This document shows, piece by piece, positions 1 through 64,000 of a DNA stretch of 64,000 bases (position 1 is its first letter; every line of letters begins with the position of its first letter). Both the position numbers and the translations under genes were made by a program. The notes below the pieces were generated by a model, which was not told where the DNA came from, did no database searches, and saw only the letters and a list, made by a program, of their open reading frames with translations. Location of the stretch: NCBI RefSeq assembly GCF_029227915.1, contig NC_079885.1, positions 27,653,001 to 27,717,000 of the forward strand. The letters are read 5' to 3'. Origin of the DNA: Hydractinia symbiolongicarpus (lineage: Eukaryota > Cnidaria > Hydrozoa > Anthoathecata > Hydractiniidae).

Positions 1-1907
1 ACTTTATTAAAAAATTAAGATAAATAAGTCATTTTTTCCCGTAGGACCAACCCTAGCCGTTAGTTCGCGCTGAAGAAATAGCAACAGTTTCAAAAATTAT
101 ATTTCATTGACTTTCTAACGATGTTAGTCCGTTTGAGTTACAACGTTTGGTTCACATATTCGTAGCAACATGTATTTAGCGATAGTATTCGCATATTACT
201 AGGTTCCATCGCTTTTAACAGTGAAACATCAGACTGTGGGACTTAATTGAACTGATTTTCGACTTTGACCTTATAAATGCGGTAAATGAGCCAGTTTGAC
301 TATAAGAAATAACATCCTTCTTAATTTCACATGATTGCTGGAACTCAGCGATTACACTGGGCGCTGTGGTAGCACTTTATTAAAAAATTAAGATAAATAA
401 GTCATTTTTTACTGTAGGACCAATCCTAGCTGTTAGTTTGCGCTGAAGAAATAGCGACAGTTTCAAAAACTACATTTCATTGACTTTTTAACGGTATCAA
501 TCCGCTTCAGTTACAACAGTTGCGTCACATATTCGTACCAACATGTATTTAGCGATATTCTTCTGATATTACTGGGTTGCATCGCTATTAACAGTGAGAC
601 GATTGACTGCGGGACTTAATTGAACTAACTTTGGACTGTGACCTGATAAATGTGATAAATGAGACAATTGGACACCAAGAAATAACATTCTTCTAAATTT
701 GACGTGATTGCCGGAACTCAGAGATTACATTGGTCGCTGTGGTGGCGCTTCATTTAAAAAATTTAGATAAATAAGTCATTCATTACTGTGGGACCAATCC
801 TAGCCGTTATCGCGCGCTGAAGAAATAGCGACAGTTTCAAAAACTACATTTCATTGACTCTCTAACGGTATCAATCCGCTTCAGTTACAACAGTTGCGTC
901 ACATACTCGTACCAACATGTATTTAGCGATAGTAATCGCATATTACTAGGTTCCATCGCTTTTAACAATGAAACGTTTGACTGTGGGACATAATTGAACT
1001 GATTTTGGACTTTGACCTTATAAATGTGATAAATGAGACAATTGGACACCAAGAAATAACAATCTTTCTAATTTGACGCCGGAACTCAGCGATTACATTG
1101 GGCGCTGTGGTAGCGCTTCATTTAAAAATTTAGATAATAAGTCATTTTTACTGTGGGACCAATCCTAGCCGCTAGCGCGTGCTGAAGAAATAGAGACATT
1201 TTAAAAAACTCCATTTCATTGACTTTCTAACTGTGTCAATCTGTTTGAGTTACATTGGTTGCGTCACACATTCGTACCAAAATGTATTTACTGATTTTTT
1301 TCCGATATTACTAAGTTGTATCGCTTTTAACAGTGAAACGATTGACTGTGGGACTTAATTGAACTGATTCTGGACTGTGACCTTATAAATGTAATAAATG
1401 AGCCAATTGGACTCCAAGGAATAACATTCTTCCTAATATGACGTGATTGCCGGAACTCAGAGATTGCATTGGTCGCTGTGGCAGCGCTTCATTTAAAAAT
1501 GTAGATAAATAAGTCATTCTTTACTGTGGGACCAATCCTATCCGTTGTCGCGCGCTGAAGAAATAGCGACAGTTTCAAAAACTACATTTCATTGACTTTC
1601 TAACGGTATCAATCCGCTTCAGTTACAACAGTTGCGTCACATACTCGTACCAACATGTATTTAGCGATAGTATTCGCATATTACTAGGTTCCATCGCTTT
1701 TAACAGTGAAACGTTTGACTGTGGGACTTAATTGAACTGATTTTGGAATTTGACCTTATAATTGCGGTAGATGAGCCAGTTTGACTATAAGAAATAACAT
1801 TCTTCTTAATTTCACATGATTGCTGGAACTCAGCGATTACACTGGGCGCTGTAGTAGCCCTTTATTAAAAAATTAAGATAAATAAGTCATTTTTACTGTA
1901 GGACCAA
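1..1907. repeat. Satellite array, left block (about five monomers of 365-374 bp)
   Basis: Tandem monomers begin near 1, 374, 747, 1114, 1485 and 1858. The same internal landmark (GAACTGATT or a variant) recurs at 255, 628, 1002, 1367 and 1740, giving periods of 373, 374, 365 and 373. Each monomer carries GCGCTGAAGAAATAG, a TGTATTTAG stretch and a GGAACTCAG block. Divergence between monomers is visible but modest. No reading frame is conserved, so this looks like satellite DNA rather than a gene family. The block stops abruptly where the LINE begins, and its phase resumes on the far side, so both blocks were once one array. Confidence 0.95.
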
Positions 1908-1941
1908 GTCTAAAAAAGTAAAAAAAAGTAAAAAAGTAAAG

Positions 1942-4900
1942 ATGGCACTGCGGTGTACGGACGTGTTCCGCCACCTCTTATTACTTGTTGTTATATTTTC
2001 TGTGAAAAGGCCTACTTTTACATCAGCTGGACCTGCAATTTATGATATTATGGATACAAATACTGGTTTTACTACGGAATCGTTTGATTTCGTGCAAGAT
2101 TGTTATTACAGTTCATCTTTGTGGGTTTATAAACAGAATCACATTTATAAACTTAATCTTGATCTCAGAGAAACGACTTGGTTACTTTTAATACTTGCCG
2201 GGGACGTTGAAATCTGTCCGGGTCCTAATTGTGGCGCTTGCTTGAATAATATAAAGCATATTAAACAAAAGGTAACATGTATTGGATGTACTCAATTTTT
2301 TCACAAAAATTGTATCAACATAAAAGATTTTATCACAACATCTCTTTGCACTCAATGCAGACTCAACCACGACGGGGGTCGAACTAAAAATGACACTATT
2401 AACTCCTTTTCAGAAAAGCGTGGTTTCAAACTTCTTCATCTGAACGTCAATGGCTTGTTTGGAAAAATTGACCAAATCCGGGACATGTTATTCAGTACTA
2501 GAAAAAACATTCACATATTTGGAATAACTGAATCTCATCTAACTGAAATAATTCCGGATTCACTAGTTTCAATTGAAGGATACCGTACTGAAAGGAAAGA
2601 TCGAAAAACAGGAATTGGTGGTGGTGTTATTGTTTACATTAGAGACGATCTCAAATGGCAACGTAGATTTGACTTGGAGAGTGATATCGAATCCGTAGTT
2701 GTAGAAATCTTTGTAGAAAAGTCCAAATCTTTTATCGTTTGTGTCATGTACCGACCCCCGGATAGTTCATTACATGGTACAAAAAATTTCGAAACTTGTC
2801 TTAACGACTTTTTGACAATTAGCTCAACGGAAGATAAAGAAACTTTACTACTGGGAGATCTTAATATAGATTATAATAAACGCAGTGATCATAAACAATT
2901 AAAAGACCTATTTGTTATTGTGGGTCTCAACCAACGCATCAAACAGTTCACTAGAGAAACGGAAAGTTCAAAAACGATAATTGATGTAATTTTTACCTCG
3001 CATCAAAACAATGTCAAAGAAACAATAGTTCTACCATTAGGGATCAGTGATCATGACTTAATTGGTGTAAACAGAAAAATAAATGTCAATCGCTATGTAC
3101 CTCGTAGAATTAAAATTCGAGATTATAAAAATTACAACGCAACTCGTTTTAAGGATGATATGAAAAACTCTGATTGGGATTCTATTATCTTTAAAGATAC
3201 CATGAATAAAAGCTGGGATGCATTTAAATCAAGAATCCTCGAAATCATTAATATTCATGTTCCACTCAAAGAAATATCTATTCGAGGAAAGTCGTGTCCG
3301 TGGCTCTCTGGTGAAATTAAAACAAAAATGAGAGAAAGGGACCATTTTTTGAGAAAAGCAAGGAAATATAACAACAGTTTTGACTGGGAAAGCTATAAAA
3401 GAATCCGTAATAAAGTCACCACTCTTATACGTCAAAGTAAAAAGAAATATCACCAAAACATTTTTACTGAAAACGTAAATGATTCTAAAACATTTTGGAA
3501 TGAGATTAAAAAGGTTTACCCGGTTAAACCAAAAAAAGGTGTTAGTAATGTTATCGATGTTGATGGATGCTTAATAAGTAATAAATCGAGGATAGCTGGT
3601 TGTTTCTGTAAATTTTTCTCAAGTATCGGTTCCAAACTTGCGAATACTATTACTTCCATTGGTGATCGGAGATGGATGTATTATGAGTCGAGCAAGCTTT
3701 CCCTTAACAAGAATATGTCAGTGTTCAAATTTAATGCAGTTACTCCTGATTTACTTAAAAAACGACTAAAGAAACTGAAAGTGGCAAAAGGTGCCGGTCC
3801 GGATGGAATACCGCCTCGTCTCATAAAGGATTGCGCCGATGAAATTGTACTTCCATTATGCTACCTAATTAACTTGAGTCTTCGGTCTCATACGTTTCCA
3901 TCGGCTGAAAAAGTAGCACGCGTGACTCCAGTATACAAATCGGACGATAAATCAAAACTTGATAACTATCGACCAATTTCCGCGCTAAATGTATTCTCGA
4001 AGATTATTGAACAAATTGTACATCACCAACTGTACAATTATCTAGAAGAAAACAACCTTCTTCAATGCCAACAATTCGGAATTCGTAAACAGCGATCTAC
4101 GCAACAAGCGGTGTCATTGTTTGTCGAAACTATTCGCAAAAATGCAGATAAAGGAGAATGCACTGGGGCGATTTATCTCGACTTGCGAAAAGCCTTCGAC
4201 ACTGTGAACCACTCGCGGCTTTTACACAAACTCTAACTTCATGGCATCCATGATATCGAGTTGCAGTGGTTCGAAGATTATTTATTCAATCGTACCCAAT
4301 ATGTCACATACGATAACATAAATTCATCACCTCAACAGATTACTTGTGGTGTACCCCAGGGTTCAACCCTGGGTCCATTACTATTCCTTCTACTCGTTAA
4401 CGACTTACACCAATTACTAAGTAAATCGAAAGTACTTTTGTATGCCGATGACACTGTTGTATATTACTCATCAAAATCGAGCAAAGAAGTTGAATCAGTT
4501 CTTAATAACGAAGTCCAACGTATTGCAGACTGGATAAATGAAAACTGTTTAATAATAAATCTTTAAAAGGGAAAGACTGAGTTTGTCATGTATGGATCTC
4601 ATCAAAACCTACGTAAACAGGAAGCATGTACCATCAAGATAAATGCTACGTCCATTAACAAAGAAGATAATTATATCTATCTGGGGGTTAATCTGGACAA
4701 CCATCTGACACTACAGGAACATCTCAACACAACGTACAAAAAGGCATCTGGAAAGCTCAAATAACTCAAAAGTATTCGATATCTTTTGACAGCTGACATA
4801 GTAAAATCGGTTTATAATACTGTTATCCTGCCGAATTTACTTTATTGTTATCCAATAATGCTGTCTTTATCGAGAACCCAGGAAGACAAGCTACAATATT

Positions 4901-5223
4901 TACACAATCGAGCGTTTAAAATTTGTGGTGGTACCCATCAATGGGATTCTATTGCAACAATCAAGAAACAAAGAGCTGCGGTTGAAGTTTTCAAAAGCAT
5001 CAATGGCATCACTGAAAACCACTTCAATTTCGAGCAAATCAACCACACAATGAATACTCGAAGAAATCAATCAAACATCAAACTTGGCCATCTTAGGACT
5101 GAATTCGCAAGAAAATCTTTCGGTCATCAAGGTGGTATGATTTTTAACGAATTACCAACTGTACTGCAGAAAGAATCATCATTGTTTTTATTTAAAAGAA
5201 GCATTAGGGTTATTAAATTTTAA
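1942..5223 (+). pseudogene. LINE polyprotein (2A-like, PHD finger, endonuclease, RT), three nonsense codons
   Basis: One frame runs from ATG 1942 to TAA 5221-5223, broken only by in-frame TAA at 4234, 4564 and 4762. Residues 1-30 look like a hydrophobic signal segment. Residues 87-95 read GDVEICPGP, a 2A-like motif. A C-x2-C...C-x2-C-x4-H-x2-C...C-x2-C PHD-type finger covers about residues 97-139. The endonuclease follows, with LHLNVNGL, TESHL, GDLNIDY and SDHDLIG motifs. RT motifs are LDLRKAFDTVNH, GVPQGSTLGPLL and the catalytic YADDTV. The protein would make LINE RNA-templated copies in the nucleus. The three stops truncate RT before, within and after its catalytic core, so this copy is unlikely to be active. 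Confidence 0.9.
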
Positions 5224-5520
5224 ATTTTACTTTTGTTCCCACACAGCGTCGCGTCTAATTACCTCTGCGCACTTAGATTTCCTTTCCATCAGTTTTGTAT
5301 TTCCTCTTCAAGTCTTTTTCAGTGTGGTGTCGTAACTATCTATCCCAGCACATTCGCCTATTCTACTATCTTGTATATTTCATTTCTTGTCTTATAGATA
5401 ATACATTTTTTTTTTCATTTTTAAAATTTTTAACATTATTTATTATATACTTGTATATATAGGAATCTTATTGATACCAGGATTGTCTTTATGAACCCTG
5501 ATTAGGACACCTGTAAATAA

Positions 5521-5523
5521 ATA

Positions 5524-5560
<37 letters not shown>
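5521..5560. repeat. (TAA)n microsatellite tail of the LINE
   Basis: An uninterrupted run of TAA triplets closes the LINE 3' UTR and abuts satellite DNA. It is the element's own tail rather than an independent microsatellite. Confidence 0.9.
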
Positions 5561-5561
<1 letters not shown>

Positions 5562-8500
5562 GCCGTTAGTTCGCGCTGAAGAAATAGCGACAGTTTCTAA
5601 AACTACATTTCATTGACTTTCTATCGGTATCAATCCGCTTCAGTTACAACAGTTGCGTCACATACTCGTACCACCATGTATTTAGCGATAGTATTCGCAT
5701 ATTACTAGGTTCCATCGCTTTTAACAGTGACACGTTTGACTGTGGGACTTAATTGAACTGATTCTGGACTGTGACCTTATAAATGTGATAAATGAGCCAA
5801 TTGGACTCCAAGGAATAACATTCTCCTTAATTTCACACGATTGCTGGAACTCAACGATTACACTGGGCGCTGTGGTAGCACTTTATTAAAAAACTAAGAT
5901 AAATAAGTCATTTTTTACTGTAGGAGCAATCCTAGCCGTTAGTTCGCGCTGAAGAAATAGCGACAGTTTCAAAAACTACATTTCATTTACTTTTTAACGG
6001 TATCAATCCGCTTCAGTTACAACAGTTGCGTCACATATTCGTACCAACATATATTTAGCGATATTCTTCTGATATTACTAGGTTGCATCGCATTTTACAG
6101 TGAAACGATTGACTGCGGGACTTAATTGAACTAACTTTGGACTGTGACCTGATAAATGAGATAAATGAGACAATTGGACACCAAGAAATAACATTCTTCT
6201 TAATTTGACGCCGGAACTCAGCGATTACATTGGGCGCTGTTGTAGCGCTTCATTTAAAAATTTAGATAATAAGTCATTTTTACTGTGGGCCAATCCTAGC
6301 CGTTAGCGGGTGCTGAAGAAATAGAGATATTTTAAAAAATTTCATTTCATTGACTTTCTAACAATGTCAATCCGTTTGAGTTACATCGGTTGCGTCACAC
6401 ATTCGTACCAACATGTATTTAGTGATTTTTTTCCGATATAACTAAGTTGTATCGCCTTTAACAGTGAAACGATTGACTGTGGGACTTAATTGAACTGATT
6501 CTGGACTGTGACCTTATAAATGTGATAAATGAGCCAATTGGACTCCAAGGAATAACATTCTCCTTAATTTCACACGATTGCTGGAACTCAACGATTACAC
6601 TGGGCGCTGTGGTAGCACTTTATTAAAAAACTAAGATAAATAAGTCATTTTTTACTGTAGGAGCAATCCTAGCCGTTAGTTCGCGCTGAAGAAATAGCGA
6701 CAGTTTCAAAAACTACATTTCATTTACTTTTTAACGGTATCAATCCGCTTCAGTTACAACAGTTGCGTCACATATTCGTACCAACATATATTTAGCGATA
6801 TTCTTCTGATATTACTAGGTTGCATCGCATTTTACAGTGAAACGATTGACTGCGGGACTTAATTGAACTAACTTTGGACTGTGACCTGATAAATGAGATA
6901 AATGAGACAATTGGACACCAAGAAATAACATTCTTCTTAATTTGACGCCGGAACTCAGCGATTACATTGGGCGCTGTTGTAGCGCTTCATTTAAAAATTT
7001 AGATAATAAGTCATTTTTACTGTGGGCCAATCCTAGCCGTTAGCGGGTGCTGAAGAAATAGAGATATTTTAAAAAATTTCATTTCATTGACTTTCTAACA
7101 ATGTCAATCCGTTTGAGTTACATCGGTTGCGTCACACATTCGTACCAACATGTATTTAGTGATTTTTTTCCGATATTACTAAGTTGTATCGCCTTTAACA
7201 GTGAAACGATTGACTGTGGGACTTAATTGAACTGATTCTGGACTGTGACCTTATAAATGTGATAACTGAGCCAATTGGACTCCAAGGAATAACATTCTTC
7301 TTAATATGATATGATTGCTCGAACTCAGCGATTACTCTGGTCGCTGTGGTAGCACTTTATTAAAAAATTAAGATAAATAAGTCATTTTTTACTGTAGGAC
7401 CAATCCTAGCCCTTAGTTCGCGCTGAAGAAATAGCGACAGTTTCAAAAACTACAATTCATTGACTTTCTAACGGTATCTATCCGGTTCAGTTAAAACAGT
7501 TGCGTCACATATCCGTACCAACATGCATTTAGCGATATTCTTCTGGTATTACTAGGTTGCATTGCTCTTAACAGTGAAACGATTGACTGTGGGACTTAAT
7601 TGAACTAATTTTGGACTGTGACCTGATAAATGTTATAAATGAGACAATTGGACACCAAGAAATAACATTCTTCTTAATTTGACGCCGGAACTCAGCGATT
7701 ACATTGGGCGCTGTTGTAGCGCTTCATTTAAAAATTTAGATAATAAGTCATTTTTACTGTGGGCCAATCCTAGCCGTTAGCGGGTGCTGAAGAAATAGAG
7801 ATATTTTAAAAAATTTCATTTCATTGACTTTCTAACAATGTCAATCCGTTTGAGTTACATCGGTTGCGTCACACATTCGTACCAACATGTATTTAGTGAT
7901 TTTTTTCCGATATTACTAAGTTGTATCGCCTTTAACAGTGAAACGATTGACTGTGGGACTTAATTGAACTGATTCTGGACTGTGACCTTATAAATGTGAT
8001 AACTGAGCCAATTGGACTCCAAGGAATAACATTCTTCTTAATATGATATGATTGCTCGAACTCAGCGATTACTCTGGTCGCTGTGGTAGCACTTTATTAA
8101 AAAATTAAGATAAATAAGTCATTTTTTACTGTAGGACCAATCCTAGCCCTTAGTTCGCGCTGAAGAAATAGCGACAGTTTCAAAAACTACAATTCATTGA
8201 CTTTCTAACGGTATCTATCCGGTTCAGTTAAAACAGTTGCGTCACATATCCGTTCCAACATGCATTTAGCGATATTCTTCTGATATTACTAAGTTGCATT
8301 GCTCTTAACAGTGAAACGATTGACTGTGGGACTTAATTGAACTAACTTTGGACTGTGACCTGATAAATGTTATAAATGAGACAATTGGACACCAAGAAAT
8401 AACATTCTTCTTAATTTGACGCCGGAACTCAGCGATTACATTGGGCGATGTTGTAGCGCTTCATTTAAAAATTTAGATAATAAGTCATTTTTACTGTGGG

Positions 8501-9412
8501 CCAATCCTAGCCGTTAGCGCGTGCTGAAGAAATAGAGATATTTTAAAAAACTCCATTTCATTGACTTTCTAACAGTGTCAATCCGTTTGAGTTACATCGG
8601 TTGCGTCACACATTCGTACCAACATGTATTTAGTGATTTTTTTCCGATATTACTAAGTTGTATCGCCTTTAACGGTGAAACGATTGACTGTGGGACTTAA
8701 TTGAACTGATTCTGGACTGTGACCTTATAAATGTGATAACTGAGCCAATTGGACTCCAAGGAATAACATTCTTCTTAATATGACATGATTGCTCGAACTC
8801 AGCGGTTACTCTGGTCGCTGTGGTAGCACTTTATTAAAAAATTAGGATAAATAAGTCATTTTTACTGTAGGACCAATCCTAGCCCTTAGTTCGCGCTGAA
8901 GAAATAGCGACAGTTTCAAAAACTATATTTCATTGATTTTCTAACGGTGTCAATCCGCCTAAGTTACAACGGTTGCTTCACGTATTCGTATCAACATGTA
9001 TTTAGCGATATTTTTCCGCTATTACTAGGTTGCATCGCTTTTAACAGTGAAACGATTGACTGTGGGACTTAATTGAACTGATTTTGGACTGTCACCAAAT
9101 AAATGTGAAAGTGAGACAATTGGACCTCAAGAAATAACATTTGTCTTAATTTGACATGATTGCCGAAACTCAGCGATTACACTGGGTGCTGTGGATTAAG
9201 ATAAAAATTCAGTTTTTACTGTGGGAACAATCCTAGCCGTTATCGCGCGCTGAAGAAGTAGCGACAGTTTCAAAAACTACATCTCACTGACTTTCTAACG
9301 GTGTTAGTCCGTTTGAGTTACAACGGTTGGTTCACATATTCGTGCCAACATGTTTTTAGCGATATTTTTCCGATATTACTAGGTTGCATCGCTTTTAACA
9401 GTGAAACGATGG
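5561..9412. repeat. Satellite array, right block, with 737-bp higher-order repeat
   Basis: Same satellite as the left block. The landmark ATTCTGGACT occurs at 5761, 6498, 7235, 7972 and 8709, each exactly 737 bp apart, so the array repeats as a two-monomer unit (about 373 plus 364 bp). The copies starting at 5761 and 6498 are nearly identical, with one visible difference pair near 6437/7174. The copies from 7235 and 7972 resemble each other more than the first pair. This indicates recent unequal exchange or segmental amplification. The last monomer decays into unique sequence near 9412. Confidence 0.93.
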
Positions 9413-9494
9413 ACTAGCTAGAGTAGGGAGGGAATTTAAGAAGGTTTTGGGTTTTCCACGGTCAAAGCCCTATTAAAAAAACGCTGCACTTAGA

Positions 9495-9620
9495 CCCCTA
9501 AAAAATCTGTGACGTCACAGATTTCATCATGCCTCAAATGAGTAAACAAGTCACGTGACATCATCAAAAATGACGGCACTCGAGAAAACTGCTGACATCA
9601 ACAAATGCGCATGCGCAAAT
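9495..9620. promoter_or_regulatory. Cluster of palindromic CRE, E-box and NRF-1-like sites
   Basis: Within about 110 bp there is a long perfect palindrome centred on TGACGTCA (about 9505-9526), a GTCACGTGAC E-box palindrome (about 9551-9560) and a TGCGCATGCGCA NRF-1-type palindrome (about 9605-9616). Clusters of these sites are typical of CpG-type metazoan promoters. A short plus-strand frame with a SAP-like N-terminus starts at 9792. Promoter activity is inference from motif content only. Confidence 0.4.
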
Positions 9621-9791
9621 CTGTTTGAGTAGAAAAGGGAAACAAGCAAGTAGATGGGGAAGACAAAAAGCTTTTATCTGAAGTGTCCCGATTGGGGGTG
9701 GTGGTGGACTCTAGATCGCATACCACATACAACGAAAGGCAGCCGTCATATCTCCATGTAGAATGTAGCCTGGCGCTGTTCACATAAACAA

Positions 9792-9907
9792 ATGGACAAA
9801 CTGCGACAAGAAGCTAAAGCCTTAGGTCTCAAAAGGTACTCTACGTTAAAGCGAATAGACCTTGTCATACGCAAAGCCATACGCAAAGTCACGTATAAGG
9901 ATGCGTC

Positions 9908-9939
<32 letters not shown>

Positions 9940-9974
9940 ACACACACACACAGTCTCCGTATTATTATAGCTAG
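9792..9974 (+). CDS. Short SAP-like N-terminal fragment running into a CA repeat
   Basis: From ATG 9792 the first 27 or so residues (LRQEAKALGLKRYSTLKR and following) fit the SAP helix-turn-helix pattern, a roughly 35-residue DNA-binding motif. The frame then enters a (CA)n microsatellite and ends. A complete SAP protein would need further exons, none of which I recognise downstream. It may be a first exon or a fragment of a transposon-encoded SAP protein. The upstream palindrome cluster (9495-9620) is compatible with a promoter. The residues after the CA run are not meaningful protein. Confidence 0.35.
9909..9952. repeat. (CA)n microsatellite
   Basis: A run of about twenty CA dinucleotides with one CC interruption. 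Confidence 0.95.
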
Positions 9975-10965
9975 CCCTTGATATCTCCTCTAAATTCAGT
10001 CAAGACATAATCAAAGGGAGCATATTTCAATCCTTCGTCCCTCCCACCGCCATCTTTGTTTACATTTTTAAATGCTAAATACAATCTTTCACGGAAATAC
10101 ATAAAACTTCTATAATAGGCCAATCAGAATCCATCACGCAAGTCTACTAGAATGCAAGTCTACGAGAATGCTTTTTCGCTAATATACAAATTTCAACTGT
10201 AATAATTATAATATTTCGGCTACCTAGCTATAGGGACCAAAAGGGATATTTGTTTGATTTTGAATTAACCTAGCTAACATACATCCAATAGTTGTGATTC
10301 AGCTGGCTCCAAGCAACTGATTTATACAAACCTTCTTCAAACACCCTTTACTCGGTTTCCCAATTACCTCGTCAACAAGAACCCATTAGGTTCTCTATTA
10401 AAAAATCTTTTTGCGTGCAGTTCTTAACAAACGGACTCTAACCTATACTTTACATGAATACTTTAACATAAATACTTTTTTCTGCTAATCAAGGTTCCAA
10501 AATTAAAGAAAATTGATAGGTAGTTAGCGAGTGCCTTGTTGGCTGTTCCTTGTTTTGATTTTGTTTTTCTAGGGTTTAAATTCACGATTTATTATTTCTT
10601 TCTGAGTGTGTAATGTGTATATTTACTAGCAAATTAAAACTTTAAGTAATACTCTAAAATGCCTCCAGAATTGGCGTATATATGGTTGTAAAAGGAGGCC
10701 TCATCCGTCTTTTTTTTAAAATATGCTACTAGCTACTAAAGTTAATTTTGTTTTAGGCGGCGATAGCGGAAAAAGAAGTGAGTAATTTACCTCTGCTGGA
10801 ATTTCCTTTTTCTTAAAAAATTATGAGAATGTGATAATTTTGAAAGAAAATATATCGACTAAAATACTTCAGTTGTGTAAGGTCCCTAGTATATCTCGCA
10901 GTCGTAGAGAAAACCATGAAGTTGTAATAATAGTCCGTGTTAACTGGGATATTTGAAATTATTAC
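9975..10965. other. No recognisable gene
   Basis: AT-rich sequence with short T and A runs. Nothing coding, tRNA-like or repeated in the window was recognised. Confidence 0.5.
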
Positions 10966-11593
10966 CGGTAAAAGGGCGGCATCAATATTTCCAAAAATCG
11001 CCCAATGTCATTGGTTAGAACTTACGTCATAGCGGACAATATTCCATGGTATTGCCCGCTACCATAGCAACCATGTTTAAAGTTTAAATATGGTAGCATT
11101 AAATGTAAATAAACACGGAAAACGGTAAACAAAAAAGCGAAACAGAAGTAAAACTTACTTTTATCTTTTAAAGAATTCTATGTTGTAGCTACACAATGAA
11201 ACCTGTAATGTTTATACGATATTCGATTTTAAAAAAAAATATTTTTAGTTCGAATGTACGTTCCATATGGGAATAGTTTCTATAAAGACATGATTTCTAC
11301 ATCTTGCTTATAATGTTATATTTTTGTCGCAAAATGCAGTAGCCGGATAATAATCCATATAATAACTGTTTATTTCGGGCAATACCTTCGAATATTGAAT
11401 GGTTGCTATTGTCGCGTACTGCCTTCGCAAGCTTGGGCAATACTTCGTCGGTCAATATTCTCCGGTATTGCCCTCATAAACAGTTATTATAGGGTTAATG
11501 ACGTTGTTATATGGATTATTAAAACTTTAAACACGGTTGCTATTGCCCGCTATGACGTAAGTTGTAACCAATGACATGCCGCCCTTTTACCTG
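10965..11593. mobile_element. Nested foldback MITE with long inverted arms
   Basis: The outer arms share GGTAAAAGGGCGGCAT (10967 onward, inverted at the right end near 11576-11591), GTCATTGGTTA, ACTTACGTCATAGCGG, TAGCAACC and GTTTAAAGTTT. The left arm has extra insertions, so the arms differ in length. A second inverted pair lies inside (about 11359-11400 against 11447-11490, sharing ATAATAACTGTTTAT and GGGCAATACC). GGTATTGCCC or its complement recurs at least six times, as expected for subterminal transposase-binding sites. There is no coding capacity, and the target duplication is unclear. Confidence 0.8.
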
Positions 11594-14500
11594 GGCAATA
11601 AAGCTATATATGGAACTTTCCCGTCATTTGTAGTTATATTTGGATGTCCAGTGTGATATTTAAGATGATTTAAGTTTGTTTTTTTTGTCCTCAGTGATCA
11701 TACACTTTCCCTCGCCATTAGCTTGACTTTCGTGTAAGTCACTAGTCGAAAACCAATAACCGTTGCAAAGAGGCTACTTTAAACACTCGACGACAGCATG
11801 TTGAATAAACAGTGGCACTTTGTAATTTGACAAATTATTAGTATTATCCCTATTGTTTTTGTTTGATTTTTTATATTTTCAAATATCTATACGCCAATAA
11901 GATGAACACTATTGTGTTACCTGAATGAGACCAAAGCTAAGTTGTTTATTTTTGAGCTTCTAAGATTATCTTTAATTTTGTAAACTTTGGGACGACAATA
12001 TTTCTAATTGTGAATTTTTAACATCGATCTGCGTGTGGCGTGGTGGAATGCAGAGGCAAGGGGGGTTGTGGGATCCCTTCAATTTCGTATCCTGATACTA
12101 TAATATGCACCAATCATTGCTCCCCATGTTAGGATATATATAACTTGCCTCAGAGGTCCTGCAGTGTTTAATACTGGCTCTAATATTCCTTGACGGTGTT
12201 CTTGTTAGTCGAAATATCGACGTTTTTTTCGTGCATTCTTATCACCCTAATTTTTTAAAAAATGTTGCAGATAAAACATTTTAAATGAAACAAAAAAATA
12301 CCAATACACCAATTTATAACAAAACAATTACATTTCCCGTTGTAAAAACCGGCGTATAAAAAAAATTCCGACGAAATAGAATCTCTTTAGAAAATTTTTA
12401 GGCGATGTTTTATAGAACTGGGGTGTTGCACTAACTAATCGTTCATAATCTACACTTTGTGCTAAAGATGCATGAAGTATAAACTAGTATATAAATAACT
12501 AGCTGTATTACACTTACGTTTAGAAAGCGTTATACTATTTGACAGCCTGAGCGCTATTGAGAGGGTGGAAGGGAAGCGGAAAAGAGAATGAGATAAAAGA
12601 CGTGCTGAATTACCTCCTTTCTTTTACTGCGTAATATTAAAATAGCAAGTGGTAACAAAATATGAAATGTCGTGCATCTTTGTTTTGTTTAATAACTTTT
12701 TGTGTCTAGTAGCATGATTCGGACAAATACGATTTTAAACGTTTTTATAAATGTAGTTTATGTCTTATGTAATTTTGGAGATATCGTAGATATATATTAC
12801 GTTAATTATGCTGAACTTTATTAAGTGCACAATTTTTCAAGGCTGTTATTGGTCGAAAAGTAAAAAAGACATATATAAAATCACTACTTTGTCCAGAAAG
12901 TGTTTAAAATTTAGAACGATATCTTTTTTATTTGTACTTACTTTTGTTTTGGTAGTGTTGAAGTGTTTTGTTTTCTTTCCATTTTGCTTATTTACATAGG
13001 TTTATTACTTTTTTATTCTACTAAACATTTTTTACAATTACTTGGCAGAAATATGTCATAGTCCTAAAGGTTCTGGACTGATATGTAGCTCTGCTAACAT
13101 TGCTTAAAAGCACAATGTATATATGTTAGAAATCAGATTATATTTGTATCAGTTATTTTTCTGTTTATGTCTTTCTCTATGAAGTATTAACGAAAGTTCA
13201 AGAGACTGGAGAAAGTGATTTGATATAATGAATGCTGGAGTTATCAACAGGATTGTTAACAGGCTCCAGAATAATCTGAGGCGTTTTGTACGTTGAATGA
13301 CTTGGGACTGGGTCAATTTTAGCAAAAAATGGGAATATAAAAATATCTTTTTCTCTCCGTACTTTCAGAAATGTTAACAACATGTATGAGCTGGTCCTAC
13401 CTCCACCATGTTTTATAACCAGAAACGCCGCCCAAGATTGTAGGTTTGGCATAGTCATGACTATTGATTGAGCGTTGTTCAAGTCAGTTCAGCCAGTTTT
13501 AATATCAATTCTCTAGTTAACTGACGTTAAAGATTATATCTTTTTAAAACAAAATTAAGCCTGCAAAGGAATAGCGGCCGAGTGGCTTATTTCAATGCTA
13601 AGAAAGCAGAAAGGTTTAAAGCAAGTCAACTTTCAGGAACAAAAAATTTTGAAACAAAATAATTAGCAGATATTTAATCAAATTTCAGTATTTTTATTGC
13701 TCCTTTCCAATTTGTTTGATTTTAAGTGGAAATCCACCTTAACGGAAATGGTTTTTATATTCTTATGTGGTTAAGTTTTTCTGTGATTGGTTAATATGCA
13801 CGAAATATACTACGGAAAGACGAGTGTAATTTGCACCTATTTTTCAATGCCATACTCCAAAAAGGTTACACTTTATAATTTGCTGAATAACGAGCAAAAT
13901 GACAATTTGTAGAGAAATTCATTCCAAAATTTTTTACTCAAATAAAACATTATTTTTATAAAACAGACATAAACGTTCGCAGTAATGAGAAACAAAGGTC
14001 AAACTTTTTATTTTTATTTTCTTCACTTAAAATGAAGTATGATGTGACATGACAGACATGTTTTTATTATTTATTTTTACTCTAATGTTGACTAGAAGCA
14101 ATTTAAAATTTCAATGGTTATGATGTCATAGTTGCGTTAGGCTATACTCATAGTTAGTATGTAGGTCAGATTAAACAAAATTCAGTAAACCTAACAGATT
14201 ATTGGAAACTTTGATATGTTACCCTGAGGCATATTTATACATAATAAATTGATAACATACATGTGAAAATAGAAACCTCTGTTCTCCTATAAAGAGCCTT
14301 TGAGACTACTATACTGAGATTCTTTAGTTCACAAAGAAACACATTAAAAGAGACCTACGTTTATCAAGATCTACGTTTAGATTCAGGATCTTTTTAAGAC
14401 CATTCGCGCTTTTGTTCTCCCTTTTTATTAACTCATTTTTAGGAGATTACCGTAACGTAGCCCTGCAATCCATCATCAACCCCGCGCACACGATCCCCGA

Positions 14501-15235
14501 AATGTAAAGAATTGTCATGAACCGTAATGATTAAATATTTGGATTGAAACATTTAATAACTTATGAAATATTTATAGCCATTATTTTGCTAAGGGCTGAC
14601 TTTCTTTTAGGGCTCATTTTGAGAGCGCGCTACAATGAAATTGATTACCCTTAGTAAATAATTAACGTTAGCGTCAGAAAAATTTTACACAAACAGAAAA
14701 ACCTCTTCAAAATTTGTTATTGTTAACCTGACATATCCAACTTCAAGAATAACCAGGAAGGAGATCTGGAAATAAAAAAGAAAAGTTATTTTTTCTAAAA
14801 ATACTAAATTAGAGTTTTTAACTCTAAATTTAAGTTTCTAATTTTAATACTTTTTTAATTGCGATAGCGCGATGGTTTCGGCTCAGCTCTACGGCATTCA
14901 AAAGTCACATTAATGCAGTTATTTTAAGATAACAAGTGCTATCTTAAGATAACTCTATCAATGTAATTTTGGAATGCGTGGATATTCACATTAATGTCCT
15001 AAGTGTAAGATAACTAGAGTTATTTTAAGATAACATAATAATGTAATAATTATATCTTTATGTTTTTAAAGTTCGTTACGTTAATATCCCGAAAGTACTT
15101 TTTTTTCTAATAAAAGTTTCTGAAAACAATGAAAGTTCAGTCTTTCTTCGCGCATATGTGTAAATGAACGTTGCTTAGGGTGCCGGTACGTAAAGTAGCT
15201 CGCAAAACAACAGTCTACATGAATTTCCAGCTGTA
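11594..15235. other. Gene-poor stretch; possible PLE tail and one small foldback
   Basis: No convincing gene. At 12180-12240 the text TTGTTAGTCGAAATATCGAC followed by a T run resembles the 3' tails of Penelope-like elements (low confidence). At about 13570-13620 GGCCGAGTGGCTTA resembles a tRNA A-box, but no B-box partner is visible. A small foldback lies at 14895-15050. The rest is AT-rich and unassigned. Confidence 0.4.
14895..15050. repeat. Small foldback with repeated TTATCTTAAGATAA-type palindromes
   Basis: GGCATTCAAAAGTCACATT is inverted near 14960-14978 with a few mismatches. Between and beyond lie three palindromic blocks of the form GTTATTTTAAGATAAC or GCTATCTTAAGATAAC. It is probably a degenerate MITE or a foldback pair. 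Confidence 0.5.
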
Positions 15236-15844
15236 TTGACATTTATTTCGATACGTCATTTGTATTGTCCTTGTGGTGTCGCGAATGTGCTCTGCTGTAG
15301 AGACGCTCTGCGGTGGAGAACAAGATGCATTTTGTTAGTTTTGTGTTGTGATGTAATGTCCAGTGTTAATTATGTAAAGGGAATAATTGTAAATTTGGTA
15401 CTATTTTTAGTAAATTTTCTGCACATCTTGCACATCTTGTTTCTGTGCATTCAATCTTCAACATGTAATGACAGAGTCGAACAAACATTTTTTGTAATAA
15501 ATTCGCTGTTGAGTGAAATTTTTCTTTCATACATCACAGGAGTTGTCCTGTATCTCAGCATCTGTTTTATTTGTTTTCTCTCACTTGTAGTTGGCTTGGC
15601 TTACGCCACTATATTTCTAGTAAGTGTTTATTTCTTATTATATTTTATGTCATCTTACATGTGTGATTTGTTGCTTAAATTTTGTCTTGTAATTTTATTG
15701 TTTAGCGAGTAAAAATAGTTAACTCAGTTAGGGTTAAGCACCTACACTAGCCGATAAGGCCCGTAGAAAAATCTACTTAGTGAATACACAAAAAAAATTT
15801 TTTTTGGGATTTGTTTCCCGTCGCCTTTATTGAGTAGAGCTTAA

Positions 15845-16580
15845 CCCTATCCGGTCAGGGGGGGGCGGATTTCGCCCCCTCTGACGGGTTTTTTTAATAA
15901 CTCCAGATTGCTTTCTTATATGGCTATGATACTTGCTGAGTTTCAACATTTATCTATTAGACACCTGCACGCTAAATTTGTAGGTCCCATTCCTTTCAGA
16001 AGCTTTGATATTGGCCATTACTCGAAACTACCCCTAAAATCTCTATGAAATCCTTATAATGGGAAAAATATAATAACTCCTGTTAGGATTATCCTTAGAA
16101 CTTGAAACTTGCAACACAACTTTGTTTCACCAAGAAGAATCATTTTGAATAATTTTGACACGTGACTAATCCGATTTCCCAATTATGTCGGATTTTACCC
16201 GAAAATCGAAAAAAACGTATTTTCGGGCAATTTTTGGCATTTTGTTATCCGATCCATGTAAAAACCGGAAGATATGTTAAACAAAATTTATTTAGCTTTC
16301 AGAAACTTCAAACAGAATGTAAAAATTCGCTCTAGAACAAAAGTAACTATATTTTAAGCAGATAGTGGCATTTTTAACAATGTTTAAGCTTCTGATGACG
16401 TCACAGAAAATGTGCTGACCCAAGCAAAAACTTATTGCCGCCATTTTGTTCCTTTTATGACGTACTATAAGTGTGCCAAGTTTGATTCAATTTGAGCAAT
16501 TCTATAAAAAGTTATTGAGGGAGCGGAATCCGCCCCCCCCCCGGTCATAGTATGTTCGAAAAACCCCGGACCGAATAGGG
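15845..16580. mobile_element. piggyBac-type MITE with TTAA target sites
   Basis: TTAA flanks both ends (15841-15844 and 16581-16584). The left end reads CCCTATCCGGTC and the right end, read inward, CCCTATTCGGTCCGGGG: 11 of the first 12 bases match. G/C-rich subterminal blocks (a G run then CGGATT on both sides) extend the symmetry. TTAA targets with CCC-starting inverted repeats are the hallmark of piggyBac elements. The 736-bp interior holds no transposase, so the element is non-autonomous. Confidence 0.85.
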
Positions 16581-16608
16581 TTAAAACGCTGCTGAAAATA
16601 AATGTATA

Positions 16609-16760
16609 CAGTATTCTCTTCAATTAGCGGACACTGCACTGGCCGGTCCATGCACTGGCCGTTTTCTGGTCAAAGTCTTATAAAAAACTTTCTAATTAGC
16701 GGACACTTTCAATCCACTCCAATTAGCATACAATCCAAAAAATTAGGGATCAGCATTTAA
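16609..16760. mobile_element. Left end of a pogo/Tigger-like DNA transposon
   Basis: Directly after a TA dinucleotide, CAGTATTCTCTTCAATTAGC leads into GGACACTGCACTGG. The CAGT start, CTCTT block and TTAGCGGACA block resemble pogo/Tigger-type inverted repeats with TA targets. AATTAGCGGACACT recurs near 16695. I could not find the matching right end in the next kilobases. The element starts only 28 bp after the piggyBac-type MITE ends. Confidence 0.5.
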
Positions 16761-16797
16761 TTTTAAATATCTATTTTAAACACTTTTAAACTTTACA

Positions 16798-16932
16798 GGA
16801 AAAGTCTGCTTTTACAGTCTCAATTTTCTTCGCAAACCTGTCAATCAATTTTTGCTGTCCATAAAACTTATACACAACTGGTATTTCCAGACCATATCCA
16901 CCTCCACGATTAACTCTCTTTCCACAAACTTA
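16798..16932 (-). pseudogene. Short coding relic, possibly transposase
   Basis: A minus-strand frame of about 45 codons without a stop begins VCGKRVNRGGGYGLEIP and continues into a lysine-rich stretch. The RxNRGGG-like start recalls the helix-turn-helix linker of pogo/jerky transposases, and it sits inside the candidate pogo-like element, but similarity is weak. The relic is bounded by stops and has no start codon of its own. Confidence 0.25.
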
Positions 16933-16934
16933 AG

Positions 16935-18560
16935 CTGTAATCGAACTGTTCAGGACTTTCAAGAACATGAAACATATTTTTTATTTGTTTTGTGGCATGT
17001 GTCCCACAATGCTTTCGTTTTGTAAAGAATCAGTTCTTATTATTGCTATTGCATTTCCGTCCACCTCGTTAGATGGCTCATGCCTGAATTGTAACAGCTC
17101 CCTGTACTAGTACTCATTCCAATCCTTTTCGATGAGTATGGGTATGTTGACCTCAATGTCTATGTTGAAAGACAGTTAGAGCGTTGAAGTGCAGTGATTA
17201 GTGCAGATATACGTTATGCTAAACTCTGTTGAGTTGTTATAGAAAGAAGTTTTCTTCAAGTGCGATTCAAATAAAATTGAGATATTTATAAGACATTGAA
17301 TGCCAGTTGGATCACTTAAACCATGTCACACATCATGGCGGAGCGCTTTATTCAGATGTACTGTACCCTCTACCTGATTATATATTTTAAAATCTCGCAA
17401 GTAGCGGTGAAAAAAGCACGAAATAACTACACCATATTAAAACTTTTTCCAGCAGGATTAGCCACCTAACATTTTCTATTTTGCAAAAACACGATGGCTC
17501 AAGACACATAAAAACTAGTCCGTTAATTATAAACCCAACATACATTTTAAAAATCAGGAAACATTTTTTGTTTTTTTTTTAAGAAAAAAATACAGAATTT
17601 ATGTCAATATTTCTTTGTGTATCAAAGCTACATTGGGCAAACATGCGTTTCCCACTGATTACAGTGTTTATATTACGTGAATTATGTTTAGCATGGGTAA
17701 AATTCATGGTATTGTTGTTTAAAAAAAAATTGTCAAATTAAGTCCACTTGAGATATTTGAAGTAAGTCTGTCTACAAAAAACAGTTATTCACATTAATTA
17801 GTCAGCTCAAAATATATCTGCAAACTAATGACAGACGATGTGACATCCACAAAAAAATAGGCCACATGGAATTTAATTCATGTGAAACATAATTCAGTGG
17901 TCCTATATTGTTATCCATTAACATCTTAGCTTTAGCTGATTAACTGTACAGAGTCAAGCATGGTATTCCAATATTCCCGCATATACTTAATAAAAATCAT
18001 ACTATATATCACAAAACTTTGTTAAAATTTAATTGGAATGGAGTTCTCTAATAGTCTGGATGTAATACAATTTTCTCAATGAATGTGTAGTCTACGAAGT
18101 CTGTTTAGTTCTATTTGTCTTTTTGTGACTATGTCAACAGAATTGAAAACATTGCTTGGATTTTTATAAAGCAATAAGGAAAAAAGAATCAACAAGCATG
18201 TGCAGTTAGTGAGTGACATACATCGCTACTTTTTGGCCACAATGGACCAGTGTCAGTGTTGCAAGTGTTTAATTGTGCGTCAAAACCAATACATATGTGT
18301 TCAGGCTGAAAATATAATCAACAAATCACCAAGCTCAAAAAATACTGTCAATTAAGAAACTTTATGAAATTCCTGAAACTTGTACTTGGAAAGAGCAATT
18401 GGCTTTTAAAATTTCTGGACCTATTTGTATTCATGAAAACGGCGCACAGTTATAACCAATGGTATAAAGGCACTAGTACTAGTGGAACAAATACTCCACA
18501 TAAATCTTTTTCTTTTTAATTCAGCCTAAAAAACAGCAAAAATGCATATAAAAAAATTTG
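16935..18560. other. No recognisable gene
   Basis: AT-rich sequence with homopolymer tracts. No coding exon, RNA gene or clear terminal repeat was seen. Confidence 0.45.
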
Positions 18561-18569
18561 TTCAATTAA

Positions 18570-18860
18570 GAACAACGAGTTTCCATTCATTACTATCTGC
18601 ATGCATAAATAGATGGGTTTTTTTATTTATATATTTCCAGCAATAAAAAATAATTATTTGAGGAAACTTCTTAAATGTTTCCATTCGTTACTAATGTTTT
18701 TATATTTCTTATTTTTGCAAGATTAAAAAATAATTATTTGAGGAAACTTCTTAAATGTTTCCATTCATTACTATTAGTACATATATAAATGTTTTTATAT
18801 TTTTTATTTTTGCATCGTTAAAAATAATTATTTGAGGAAACTTCTTAAATGTTTGTTAAT
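18570..18860. repeat. Diverged tandem repeat, three to four copies of about 80-96 bp
   Basis: AATAATTATTTGAGGAAACT followed by TCTTAAATGTTTCCATTC appears near 18647, 18727 and 18822, with a partial copy (GTTTCCATTCATTACTATC) at 18579. Confidence 0.85.
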
Positions 18861-20520
18861 TTTCACACAACTGTTTAAAAAGTTATGCAGATTTTTACTT
18901 TGGACTAAAACGATCTTTTACTTTATGTATTTATTGTACATGAAGCAGAGACCAGTGTCCTTCTAGGGTTATTAAGAAATATTTTCGTTATATTTACGTT
19001 ATTTTTTTGCTTCGCTAAATTGTATTTTTGGTAATATAGAACGGACAGCCAATTACTGATATGAAAAATCGTAAGAAGAATATCAAACGAAGATCCATAC
19101 AATGTGAATGTAAGTCCTTGCTTTTTTATTGCTTTAGCTTTCTTAAATAGAAATATGCGAACACATCTTTTTAGAATACTATTAGACCTCTATGTATTGT
19201 CTGCAAATTCCGGAGAATTGCTTTAATATTTCATTGTTTTGTATTTTGTTTTTTAGTGAAGAAACTGATTACATTACAACGAACGAGTGAATGATTAGTT
19301 AAAAACAGTCTAAGAAATGTATGGATGCTGAGTCGTTTACGACACATGTAAAAAAGTACGCCAAATATAATTTTTTTAAAAAAATCTGCCGAATTTATGT
19401 CGTTGATAGCAAGCATAAACTGTGTATTTGCTTTCCCCTCTTGAAAGTTTTAGCGAATGTGTGCATGAGAGTTCTGTAACCATGGAACCAATATACGTCT
19501 TCTGTGTCTTTAACAGAACACTGTGTGGTAAAAATCAATATAAGAATTGCGTCAATGCTGTGGCAGTTTCATGCGCTGTTAGTAAAAGTATGGATGCTGT
19601 TTCTAACAAAACATTATAATCAATGCAAAAGGTTATGCCGTTTTGCATATAGTCTAACAAATTTATAGATGCTCGGGAACTGCAATCTTTCTAAAAAGAG
19701 TATGAATGCCATGTCAAGCAAAAAAGGTGCACAAGCTATGTTGTGGAAATCATTGCAGGAAATATAAGGTCGTGTTCCTATAAGTTTTTTAAAAAGATGA
19801 TCGATTTAGTGCAGCTCTGTCGGTAGAGCGTTTAAATCATCTCCTCTACTTGTTAGTTAGTTTAACATTTCATTAAACCTTTTGTAGCAATGGGAGCTAA
19901 ACACTGGAAACCTGGTCCATCCTGAAAACCATTGACCACAAACCACATTAAATATAAATCACCATCAGCGGTTTGAGGCAGAATTGCAAGAGAATTTACA
20001 TACTGGATGGTTCTTTTGTTATGAACGTTTTTTTGCAGTAACTTTGATGACCAGGGTTTCTTTTTATACCACTACCTGTGCACATGATAGAGCTTAAAAG
20101 TACTGCCAAACTCTTTTTCCATGTATTGGAATAAAATGTTAGTGTTGATCATGTTGTTGTTATTTGTTTCTTTACAATACATATTATGACTGCTAGGTGA
20201 TATAGTTCTCTGTTTGCTATTACTTTTCTTAAAATTCATAGTTTTCAAATTACTTGTATTTATTTCCAAAATTTTTTCGTGTAAAACTTCTGTGATCTAG
20301 TAGCAAGATTCTTACAGATTAATTGTTTTTTAGCGAAGAAACTGTTTATTGAAATCCACTAGCTGTTACTTTTTTGCCAATTTATATGACCAAAAATTGC
20401 AGCAAGCTCAATGGACATCAAGTTAAACAATGGCAAATGCCTTAGCACAAGCAGATCGATATTAACAAATATGTTCTTGCTTAATTAGTCTTATATATCA
20501 ATTCGGTATATAACTTCACA
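18861..20520. other. Gene-poor stretch with a possible tRNA-derived SINE relic
   Basis: No supported gene. Around 19805-19835, GCAGCTCTGTCGGTAGAGCG matches a tRNA D-arm/A-box, as in tRNA-derived SINE heads. A convincing B-box is not visible, so it is a weak call. Confidence 0.35.
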
Positions 20521-22345
20521 ATAAAAATAAATACGAAAAGTTTGATTGATGATGACATTTTTTATTTTATTTTAACGGATATTTCGTCTTGTTACTACAA
20601 GACAATTATCAACGTAAATTGTTATAATTATCTCAAAAGTTTTTTAAATATAACTTTTAACAACTACGCAATACACAGAGGACGTATAAAACAATACTTA
20701 ACAAAACATAAAACACATAACGGCAAACCCAAAGGTATATAAACTATATACCGTTGGTAAGAGTAACGTCCACAGCGCGGAGCACAAATGCACTCATCCC
20801 CTTGTTTACTATAAATGATATTTATCTTAAAACAATTTTAATGAAACAGATAATCCCTGTACATTAAGCGTGGGACTGTTATCACCAATATACATGGCTT
20901 CAGCTATTTTTTTCTTTTCAAAGTGGTGAACATTATCTATCAAAATACTGAAGTTCTTTTGTTCAGCAAGTTGGTAATTCTCAATGACTGAATTAAAATG
21001 TGAGAGTTCTTAACGCATTTTTGGTTGTCTATCTTTCATTAAGCCTCCTTGCTGTTTCAGCAATGTATGTAGCATCGCACGATTCCACCGGACAAATATA
21101 TTTGTACACAACACCATGTTGTGTTCATCCTTGGTTCTATTTCACAGAAAATAGCAAACATAACTTTTGACATTGATCAGCAATGCGTGACTTGACATTG
21201 GCTGATAGAAACTGTTTAAAAGTGTTAGACGCTTTACTAAGCAGTTACCACTATTTTCTAATTGTTTTCTTAAACGAAATTAACCTTATTTTTTTCCCGT
21301 AGCCAGACTTGAAAGAATAAAAACCATTAAAGGTGTTATTGGAGATTCATTGGTGTCTTCATCAGAAACAGTGTCGGCATTTTGAATGTTGAAATTTCGC
21401 CGTGTGTTATTAATTACATTAGATACAACTGCTTCTGGATAAGTTTTTTATAAACACATTTTTAAGTGATTTAGTTCGTATTTCAGATCTTGTCATGAAG
21501 AGCCTATATTAAACGCTCTCAACACCAACGATTTAACCGTTTCAACTTTCCATGGGCGTAATGCAGGTGAATTCTAGTGCATTTATATGTCAGTGTTCGT
21601 GTCTTTTCGATAAATGGATGTGTTTTTACATCAAGAAAAGCTATGTAGTTATCGTTTTTAACTTCATATGTGCACTGGATATTCGAATGGTAACTATTAA
21701 GTGTGATCAGCACTTTATTTATGTGCTTTTCATTAACAAAACAATAGTGTCATCTACATATTTCTTCCAAAATTTTACTGAATTTTCTAATTTTGGGACT
21801 ATTTCATTCTCCAACTCAATCATGAAGATATGCTAGGACCGATCCTGGAGGCGAGCCTATTGCTACACCATCAACCTGAATATAAGTTGGTTCTTAAAAC
21901 TGAAATGTACATGTTTTGTACATGAGATTAATAGATGTTTCATTTCCTCTCGCTTAATTGTCGTTTCTATAACTTTTTCAGCATATATCTTTCGCAATAT
22001 TATGTCTATCTTTTGTTCCAACGGAACGTTGGTGAATAAACCAGTGACGTCAAAAGGTACTAGTTCGTAATTATGAGGTATCTTTTCTCCTTTCAATGAT
22101 AATATAAAATTTAAAGAGCTTTCAGTAGTATATGTTGACTTTGTCAGCGGTGTTAAAGATTTCGCGAGGTAGTTTGATGTGTTATAAGTAGCAGATCCGA
22201 TATTCGATATGATGGGTCGTAATGGTAAATCGTCAGCTACTGTAGAATTAGGTGGTATCTTGTGAACCTTGGCGGTACCATAAAACTGAGCAGGGTTGGA
22301 ACCTTGTGAATACAACTTTTTGTATTCGTTTTCTGTGCTCTCTGA
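20520..22345 (-). mobile_element. Penelope-like element remnant (RT plus GIY-YIG), decayed
   Basis: Reading leftward: RT sequence (FYGTAKVHK, LRPIISNIGSATYNTSNYLA, FDVTGLFTNVPLE) at 22320-21863, then a relic of VDGVAIGSPPGSVL, a YVDDTIV catalytic box near 21755, an AFLDV box, and at 21120-20850 a GIY-YIG endonuclease relic (CDATYIAETARRLNE) ending in a typical C-terminal helix. The 3' UTR near 20540-20610 has the AGACGAAATATCCGTTAAAA tail seen in PLEs. Frameshifts and stops interrupt every section and the N-terminus is missing. Confidence 0.85.
21863..22315 (-). pseudogene. PLE reverse transcriptase fragment
   Basis: The longest open piece of the element above, about 150 codons. It spans the PLE RT N-terminal blocks: the YGTAKVHK motif, the RPIISNIGSATYNTS block and the FDVTGLFTNVP motif A region, whose Asp is a catalytic residue. 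The frame ends after FKNQLIF, just before the second catalytic box, which continues in other frames. Upstream, EYKKLYSQGSNPAQ continues the family sequence in the same frame, so the ATG used here is not a real start. Confidence 0.8.
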
Positions 22346-22582
22346 ACTTGATTAATTTGTTTTCTTATTGACATTTGGTGTTATATACATAGTGGTTGTA
22401 TTATAAGATGGAACGTAAATATCTACGCAAATGTTTATCGTTGTCTTGTGTTTAATCCCCTTCTAAACTGCCTTATCCCAAAAGAGCCAAAGCTCTTTTG
22501 TTAAAATTATTCTTCTATTTGATTTTCAATATTAATTGTTAATCAACTGCATTTGATGTGGTACTTTAATATCAGACTTTTA

Positions 22583-22640
22583 TTTCCTTAAAGGGCGGAA
22601 GAAATTTACATCTGTAAATTTCTTCCGCCCTTTAGGAAAG
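22583..22640. repeat. Near-perfect palindrome/hairpin
   Basis: Two 21-base arms, perfectly complementary around a TC centre at 22611-22612, share AAAGGGCGGAAGAAATTTAC. After one bulge, five more pairs extend the stem. A shorter hairpin (CAAAAGAGC / GCTCTTTTG) lies about 100 bp upstream at 22479-22500. No gene overlaps either one. Confidence 0.85.
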
Positions 22641-23060
22641 AATTGGCAAGTCAGGAGCAATCCATACACATAAAGTTGGCTAACATTTGCAAAATTGCCT
22701 AAACAAAATATTCAGGTGAGAATTCCCGGTTTTAAAAGCAATCCATACATAACACATTCAGTTATTTTGGTAAATCGAGCCTCTGATAAGTAAGAGATAC
22801 AGTTATTTCCGCAAATTAGACCTTTAATAAACATTCAGGAAAGAGCTCCTGTTTCTAGAACCAATCCATACATCACAGATTCAGTTGATTCGGTGGATTG
22901 GCCCATTGTTAAGCATTCACGAAAAAGCTTCTATTCCTAGAAGCAATTCATACATCACAGATTCGGTTATTTCGGTAAATTGAGCCATTGGTAAACATTC
23001 AGGAAAAGGATCCTGCTTCTAAAAGGTATCCGTACATAAGGTATCCTGTACATTTGACAA
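22641..23060. repeat. Diverged tandem array of about 82-bp units with CAATCCATACATCAC
   Basis: The clearest units start at 22834, 22916 and 22998 (82 bp apart). Each has TTCAGGAAA, then a CTCCTGTTTCTAGAA-like segment, then CAATCCATACATCACAGATT, then a GGTAAATTGAGCCATTGGT-like segment. Two more degenerate units lie upstream from 22641. Confidence 0.8.
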
Positions 23061-23423
23061 AACTAAAATAATAAATATAAACTAGCACAAAAAGAAGTAT
23101 TCACCATACCTCATTTGCATAAAAGTTGGAGCTATTGACCATTTTTCAATTATTCCATAATATAAAGAAATGTCTAGCAAGTAGCTAGACATATCTTTTT
23201 GAGTATGCTCTAATTCAATCAGAACAACTCTTTTAAATTTCATCGACAATCCTTTAAAAAATACGATGTAGTATATATTGGGAGATATTTTTGTGTAACA
23301 ACATTTTCGTTGTTGCCACTATTTTCTAAGCCCTACAGTACCTCTATCCGAATGTTTTCACAATAAGTGTAAAATCGTGATATACGAAGTGTCAAGAAAT
23401 TTAACAACAATTCTACTTACCAT

Positions 23424-23547
23424 CAATTCCGGTATTTTCCATCCATGGGATGACACTTCATGAAGTCTACCCATAGTTGAGAACTGTTTTGTGATGGCGG
23501 CATTGTAGCCAATAAATCCAATGCTAATTGATGTGTTCCTTCAAATC
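23424..23547 (-). CDS. Possible isolated coding exon, unknown protein
   Basis: A minus-strand segment is bounded by a good acceptor (T-rich tract then CAG, at 23548) and a GTAAGTAG donor just below 23424. It reads FEGTHQLALDLLATMPPSQN and continues SSQLWVDFMKCHPMDGKYRN. The composition looks like real protein, unlike its surroundings. A TGA lies three codons before the donor, so it may be a terminal exon or a decayed one. I do not recognise the family and find no partner exon nearby. Confidence 0.4.
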
Positions 23548-23619
23548 TGAAAAAGTAGAAAAAAAAGCATGATGGCACAACATGTATCAACAAAAAACGT
23601 ATTTGAGTTTGTTTCACTA

Positions 23620-25015
23620 TCCAAAATTCAAAACAACAAACAAAATGTTTTTGAATATCAAGCCAAAAAAATTTGCAAATGATTTGACGTATATTTTAAG
23701 ATAATAATATATAGTATGTTACCTAATTCTAATAACCATATCCTAATACTGTATACATTTGGAAATAAAAACACATTGAGCAAAATATTTCAGCATCAAG
23801 CATTCCTTGTAATGTTTAAAAACTTTAAAAATTGTAAAATTTAAACCCTCTACTTCAATTTGATACATAAACTGTATTGGCTCGCAAGCTTTACTACCAT
23901 ACAATTAAATTTTCAACATTTAAAATTTTTATCAGAGTCTTCTCAGAAATATGTAATTCAATTCTCCTTTCATTATCTGCTGTCGTTGTCCTTTTGCTAG
24001 CTGTTGTTATTTTTAAATTTTTCACGGAGAAACTTTCCCATTTTGCTAGTAGGATAATTCTTCGTTGAGATCCACTCTAGAGAAGATATATCCAGAGGGT
24101 AGAATATATCTTACCTACTTTGATCATAGAAACTTTGCAAGATTGAATTGAATTGAAGAAGAATTTCAAAAAATGAAATTAAATTTCATGAGATAAATTT
24201 TCGCCATGGCACCATTGTGTGATTGTTTCATGAAAAGTACATACACATTCTCAATGTGTTTATTGAAATTTCAACACGTTCTTGTTTCAATTATTCCTTT
24301 TGAAATTTACTATATTGGTCAGGAAGGAACCATTTTTAGCTCGAAATATAATTTTTCTGTACTTCACTCACAAGCTACGTAGATAAACAACCACCTTAAA
24401 TCATGGAACAATGTTCAGCAACCTTTCACAACAAACTATCTCATGCTGATTACTCAAGTCTCAAATGATCTTCCATTATAGAAAACTTCATAGACTGTTA
24501 TTAACAATTGATATTTTATACTCTTAGCCTTATACTTTGTGTTTAGTACTTTACTGTGAGTTCCTGTGTTATGATAGCTATCCTTTTTAAGCAATTTAGT
24601 TCTGTGCAGTTGACTATACCATGGCAAACAACTCTGTTTGTGAGTGACCACGGTAAAATATACAGTATGAATTGGTGGCCCCTTAACTTGCCGCTGGAGG
24701 CAAAAAAGAAGGTGAGATAACTCTTGTACGCGCCTAACTGGCTGTCCATCTCCAAAGGTTTTCAGTCTTTCTAGCCATAAAATTGGCCAGGAGACCCAGC
24801 GTTGTCCATTCAAACCACCCTTATAATCATTTTTTCTTTCTCCATCAAAGAAAGCTTAAATAACTAGGCCAGCCATAAATTATAATATGAAATGTTGTGA
24901 ACCGTTGAGCTGGGTATCCTGGCTACAGCCTCTGCTGTCTAGCGTAAGTGGCGGCTTCTCAAGTTTGTAGATACCGATGATGGCGTAAATAAATAAATCT
25001 TAGTGTTATATTTCC
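23620..25015. other. No supported gene
   Basis: Mostly AT-rich unique sequence. A 119-codon minus-strand frame (24454-24813) contains GDGQPVRRVQELSHLLFC and is locally less AT-rich, so it might be a transposon relic. I cannot assign it. Confidence 0.35.
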
Positions 25016-25672
25016 TTAATTAGTAAATATTTCTTGGGTTTAAGGCAATAAATAACAAATTAAATTTGATAAATTTTCTCCCTGATCTTTGTCAGAGCAT
25101 CTTCAGATCACAACTAAAAACGTCTTTCAACATGCATGTACAAAATGTTAAAAATTCTCTTGATAAAAATAAAATGTATAAAAATCGTTTATTAACAATA
25201 AAAGTCGTTAAAAATTATAATATGTTTTCCCAAATTTCAGATAATTGTCTTATTTTATCTTTTTTGTTCAATAAATCCGATTTGTGTTGTTTAATCGCTA
25301 ATGCCTCTTTAAATTTTCTTTTAATAAAATTGTTTTCCCTATAGAGAATTTCTATTTTCTCAAACAAATCGCCAGAGTATGCAAGAAATTTAATGTAAAA
25401 TTAACACATACGAAAAACAAAGCGCTAAAAAATGTTGTAAAAGGCAACAAAATATTAGAAAACGGAAACCAAGACAATGAATCAGGTGTTGCATATAAAG
25501 TAACGTGTGGAGATTGTGGAAAATATTACATAGGAGAAACAGGAAGGAAATTGACAACACAAATAAAAGAACACAAAAACGGCGCAAAAAACGATAAAGA
25601 AAACGTCTCTGGAATGGCCAAACACATTAAAGAAACAATTTATTGCCTTAAACCCAAGAAATATTTACTAAT
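25016..25672 (-). mobile_element. 5'-inverted PLE insertion flanked by a 38-bp inverted repeat
   Basis: The plus strand of 25353-25636 encodes the front half of a GIY-YIG endonuclease (FLKQIARVCKKFN, YKVTCGDCGKYYIGETGRKL). The minus strand of 25344-25215 encodes the back half (RENNFIKRKFKEALAIKQHK) followed by a 3' UTR. The two halves are in opposite orientation and meet near 25345-25353, as expected for twin-priming-type 5' inversion of a minus-strand insertion. A perfect 38-bp inverted repeat (25016-25053 and 25635-25672, containing CCTTAAACCCAAGAAATAT) bounds the structure. Confidence 0.8.
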
Positions 25673-25699
25673 TAACAATGAAAAGGCAAACCTATAAAG

Positions 25700-26468
25700 A
25701 ATATATTTCCTTGTCTGAAAACAGGGAAGAGGGTGGGGAACAAGGATGCAGTAGTCCGTAAACCGCAGAGCGCCCTGCAGTGCAGCGGATAGACGCAGCA
25801 GCAATGCGCTCCGCCCTGACATGGTCACCAGGTCTCTATATTATATGGATTCTCGGATCTCCTGAAAAAATCATCATTATATCCATTTTTTATACATATG
25901 GTCAATATATCAATATTTAGAAGCCCGTTCATTCAGTACATAAGGACATAATATCCATTCTACATTATCAATATATTGTCCGTTTTTTATAGTGAGTATG
26001 TTGTAAAAACAAAGCCCTTAGAAGTCAAAAAAGTCATAAGGAGAACATTTTAAATCTTGTCAAAACCCAACAACTTTACTATTCAAATCTGACTGTTCAT
26101 ATCTTCGTTGTCGAACCATTAAACAGCAATGTAAAGAGCCTTAACTTTTGATTAATCACGGTAGAAAAATTCGAAAGAGCTTAAATTTCTGATTTGTTTC
26201 CATTTTAAAAAAGCTGCAAAAGATAAATAAGAATTTCATCCATATCGTTACTTATCGGTACTGGCATGGATAGAACTTGATGATGTGGTTGCAAAAGACT
26301 GCGTAACAAAGCGTACGGCGGTTCTTATTATTAATAGCAATTAAAAATAATTAAAATACCGCGATATCGAATTGAACCTTCGATTTTTTTGTAGATTAAT
26401 GGAGCTTATTCTATCACACCGCAATTTTGCACACAAAGAGACAGAATAAGGGTATAACTGTATGAATT
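25700..26468. other. No recognisable gene
   Basis: AT-rich; a small GC-richer patch at 25735-25840 may be a short element relic but has no diagnostic ends. Confidence 0.4.
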
Positions 26469-26598
26469 TTTTGAATTGATTTGCATTATTGTTTGTTGCT
26501 GTATGAAACTAATTACACACCATGTTGTTCTTCCATTTGAACTACCACCTTTTAAAGATGGATTGGATTCGAACCAATAACTTTCATGGTTTTACAAC
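26469..26598 (-). repeat. 130-bp dispersed repeat, copy A, with permuted tRNA-like halves
   Basis: Identical over 130 bp to 30957-31086. Read on the minus strand it starts TTGTAAA (possible anticodon loop), ACCATG, a T-arm ATTGG-TTCGAAT-CCAAT (26578-26562) with a B-box, the acceptor strand CCATCTT (26561-26555), then T-A-A, then the acceptor partner AAGGTGG (26551-26545), TA, a D-arm GTTC-AAATGGAA-GAAC with an A-box, and CATGGT. The acceptor pairs over 7 bp (one G-U), the D-stem 4, the T-stem 5 and the anticodon stem 6. The 3' half therefore precedes the 5' half. A remaining tail of about 50 bp is unassigned. Confidence 0.75.
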
Positions 26599-26599
26599 A

Positions 26600-27330
26600 A
26601 TAGACATTATTTGCTTGGAATTCACAAAATTTAATGTCACTTTAAATAAAAACACATCATAAAGCTTGTTGTTACAAAATTAATTGTGAAAAACCTAGCT
26701 AAGTATTACAGGTTTATTGAAACTGTTGTCTCCTTGAATTAACAAACTTTAGACTTTCGCCAAAGTTTTTATTAAAGTAAAGGGTGTAGCCAGCTATTTG
26801 AAAACTTTGTTCCAGCCAACTGGTATTCGGCTATTTTTGCTTTTTAGGCAAATTTTTTAAAAAATTCACGTTAATTTAAATACAACCTAGACCACGGACG
26901 AGGTTGTGTTATTATAACCTCGCTACGGACAACGTTGTACTTATGTAACATAATACAAGTTAACCTGGGAAGAGGTCAGGGAAGGGTAACAAAAAGTTAT
27001 TATGTATCACTATACTCGACAGCATGACTGCATGTATTACTGTAACTGTTTCTCTTTTATTACCTGCAGAGTAATGAATTACCCAATGGTATATGGCATA
27101 TGCTTGCCATTTATAAAACAACGCCTCCATCCATGCCGTACGCATTTAATTTTTTGCAACGTGAAACTCATCCTTGAACAAAATTTAAAATTTTGGTTAA
27201 ATACTGAGAATTAAAACGCTAAGGCCTACTAAATATCTTGAATTAACATTTAAGGTCGTTTTGATCACATGAAACGTGCACAACTGTTCTAAATTTTACC
27301 GAGCTTGTTCGAAAACGCATGCTGTACAAA
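26600..27330. other. No recognisable gene
   Basis: AT-rich; GACGAGGTTGTG and AACCTCGCTACGGAC near 26890-26930 form a weak inverted pair. Nothing coding was recognised. Confidence 0.4.
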
Positions 27331-27335
27331 AAGCA

Positions 27336-28645
27336 AGGGGAGACTTTATTCTAGTCAGTACACAAGCAAGCGAACTGAATTAAACAATAGGGGAAGATGT
27401 CCTGTTAGGGTAAATATTTAGGCAAGTAGCCAGGCCCATCCATACCTACACATACAATACTGAAAACAAATTTTAGGAAACTATTCCCGCAATAAATACG
27501 ATATTGAATGTATTGTGAAGCTAAACAAGGTAAAGCTTATTCTGATTAAAAAACAATTAGACAAGTAGCGAAACCTGTCAATTCATCATTAAAAAATGTA
27601 TTTTGGGGAATAACCTTACGCAATATAAAAAAGAACAGAATAAAACAACGTCCAACGATCACTTTTTTCTATTCAAAAATCGAAAAAGCGAGTAGCACAC
27701 GCGTGCGTATATCATTGCATGTGCATACATCAAAGATTTTGTTAAAATTCTGTCGCACCAAATGAAATGTTCAATGTTCTAGCAAGCGAATAAAAAAAAC
27801 CTTTCTTCTACTCTGTAAACAGACAAGGGAGCAAAAGATCCTGCAATGCGACGAAAGGTGAAGTATTAAATCTCTTGGTCGGCCAATTCGAGAAAAGACT
27901 TTATTTTACTCAAAATAGGGACGAGAGTGTGAGACCCATCCATACATCATTTAAAATGAGAATTTTGGAAGTTCCTTTCACGCTAAATAAAAAGTAAGAT
28001 ATCCATCCATACAGTACTAAAAAGGAGATTTAGATAATATCAGATGTCCTAACATGTAAATTTACAGGAAGACTTTATCCCACTCAGTAAGAAGCAGGAA
28101 CGGGGGAGACCGATTCATACTACCATACAATATTAAAAGGATATTTTGTGAAATACCATCAGGCGGAAAAAACATACAGCATGTCGTAGCAGACCTGTGT
28201 ATACAACATTAGTTCTCCTCGGTAAACAACGAAGAAAATGAGAGATCAATCCATACCTTATAAAAATAGAGATTCTATCGATATACATGCATCATTTAAA
28301 AAACGCATTTTTTTAACTCACCCTTCTCGCGAATTAAAATATTCAGCACGCCAACCTGGTAGAAAACTTTATGCTGGACACTAAACAAGTAGTGATGTTT
28401 GATGCCCATCCATACACCACTAAGAAGGAGTATTTGGAAAAAGTCGCAAATACGCTTGTACGAATTAATAAATTAGATGTTCTAACAGCTCAATTCATGG
28501 AATACTTTATTTTTATCTTAACGCAGTAAGTTTGCTGGAATGTGGGACACCTATCCATACATTTATCAAAGGAGAGATATTGAAACAAACAGTAGATTTG
28601 GATAACTATCCATACACAAATAAAAAGGATAAGGATAGATAAGGA
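27336..28645. repeat. Highly diverged array of about 140-150 bp units with CCCATCCATACA
   Basis: The motif (A/C)(T/C)CCATACA with preceding GAGAC or GATGC recurs near 27436, 27947, 28001, 28242, 28406, 28548 and 28606. Most copies are preceded 40-60 bp upstream by AGACTTTATTCTACTC-like text and followed by CACTAAAAAGGAG-like text and later GATGTCCTAACAG. The order of these blocks is kept although the rest has diverged. A further lone copy lies at 29604. Confidence 0.65.
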
Positions 28646-28700
28646 TAGATAAGGAATTTTCCGGTACCGAAAAAATATATATATATATATATATAAATGC
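28620..28700. repeat. Short tandem GGATAGATAA and (AT)n repeats
   Basis: Three GGATAAGGATAGATAA-like units are followed by about ten AT dinucleotides. Confidence 0.85.
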
Positions 28701-29223
28701 CAAAAAAAGAATATTTTAGAAAAATAATTGTGTCATGTTTTTTTTTGCTGTTTATAGGAAGCAGTGTAATTTGATTTTGAACTTTTAATATTTTTAAAAC
28801 TAAAACCTCATGAAAAAAATGATAAAAATGTATATAGACTTTTTTTGTTCGTAGCTGTTAGAAAAACTAATACTACTAATATTTATAGGACACATTTTAA
28901 TAGCAGACGATGTTTTATACTGTATAAATATTCATTATAAGTAAATGAATGAATAAATAAATGAATAAAAAATGAATAAATAAATATAAATAAACTATTC
29001 GGAGGAACATAGTTATTAATATAGTGTAACTAGCTATATAAAATTGAGTTATGACTGCATCTTTCACGTTTTACCGACGTTTCCCATGTTACTTGTCTAC
29101 ATTTATAACGACGATATGGTTGCTACGAAGTTAAGTTATATTGTGCTGTACAAGGCCCGTTCTTAAAGCTCTCTAGCCATTGAACGCTACGACTTTCTCA
29201 TAATAACCGGCTGAAAATAGCTA

Positions 29224-29399
29224 TCTCTATTATAATAGCCGTATTCCGTCTGTCTGTCTCTGCGCGGACCCCCCGCTGAGTTAGGAAATGATGTTACGGA
29301 AACACGAATATCAAATGCGATATATTTTTACCCACTTTGCCGCAACGAGTAAATATGAAGGACGGGCGAACCCGTGGATTTTTCACGGGCAACAACTAG
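29224..29399. mobile_element. Compact non-autonomous Helitron (176 bp)
   Basis: The 5' end after A29223 reads TCTCTATTATAATAGCCG, followed by TCTGTCTGTCTC as in many metazoan Helitron 5' ends. The 3' end carries a CCCGTG-GATTTTT-CACGGG hairpin and then CAACAACTAG, ending before T29400. A TC start, a terminal CTAG with an upstream hairpin, and insertion between A and T without duplication are the Helitron signature. No coding sequence is present. Confidence 0.85.
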
Positions 29400-29400
29400 T

Positions 29401-30956
29401 TAGTTAATAATAGGGTAAATAAAATTTGATTTAGCTAATATTGAGTGTATTTCGACTCCTAAAAAGAAATAGTACTCTAGCATTTTTTTGCAAAACAGGA
29501 AAATTTGTTGAGTTATTTCTAAAAGTTTTTTTAGTAATACCAATAGACCAAGGTAGTTCACAAGATAGTTAGCGTATTGCTCTGAATAGACCTGTCATCA
29601 TGCTCCATCCATACTACACGAAGGCAGCATAGAAGCACACAGTATGTTACAAAAAATTTTTTAAGGTCATTTCTTTTGTAAACATTATATTTAATTAAAA
29701 CGTATATGCATACATTGCAATAAAATAATTTGTTGGTCTGTTTCTATAGCGAAATATCGCCGCTTTATCAAAAGAAAAATGCTATTCTGGTGATATATAA
29801 AGGTAGCAGAACTACACGTCGTAAAAAATGCGGGAAGTAGTTTCGCTAACTTTAGGATCCACTGATTGTAATTTTTCTTTTTCTTCCTTTTTTTTTACAT
29901 CATATGCTATTGGTAACATCTGAAAATGCCATTTGACCAGTGTTCCAAAAACCTCTTGTGCATACATAACTCTCGATTCCTGAGAAACATTCGCTGTCCA
30001 CTCGTTGAATGGCTCACCAGGTAACTGTTGTAGACACGGTTCAATGCGTACATGACAAACTTCTTTTAGTTACATCCCCGTGACATTACGGATTTCATTA
30101 TGTCTAAGCGAAACGAAGCTTCATTTCTTGCACGACAAAGCATAATTAATTGTGAACTTGAAATTTGAATCGGAGCCCAGAAGCATAGCTTGGTAATTGT
30201 GTATTCCTCGTTCCTTAAAGGTAGTCAGTCGACTAGATACACTGCTTCCTGGTTGATGTCGTTCATTCTGACTTCCTGCGTACTCATTTGAGTAACATGA
30301 CATGATCGAGAATGACACTAATCTTAGCAATTTATTTTGTTTGATTGGTTTTCTTTTGTTTTAATTCTGGATCTTCTTCATATTGTCGAGTCTGTTGTTT
30401 TATTTGTTTACCAAGATATTCAGTTATTGGTGACAAGTTTTAGAATATTGGTAAGACCACCAAGTTTAATTGGGAGTGACAGCAGTTGTCTCTCTTTTTT
30501 TTTACTTTAACACATCTCGTCAGTGCTGGTATTAATTCGAATTCAATAACTACGAGTACTTCTTCCGATAATTAATGTGTGGTATGTTCGCATACAGTAC
30601 GTTAATTTATGCTTGTAGCCAGCTACTTTATGCCCCTTGCGACTCTCTTTTAGCAATTTTACTCAGCATCTTTTATTCATTAATCCAATCTGCTACTTTA
30701 TCCAAAACATATCCATCTTTGAAGGCTCAATTACATTATTACATTATTACCAATTACATGTTACAAACGGCGGTGTGATAAATTAGTTTCCTCAAAAAAT
30801 TATTTTTTAACTAAATTTTACTTATTAGATTTGATTTTCACATGGCAACAACTAGTTACTATAGCTCAGCAAAACCTGAATAACTGAACGTATATCCCAA
30901 ATAAATTCCTTGCTTTCTTTTTTACCTCTTTTCTTGAAACTTTTGTTTGTAATAAA
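29401..30956. other. No recognisable gene
   Basis: AT-rich unique sequence. One more CCATCCATAC motif lies at 29604. Short frames here have no recognisable motifs. Confidence 0.45.
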
Positions 30957-31086
30957 TTTTGAATTGATTTGCATTATTGTTTGTTGCTGTATGAAACTAA
31001 TTACACACCATGTTGTTCTTCCATTTGAACTACCACCTTTTAAAGATGGATTGGATTCGAACCAATAACTTTCATGGTTTTACAAC
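30957..31086 (-). repeat. 130-bp dispersed repeat, copy B, with permuted tRNA-like halves
   Basis: The same 130 bp as 26469-26598 without a mismatch, 4488 bp away in the same orientation. All tRNA-like stems are therefore identical. The flanks differ immediately on both sides, so this is a dispersed copy, not part of a larger duplication. No target duplication is evident. Confidence 0.75.
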
Positions 31087-31174
31087 TATAGAAATATTTT
31101 TTAAATAACATAACATAGAAATACAAAAGGTCACACATATCAGCATTTATACAAAACTAATTTTGTTACCAGAA

Positions 31175-31245
31175 CAATAATACATTATGCAACGTCCAAC
31201 AGGCGTTAAGCCGAGAATGATGATGTTGATGATGAAAACTTCCTT
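31175..31245 (-). repeat. Possible SINE relic
   Basis: On the minus strand, ATCATCATTCTCGGCTTAAC followed by GCCTGTTGGACG resembles the CATCAT...TTAACGTCC motif of some invertebrate SINEs. It is too short and diverged for a firm call. Confidence 0.3.
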
Positions 31246-34200
31246 ATCCTACTCTTCCAAGAATCATTATCACCAAAGTTATGTTGGGTTTTACCTGCAT
31301 TAGAAATACAAAAAAAAGGTAAAGAAGCAAAAATCAAACCAAACTGCCATTACCACCAAATTGATTAAAAAGCAAAGTATAAATTAGAACAGAAGAATCC
31401 CAAAAAGAGTTTGTGAACAAAAAAAACATTGTGCATCATCATTAAATTAAAACAACAGAAATTTACCCAGTTTTTAAGATCATTACACTGTAAAACTAAT
31501 TCCACCACCCCACGATTTTGTTTTAACATAAGGAGTGGTAATAAATTGAAATGGGTCATAAAATTTTCCGAGATTTAGTGTTGCTTGTTCAATTTTTCAG
31601 CACAAGTCAATAATAAAAAAGGTAGGAAATTAGCTCACTGAAGAGAGGGATATACACTTCAACTTAAGGGTATTTCAACTGACAATATTTCCTGTACATA
31701 TAATATGTCCCTCCTGAAAGTCAATATACTAAATAAAAATTTGACTATTTATTTGAATAATTATGGTATCAAGTTAACAGTATCTCTACACTGTCTCAAC
31801 TTAACAAGGATTGTCCAGATTTCAGACATTTCTAGCCTAGTTAACTAAGTTCTCTTGGAGATATTAAAATTGAGCTTCTTATATATTAATTTTCCAGTGC
31901 AAACCCGAATTATAATCAACCAATAAACATAAAGCCAGCAAGACCACATCTAACATTAAAGATTTCTGAATAATGATCACGTGAGCAAAGAACAATAGAA
32001 GTTCTTGCCTTAAAGTATTCACAAATTTATTTCATACAAGACAAAAAATATCTTCCGAGCAATTGTATTTCAAGTGGCATAACCGGTATTTTATTTAATA
32101 AAGCATGTTAACATCAAAGATAAATGTATCATAAATGTAAAAAATAACTTTTTAAGACAAAGCATTCTTACTACTAAGTGAGCACACAACACTATTCTTC
32201 TTGCTTTAAAAAATAAGATTAACTAAAATAATTAGTTAACCAAATCCAATCTAGCTAAGGCTACAAAAGTTAATTATATGCTTAACTCAGGTATCTTTGA
32301 AAAGATGCCATACACTGTCTCTTTTTTTCAACAATAAATGCAATTGCACTAGCTCTTTTGGAACATGTATTCAGTATGGAATTAGCTACCTTTCATGTTA
32401 ATAGAAAATATGTTTTAAAAAAGTATTCTCTTTATATAAAAAATCAACTCTGGCTTACTTTTCACCACATCAGATTTTAAAAACTAACGTTTTTCTCAAA
32501 AAAATATTTTTTTAATTTTTTTATAAAATTATTATTCAGCAGATAACTGAAAAAAACATATCTATTTAAACTTTTTAATAGCATGGCTATACTACGTAAT
32601 ATGACGTATAACAGTTAAAAAATTTATTGTTGCCAGAAATTGTATCCTGGAAGAATCAATTTTTATATGAAAATTTTACCAATAATCATAATTTTCCTCA
32701 AAAAGTTATTTTTTGGTCTTATAGCAGCAGATCACCGAGAATTTACACAACTAAAAATCTTGTGGTAACATTTTTAAAATTAAAAATCTTAATTTTGTAA
32801 ACATTATATGCACAAATTCTAACAAATTATAAAAAAATTAAAAGAAATTGAAATGATAATCTTTTTTCAAACATCAATGGACACGCATCTTGCGTACAAA
32901 AAAAGAATTGTATGCAGCAAAAGATCGAAATGGAACTGGAGTTTAAAAAAATGTCTTTTAGTAAAAAACAGAATCGTTATGGAGAAAATATAACCTGCCG
33001 TGAAAATATAGTCTGCGGCCATGTTGAGGGGCGGATTGACATAGCAAAAAAAAGAGTAGATGATCGCAGTGAATACAACATCGTACAACAAAGCCCTCTC
33101 TTTGTCATGTATTTACTATAGCTTACTTCTAACGACAAAGCAATGTGTTTCGTTAATATATTTAACACTTTTAAACCACTCCATAAGTGAATAATAAAAA
33201 ATAAAAAAATGCATGCGCAAATTCACAAATATAGCTTCATGCGTGTTGTTTTTTTCATGGAATTCCTGGTACAATATGCATATGTTGCCAAGATTGAGGC
33301 CCTGGACGCCTCCTTAGTTTTGATCTTTAATAGATCCCAATCTTGACGGCCCCATCACCGATTCTCTGCTATCGTAATAACTCCAGTTTAAAATGGTGCC
33401 AGGAGTAATTCTTGCAAGTAGATGTTTTTTATCTTCTCTTCTTTCCTCATTTTCTGTGATCGCTTTTACTTTCGATTTTTTGTCGATTTCTTATTTGTTA
33501 CTTTTTCTGTTTAAAGTGTGAATGATGCAGTTTCCCTGTAGTGTGTTGGAAAACCAGTTAAAAACAACAGACATGCAATTTTAAGCAATTCTTGTGATGA
33601 GTGGTCCCACTGTAATTGCAATGAAATCTATACTTCTGAATACCTTTTCCATTAAACAAGGCCCAATGATCCTTGGTTATGCCTAAGTTATGTGAATCAT
33701 GCCATGCCCTTTTTTTATTCCTCAGATATAAATGTTGTAAAAATATGGACAATGTTCCCACTTCCGCAATAACTAAAACAGGTAACCACCAGTCTCTTCA
33801 GAACCACCACAGAACAAGCAGCGAATCACCAGTCTCCGTAGAACAACCAGAGAACCAGCAGCGAACCGGCAGTACTATGACAGAACGAGTAGTCTTGGTT
33901 GAGAACCACCAGAAAATGTTGATGAAAAAAAAACAATAGTTGACGGAATCATCAGAATAGCGATCGCTGTAAATGCACAACACTCCATTCTTTAAAATAG
34001 AAAAACTGCAAAATTTCGGTAGAATTTACTATCCCGCGCCTTATTTCCGGGAATTTTGAGAATACAGTATACACTATATTTAGTGAAATATTATCCAATT
34101 ATATCGTTCTAGGATTAAAAAATCAAGACTCATTCTGTTTCCTTGTAATTTACTCTTCAACGCAATAAATAACAAACCAACATTTCAATCTTTTCAATAA

Positions 34201-34820
34201 TTTCAATCAGGAATGGTAATGATTACCATGATAATAACTAACGATAATAGCTAGAACATAGAATTTGGAAGAGTGTGGAGTGTTTACTCGGTAATGCGAC
34301 GACCATCTTTTTTAACGAGCGTCTAAAATACATATGTTGCCCCAACAAAACAACACTTTACTTGCTAATTCAAATCGGAAATTTTTATGAAATGAATAAC
34401 AAAAGATCGACTTTTTGTATTGTGATTATTTTTTTTACGTAGAATGAAGTTTATAACACTTTGAGAGTAGTTTTTAAAATTTACCTGTACGAGGATCGTT
34501 AGTTCATGTACGAGGGACACGAAATAGCCAGTGGAAAGTAGGGTCTTCGACTGTTGTGTATTTAATTACCTTCGTTGCGCTCACTTCGGCATAGGAGAAG
34601 AAGCAGGTCAAAGTTAACATACTCGCACTTCTTAATTATTTCCACGTCCCTTTTGGGCACAGGATGGGTAGGCGGATTAAAGGGAAAAAAGTGCGCATAG
34701 CATCAACATTGCCATTATAGCAAGACAACAAAGGAAAATGGCAGCTGAAGTTGTGTAAGTAACAGTTGAGGGCAATATTTGTGTTCTTGTAGCCGAAATA
34801 CAATCAGAGTTTCCTAATTG
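31246..34820. other. Gene-poor AT-rich stretch
   Basis: No supported gene. A short ACCACCAG/GAACCACC-type tandem repeat lies at 33783-33912 within an otherwise unremarkable frame. CCAAGATTG and CAATCTTG near 33282-33348 form a small inverted pair. Confidence 0.4.
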
Positions 34821-34825
34821 AGCCC

Positions 34826-35151
34826 TAAGGGGCCTTTGAAAATTTTTTGGGGCCCCGTTAGAGGGATATCGGCGCTAAAGGGGGGTCTGAAGTTTGAAAA
34901 AAGAATCCGTGAACGATTGAGAAATTTCAAAAGTTTGTTTGCGGCCTGAAAATTCTTCGTCGTTCGCGAGCATAATTCCTCATCTCATCAATTCCGATAA
35001 CTTTTATCTACAAAACACGCCCCTGAGCCTTCTAAGATTTATCCGAATGTATGTATTTCACGGACGGAAATCCGCTAAAAGAGAGGGGGGGTCCAAATCT
35101 TAGCGGAGATATCCCACTAATGGGGACCAAAATTTTTGGAAGGCCCCTTAT
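34826..35151. mobile_element. Foldback element with arms of about 75 bp
   Basis: The left arm (TAAGGGGCCTTTGAAAATTT, then a GGGGCCCCGTTAG-like block, GGGATATCGGCGCTAA, GGGGGGTC) is inverted at the right (GACCCCCC-type run, TTAGCGGAGATATCCC, ATGGGGACC, AAATTTTTGGAAGGCCCCTTA) with scattered mismatches. The short interior is non-coding. It is a foldback MITE of unknown superfamily. Confidence 0.8.
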
Positions 35152-35601
35152 TTTGTCTCTAGGGATTTGCACTGGATTGCTTTTAAATCCAACTTCATCA
35201 AAATTTAAGGTTACAGATTTAGCTTTACTCTTTCTTGTAGCCAAAGTTTTGTTTTAAAGGAACGTTTTTAAAGCTTTTTTGTTGTAGTTGTCAGAGGGAT
35301 TTTCTCCTTCTGAAGGTCAAAGTTACTGCACATACTCCAAGGTCTGTGCCCTGACAAATTGCTTTGTATTTTATAGGGCAGGATCAAAACCAGTCAGTAT
35401 CCATTTTATTACATGGATTCTATTCTCGTCTTAAAGCAATAATCAAATTTTACACATGATAGATGGAATACCAATGACAAATTTCCCTACACAACTACTT
35501 AAATTAGAATGTACAGTTCGAATTTCAAAGGAAGAAAAAACTTTCAAAATAACATAAGAAACGAACCAACCAAATAAGGGTATTTGTTTCATTTTTTTTT
35601 T

Positions 35602-35800
35602 AAACCGACTTACCCTTCCAAACATTTGCATTAGCGCATCGTCTGATTCAAATGTCTTTTCGCATGTTACGCAGAAGCAAATTGTATATTCAGCAGTGGC
35701 TTTTACTTCTGCTTTTTGCTCATGAGCAATCAGAGCTCTTGCAGTATTGAAGTTTGTACATTTTTTTTGCATGCAACCCAGAACTAGTTCAGAGATTTTA
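35602..35800 (-). pseudogene. Cysteine-rich coding exon relic, probably transposon-derived
   Basis: A minus-strand frame reads LVLGCMQKKCTNFNTARALI and later CFCVTCEKTFESDDALMQMF. It ends at a consensus-like donor (AGG then GTAAGTCGG). The C-x2-C spacing and following hydrophobic positions look like a degenerate zinc-binding segment. Codons beyond the donor are non-homologous intron. No neighbouring exon is identified and I cannot assign a family. Confidence 0.35.
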
Positions 35801-36049
35801 CAAGGTCCTACTCGCCTCTTTTAACTGACCTCTGGGCTGTTTTGAGAGGTCCCCTGGCGGTTGTGATAGTTTGTTAATACTTCCTTGTATTTATTCAGTT
35901 CAATTTTTGTAAACTTTCCTTCTCAGAAAAGATTATCTGTATCTGTATCCATATCTGTATCTGCAGCCAACGTTTCATGTGATATGTGATCCAACCCACG
36001 CCGGGAAAGAAAAATACCCAGAATGCTTTGCGCAACCGTGAAAGATCTA

Positions 36050-36520
36050 TTACGTGTATTACAGTGTGTTACTAAGTATTACAGTGTCCAAATACTACAA
36101 AATATTACAGTTAGATGTTACTAAGTACTACAGTGTATTACCGAATACTACAAAGTATTACAGTGTATTACTGAATACTACAAGGTATTACAGTGTATTA
36201 CTGAATACTACAAGGTATTACAGTATACTACTTATTACAGTATATTACTAAATACTACAAGGTATTACAGTGTATTACTGAATACTACAAAGTACTACAG
36301 CGTATTACCGAATACTACAAGGTATTACAGTATATTACCGAATACTACAAGGTATTACAGTGTATTACTGAATACTACAAGGCATTGCAGTGTATTACCG
36401 AATACTACAAGGCATTACAGTATATTACCGAATACTACAAGGTATTACAGTGTATTACTGAATACTACAGAGTATTACAGTATATTACCGAATACTACAA
36501 GGTATTACAGTGTATTATTA
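36050..36520. repeat. 30-bp minisatellite, left block
   Basis: About fifteen units of TATTACTGAATACTACAAGG followed by TATTACAGTG, with point variants. Apparent ten-residue peptide repeats in all frames follow from the 30-bp period and are not taken as coding. Confidence 0.95.
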
Positions 36521-36750
36521 TTATTATTATTATTAAACATATATTTGGCATCCATAATTTACAAATGGTTCTTCTGCCTACAAAAAAATAAAAACTATAA
36601 AAATCTATAAAATCTATAAGATCAGTGAAAAAATATATTGAATCTAAGTGCATAATGAAATAAATGGGCTCACAGAGTACGAAATGGTGCCGGTAGAGTA
36701 AGTAGACACATTCAACAAGAAAAAAAAAAAAAAAAAAAAGAAGAGACTAA
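36512..36750 (-). mobile_element. 5'-truncated non-LTR retrotransposon tail inside the minisatellite
   Basis: On the minus strand about 200 bp of 3' UTR-like sequence ends GCCAAATATATGTTTAATAA and continues as a TAA repeat. The other boundary is an A-run (T-run on the minus strand) with GAAGAG. It separates two blocks of the same minisatellite. The TAA tail resembles that of the LINE at 1908-5560, but the body is a different family. Confidence 0.65.
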
Positions 36751-37035
36751 TTACTGAATAATACAAGGTATTACAGTGCATTATTGAATACTACAAAGTA
36801 TTACAGTGTATTACTGAATACTACAGGGTATTACAGTATATTACCGAATATTACAAGGTATTACAGTATATTACCAAATACTACAAGATTATTACAGTAT
36901 GTTACTGTATACTACTACAAGGTATTACAGTGCATTACTAGATACTACAAAGTAATACGGCATATTACTAAGTACTACAGTATACAATGCGGCATATAAC
37001 TAAGTACTACAGTGTATTACTGTATATTACAAAGA
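36751..37035. repeat. 30-bp minisatellite, right block
   Basis: The same TATTACAGTG...ACTACAAGG unit as on the left, more degenerate toward 37035. Confidence 0.9.
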
Positions 37036-37039
37036 TGTT

Positions 37040-38860
37040 ACGTTATGCAGTAGTATGTATTAACAACATCACGACGTTGATAATTTGTTTAACGTCGCGT
37101 GTTGGATTCAGTTGAGCTGTCGTGAGGGAAGGAATACGACAATGTCGGGTAAAGGTGAGGTTGTGTTGGAGGTTCAAGTATACGACATATTCACAGACTA
37201 TATGGATCCTTTCATTAAGTGCTTTCCGCTACCCCGCCTCCTCCCCCCCCCTCCTCCCCCGTTATTTACCGATTTACCGTTTGCCGGAAGCGAAATACTG
37301 GGAAGTACACTCAAGCAATCAGAAAACGGCTATCAGCTAATTTGAATTACCGTGTATTTTACAGACCTAACACAAATACATAGCTCATACCAAGTCCTGA
37401 TAATAATTGGCTTAGCTGGTATGCTTTTTCACTTAATATTTCGAGTTGGAAAGGTTGTACCTTTTTTTGAAAGCACACTATAAGAAATTTGAACGTTTAT
37501 AATGCGCAAGAACGTGTTATATTTATGGCTTCAATAAAAAGAAGATTTTAAAGTACCAAATTATCATCATGAATTGGCATGTTTGTGGTATCCTTTTCAT
37601 ACAGCAGAAGAAAAGTGAGTTGCAAAGGTATGGATGATTTGAAAGTTATTTTTACGTTTTTTCCTTGGTTTGATGTAGCTAGGTAACTAAATTACTTTTT
37701 GGTGCCTGTGGCCACCATGGCAAATATTTTTTGTTGTCATCCTTCAATGGAATCATTAGCTAGCTACCTCTAGCTACAGTCAGAAGAAGAAAATTCATTC
37801 CATAAAGTATTAACAAAACTCTTTCTTTTTAAATTTTATTATACGATCTTTAAATATTTCCTAAAGCTCAAGTTGCTTCTTTTATTGTTGCATCGAGGAA
37901 ATAAAAAGTCACCAATCCAAAACTAACAGGGGAAAATATACCTCTTCATTCTTAAAGGTACTTCCTCATTTGTGGCTAAAAACTTTTGTACTGTTGTTGC
38001 TACTAGCATCTTTTTACTGATATATGTTCTAAATCTGAACTATTTTATCAAACGGTGCCTTTACCTGGACGTTCTACTTTGTTTACCTACTCTCGCATGT
38101 TGTTAAATCCTTCAACACTAGAACCTTGCAATAATTTTTTCAAGAAGTGAGCTATGTACGACGTGTGAAGTCACGAATGAGCAAGTGGACTTCAATGGTG
38201 GCGACCGTTAATGTAATTATTGTTTCTGGGAGATTAAGTTTGGACATATAAAAATATTTAAAAAGGATAAAAAATATTTAGGGCTTCATCATTTTCTTTA
38301 CAACCCATTGTGTTTCATGAGCTTACAATAATGTGGTAATGTTAAGTTATGAAACTACTCTTGAATGACCCTTTAAGAAACCACATAATAGACCTAATCA
38401 AATTTCTTGTTTTTCGTAACTTTTGTGTTCAGTATGGTAGATTAGTATGCGTGTCAACTGGCCAAAAAGGCCATAAGTATGATGGCAAGCTTGGGCAAAT
38501 TTTTAAATACAATTTGTACTTTCCAAATGAAAAACAGTGCTTTCAATTCTGTTGTCTTGGCCACAAAAAGTAGTGATCTATATTTTATGTGGTTAGTCAT
38601 TAATTCCATTTGGATTTTTGGCGCTAAAAGCTTCATCAATGTTGGATCTACGTCGGCCAACACTGACAATATTGTGATTATTATCAATATTTAATTTTAT
38701 AATTCTGTGGAAAGAGGTTTTACGAAATTTCTCAGTAATCGTTTTTCTTTAGTTTCGCGCGATCTAAACTTGTCGTACTTTCTGAAAAGAAATATTCCGC
38801 ATATATATAATTGTATTTTTGCCAAAAAGTTGTTGTTGTTCCGCGGTGAGTTTATTTTAC
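37040..38860. other. No recognisable gene
   Basis: Unique AT-rich sequence. A CCTCCTCCCCCC-type pyrimidine run near 37240 creates a short poly-proline frame that I do not consider coding. Confidence 0.4.
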
Positions 38861-38865
38861 AACCT

Positions 38866-39062
38866 CGTCCCTAGGGTTTTTTACGTCTATGACAATCAGT
38901 GTTGGTTTATTTCCAGATATCAGCTGCAGTAAGGTGTTAGAACCTCGCCGTATTATATCAAAGAGAAACAAAAAGCGATAGGGACCAACCTCGATCCCAG
39001 GACATGTTGTCTCTTTTTGCATATCGGACGGCGAAACGAACATGGCCCTGGTGGAGGCTGGT
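38866..39062. mobile_element. MITE of the CCTCGTCCCCAGG family, copy 1
   Basis: The left end CAACCTCGTCCCTAGGG pairs imperfectly with GGCCCTGGTGGAGGCTGG at the right end. An internal CAACCTCGATCCCAGG is also present. About 200 bp, non-coding. Confidence 0.5.
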
Positions 39063-39467
39063 CAAAAATCTTTCATTTTCGCAGATTTTTAATTAATGCA
39101 CTCGTGTCTCGTTTATCCAGAATTTTTTACTTCTTATCGTGATCGTTAAAAATGGAACTTTTTAGTGAAGACTGCACTGTGAAGACTAAGTAGTTGTGGA
39201 GGTGGCTCTAAAGTACATATTGTTGTTTTAAAGCAAGTATATGTTTTTGAATATTGCCTGAAAACAACGCGAATCATATATTTTATCGCTTTGTTAAAGG
39301 CAGTTTTGCCTATGTATTTGGAAAATTAATTATTTTTCATTTACTTGCTGATCTCTTTCCAGTTAAGAATAAGAAGAATATTGTTTTGGCCATCACCTCT
39401 AAGCTTCCTTTGTAAATGATCGGGTAAAATAATTAATGGAATTGTTTTTTCTGCTGCTCTATTAAGC

Positions 39468-39686
39468 TTGGAGCATGGGAAGTTTGAAGCAGACGAGAGC
39501 TTGTTGGAAGTAGTGATGCAGTGGAAGGAAAGCAACGGAAATGTTAAGATTTTATTTGACCATCCAGAATCCTCTTTACCTATCCCAGTTAACTCCGTTA
39601 ACGTTAAGTTGAAAACAGAGGTGATACGTTCTGAAACTTCAAAGAGAATTGCAGCTCATCCGCGTGTTCTCTCCGGAGAATGGTAG
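39468..39686 (+). CDS. Unassigned short frame, possible exon
   Basis: The frame reads LEHGKFEADESLLEVVMQWK and continues hydrophilic to GEW and a stop. Its composition is more protein-like than the surroundings, but there are no known motifs, no clear splice sites and no partner exons. It could be a relic of a transposon gene. Confidence 0.2.
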   Translation: MEHGKFEADESLLEVVMQWKESNGNVKILFDHPESSLPIPVNSVNVKLKTEVIRSETSKRIAAHPRVLSGEW

Positions 39687-40589
39687 TTACAGAAATCTTT
39701 AATAGCACTTAAATAGATAACATATTTACATGGACACACCTGTTACATTGGACACATGCTCGACAAAACATAGACTCTAAATAATGAATTTGGTACATCA
39801 TACAAAAAAGTTATATACAAATGGCATTTATATAATGGTAAAACTTCGATCTTATTTCCCCCAGGTTGCAGCTATTCGAAATTTACGTATTTCCAATCCT
39901 TCCAATATTGACGTATATATACAAACATGGTAAAGCTGCATCTCACAAGAACACAGTTGTCCAAAATGAGATCATTGGAACAATATCTATATTCTTGCGG
40001 TCGGAAGGAGTTGCTCTCCGATGGGGTACAAGGTAGACTTTTCACGGTCAAACCTTCACAGTAGCAATCTTAATTAAACACAATTTACAAGTAACACGGC
40101 GTTAAAATGTTGCAAAATGACAAAAATTAATCAGTATATATCTAAAACATATTGCGTAATGCTTCGCAACCTTTTTTTAATTTCTAGTAAAAAACAGCCT
40201 AAATACACTATTTTGATTTAAAAAAAGATGGCGGATGGTTAGGCTATAATGTCCTAATTACGCTATCATAGACAAAATAAGCTATTTGAACAATCTTGCC
40301 CAGGACCTTGTTCTAGTCGATTGAAAACGATTTTGGTTGGTGCGCACGTTTACATGTATAACTTTTATATCCGCCATGCAAATTCTATGAGATTTGAACT
40401 AAGCAAAGATGACTAAGTCAGCAAGTAGTACAGGAAAAATGATGGCGCGATCGACAAAGATTGCGAAGATATTGTCGATTAAATTTTCCATCTCCTTAGA
40501 CTATTCTCTCCAAGTTAAGCTATTAAAAATCTCCTAATTTAGCTACTACCTTATTTATAAGAAATAATCTAATTTGCAGTTCTCCCTAA

Positions 40590-41225
40590 CGTCTAATGCA
40601 GGAGGAAATGATAGTATTTTGGTATCCTTAGATATTTTTGAGGATGACACTTTGAATATATTATTGAAGTTTTAAACGAAGATGAATATTTAAATGAATT
40701 CGCAAACGATCTATGTGAAGACGTAAGTAATTTTTTGTTTTGTTTGTGCTGGTTTGATAGAAAAAGTAAGACTAACAAGCTAGGCTGCTGGGGGGAGGGA
40801 GGGAAAGCCTTTTGTATGTCACAGATATGACCACATTATTATCATTTAGGATCGAACTTGGCAATTTTTCCTGTGAAGTATGTGACAAAGTGTGCAAAAG
40901 TAAAGGTGGATTAAAACTTCATTAAGAAGCACAATAATAATGAGTTTGACGCTAAAAAGGAAGATGAACAAAAGGAAGAACTAGTTGACGAAGAATTTAT
41001 AACTAAACTTTTAAAAAGTCATTGGAAAATGTAGTAACTAGGACAATGTTTTCTCAGAAATTATTTCAAAAGAATTTCAAGCATATGAAGAGTATGGTTT
41101 TGACAGAGCTATCTCACAAGAAAGAGTACATCAACTTCACCAACATAAAAGTAGCCATAACAAATCATCATAAAAATTCTATTCTTCATACTATACAAAT
41201 ATTGTTACACATGCTATAAATCTAT
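40590..41225 (+). pseudogene. Degenerate C2H2 zinc-finger gene, probably transposon-derived
   Basis: A short frame IEVLNEDEYLNEFANDLCED ends at a GTAAGT donor (about 40723). After an acceptor near 40850 a zinc-finger frame reads FSCEVCDKVCKSKGGLKLH and is then broken by a frameshift before the second His. Further pieces (SLENVVTRTMFS and an ISKEFQAYEEYGF frame) follow in shifting frames to 41225. Single fingers of this type occur in cnidarian transposon proteins. No intact product is possible. Confidence 0.4.
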
Positions 41226-41545
41226 ACTCCTGAAACATAAAAAAACAATGTTCTGTGGACGACATTTGTATACTTGTCACTAAATAGTTATTTAGAAATA
41301 CATATTTATTTTTGATGTTAATAAACATAAGTTATGATATGTTTTTGCTACTTCCTTGTCTTTTAGAAATTACAGTTCTAGGGCAGAGATATTTTAAACA
41401 GGGCCTGTTCTGTCGACCTCAAAATTCTAAACAGACTGTCTCTGTTAAAGATTGACTTTGTAATGTATTTTACTTTTTTTTTGTAGAGAAAAAGAGCGAA
41501 GCGAAAAAGTCAAAAGATCAAGAATCAATTGACGAATCATCACAA

Positions 41546-41830
41546 GTTCGTGAATACTTTACACGAACTCGTGTTCTCTGTGTGAAATATAAACGTAGTT
41601 CTTACATTGTATCGTGATATTTTAAATAATTTACAAAGAAGAAAGTTCGGGAATACTTTACACGAACTCGTGTTCTGTGTGTAAAATATAAACGTAGTTC
41701 TTACATTGTATCGCGATATTTTAAAAAATTTACGCAAAAGAAAGTTTGTGAATACTTTACACGAACTCGTGTTCTTTGCATGGAATATAAAAGTTATTTT
41801 TGCACTGACGTTGCAAAGATTTTAAACGAA
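41546..41830. repeat. 99-bp tandem repeat, three copies
   Basis: GTTCGTGAATACTTTACACG begins at 41546, 41645 and 41744 (variants GTTCGGG, GTTTGTG). Each unit continues with AACTCGTGTTCT, AACGTAGTTCTTACATTGTA and a TCGTGATATTTTAAA-like end. CGTG...CACG pairs within each unit could form a small hairpin. Confidence 0.9.
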
Positions 41831-43085
41831 TATGGTACAAAATTTTCTTAACATAAACCCATAAACTCCAGAGAACTTTGAGAATTCTGAATTCATCATG
41901 AAGAAGTACAAAGTGAATTCATTTTTTCAGCAGCACTCAAGCCTATCTTCAACTTTTTCTAAAAATGCGAGTAATTCACAATGCCACCAAATATACATTC
42001 TACAGATATTCTCACTTTGCTCATGGCCTCATTTAACGGTCTTTGATTAGTAGTATATTCGCATCCTTAAAGGGCCATAATATTTGTGGACGAATGAGGT
42101 ATGCAAGATAACCATAAATGCACAATAACTGTTCATTAGGCGAATGTGAATGTTGTAAACTTTGAAGTAATCCGGAAGTATTCAAAAGAGCACAATCGCG
42201 TCTCCTACCCCCCGTAGGTCCATACAAACTCGCAATTTAACCGTTTAGTCCAACAACGCTTTAAAATTTAAAAGAATAGATCTGTTTATTGCCATTGTAT
42301 ATAGCTTGTTGACATCTTTTGGTTCGACATATTGGACGGATAGTTCATCAACAAATAATCCTAAGCAGAATTTTACTCATGACCAGCATCAGCATACTCT
42401 CTGAGCTTTATTAAAGCTAACCAATTTTGAGTGAGGTCGCGCAATTTGTACTTATAATGCTGATAAATCAAATTTACACGAAGTTTGAAATCATACGTAG
42501 TTCTAGAACGGATCTCCCAAATCGATGGATCATGTCACCATACCCACATGGATAAGCGGTTTTATATATATCATACGGTTGTTTTGTTTTGTTTGAAAAT
42601 GAGATTGTAACAGGTACTGGAGATGAGCAATAACTTATTTTGCTACTTCCCTCACGGAAAAGTCCGCAAAAGAGTAGAAAATGTATAGCAATGCCCACAT
42701 GGACAGAGTTTTTGTTGATTACACAGTTTAACTCAGCAAGCGTTTTTAATTCAGAAAGCGTTGATCATCACGACATGTCCTGTGATCGAGGATGGAATTC
42801 ACGCAAACGGGCAAAGGTTCCGGCAAGCAAAAATAACGCGCAGATCAAAATAGAAGTCCGTAAATTCCTGTATTATAATAAGGGAAGCCCTAGGTGCAAC
42901 GTAAAAGACGAGTGCGTATTGAAATTTGCGCAGGATCTATGCTGAAATTTGCGCAGGACTCCATTTACTATGATTAAAATTTACCACAGGCTTTTTGACA
43001 GCGTTTATCAAAACATCCGGTGAAAAGTGTTCATCTTATATTATACTCGTTTTGAAAAAGTATCCACTCTGTTCTAGGTCCACGC
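41831..43085. other. No recognisable gene
   Basis: Several frames near 100 codons or shorter lack motifs or splice context. Nothing is assigned. Confidence 0.4.
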
Positions 43086-43088
43086 ACA

Positions 43089-43200
43089 ACCACGTTCCCA
43101 GGGGTTCTTGCCTTATTGAGATGTAGCCCGAGCGCTAGCGGATTTGACTTATCAGGCAACAAATCCTGGGGACGAGGATGGTTCACGCAACTCGTTGATT
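43089..43200. mobile_element. MITE of the CCTCGTCCCCAGG family, copy 2
   Basis: AACCACGTTCCCAGGGGTTC and TTGCC at the left are inverted as GGCAACAAATCCTGGGGACG plus AGGATGGTT at the right, about 110 bp apart. These are the clearest terminal inverted repeats of the family in this window. Confidence 0.7.
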
Positions 43201-43847
43201 CTTACCTGTTTGGAGGCTGAAAAGAAAGAATGCTTTTTGGCACTACTTCTATTTGTCTTAGACATTAATTTTATAATTATTCACAAAATTGTTTTATGAG
43301 TTTTGCAGCAACATATTCATGGGCTTTCTTTTACCATCTAGGAGATGACGTCAATCTGGATTTCATCCCAGAAAAAAAATTACCATATAATGGCGCCTTT
43401 TGACGAGTATCATGTAAACACAAGAAAATGTGTCTTTATATTTGCCTTATTATTTCGAATTTTACTTAATACCTGTTAAATTGCGGTTCTTCAGTATAAT
43501 CAGGATAAGATGAACTTTTTTAAAATGGGAGGAAGTTTAAAAAAAAGAGGGAGAAGTACTTGAAATTAAAAACAGGTACGCAAGTGTGAATGTTTAATAT
43601 ATTATACAATATTTAATAACAGTTCTTTTATACATTAAATAATATTATTATAAATAAATAAAAATATTTTTTACAATATAAAAATATTTATATAAAAATA
43701 TTTATATAAAAATATCTAAAATTTTTTTCTTATTAATATTATTTTAACCATTCTAAATAATTGTGTCAGTTCTTTTATTTTTTTCTCGACTGCTTGTGTA
43801 TATTTTGGAAGAGCTATAATTATTTTCAAAATACCCACTATACGTGG

Positions 43848-43945
43848 GTATTCTGTCGTCACGTGACCAGCCAGGGCCAGGGCTTTGTTCAGGCCTTCAA
43901 AATATAAAAGGTCTAACAAGACTTGGGGACGAGGTTAAGAAAGTA
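43848..43945. mobile_element. MITE of the CCTCGTCCCCAGG family, copy 3 (degenerate)
   Basis: CCAGCCAGGGCCAGGGCTTTG at the left faces CTTGGGGACGAGGTT at the right. The arms match the family ends imperfectly. Confidence 0.5.
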
Positions 43946-45260
43946 TATCAGTTGATGTTTGTAATAAATAAGATTCACTCTACATTGCACCATGCGGCAA
44001 GTTTCAGACAGTTAAAAAAACACGTGACCTTGGACATGTGTCGCTTCCTGAATGAAATATAAACGAAACAAGGCTTGATAAAAATCGAACAGAAAAATGT
44101 TTCAGTACGTTTTACTACAAATAAATTTATTACAATATAAAATAAAACTAAAAAATGGACTCGTTCCTCATCTAAAAAATAAATAAATTTCATGAGAGAA
44201 AGTTAAAAATAGAAATAACAAAAGATAAATATATCCAATTGTATAAAGTACCGTCTCACCTTACAAACTGATTGTTGTTTTTCAAAACAAAATCATTTGA
44301 AATATTTACTTCGTCCTGTCCTGAAAGATAAAAAGATTTGTTATTTCAAAGTATAGCTACTTAAGTATTAGAACAGCCATCGCCATGGCCATGTCTTCTA
44401 AATGAGAGAAAATCTGTCAATTTGTTCATAAAATCCTTTAACATCGTGGCATTCTTATTTTAAATGTTTTAAATATCTTTTATTTTAAATATTTTCACAT
44501 CTATATTATTTAATTCATGCTAACAATAATAACATTCAATTTCAGAAGATATAAAATAAAAAACAGTCTGGGTACGAAATTGTATTTTTACTTCTTCTTT
44601 TTTCTTATAAAATTCATTATTTTTAATTTCGTTATAATATATACTTATCTCTTACAGTATCTCCTCTCATTATTTTTACATACATAAAAATTAATGCTGT
44701 CAGAATTATTAACAGCTATAATAATTCACTATTTTTTATTAAAAATACTTTCTACTTTGGACTGTCACAATAATCTACTTGACAACCTCAACATTTTATT
44801 CTTAAGTATTTTATTCATTTTATCCAATTTGTTATAAAAAAATATTTTTGACATTCAACATTTTATTCTTAAGTATTTTATTCATTTTATCCAATTTGTT
44901 ATAAAAAAATATTTTTGACATTCAACATTTTATTCTTAAGTTTCTTAAATTTAGATTCATTATATCCTTCAATTTGTTAATTAGTTTACTTCACTCAAAT
45001 AAAAATCATCCATTCTTTTATTATTGCGAATCATTTCATTCGTTTTTTAACTTTCATTTATCATCATTATTATCAAATTAAAAGAAATAAAAATTCATTA
45101 TTCTTTCTAATTTATTAACTTTTAATTTCTTCGCACCAAAATTTAAAAAAAAAAAAACATTCCATACCTAAATATTCATTTAAACATTTATTTAATCCTT
45201 ATTATTTTCAAATTAAAATAAAATACAAATTTATTCTTCTTATAATTTATTTAAATAAAC
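43946..45260. repeat. Very AT-rich stretch with a 66-bp tandem duplication
   Basis: CAACATTTTATTCTTAAGTA followed by TTTTATTCATTTTATCCAAT is present in two full copies and one partial copy at about 44787-44945, period about 66 bp. No coding sequence is recognised. If the ankyrin exon upstream is spliced onward, its next exon would lie here or further left, but none is evident. Confidence 0.7.
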
Positions 45261-45754
45261 TTAATAACTTACTTCGTATTCTTTTATTTTTCGTCTTATT
45301 ATTTCCCGGTTTTGTTCATTCGTCCATCCTCCAACACAATCATAAGCTGTGTTTCCCTTTTTATCTTCGATCGTCAGATCAATATTTTTATGACGTAACA
45401 AAACATCAACACATGAGATGTTACCATACATTGCAGCCCAATGTAATGGTGTGTAGTTGAGAACATCTACACGGTTGATGTTTGTTACATCATGTCGACA
45501 TAACATATCTAATATTGAGTGACGACCCAAAAATGCAGCCAAATGATAACTGTTTTGTTTCCCACTATCTTCCGCCCAAACATCACCGCCATGCGAGATG
45601 AGTATTTCCACCATTGATGTATTGTTGGTGCAACATACTGTCCACAACAATGGTGTGCGTCCAACTACATCTCTCATGTGAACGATGTTTGGATAAATGG
45701 ATAGCAATTTTTTCAGCTTCTCGATATAGTTAGATCTAATAATATCCTCGATAT
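45261..45754 (-). CDS. Exon 6: ankyrin repeats
   Basis: The acceptor ATTTTTTAG joins exon 5 as DIEDIIRSNYIEKLKKLLS. Ankyrin repeats follow: GRTPLLWTVCC, NSYHLAAFLGRHS, YTPLHWAAMYGN, GNTAYDCVGG. The frame ends YEVSY and TAA at 45261. GAA/GTAAGT at the very end also makes a strong splice donor, so a longer isoform with more repeats is possible; no such exon was found to the left. Confidence 0.85.
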
Positions 45755-48700
45755 CTAAAAATAAAATAATACATGAATAAAAATTATAAATTTATAAATT
45801 AATGAAACATGATAACGAAAAACTTATGACATCATTAAATACTTTTTTTATTGTAAAACATTTTATAATGTATTAAACATAAAAAAAGTAATTGTGAAAA
45901 CACAGAAACAAAAAATATAGTAATAATTTATTTTTATTCAAGTTAATATTAATATGTTGACGTCATCATGTATAGGATAATTTGCATCAGGAGAAAATTA
46001 TTTTACTTGTATGAACCACGGAAATGTTTCAGTTAAAGTCGAGACCCAAAATTTTTCTTAAAATAATTTCACATGACATTTTTAATAAAAATCTCGGAAG
46101 TAAATATAGGTATTTCTACAATCACTACGATAACATAATGCGTTTTTATAAAAGAAACCAACCTAGTCTAACACTTTCGTCCCCAGGGATTTTTTATCTA
46201 TTTCTTATGCGGGAAAATAACAAAAAGATAAATCTGGGCTAGATCTGGAAACGAGGCTGGATAGACTGCTTATTTCATGAATCTTCAATTAGCTTTTTAA
46301 AACAAATGAAAAATTTTACCAAATATTAGTATTGTCTAATCTAGCACTCTTGTCCCTAGGGATTTTTTTATCTATATGGCATGTGGGAAGACGGCGATGA
46401 ATCCCTAAAACCGAGGCTGGCTAGTATGCTTATTCCATGACTTTATTTAGTTTCTTACGAACAAAGAAAAAACTTCACTAAATATTAATATTGAACAAAT
46501 AACGCTTTTTCAGATTGTATGGAGAAAATTGCAAGACAGAGCATAATCTCAAGCACGCAAAAAGAGTTTGTTAGTTTTTTCAGTTAAAGTTCTAAAAAAA
46601 AATTAAAATTACACAGCTCTTAGTAAATAATCCGTTACTTATGAAAAAAAATGTAAATAAGAACCAGCTACTGCTTTTATCAAAATTAAATTTTCTCTCA
46701 CCTCACACGACCAGGTTTTATCAACATTATTTGTTGAATGAAACATATTCGTTTTGGTTGAGTATAATATAGATAAAAATAGAACAAATTGTACGCAATA
46801 TATTCGATTTATTCTGCGCGAATATTTCAAAGATTGTTTTTCGACACGCGATCGGTTTTTTATAAGAACAAGTTCTAAAGAACACGAGACTTAGGTACAC
46901 AGCTCTTAGTAAATACTCCATTAATTGTAAACGGGTTTCTCATGAATAAAAATAATGTATAATAAAAACTAGCTACTGCTTTTATCAAAATTAAATTTTC
47001 TCTAACCTCACACGATCAGATTTTATCAACATTATTTGCTGAATGAAACATATTCGTTTTGGTTGAGTATGATATAGTGATAAAAATAGAACGACTGTAC
47101 TCAATATATTCGATTTCGTCTGCACGAACATTTCAAAGATGTTTCTCTGACACGCGATCGGTTAAAAACTGTGTGGGTTTCTTTATAAGAACAAAAAAGA
47201 GCACGAGCCTTAGATATTGCAAAAATTCAAACTCAACAGCTTTAGGAAAAAATTATTGTTAAAACAAAAAACCAACCGAGTCTAAATTTTACGATGAAAT
47301 GACTTTTGATTTGCTTATGATTGTTTTTTTCCCGCCGGATGGTTTGTATTAGCAATAATTTTTAAAAATTGTGGGAAACTTGAAAACGAGGTTATTCATT
47401 ACTATATTGTAACTAACTTGAAAAACAGGCTTTCCCTCTGCAAATTTCTAATGTAATTTTTACAAAAATCAAATTACATAGAAACGAGGCTGTAGTCGTT
47501 ATAAGAGTTTTGCTGTTAATAGTACGCCATGCGAGTTACAGTGAGAAATCGCATCATATAACATTGACCAACTTTGTACAAAGTGATCAACTTCAGGAAA
47601 GCCACTTTGTATGGAACAGTAAAGTGGTACGAGGCATCTTGCTTGAAAAGTATTCAGCAAAATTTAAGTATGGCCGAGAGCCACATGTTCAAAAACGAAA
47701 GGTAAATGTAAATAGTGTTTCCGAACTTGGTGCAAAATTCGGTATGTTAAGCCAGCTTTAGAGTTTGTGTTGGAGTAAAATAGAATCTATGATGTATATT
47801 TACAAAATATGCGCTTTAAATATCAAAATCAACTGCCTAACACTAACTCAGACTCACACGCTACACTATAAATTTGGGGAGTTTGTTCGTTCTAATCAGA
47901 ACAAGGAAAGAAAAAAGCAGTCTAAATTTTACAACGAAATGATTTGATTTGCTTATGATTGTTTGTTTTCACTCACCGGGTGGTTACTATTAGCAATATT
48001 TTTCAAATGTGGGTAACTTGAAAACAAGGCTTTTCATTACTAACTTGAATAACAGGCTTTTCCCTCTGCAAAGTCCATATAACATAGAAACGAGGCTGTA
48101 GTCGTTATAAGAGTTTTACTGTAAATAGTGCGCCAAGCGACTTACAGGGAGAATTTGCATCATACAACATTGTCCAACTTTGCACAAAGTGATCAACTTT
48201 CAAATTATTATGCGAAATTTAAGTATGACCGAGAGCTAGCTACGGGTTCAAAAAGGAAAGGCAAAAGGGAATAGTTTTTTTAAACTTGGTGTGAAATTTG
48301 GTATGTCAGCAATGTTGAAATATGTGACGCTCACTTGCTATCTTTTATTTAGTTGTGAACCGGTGGTTCCATTATTTTATGTTAGAACTGTCACGTCGCG
48401 TTTTTATTCTCTACGTTTTTCTGTGATCAGCTTGTTTTATGAGAGTACTCTATGAGTGAGAAACTCTGTGTGTCTGTTTTTATCAGGTTATGGGCCCAGA
48501 CACTTTTTAATGTTATATCGAGTACTGAAATAATTTTGTTTTGTTGAATTTGATTTTTACGATGGCAACTGAAGACGCAACTTTCAAAATTGAGAAGCTG
48601 ACTGCTGAAAATTATCATTCATGGAAATTCAACATGAAAATGTATTTAATCGGAAAAGATCTTTGGGAGATTGTAACCGGTGATGAAACCATAGAGGATG

Positions 48701-51700
48701 ATATGCAGGAGGCTGAGAAACGTCGAATCAAGAAACGCGAGAACCAAGCGTTTGCCGCCATTTGTTTGGGAATTTCAACAAACTTACAAATTTGCGTTCG
48801 CTCCACGAAATCGGCTAAGGAAGCATGGGAAAATCTTGAAAAACATTTTCAGCAAAAAACACTTTCAAAAAGGATTTTCTATCGGAGAAAATTATATTCA
48901 GCAAAGATGGCTAGAGGTCAAAATATGACTGAACACATAAACAACATTAAGACATTGTCAGAACACCTGGAAGCGATTGATGATGCTATTGCAGAAAAGG
49001 ACCTAGTTATTCTTCTTATTAGTAGTTTACCCGAAGAGTATAACTACTTAATAACGGCGCTTGAAACAATTGCTGAGGACAATCTAACCTGGGATTATGT
49101 TAGGGACAGGCTTATTCACGAAAGCGAAAAGAAAAAGCCTGCTGAAGCTGAAACTTCTGGTGATGCCCATTTTTTCGTCAAAGCCCAACAACAAGAAATC
49201 CGGTAAATGTCATTACTGCAAGAAACCAGGACATTATGCTCGTGATTATTTTAAGAAGAAAAGTGACCAGAAGAAAGAAAACGCAAATCTCGCTAACGAT
49301 GATCACGATAATGAACTAGCTCTGAATTCCTCTGAAGTAAACGAGGATAAGTGGTGGATTGACTCTGGTGCTTCTTCTCACATGACCCATAATTTGAAAA
49401 GCTTAAGAGACTATTCGAGTTTTGAAACGCCGATAAAGGTAAAACTCGCCGATGATCACGTGCTGAATGCTTTCGGGAAAGAAAATGTACATTTGACCAT
49501 TTTGAGCAAAAATGAAAAGGTCAAAACTGTGCTACACGACGTACTTTACGTGCCGAAGATCCAAAACAAACTGTTCTCTCTATCTTACCTAACCGAAAAG
49601 GGAATCGATGTGCAGTTCAAAGGCAAGGATTGCGATATCACCAAGGAGGGGAAGCAGTATAATATTGGACATAAGTACGGTAAACTTTACAAAGTTAACG
49701 CGATAAAGCCACGAAACGAGGAAACGTGCTGTATCGGGAAAACAATCAAACAGGATTCTATCGAGCTGTGGCACCAACGATACGGTCATCTGGGATACGA
49801 CAACCTCAAACTCTTAAACGATAAAGAGATGGTAAATGGCCTGAATATCGATACCAAGGGAGCCGTCGATCGAATCTGCGAAGGATATGCAATGGGGAAA
49901 CAGCATCGCAAATTATTCCCAAAGAAATCGCAAAGCACCACAACCAGATTGCTCGAGCTGATTCGCAGTGACGTGTGTGGACCGATGGATGTACCTTCAG
50001 TGGGAGGTTCCAGGTACTTTGTGACTTTTATAGACGATTTCTCAAGATACACTACTGTCTACATGATGAAGCAAAAGTCTGAAGTGGTTGAAAAGTTTGG
50101 GCAGTTTGTAAACCTTGTTGAAAATCGCACTGGATTGAAAGTCGAACGAATACACGTGGAGAACGAAACTATAAAACGCCTTTGCTCAGATGATGGTGGT
50201 GAATACTTCTCAAGGACTTTGACGAATTCTGCAACAATCGAGGAATTCAACGTGAACCGACCATTCCATACTCTCCACAACAAAACGGAGTTGCTGAACG
50301 CATGAACCGCACCCTACTGGAAACTGCACGATCAATGCTGCATCACGCAAAGAAACCCCTAACCTATGGGCTGAAGCTGTATCTACTGCATCCTACACAC
50401 GGAACCGAAGTCCTACTGCTGCACTGAAGGGAGCAACGCCCTATGAACTTTGGCACGGTAAAAAGCCTGAAATTAGTGGTCTGAAAGTGTTTGGCTGCAA
50501 AACGTACGTGCATATTTCTGAATCAAAACGTAATGGAAAACTCCAGAAAAAATCGTTTCCATGCGTTTTTGCTGGATACCCTGCGAACGAAAACGGGTAC
50601 AAACTGTACAATCCTGAAACTAGACAGATGCTTCGAAGTCGTGATGTCATCTTCGTAGAGAACGCTTTTGACATCGAAAAATCGGACAACGTAACTCACG
50701 AATTTTTCACTGGAACATTCAGAGAAGCTGAGGCAGAAGCTGAAACGGAGCAACCAGGAAACAACATCGGTGAACCGCAAGTCGCTGTCGAAGAAGATGC
50801 CAGACCACAACGAGCAAGGAGACCACCTGACAGACTGAACGTTCTGACAGGTAATTGGTGGAACCTGATGGAGGCGGCATCGGTCGCAGCTATGGACACT
50901 GAGGAGCCAACGACCATTGAAGAAGCTTTGAGCGGTGTGAACTCAAAGCTATGGTCTGAAGCACTTCGTAATGAATTTAATTCGCTGAAACAGAACCAAA
51001 CCTGGGACTTGGTTGACTTACCCGCCGGTAAGAACATTGTTGGAAGTAAATGGGTCTTTAAGCACAAACGTGATGCTAAAGGCGAGATCACCCGGTGTAA
51101 AGCTCGTCTTGTTGCACAGGGATACTCTCAAAAACCCGGTGTCGACTATGACGAAGTTTTCTCACCTGTCGCAAAGTATAGTTCTATTCGTACTGTACTA
51201 GCCATTGCCAATCAACTTGATTTAAACCTCCACCAAATGGATGTTAAAACAGCATTCCTAAATGGAGATCTCGAGGAAGAGATTTTCGTTAAGCAACCGG
51301 AAGGCTTCATCGACAAGAAACATCCGAACAAGGTTTGTCGATTGCGAAAGAGTCTCTATGGCTTGAAACAGTCTGCACGGTGCTGGAACAAAACCATCAA
51401 CGAATACCTCAAGGAATCAGGATACATACAAAACGATGCTGACCCTTGCATCTATCTCAAACGATTCATCAAGGACGGACAGGAAGTTATCCTCCTTATT
51501 GCTGTATACGTCGACGACCTGCTGATTGCATCAAACAACGACAAAGAACTCCTCTCCGAAGAGAAACAGATAGGTGAACGTTTCGAAATGGGTGACGAAG
51601 GGGAAGTTCACTACATTCTTGGGATGGCCGTCAAACGAAACCGTAAGGATGGGGTACTTACAATCGACCAACACGCGTTCTTATCATCTGTGCTGAAACG

Positions 51701-54700
51701 ATTTGGAATGGAAGATTGCAAGCAAGTAGCTACTTCACTCTAACCCAACACAAAGTTCAAAAAGCTGAGTGATGACGAAGAACCAGTCAATCTGAAAGAG
51801 TACCAATCTGTCATTGGATGGCTGACGTACGCATCGATTGGGACCAGACCAGACTTGTCCGCTGCAGTTGGAGTGCTTAGTCAACACATGCAAATGCTAC
51901 TACGATTTTTGAAGACAACCAAGGTGCAATCGCTTTTGCGAAAAACCCCGCATATCACTAACGAACAAAACACATTGACATCAAGTACCATTACATACGC
52001 GACGCTGTCTCGACCAAGGAGATTAAGCTGAAATACTGTACAACACAGGAAATGATTGCCGATTTACTGACAAAGGGACTCCCTCGACCACAGTTCGAGA
52101 AGCTTCGCTTAGAACTTGGAGTGACCAAGATACATTGAATTTGAATTGACGAAATGACTATCGTGACGGAGTGACCGTCAAGTGGGAGTGTTGAAATATG
52201 TGACGCTCACTTGCTATCTTTTATTTAGTTGTGAACCGGTGGTTCTATTATTTTATGTTAGAACTGTCACGTGCATTATATTACGCACATTTTTTTTATT
52301 CTCTACGTTTTTCTGTGATCAGCTTGTTTTATGAGAGAAAAAGTACTCTACGAGTGAGAAACTCTGTGTGTCTGTTTTTATCAAGCAAGCTTTAGTGGTT
52401 GTATTGGAGTAAACTTGAAGCTTGAAGGTACATTTACAAAATATACGCTTATAATCGTTACAGCCTGAAATGTTCCTTATTATAACATGTACCGGTAAAA
52501 GTAGTTTTTATTTTGTTATTCATTTCAAAGATTCATAAAAACATTTGCGATTGATTCTGCTAAAATTTCTTTTTGTCAAATGTATTTCTCTCGGGATTAG
52601 AGAGAAAATTGGTGTTTTAGTCTTGCCGATGTTCTTATTTTGTTTTCTTTTCCCAATCCTCATTGTTTGTATTGCTAAACGAGTTCGCCAACTAAATATA
52701 TCTGAGCATGCAAAGTTTTGTTTGTTTTGATTTTGCTTTGAAAAATTCGCTTCCCCGAAAAGTAGAAATATTTTATAAAATATCTTTTAACCGATAAGAA
52801 AACTGTTTATTTAGAATTCAAAATAACTATCCGGTTTTTATTACCAGAAAAGTGCTTACATTCAGAATGTTAAATTGGTCACATGTTTTTTTTTGTTTCC
52901 CGTGAAAATCAAATAGATATTTCGCTGGTAATTAGCCGCCGAATTCGCTATTCCCAATTCGCTTCGTAAAAATCCCTCTTTTGCAGGTAAATGTAGGTCT
53001 CAAAAGGACGTTCTCACTTTGCATACACTTGTGGAGCAGTTTATCTTTGCTTTTTTAACTATGCCCAGCAAAGTACGATATAGCCATAAATAATGCGTGG
53101 TTTGAATTTAAATTTTAGGGATTTGCTCTGACATTTGTTTGCGTCTAAACTTTCGTTTGAGAAAAACTGAATTAGATGTCCGAGAAAAAAGCTTATCTAA
53201 CTAGGCTAAACTACACCAGAAATTATGCAGAAAATATGTATTACTTTTAAATTATAAATAATCTATGCTAAACAAATGATTTGAAAAAATTGAGCAACCA
53301 CGAGATAGTAATAAAATTAATGGCAATATTTGAACAAAATTTTTCTATTGACAAAGCTTGAAAACTTTCTTAATACCAAGTGAGAAGTTTTGTATCACTT
53401 TTATTGACACAACAGCAACATCAGCGCACTACATTTTAGCGGAAGTACTTTTGCCTTTGATGTTTTGTTACTCCAAAGCCTCCTTTTACGATATATATTA
53501 CCAATGTGCAGAGTAGCTTTATTTTTACTTGATAACACTTAGTTTCTCTTAATTAATGTCATATGACCGAGAAACAAAACATTGTCGAAATTTTACAAAA
53601 GGAAAACAAAAACGTCTAATAACCTCTTACGTTTTTAGCAAAGATCTGTTTTAAAAGCAACACCAGATGGAAAAAAAATTCTTAAAAGGTTCTAGGACTA
53701 AATTCGTTTCAGACAATAGTGTCATTAAATTGACTTTGCGTGTCCCATGGTATAAGTACAGTAATGAATTAAATGTTTAACAAATAATTAGAATAATTTG
53801 TTTGTTGTAATATGGGTAACGAAGAAAGGAAATATTTAACTATTCCGCATTCTTTTTGTAACAGGTAAATAACAACATGAACAACAAAATTTTTTAATAA
53901 ATGTTAATTTTTTTAAATCACACAATTAGTCAACACTTATTTCTGTCTATTTTGTCACGCTAATTTTTTTATGCCTATTTTGTGACAAAGAGTGTTGTGG
54001 TGATTTTCTAGCTTAAAATTATGCTGATAAAACGATAACTATTTCTCTTACCTTCAAATTGGAAACCCATGACGTTTGGACGTCTAAAAAAATTGAGCAC
54101 ATGTTAATATTCCTGAAGCCTGACATACTTTTTAACACATGGCTATAAAATGTTTTTAATAGAAGTTGAATATAATCTTACTCGTGACGATAAGACACAA
54201 TGCTGTCATCAGATACACCAAGATGATTTTTAGCAACAACACAAAACTTGCACGTTTCACCAATTTCCATGTCATCAACGATGTATTGATTGCAAGAAAT
54301 GTCAGTTGCTAAGTTATTCCAGGTTAAACTTTTACTTTCTTGTCTACTAACGGTGTATTTATTAGCGTGCTGTTGCCATCTCAATATACATGATGTACTT
54401 GACAAATATGAGCAAATTATATTGCTCACTTTTCCAGGAGGATAAAGGCTAAAATTATTAATATTGCATTTATATCATATTTTTTAACAAAACTAATGAC
54501 TTTTACTTAATAAAATAAATTAAAAGATGATCAAAATTTTGTCTAATAATTTTTTTTTATTTTCATGCTTAGCAGCAGGTTAACATTTTTAACATCAAAA
54601 AACTCTTACAATGTTTTTATTAAGTACAGAATAGGCCCTGACACATATGTCGTGATTTTTTTTCCTCTCTAGAACAAATTTCACAAAAGAAAGGAGAGAG

Positions 54701-57700
54701 GATTGTGAAATGATCACACGTTAGTGATCTCGTGAGAGTTTTTTATTTTAATATAACACAACCATTACCATCCAATTCTTTAATATGAATCACTAAATTT
54801 AAAATTTTTTAAGAACTATTCAGAAGAGAATTTGTTCTCTATTGTTTAAAAATTTTACTTACTTTTTCCTAACGATCTCGTGCGCATTTAGGCGTTCAGC
54901 CGTTGCATAAAAACCAACATGTTCCAAATCTTTTATCATTTCTTTGAATTTCCAATATTGTGGTTTTATGTTAAAAACTATTTTATTGTTACTTTCCATG
55001 GACTTTGTGAACGGTATTTCTGTATCTTCATCGTTTGAGACTTCTACATTGTATTCAACCAAATGTTCAGCTAACAGTTTACTGATGATATGACCAGTTG
55101 ATGATTTTACTGTATCTGATTGGTAAACGTTGGACGTTGAAACAAGGACCAGATTTTGTGTTGCTCTGGACATTGCTTCTAACGTCAAATGTTTTAACTT
55201 GCAATCATTGCTTTCAATTATACAGATGCATTCGGCTGCTTCAACTCCACGACTTCCCTCAATAGTAGTGAGCAGGTTATAAGTTTGACTCTGTAAGGGA
55301 TTTTTAACTGTGATATCATCACAATTTAAGACTTTCCAGTCAGTGTACTTGTCGTAGCGAAGAAAATCAATTTTTAACAGTTTCAGTAATCTGTAAAAAA
55401 TATCCTTTTGAGGGAATTTGTTATATATGAACAAACGGTTAGTGGCATGATGTAAACATACATCTTGTAAAACAAGTGCTAACATTGGTATAAACTCTTT
55501 GTCTGTTGTTGGAGTTTTTGCCGGATGTATCAATAACGGTTTTGTTCCTTCGATATTATGACCGATTGAATACGCTGTATTAAATTTTAATGAAGTGTCA
55601 ATTCTAACATTACCCGAAAGATCCTCATCTGGTATGGAAGCTGCAACGACATCAATATCAACCGGTGTTTCAAAACTTTCTTCTTCTCCTTTTATTATCG
55701 GCGTGACATTGCTACTGGTAGTTTGTCCTTGTTGTTGCGGTGGTGGTGGTGGTTGCTGCTGCCGCTGCTGCTGTTGTTGTTGTTGTCGCCGTTGTGGCTC
55801 TCGCTGCTGTTGTGGTTGTTTGGTGGACATTCCTTCTTTTGATTGCTGATCGGGAAGCTTCATTGTTACCTTGTCTTGTTCTACTTCATTTTCAAAAGCC
55901 TTTAAAAACTGAAAGATTATCCGGGTTGTTCTCATTGCTCTGTTCAATTTTAAAACTGTCATTCCTGTTTCTTCATACTTGTACTTGTCATGTATTGTGA
56001 CTCTTTGGTGTGAAATTAATGTTCTATGTTTCTCAATGGAATGTGGGAAAAAAATGATGAAAGAGTTATTTAATTTGTCTTCAGTTTCCAGATAGTGTTT
56101 AAGCAAAGATGATTCTTCCTTGTTAAATAACTCTCCATTTAATTCATCAATTATTAGATGCAGGTTTTGGTCAACATGTTTCTTAACCAATGACTCTAAT
56201 AACTGGTATGGTGTTGGCACTTCATTCATTTTCAAATCCTTAGCTAACTCGACATTATCCTTTACAACAACTTCGACAGCGGCTTTGTAATTAAATCTTT
56301 TAGTATGATTGGCAATATCCCGTTTAAGCAATGTGTTGCCGTCCCAAATAACGTAGTATATGACCGATCTATTCTCAGAGCGCTCGTAAGCTATTTCCAA
56401 ATGTGCTAAAGCTAGCACTGTCTTACCACTGCCTAGAGGACCGATTATAATTTTTTTTAAAGAGTTGTTGTATAAATGACGGAGTTGCTGTGGAGAAAGT
56501 ATTAACGAGCTTATTTGTTCGTGGACGTTTTTACTGAGTGAAGGAACAGAAAATAGTGCTTTTCTTGTAGCCATAAAACACATGACTTTACCAACTATGT
56601 TGATATACCGTTCCTTGTTGTCCTGAACATTATTTTGTACTTGTGAGCTTTGCAAAATATTTGAAAAGAACTTCGTCATATTTCTATCCTCAGCCAAAGT
56701 TTTTTTGGAGAGTAAGTTGCAGTCTACACAAAGGTGGATATTTTCGATATCTTCGAAATGTGGTGCAGCTACAACATTAACCATTGTCAGGTGACCATTT
56801 TTAAGATATTTTTTAGTGATGATAGATAGCTCCTTCAAGTCTTCTTCGCCCGCTTTGACTTCATCTTGTAGTCTTACTGCGTCGGTTGTTTCTGTGTATC
56901 TAATGTTGACGATATAATTTGGCAACACAAGTAGAATTCTTTTGTTATCAGTAATTGTGCTTTCCAAACTCAAAGAAAATTCTTTATCCAGTTTTAGAAA
57001 TCGAATATGTTCCTTCGTGTTATAATGAGTAAATATTGTAAACAACCGAGGTTGTAATTCGATTATAACATCCTTTATCTTTTGTGCGAATAAGGAATGT
57101 GTGACTTTTGGCATTGGGGGTGGAATTTGGAGTGGTTCTTCCATGCATTTACCATTGACGGTGAAATAACGCTGGATGTAATCTCTTTCAAATGCTTCGT
57201 ACTCCTTAGGTTTCATTGTTTGCAGGCTACCACCACATATAAATTCAATATTTGTTTCTTCTCTTTCTGCTCCTACAATGCATTTTATCTGTTCAGATAT
57301 TCTTCCACTGTTGTGGGTTCTAACATCAAAATAGCTGGTTGTACACTTATGTGCTCGGACCAGTGCAATATCTAATTAAAAAAATTATTTTACTTTGCAA
57401 CATTTCTACTCAACTAATTTTAATCTAAAGTGCTGTACAAAACAAAGCCCTAGAGACGTTAAATTTTTTGTGTAGAATACTAAACATTATTTTTCAAGAA
57501 TCTTTGCAATAATTTTTATATATTTTTGCGTTCGCATAGCCAAAGTAAAATTTTTGTCGAGGGAAGTGGCTTGCATCGTTGAAACGATTGCTATTCTAAC
57601 AAAATCTTGACAATGTTTTTTTTTATGGTTCGAATAATGTTTTAAATAAACCCTTAAGATTAAATTTGTTCTACTTGTCAATATAGCTTTCCCAACTTCT

Positions 57701-59523
57701 TTTACTTGTGCTCTGCCCCCATGCACAGCTACATTAGTAAGTAATGTATTTTTTTGTTCTGTTTTGTTTTTATTGTTCCAACTCCTTATTCATTTTTTCC
57801 GTACTAGATAGAATACATTATCTAAATTTACTCACCTTCAATTGGAATCAAATGAGTTTTACTTTCACTGTCAACTAACGTAACTGATAACCCATTAATC
57901 GATTTGGCAATGTGATTGTAAATAATCAGGATTAGTGTCCCTTCTTCTTCTTCCACAATGTAATCGTTGTCGACATGAAGTTCTTTTGATTCTATCGCAA
58001 AATTTTCAGTAATGATGACTTGTACACTTTTCCTAGACCAGTGGGAGCAGCCATCTTCAAATTGTATTAGAAAATCTCCTCGGAAATTTTTTAATAGTAT
58101 ATAACTAAGAAAAACATTAAAATTTAAATTAGAATAATAAGTAACTGTATGAAATATTGTCCTAAAAAACAATAAAATCTTATTTTCTGAAAGAAAGGTA
58201 TCTTCTTTCTAGGCCGTTTTAAGTCAATAGTGTTTAAGTGACAAGATTTTGAACGACACGATGACAACAAAGGACTTTACTGTTCCCATTCCGTCTTTCA
58301 ATCATAATTGTTTTGAATGTTCCTAACTCCGTTTTGAGTTTTTTTTACATCAACTTGAATATAAATAGTCCATTCTTTAAGTTATTTAGATTTTACTTAA
58401 TGTTGTCTTTGTTTTTATTTACTTTACATTTTTGTATTTCGATCAGTGCTGTCATAATTTCAATCTGCTGTACTCTTATCGCTGATGACTCTCCTATGCA
58501 TTGAAATCATTACAGAAAAGTGATTTAGTTACACAAAGATAAAGTTGAATTTAATTGAATGGTAATTTATTTACTTTACCATATTTGCCTTTTATGTTAA
58601 GTTGACAGAATTAATTTAATGATGGAACAATATAGAAAAAGAATTACACACCTGGGTTGTTCTTTTATAGTTTCTTCCAACTGAGAACTCTTCTGATCAC
58701 ATGATGATGAAGAAATAGTTTGCTTTACTATTTCCACTTCGGCTGCTAATCGATTATAATTCTCTTTATTCTCTTTAATACCACCTTTGTTTTGCTGAAT
58801 ATTGTCTTTATTTGCTTTGATGTCATCTTGATTTTGTTTAATACCATCTTCGTTTTGCAGAATATTGTCTTTATTTGCTTTGATGTCATCTTGATTTTGT
58901 TTTATATTTTCTTGGTTGTCTTTTTGATTAAAATATTGAATTTCAATCTTTGCTTTTATAACTTCGATTTTAAATAAGTCTAAGTCATTCAAGCAACCAG
59001 ATTTCAAATCTTTAATTTTCGTTATGTCGTATCCGAGTCTTCTTAATATACCTTCTATGGCATTCCATAGCTGATTATATTGTGCTGAACTCATTGCTCT
59101 TCCATGCATAACATTATTGCGCTCATTTCTGATTCGAATGATGTCAGCACCGACACTGAAATCATTTGGTTGCGGTGTTCTGGTCCTCCATCCACCAATT
59201 GGTGCTTGTATACCGTGACAACAATTAATTAGAACGTCACATAAAATAGTGATGTCAAACAATTCCGAATCTGTTTCCTTATCTTGCGGAAAAACGATTT
59301 CCAGCTGATCTCTTTTCAGATGGTTTAAATGTTTCTTATATTTTTTCAATGACAAATATAAATGTTTCTTATCCCTTGGCATGTTGCCACGGGCATGATC
59401 ATGTAAAATTTCACGTAAGTGGTCACAACATTCATTGAGAAGTGTGACCAATTTAATTTGATATTCATTGTTAGTGATCAATGCGTGGTGAGAAGATCCT
59501 GTTGGAGGTACTGCTGTTGCCAT
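45261..59523 (-). CDS. HEPN - SF1/Schlafen-like helicase - FN3 - ankyrin protein, six exons (about 1480 aa)
   Basis: Six exons join with matching phases: 59523-58652, 58104-57836, 57371-54863, 54448-54182, 54083-54052, 45754-45261, totalling 4443 bases (1481 codons with stop). Domains in order: DZIP3-type HEPN (about residues 15-190, motif R135-N-x3-H140), coiled coil (about 200-270), an unassigned beta-rich segment (291-380), an NTPase module with Walker A GPLGSGKT (691-698), LIIDE (786-790), poly-Q/P insert (about 898-930), helicase-C-like TIEGSRGVEA (1083-1092) and EAMSRATQNLVLV (1112-1124), FN3 (about 1217-1305) and three to four ankyrin repeats (about 1325-1480). HEPN RNxxxH domains are often RNases; the helicase module resembles the Schlafen/DUF2075 group. 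A cytoplasmic nucleic-acid or pathogen sensor is my inference. Every junction is GT-AG and no lesion was seen. Confidence 0.88.
46160..46258. mobile_element. MITE of the CCTCGTCCCCAGG family, copy 4
   Basis: CCAACCTAGTCTAACACTTT is followed by CGTCCCCAGGGATTTTT, and the right end reads GGAAACGAGGCTGG. About 100 bp, in the last intron of the HEPN-helicase gene. Confidence 0.55.
46333..46430. mobile_element. MITE of the CCTCGTCCCCAGG family, copy 5
   Basis: GTCTAATCTAGCACTCTTGT and CCCTAGGGATTTTTTTATCT parallel copy 4; the right end reads AACCGAGGCTGGCTAG. Confidence 0.55.
46611..47213. repeat. Tandem duplication, 286-bp unit
   Basis: ACACAGCTCTTAGTAAATA starts at 46611 and 46897. Both copies carry CTACTGCTTTTATCAAAATT, GAATGAAACATATTCGTTTT and GACACGCGATCGGTT in the same order, with small indels. 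Intronic, non-coding. Confidence 0.9.
47278..48312. repeat. Tandem duplication of about 600 bp, second copy split by copia
   Basis: Copy 1 (47278-47830) and copy 2 (47923-48312, continuing at 52389-52470) share TTTGCTTATGATTGTTT, AACGAGGCTGTAGTCGTTAT and AAGAGTTTT, CAAAGTGATCAACTT, a TTTAAGTATG-CCGAGAG block and TACATTTACAAAATAT. The copia element interrupts copy 2 within CAGCAAGCTTTAG. Confidence 0.85.
48313..48485 (+). repeat. Copia 5' LTR (173 bp)
   Basis: From TGTTGAAATATG to TTTTTATCA. It lacks a GCATTATATTACGCAC segment and an AGAAAA segment present in the 3' LTR. Confidence 0.92.
48486..48501 (+). promoter_or_regulatory. Copia primer-binding site for half initiator-tRNA-Met
   Basis: GGTTATGGGCCCAGAC lies directly after the 5' LTR. 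Fourteen of these bases are complementary to the anticodon arm of eukaryotic initiator tRNA-Met (CTGGGCCCATAACC), the internal priming mode known for Drosophila copia. Confidence 0.85.
48562..49206 (+). pseudogene. Copia Gag (UBN2-type) N-terminal part
   Basis: From ATG 48562 the frame reads MATEDATFKIEKLTAENYHS, the usual start of copia Gag with the Y-x2-W motif, and runs through the retrotrans_gag region (ENLEKHFQQKT, ALETIAEDNLTWD). It goes out of frame just before the zinc knuckle and stops at 49206; the knuckle continues in the next frame. Gag would form the particle shell. Confidence 0.88.
49097..50305 (+). pseudogene. Copia zinc knuckle, protease and integrase, frameshifted
   Basis: The frame carries a CHYCKKPGHYARDY knuckle whose last Cys is Tyr, the aspartic protease WWIDSGASSHMT, the integrase HHCC region LWHQRYGHLG...CEGYAMGKQ whose last Cys is also Tyr, and the catalytic core from RSDVCGPM to SDDGGEYFS. 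An indel near 50255-50275 shifts it out of frame; TIPYSPQQNGVAERMNRTLL follows in another frame. Both Cys-to-Tyr changes fit a TGT/TGC to TAT transition. Neither enzyme could be complete. Confidence 0.88.
50487..51743 (+). pseudogene. Copia reverse transcriptase
   Basis: The frame begins inside the integrase C-terminal region (FGCKTYVHISESKR), passes a variable acidic linker and contains the RVT_2 reverse transcriptase: WVFKHKRDAKGE, KARLVAQGYSQKPGVDY, QMDVKTAFLNGDLEEEIFV, SLYGLKQSARCW and the YVDDLLIAS catalytic box. It is the best preserved part of the element. TAA at 51741 interrupts it before the RNase H; the same frame continues PNTKFKKLSDDEE. The start shown is not a native start, since Pol is made as a polyprotein. 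Confidence 0.9.
51744..52138 (+). pseudogene. Copia RNase H remnant
   Basis: RT sequence resumes as YQSVIGWLTYASIGTRPDLS and breaks near 51893. The RNase H tail restarts as EDNQGAIAFAKNPAYH, stop, RTKHIDIKYHYIRDAVSTKE and ends ADLLTKGLPRP...VTKIH. The first part of RNase H is deleted. Confidence 0.85.
52189..52383 (+). repeat. Copia 3' LTR (195 bp)
   Basis: Preceded by the purine tract AAGTGGGAG. TGTTGAAATATG to TTTTTATCA, 22 bp longer than the 5' LTR because of two segments. Confidence 0.92.
52471..54051. other. Intron sequence of the HEPN-helicase gene
   Basis: AT-rich; no exon in phase with the gene model and no repeat was recognised. Confidence 0.5.
54052..54083 (-). CDS. Exon 5: 32-base micro-exon
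   Basis: Bounded by TTTTTTTAG and GAAG/GTAAGA, it reads ERPNVMGFQFE between the FN3 exon and the ankyrin exon with correct phase on both sides. It was found only by phase matching, which strengthens the six-exon model. Confidence 0.75.
54182..54448 (-). CDS. Exon 4: fibronectin type III domain
   Basis: One symmetric-phase exon codes about 89 residues: YPPGKVSNI start, SCILRWQQ with the conserved Trp, an internal W and Y, then the GETCKFCVVAKNHLGVSD strand-F/G motif. All are typical of FN3. It follows the helicase directly and precedes a 32-base exon. FN3 domains next to an intracellular ATPase are unusual in animals. Confidence 0.85.
54863..57371 (-). CDS. Exon 3: P-loop NTPase / helicase module
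   Basis: The acceptor TTTTTTTAATTAG opens the exon and the frame continues from exon 2 as DIALVRAHKCTTSYFDVR. The ATG at 57216 is internal (residue 433). Motif I GPLGSGKT, motif II LIIDELN, a LKLNRAMRTT block, and late motifs TTIEGSRGVEA and MSRATQNLVLV follow the order of UvrD-like and Schlafen-like helicases. A 500-residue region upstream of the P-loop shows no clear domain. The donor is AAAAA/GTAAGT. No stop or frameshift is seen. Confidence 0.88.
55723..55821 (-). repeat. Poly-Gln/Pro codon repeat inside the helicase
   Basis: CAG/CAA-rich sequence encodes runs of Gln with Arg and one PPPPP between the two halves of the NTPase module (residues about 898-930). It probably forms a disordered linker and may vary in length between alleles. 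Confidence 0.85.
57836..58104 (-). CDS. Exon 2: unassigned beta-rich segment
   Basis: An acceptor TTTTTCTTAG and donor GAAG/GTGAGT bound 269 bases. The frame joins exon 1 as a Ser codon and exon 3 as Asp. It contains GDFLIQFEDGCSHW and alternating hydrophobic strands ending SVTLVDSESKTHLIPIE. The pattern suggests a small beta-sandwich, perhaps immunoglobulin-like, but I cannot name the family. Confidence 0.8.
58652..59523 (-). CDS. Exon 1: HEPN domain and coiled coil
   Basis: Starts at ATG 59523 (MATAVPP). A possible acceptor (TTATAG) 11 bases upstream suggests a non-coding first exon. Codes residues 1-290 plus two bases. The HEPN core carries GWRTRTPQPNDF and IRIRNERNNVMHGR. Residues 209-250 are two copies of a 21-residue repeat (QNQDDIKANKDNI plus eight more residues), equal to three heptads each. 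The donor is CAG/GTGTGT. Related HEPN domains occur in DZIP3 and in many invertebrate NACHT proteins as N-terminal modules. Confidence 0.9.
58774..58899 (-). repeat. 63-bp in-frame tandem duplication in the coiled coil
   Basis: Two 21-codon units differ at three or four codons (LQNED against QQNKG). The period of 63 bp keeps frame and heptad register, so copy number could vary without breaking the protein. Confidence 0.85.
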
Positions 59524-61499
59524 GACTATAATATCTATAAGATAATTTCAATTTTAATTCAAGAAATATCAATAAAAGTTTTTCATACTGTTTATCAACA
59601 AAATTACTAGAAGTTCATGGAAATTCGCCTATCGCAACAAAGTCGATAGAGATACATTGCATTTGTTATTTTGTGTCCTGTAGCAACATTAGATCAATTA
59701 ATTAAAAGAACAGCACACCCGCGTTGACGTTCTTTCTTCAAAAATGCTCTTAACAGAACGTTTCTTCTGTTTCTACATATAATGTTTATTAGTGCGTTTG
59801 TTCGTTGTTTCTACGAAACAAATCATAGTTTTAATACTATTAAATTAATTATTCAGCATATAGGTTGTAGTATACCGATAAACAATTTGTAAAATGGCTA
59901 TTTTTAATTTTACCGTATTGCTTTATATGTTTTTCATCACAACTTTTTTAAACTGATGTGAGATCACATTTTTTACTTTCTCTTACAATAATATTAGAGA
60001 AAGGGTGACTATATAACGAATTCTTTACAACTTAAGACTTCACAGTGTCCCAATTTGTTTTTAAGATATAATTTTGCGGGTTAAAGTTCTGTATAACTGA
60101 TTTTTGAATAGTTTGAAAAAACAAAAGATAAGATTGGAATTTGAAGTCCGTTTTCGAACTTTGCTCCACTCTACCCCTCTTTACTTCTTCAGTCTGAATG
60201 GAAACACTCCAGCTTGTGCTTTAACACCCATGTGTCACCACAGTCTATTTACGCAACGTTATCAGTAAGGAAAACAGCCCAAGGCTTTTAAAAATATACA
60301 TAAACTTAAATTCCGTCAAAGTGCGAGTATAATAAGACATTTGGCTATTTGGCAGGCCAGTCAAATGATCATGTAATTATTCAGTTGAGTCAAGAGATAT
60401 ATCAAACCTTATTGATCTCAGCACAGCATTCGCTACAGTTAGTCATAAAATGTGTGTTTTTTATGGGTTAACGACTAGTCTATATTAGGATACTCACTGT
60501 GTCAAATGGTAGCTGCAAATGGTGACGGGAATATTTTCGTGGATATTCCTGGCAGATGAATTCTTGTAAATTTTTTCACGGGATAACGACTAGTTTGTAG
60601 TAATAAGCACACTTCGAGAGAACTAATTTACTTATTTAATCCTTTATCATAATATGGTGACAGTGTATAAGAAGAATGGGTTGTTTTCATTTTCTTTTGA
60701 AGCCGCTAAAACCGTTATGTCTAATTTGTTAACTTTATCGACGTTACGTCACGACGTTAAAGCCTTTTAGACTGCCGTCAATCCATTATGAAATTAGCGA
60801 AGCCATTGCATTGCACTTTTGAGTGTGAGGCTAAAAAAGGGATATCTTTTAAACGCAACTGGCATCAGCTGCTCCACCCTAGGTAACTGGGTATTACCTA
60901 CATTCAAAACTGGATTAATTAACCAGCGCTGTTTGCGACAAAAAGCAGACATCTCTGTTCACTTTCCCTTTTTTATCACGTTCAACACAAAATTTGATGA
61001 AAATTCAAATGGTGTCTAATAAAAATTCGAAAAATAAATAAAACTACAATAATACTATTTAATAGTTATTATACTGTTCGCATTTCGTGTTTCCGCAACA
61101 CGACTTTTTTTCTCGCGCGCAAGCAGACAAATAGAATACGGCTTTTATTAAAGAGATCAAAGAATGTTGACACAAATGTCTGTGGTCTGGTGAGTACTCT
61201 TTACAGATGACGCATGTGATTAAAATAAACCTTCGCAAGTAAACCACATATAAATATTTGTGATAAAAAAAACTTTAGACAGTTAACCTGAAATAGCTGA
61301 CCGGTAAATGATAAAAATGATCATAAAGCAAAATAAATTCAAAACTAGACTTATTTAAACCGAAGTTGCGCAAAATTTTTCAAAAAGGTTTTTACGCGTT
61401 ATAAAGGTACTGCCCGGTAAAAAATCAAAACTTGATATTAGTTACATGGAAAAGTAAAGAAAAAAGTATTTTAAATACAACCAAAATTGTCTCTCATAA
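59524..61499. other. Upstream region of the HEPN-helicase gene, no other gene seen
   Basis: The minus-strand sequence immediately upstream of ATG 59523 is AT-rich with a possible acceptor at 59534. No TATA or initiator could be fixed. The remainder is unassigned. Confidence 0.4.
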
Positions 61500-61651
61500 A
61501 GGTGGGTTTCCATTAGAGCGAATCTTCCTATAGATCTAAAATTACACAAAATTTTAGTGCGACAGGAGTTCAACGCTGTAAATGAGTTTCAAATTATTAT
61601 TCAAATTATTATTTGTGCGAAATTTTCTTATGTGAACACACGCATTTCAAG

Positions 61652-61789
61652 ATGGCAGACAGTTCAGAAAAAAGAAGAAGCTGTGGCCTTAATAGTAAAA
61701 AAAAGAGACGAAGAAAATCGCCATTTTCTCGTGTTCGTCAAATTTATAGAGAAAGAGAATTGAAAGGAGTGCATAATCAACTGCTTTAA
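61652..61789 (+). pseudogene. Harbinger transposase N-terminal fragment
   Basis: MADSSEKRRS starts 45 codons rich in Lys/Arg, including SPFSRVRQIYRERELKGVHN, which matches the N-terminal linker of PIF/Harbinger transposases. After the stop at 61787 similar sequence continues for a short way in the same frame (EVKLHNEGNSCHL), then ends. The DDE nuclease domain is missing. Confidence 0.55.
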
Positions 61790-61995
61790 GAAGTGAAATT
61801 GCACAATGAGGGTAATAGTTGTCATCTTGGCCAAACTTGGTGATTTTGTTGTAGGGTCATTCTTGTTATTTATATAATTTCAACCGCCGCCTCCGAATAA
61901 GAATCAATATCCTCCTCATCCTCCGGAGCCGTTATATTTGATTTTGTGTCTCTAATTTGAATACTTATCAAGCCAAGACAAAAAAGAGTATTCCT

Positions 61996-62395
61996 TTAAA
62001 ATTTGACACACGATTCAAGGTCAGCCAAACCTGACACCGATGCAGATTTCCTTTTTAGGTTATTCCTTTCCTTTCTGTATCTTTTTTTAAGTTGTCTCAT
62101 CTTTGAAAAGCTTAACTTTAAAACAGTTGTATTTAAAAACATTTTTCCAATTAAGTAATAGAACAAGCTGAATACGCTCAAGGTTTAACAGCGCAAAAAT
62201 ATAGCGCATTGAACTGACGAAAAAGGATAAACTTTACCCTCTTCACATCCTAATTCATCCTCAACCTCCCTCCAAGCATTTGCCACTCGATCTTTTTCTC
62301 GATACTCCTTTGCAACTTTTTTCGTATAGACGTAATAAAATTTCGAACAGCCTCTGCTAAGTACTCATCTTCCCTTTAAGTTGCACCTATTTGTT
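61996..62395 (-). pseudogene. MADF-domain (Myb/SANT-like) Harbinger protein, two exons
   Basis: Reading leftward from about 62395: YYVYTKKVAKEYREKDRVAN then AWREVEDELGCEEG ends at a GTAAAG donor (62238). A second exon near 62105-61996 gives MRQLKKRYRKERNNLKRKSA and a short tail. Together they form a MADF domain, the DNA-binding partner of Harbinger transposase. The N-terminus has no clear start and the region after SCVKF stops, so it is probably inactive. Confidence 0.6.
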
Positions 62396-62985
62396 TTTCC
62401 CATTTAATAAAAACTTGTTTTACAACACTGCTTGCTTCATAACACATATGAAACTATTTCTTGTGCTCAACACGTGTAAGCATGTGCTGAAGTTACACTT
62501 CAATAGAATCTATTCAATTTCTTTAAAAGGACATTCGATATTTCGTTGAAGTTGCGCTTTCGGGCGAAAACTCAGAGCGATAAATCTTAAAACTTTGTGA
62601 TAATTGTCGCTCTAACTATCGCACTGAAATTGGGCGATAAGAGCAAAAAAAAGTGTCGCTCTGGAATTTCCACCAGTGCGAAAAAAAATCAATGGGTCAA
62701 AAAAGCCAGAGCGATAAGAGAACTCGCACTGATGGAAATCCAGCTTAAGTTTAAACAGAATTTGTTTACTTGACCATGCCATTCTCAATCCTCATCTTTA
62801 CTGAACTTCGAAAGCGGAAAAGGACTGGGTAAAAACATTAATATGCGCAATTTATGCAAGGACGTATTCATTGATTTACCCCGTGTAGAGATTGGCGCAT
62901 GCAGTTAGAGAAATAAAGAAAAAATGTTAATGATATTTCCAATAGAATTTTTTTACAATTATCAATCATGTTCACAAACAGAAAT

Positions 62986-63602
62986 GTAAACATAATTGAA
63001 TTTCAGTTTGAGCCAGAACGACTCAATAACAAACAACAAATTCCCTCTTATAATGACAATTAAGCAGACACACCAGATCAGTGAGTGGTGCCTATGTGCA
63101 AAAGCGGAGAGGATGCCTATAGCTGTTGACTGTTTATGCTGTAACGAGGTGGACACTATAATTACTTCCAGCTACGCTACCTATAAAATTTGACCTCACA
63201 TTTTTCTTTTGGTTGTATTATAAATGAGCGCCTGGGTATAAGGTTTCTGTTGTGTTTTTGATAAGAAATGTATAACAGAGCACGAAGATTTCAACGCTGT
63301 TGTGATTTTAAACAACACTTTGTGGACAGCGATAGTCGCTCTTCACAATCAGGAAAGCCGTAGACTTAAAAAAAAGGACGAAGTTTCTAACAAATAAGCC
63401 GCTAGCACTCTTGCTTCTAATCTTTTTTGAAGATGATATTTTTAGATCTTATCGATATGCGGCATACCGCCAATTTTATTGGTTTGTTCATAACCACTTG
63501 GGAAAAGGTGTTCGTCGGGTGATACCATCTTGTGTCGTGTCTAGGATACGTAGAGAATATCCAGGTTCGAATAGTGGTGTATACTGGCTTCAAAGAAAGT
63601 GA
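62986..63602 (+). pseudogene. P2X7-intracellular-domain-like sequence, frameshifted
   Basis: Family blocks appear in order in different frames: FQFEPERLNN after a TTTCAG acceptor-like site (62999), EWCLCAKAERMPIAVDCLCC (63084-63145), CITEHEDFNAVVILNNTLW (63269-63325) and [15 protein letters not shown]...[17 protein letters not shown] (63449-63565). This Cys/His-rich domain is the C-terminal cytoplasmic part of P2X7 receptors and is found alone or in repeats in many cnidarian genes. At least two frameshifts and a stop lie between the blocks, and one zinc-ligand-like Cys is replaced (AKAERMP). No channel part is present. Confidence 0.7.
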
Positions 63603-63667
63603 ATAAATACCTAAAATTGATTTTTCTCACACAAATTAAGTTGACAACGAGAATATTTGATTGTAAA

Positions 63668-63885
63668 TTAAAAATAACAGGCTTTTTCAGAAGAGGCGTG
63701 CGATCGCACGCGCATGCCTTGGCACACGCGTAAAACACGTGCGATGGCACCCTTCGAAATAATTTTTGGAGACTCGTCAGACAAAATGCCCGCCACATTT
63801 CCAGCTTGTTCGGAGATGTCCTTAGCTCGTTTAGAACGTTCATCGGACAAAACGTCGATAGATTTCCGTCTTGGTCGAACACTTT
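63668..63885 (-). CDS. Possible coding fragment, unknown
   Basis: The minus-strand frame VRPRRKSIDVLSDERSKRAK continues DISEQAGNVAGILSDES and runs to a stop at 63668. Its composition is protein-like, and a GRPR..-like start followed by SKR resembles small transposon-associated proteins of cnidarians. An overlapping frame of 113 codons on the same strand is less convincing. It may extend beyond the window. Confidence 0.3.
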
Positions 63886-64000
63886 TTATCCATCAGCAAG
63901 CCTATTCATAGCCAACCTGACCATCCTAGCTAATTCACCGACTCCTGACTTATTTAAAAGAACTACGTAGACATGAATCTCTTTTGCCTGACCCCTTCGT

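Follow-up and report, generated by a model that had tools for sequence, protein, structure and literature searches.

The locus LOC130614732 of Hydractinia symbiolongicarpus, a common laboratory model species, raises the question of whether an animal has built an NLR-like receptor on an SF1/Schlafen-like motor in the position of a NACHT or NB-ARC ATPase, as the earlier note on this DNA had proposed. The gene lies on the minus strand of the window (the whole 64-kb stretch of DNA analysed, to which all coordinates refer), and its seven-exon spliced product of 1481 aa is identical to the NCBI model. The previous reading of six exons and about 1480 codons was correct for the five junctions (GT-AG, in phase, 1480 codons without an internal stop) but not for the number of exons. 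The stop formerly placed at 45261 is intronic, because the NCBI protein finishes with EYEDRTK and not with EYEVSY; exon 6 ends at 45273, and the missed final exon (44320-44306) carries the last codons, DRTK, and the stop.

The encoded domain order is HEPN, coiled coil, alpha/beta region, SF1/Schlafen-like motor, FN3 and ankyrin repeats. Exon 1 (58652-59523) comprises the HEPN_DZIP3 domain (aa 60-179) and the start of the coiled coil, and exon 2 (57836-58104; aa 291-380) is established by the splice check and identity to the NCBI protein, as is the 32-nt micro-exon 5 (54052-54083) by its GT-AG borders, phase and the same identity. Exon 3 (54863-57371) holds the alpha/beta region (aa 381-660), a putative SF1-type N-lobe, a Q/P-rich insert and a putative SF1-type C-lobe, exon 4 (54182-54448) the fibronectin type III domain, and exon 6 (45273-45754) the ankyrin cassette, recognised by Pfam Ank_2, entropy, dN/dS and exon-limited sharing. 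That the HEPN, motor and ankyrin exons are separate genes was ruled out by the identity to the NCBI model, by the ankyrin exon found downstream on the same strand in 51 of the at least 54 motor loci of the genome, and by a relative of 1475 aa (P0009), which sits on a 4575-base contig, so that the whole domain order is held by an intron-free, cDNA-like sequence.

Among these at least 54 loci (57 matches after merging three split pairs), a HEPN domain is located upstream of the motor in 36, a TIR domain in eight and another helical module in three, and no effector was found in seven. The locus census took in 53 of 109 HEPN, 14 of 14 TIR, 17 of 20 helical and 65 of 120 ankyrin matches; as weaker ones were excluded, the seven loci of the last class may hide undercounted effectors. 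Such a number of motor loci, nearly all followed by an ankyrin exon, places the architecture far beyond chance. The domain order claimed previously is supported. Across the family, the loci present an NLR-like tripartite plan of effector, NTPase and superstructure-forming repeats, in which the effector is exchanged. Two profile searches beyond Hydractinia, which scored only the 7999 candidates with most words in common, each returned seven members of the same family, and searches with NCBIfam and PADLOC gave weak or ankyrin-type matches only.

The N-terminal HEPN assignment was borne out by Pfam (70.9 bits against a curated cut-off of 27, E 1.3e-19), and the R135-N-x3-H140 motif occurs in the spliced protein exactly as had been read; this RNxxxH motif, of the R-x4-6-H catalytic type, recurs in all 13 HEPN-type proteins (P0002-P0014) among the 23 family members. 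Judging by substitution rates (pS 0.052, pN 0.010; 180 codons), HEPN evolves under purifying selection in the four loci compared. A sequence search of solved structures with the HEPN part yielded no convincing relative. Exon 1 also carries a 63-bp (21-aa) coding tandem repeat (58763-58914, minus strand; TRF rows 58763-58906 and 58763-58914) of Ile-x2-Asn-x3 coiled-coil heptads, whose length varies among paralogs; there are seven Ile-x2-Asn-x3-Ile heptads in the LOC130614732 protein and 112 in P0002. The FN3 domain named in the earlier note is weak in this copy (Pfam fn3, E 0.014), but it is matched at E<=0.1 in 17 of the 23 members (best 2.8e-7).

Within exon 3, the Walker A motif described as intact is GPLGSGKT at aa 691-698, followed by DE at aa 789-790, the Q/P-rich insert at about aa 881-945, motif V from aa 1083 and motif VI from aa 1112. 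In alignments made by eye, the SF1 (UvrD-like) motifs Q, I, II, III, IV, V and VI are ordered in 23 of 23 proteins; the motif III Gln is kept in 22 and replaced by His in the LOC130614732 copy only. An AlphaFold model of moderate quality resembles HelD, UvrD, Rep and PcrA in a comparison with VIA, and the best Foldseek matches are SLFN11 (773 columns, E 5.5e-10) and SLFN14 (768 columns, E 2.0e-9), with TM-scores of only 0.21-0.22. As no Pfam SF1 family scored above its cut-off in the family proteins examined and the HMM-HMM match to UvrD was weak (E 0.012 over 27 columns), we call the module SF1-like and not an SF1 member; the designation "SF1/Schlafen-like" is supported by the ordered motifs and the modelled fold, not by Pfam or HMM-HMM scores. 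The solved-structure sequence search with the exon 3 protein and the family profile gave only low-complexity or chance matches. A pN/pS of 0.38 across the eight loci compared indicates purifying selection on the motor in these copies. A UvrD scan of viral contigs returned two loci, which served as comparison material only.

The C-terminal repeats, whose earlier assignment is secure (Pfam Ank_2, E 5e-15), contain 20 codons that, on the basis of DARPin design, we take to be ligand contacts. The hypervariable codons of exon 6 include aa 1346, 1347, 1349, 1357, 1358, 1380, 1381, 1383, 1388, 1391, 1392, 1415, 1417, 1422, 1425, 1426, 1448, 1449, 1451 and 1456. Entropy reaches 2.16 bits at the 20 contact sites against 0.33 at the 145 others (p 7.8e-14; 14 of 18 ankyrin-bearing proteins, P0009, P0010, P0011 and P0017 having been dropped from the entropy and identity tests beforehand). 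Moreover, dN/dS equals 5.13 at the contact codons and 1.40 in the remaining ankyrin exon, and the observed contact-codon pN was reached by none of 5000 random sets of 20 codons (19 of 20 loci; L033 was dropped as a near-duplicate of L032). In the pair P0003-P0004 the motors are 97.2% and the ankyrin parts 77.4% identical, while the control pair P0009-P0010 lacks this pattern (95.2% and 96.4%). We conclude that this exon evolves as a hypervariable cassette, with the predicted contact codons under diversifying selection. A DGR-like, adenine-directed mutagenesis was dropped as the leading idea, because the third position of the variable codons may hold A, C, G or T and the pattern thus lacks adenine specificity, and because selection on amino acids suffices; a dedicated mechanism aiming diversity at contact codons may nevertheless exist.

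Between HEPN-type and TIR-type genes, the motors are saturated at synonymous sites (pS 0.735, one pair), and the introns flanking the ankyrin exon are 75.8% and 67.4% identical, whereas pS in the ankyrin exon outside the contact codons is only 0.035. It follows that deep paralogs share one exon, presumably through conversion, and diversify its contact positions. The idea that ankyrin pseudogenes serve as a hidden donor pool was considered and rejected, since 42 of 46 near-full-length ankyrin exons (>=70% identity) have a motor no more than 20 kb upstream and four have none; this count leaves out three partial matches at 72-73%.

Taken as a whole, the family is, in our opinion, probably a lineage-expanded set of receptor-like proteins with an NLR-like plan, a non-STAND switch and a diversifying ankyrin cassette. 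The proteins would probably be intracellular, as no membrane or secretion part was noticed, with the ankyrin cassette binding a variable target and this binding releasing or driving the SF1/Schlafen-like ATPase module. The Ile-x2-Asn-x3 coiled coil, or the motor itself, would bring the N-terminal modules together; the assembled HEPN of LOC130614732 may then cleave host or foreign RNA as a dimeric RNase, and TIR may serve as the effector in the sister genes. Conversion or exon exchange would keep the ankyrin exon alike while positive selection diversifies its contact codons. Such proteins would be likely to serve in defence against intracellular parasites or in recognising non-self. The "immune sensor" reading receives indirect support from the swapping of HEPN, TIR and helical effectors and from diversification at the predicted contacts; as to "ATP-gated" and "RNA-cleaving", we infer both from conserved motifs. 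We advance more tentatively, at somewhat less than an even chance, that the family constitutes a type of recognition repertoire not yet described in animals: dozens of deep-diverged receptors with different killing ends would draw on one near-identical ankyrin pool, with exon-limited conversion, DARPin-paratope-like codon diversification and an SF1/Schlafen-like, not STAND, switch. If so, an NLR-like plan was built in animals on a second type of motor, unrelated to the first, and a colonial cnidarian without antibodies encodes in its germline a set of hypervariable ankyrin binders resembling a natural DARPin library. Two questions would also become testable in this laboratory species: what a non-bilaterian detects within its cells, and by what means a single exon stays alike in ancient paralogs and changes only at its contact codons.

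Hydractinia is a colonial, fusing animal, and the cassettes might instead distinguish the colony's own cells or stem cells from foreign ones and set off cell death, in the manner of the fungal HNWD/NLR genes upon fusion. The known allorecognition genes of Hydractinia, however, encode cell-surface Ig-like proteins, and the contact codons differ nearly everywhere among the paralogs of one genome, which therefore hold a repertoire and not one polymorphic locus; we regard allorecognition as unlikely. In its favour, fungal NLRs with WD, ANK or TPR repeats show the same regime in the available parts of the sources, concerted evolution being combined with positive selection on the concave side of the ankyrins, and they likewise have swappable effectors, an ATPase and a repeat tail (PMC4986451, PMC2873952). 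As described there, the repeats within one fungal gene resemble each other and their number varies, whereas in Hydractinia one whole ankyrin exon is alike between deep paralogs and the middle module is probably non-STAND.

The motor could itself be the sensor of foreign RNA or DNA, like Schlafens or RIG-I-like receptors, with HEPN as the cutter and the ankyrins varying under pressure from parasite inhibitors or as a decoy. The long Schlafens (SLFN5/11/13/14), which match best in Foldseek across most of exon 3, combine, in the excerpt available and in a plan comparable to the one predicted here, an RNase-type N-terminal part with a C-terminal SF1 helicase-like domain, the nuclease of SLFN11 being a tRNA nuclease (PMC9482658), and metazoan HEPN domains are fused to RNA-sensor helicases via TRADD-N in the accessible part of another report (PMC8195603). 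Unlike the long Schlafens, the Hydractinia proteins add HEPN as the predicted nuclease, FN3 and ankyrins, and the linker motif SWA(V)DL is found in none of the 23. Moreover, motor and HEPN are conserved in the copies tested and the ankyrin contact sites diversify, as one would predict if it is the ankyrins that contact the variable target, and sensing by the motor seems to us rather improbable.

Very improbable is an ordinary HEPN-NLR with ankyrins, in which the P-loop module would be a divergent STAND/NACHT NTPase. The N-lobe alone does resemble STAND NTPases in the HMM-HMM comparison (NACHT, E 8.5e-5, probability 60), and NPHP3_N is weakly matched by Pfam in seven of the 23 members (best E 0.012); to this extent the SF1/Schlafen-type motor claimed for the NACHT/NB-ARC position is qualified, while the ordered motifs and fold matches uphold it. 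Neither NACHT nor NB-ARC is among the listed Pfam matches of the family proteins, the UvrD-type motifs III-VI (P-Q-S-I-E-K-H-R; L-x4-R-T-x3-I/F; G-S/A/C-R-G; M-S-R-A/V-T) come next with the right order and spacing, and SF1 helicases and Schlafens head the fold lists. HEPN-NACHT proteins are common among cnidarians (PMC8260672) and, as far as the portions at hand describe them, share with the present family a DZIP3/hRUL138-type N-terminal HEPN, multidomain organisation, lineage-specific expansions and both HEPN and TIR as partners (PMC8260672, PMC3710099); the Hydractinia proteins differ in their SF1/Schlafen-like middle NTPase and in the tail of FN3 and a hypervariable ankyrin cassette. Artefact or relaxed selection, in the form of a faulty assembly, decaying pseudogenes or neutral drift, to which the near-identical copies L032/L033 (a possible haplotype duplication) and the single stop in three of the 57 motor matches might point, can hardly explain the ankyrin differences, given no stops in 34 ankyrin exons, amino-acid change far above synonymous change, and HEPN-type introns beside the exon that are about 95-97% identical while nearly half of the contact-codon bases differ.

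Two further systems show partial likeness to the preferred, receptor-like arrangement. The ankyrins of RNase L bind 2-5A. In that animal protein, ankyrin repeats and a HEPN-superfamily RNase (KEN) are likewise joined, but in another order and with a kinase-like domain in place of the motor, according to the part of the source available (PMC3710099). The same excerpt describes bacterial proteins that combine HEPN and an SF-I helicase in one polypeptide (e.g., with transglutaminase and Vsr) and have a proposed defence role (PMC3710099); their other partners differ and the ankyrin tail is absent.

As regards the remaining content of the 64-kb window, no Rfam or tRNA matches were found. Intron 5 contains, in opposite orientation to the gene and not as part of it, a retrotransposon with interrupted frames (48313-52279, plus strand), which we take to be Copia-like from motifs recognised by eye; its terminal direct repeats (48313-48396 and 52189-52272) are 99% identical and reach about 91 bases.

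The minus-strand gene LOC130614732 comprises seven exons (59523-58652, 58104-57836, 57371-54863, 54448-54182, 54083-54052, 45754-45273, and 44320-44306), all with GT-AG borders and matching phase. Spliced, they give 1481 codons, and the product is identical to the LOC130614732 protein of Hydractinia symbiolongicarpus. The gene model of the earlier note was correct except that it ran through the last donor to a stop at 45261. Intron 5 owes its length of 8.3 kb to a Copia-like retrotransposon (48313-52279) with interrupted reading frames, which lies there in opposite orientation to the gene; its short terminal repeats show 99% identity across 84 bases.

Pfam searches of this protein revealed HEPN_DZIP3 at aa 60-179 (E 1.3e-19), a weak fn3 match (E 0.014), and ankyrin repeats starting at aa 1323 (E 5e-15), and no family matched exon 2 (aa 291-380) or the initial 280 residues of exon 3. 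Among 23 family proteins, ankyrin matches were found in 18, fn3 in 17 (best 2.8e-7), HEPN in 12, and TIR_2 in two. A 63-bp tandem repeat in the coding sequence between HEPN and the SF1/Schlafen-like motor encodes Ile-x2-Asn-x3 heptads (7 Ile-x2-Asn-x3-Ile units in the window protein vs 112 in its relative P0002); in coiled coils, the combination of Ile at position a with Asn at position d is a trimer-type pattern. At codon 824 (in 54863-57371, minus strand), the Gln of SF1 motif III is replaced by His in the window copy only (1/23 proteins). Family protein P0016 carries a helical module (aa 115-198), death-domain-like by eye, for which Pfam gave no support (best DUF7222, E 0.035-0.062).

The assembly from which the window comes (480.9 Mb, 76 contigs) was searched with the exon 3 protein, yielding 57 matches, mostly on contig C2 and three of them with one stop, which merged to at least 54 motor loci. 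Modules were paired by position and strand (effector exon ≤12 kb upstream, ankyrin exon ≤20 kb downstream of the motor). Effectors proved to be swapped within a common domain order: HEPN at 36 loci (including some weak matches, 32-47% identical), TIR at 8, helical at 3, and no known module at 7, with an ankyrin exon downstream in 51/54. Motor identity to the window was ≥92% in 23 loci, all of them HEPN, 47-64% in 11, and 32-40% in 20; all eight TIR exons, found with a single query, sit upstream of 38%-class motors. Protein P0009, which is 91% identical to P0010, is a 1475-aa frame on a 4575-base contig, in keeping with a spliced transcript. A second ankyrin family may be represented on contig C1, across which about 50 more ankyrin exons are scattered that share 39-44% identity with that of the window. 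On contig C15, near 10.55, 10.74, and 11.33 Mb, ankyrin exons (56-58%) are preceded at a distance of 8-13 kb by the helical N-terminal module; the exon 3 search gave no motor match at these sites, where another middle domain perhaps lies between.

The motor is conserved: pN/pS across 8 loci is 0.38 for the motor as a whole, with lower values for the N-lobe (0.32) and the C-lobe (0.26). HEPN is conserved as well (pN 0.010 vs pS 0.052; 4 loci), and the ankyrin contact codons are diversified. Entropy, measured in 14 of the 18 proteins with ankyrins, peaks at repeat positions 2, 3, 5, 13, and 14, those randomised in DARPins, and averages 2.16 bits at 20 contact sites vs 0.33 at 145 others (p 7.8e-14). 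The DARPin paratope is formed by randomised surface positions (PMC8683736). Across 19 loci, the 20 contact codons, chosen beforehand, gave pS 0.116, pN 0.434, and dN/dS 5.13, compared with 1.40 for the remaining and 2.21 for the whole ankyrin exon, and 1.51 for the FN3 exon; none of 5000 random 20-codon sets reached the contact-codon pN. Further fast sites outside this set are repeat position 10 and the first codons of the exon. No stops were found in ankyrin exons across the DNA of 20 loci, in which the upstream intron averages 95.0% identity (190 pairs).

Ankyrin identity is 79-81% both for protein pairs with 30-50% and for those with 90-100% identical motors (Spearman 0.06, p 0.57, n = 91 pairs). 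With 14 ankyrin exons added (8 TIR, 3 without effector, 2 helical, and 1 from a 57% motor), divergence was alike for HEPN-TIR (n = 152; rest-of-exon pS 0.035, pN 0.059; contact pN 0.456) and HEPN-HEPN pairs (n = 171; 0.043, 0.059; 0.434). In the 180-bp intron stretches that flank the exon, identity is 97.5/90.2% for pairs of the HEPN type vs 75.8/67.4% between types, the motor in the sole pair compared (window vs one TIR locus) shows pS 0.735 and pN 0.387, and the last exon tracks the motor clade (DRTK in P0002-P0006, ARKK or RRRR in the other listed proteins). The similarity is therefore limited to the ankyrin exon, for which exon-limited conversion or exchange would be the simplest account. 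P0009 and P0010 (motor 95.2%, ankyrins 96.4% identical) are a counter-example, and so diversification is not universal among lineages.

We propose that the ankyrins bind a variable protein target, which would free the SF1-like motor, and that clustering would then switch on HEPN, with RNA cleavage, or TIR. The family is an NLR-like plan in a new form with an unusual motor, and the evolution of its presumed recognition exon is very surprising. It can be likened to HEPN-NACHT proteins, expanded in cnidarians (PMC8260672), HEPN domains with their various partners and bacterial HEPN-SF-I helicase fusions (PMC3710099), fusions in which TRADD-N links HEPN to a sensor-helicase (PMC8195603), fungal NLRs, whose repeats undergo positive selection and concerted evolution (PMC4986451, PMC2873952), and SLFN11 (PMC9482658). 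Searches of open-licence PMC papers turned up no description of this domain order or such an ankyrin cassette.

Elsewhere in the window, a long plus-strand frame of non-LTR type (1882-4236 and 4765-5223) shows endonuclease and reverse-transcriptase-like motifs by eye, and an open frame of short tandem repeats at 36125-36610 (VLQCITEYYK/TTRYYSILPN-type) is probably a satellite.
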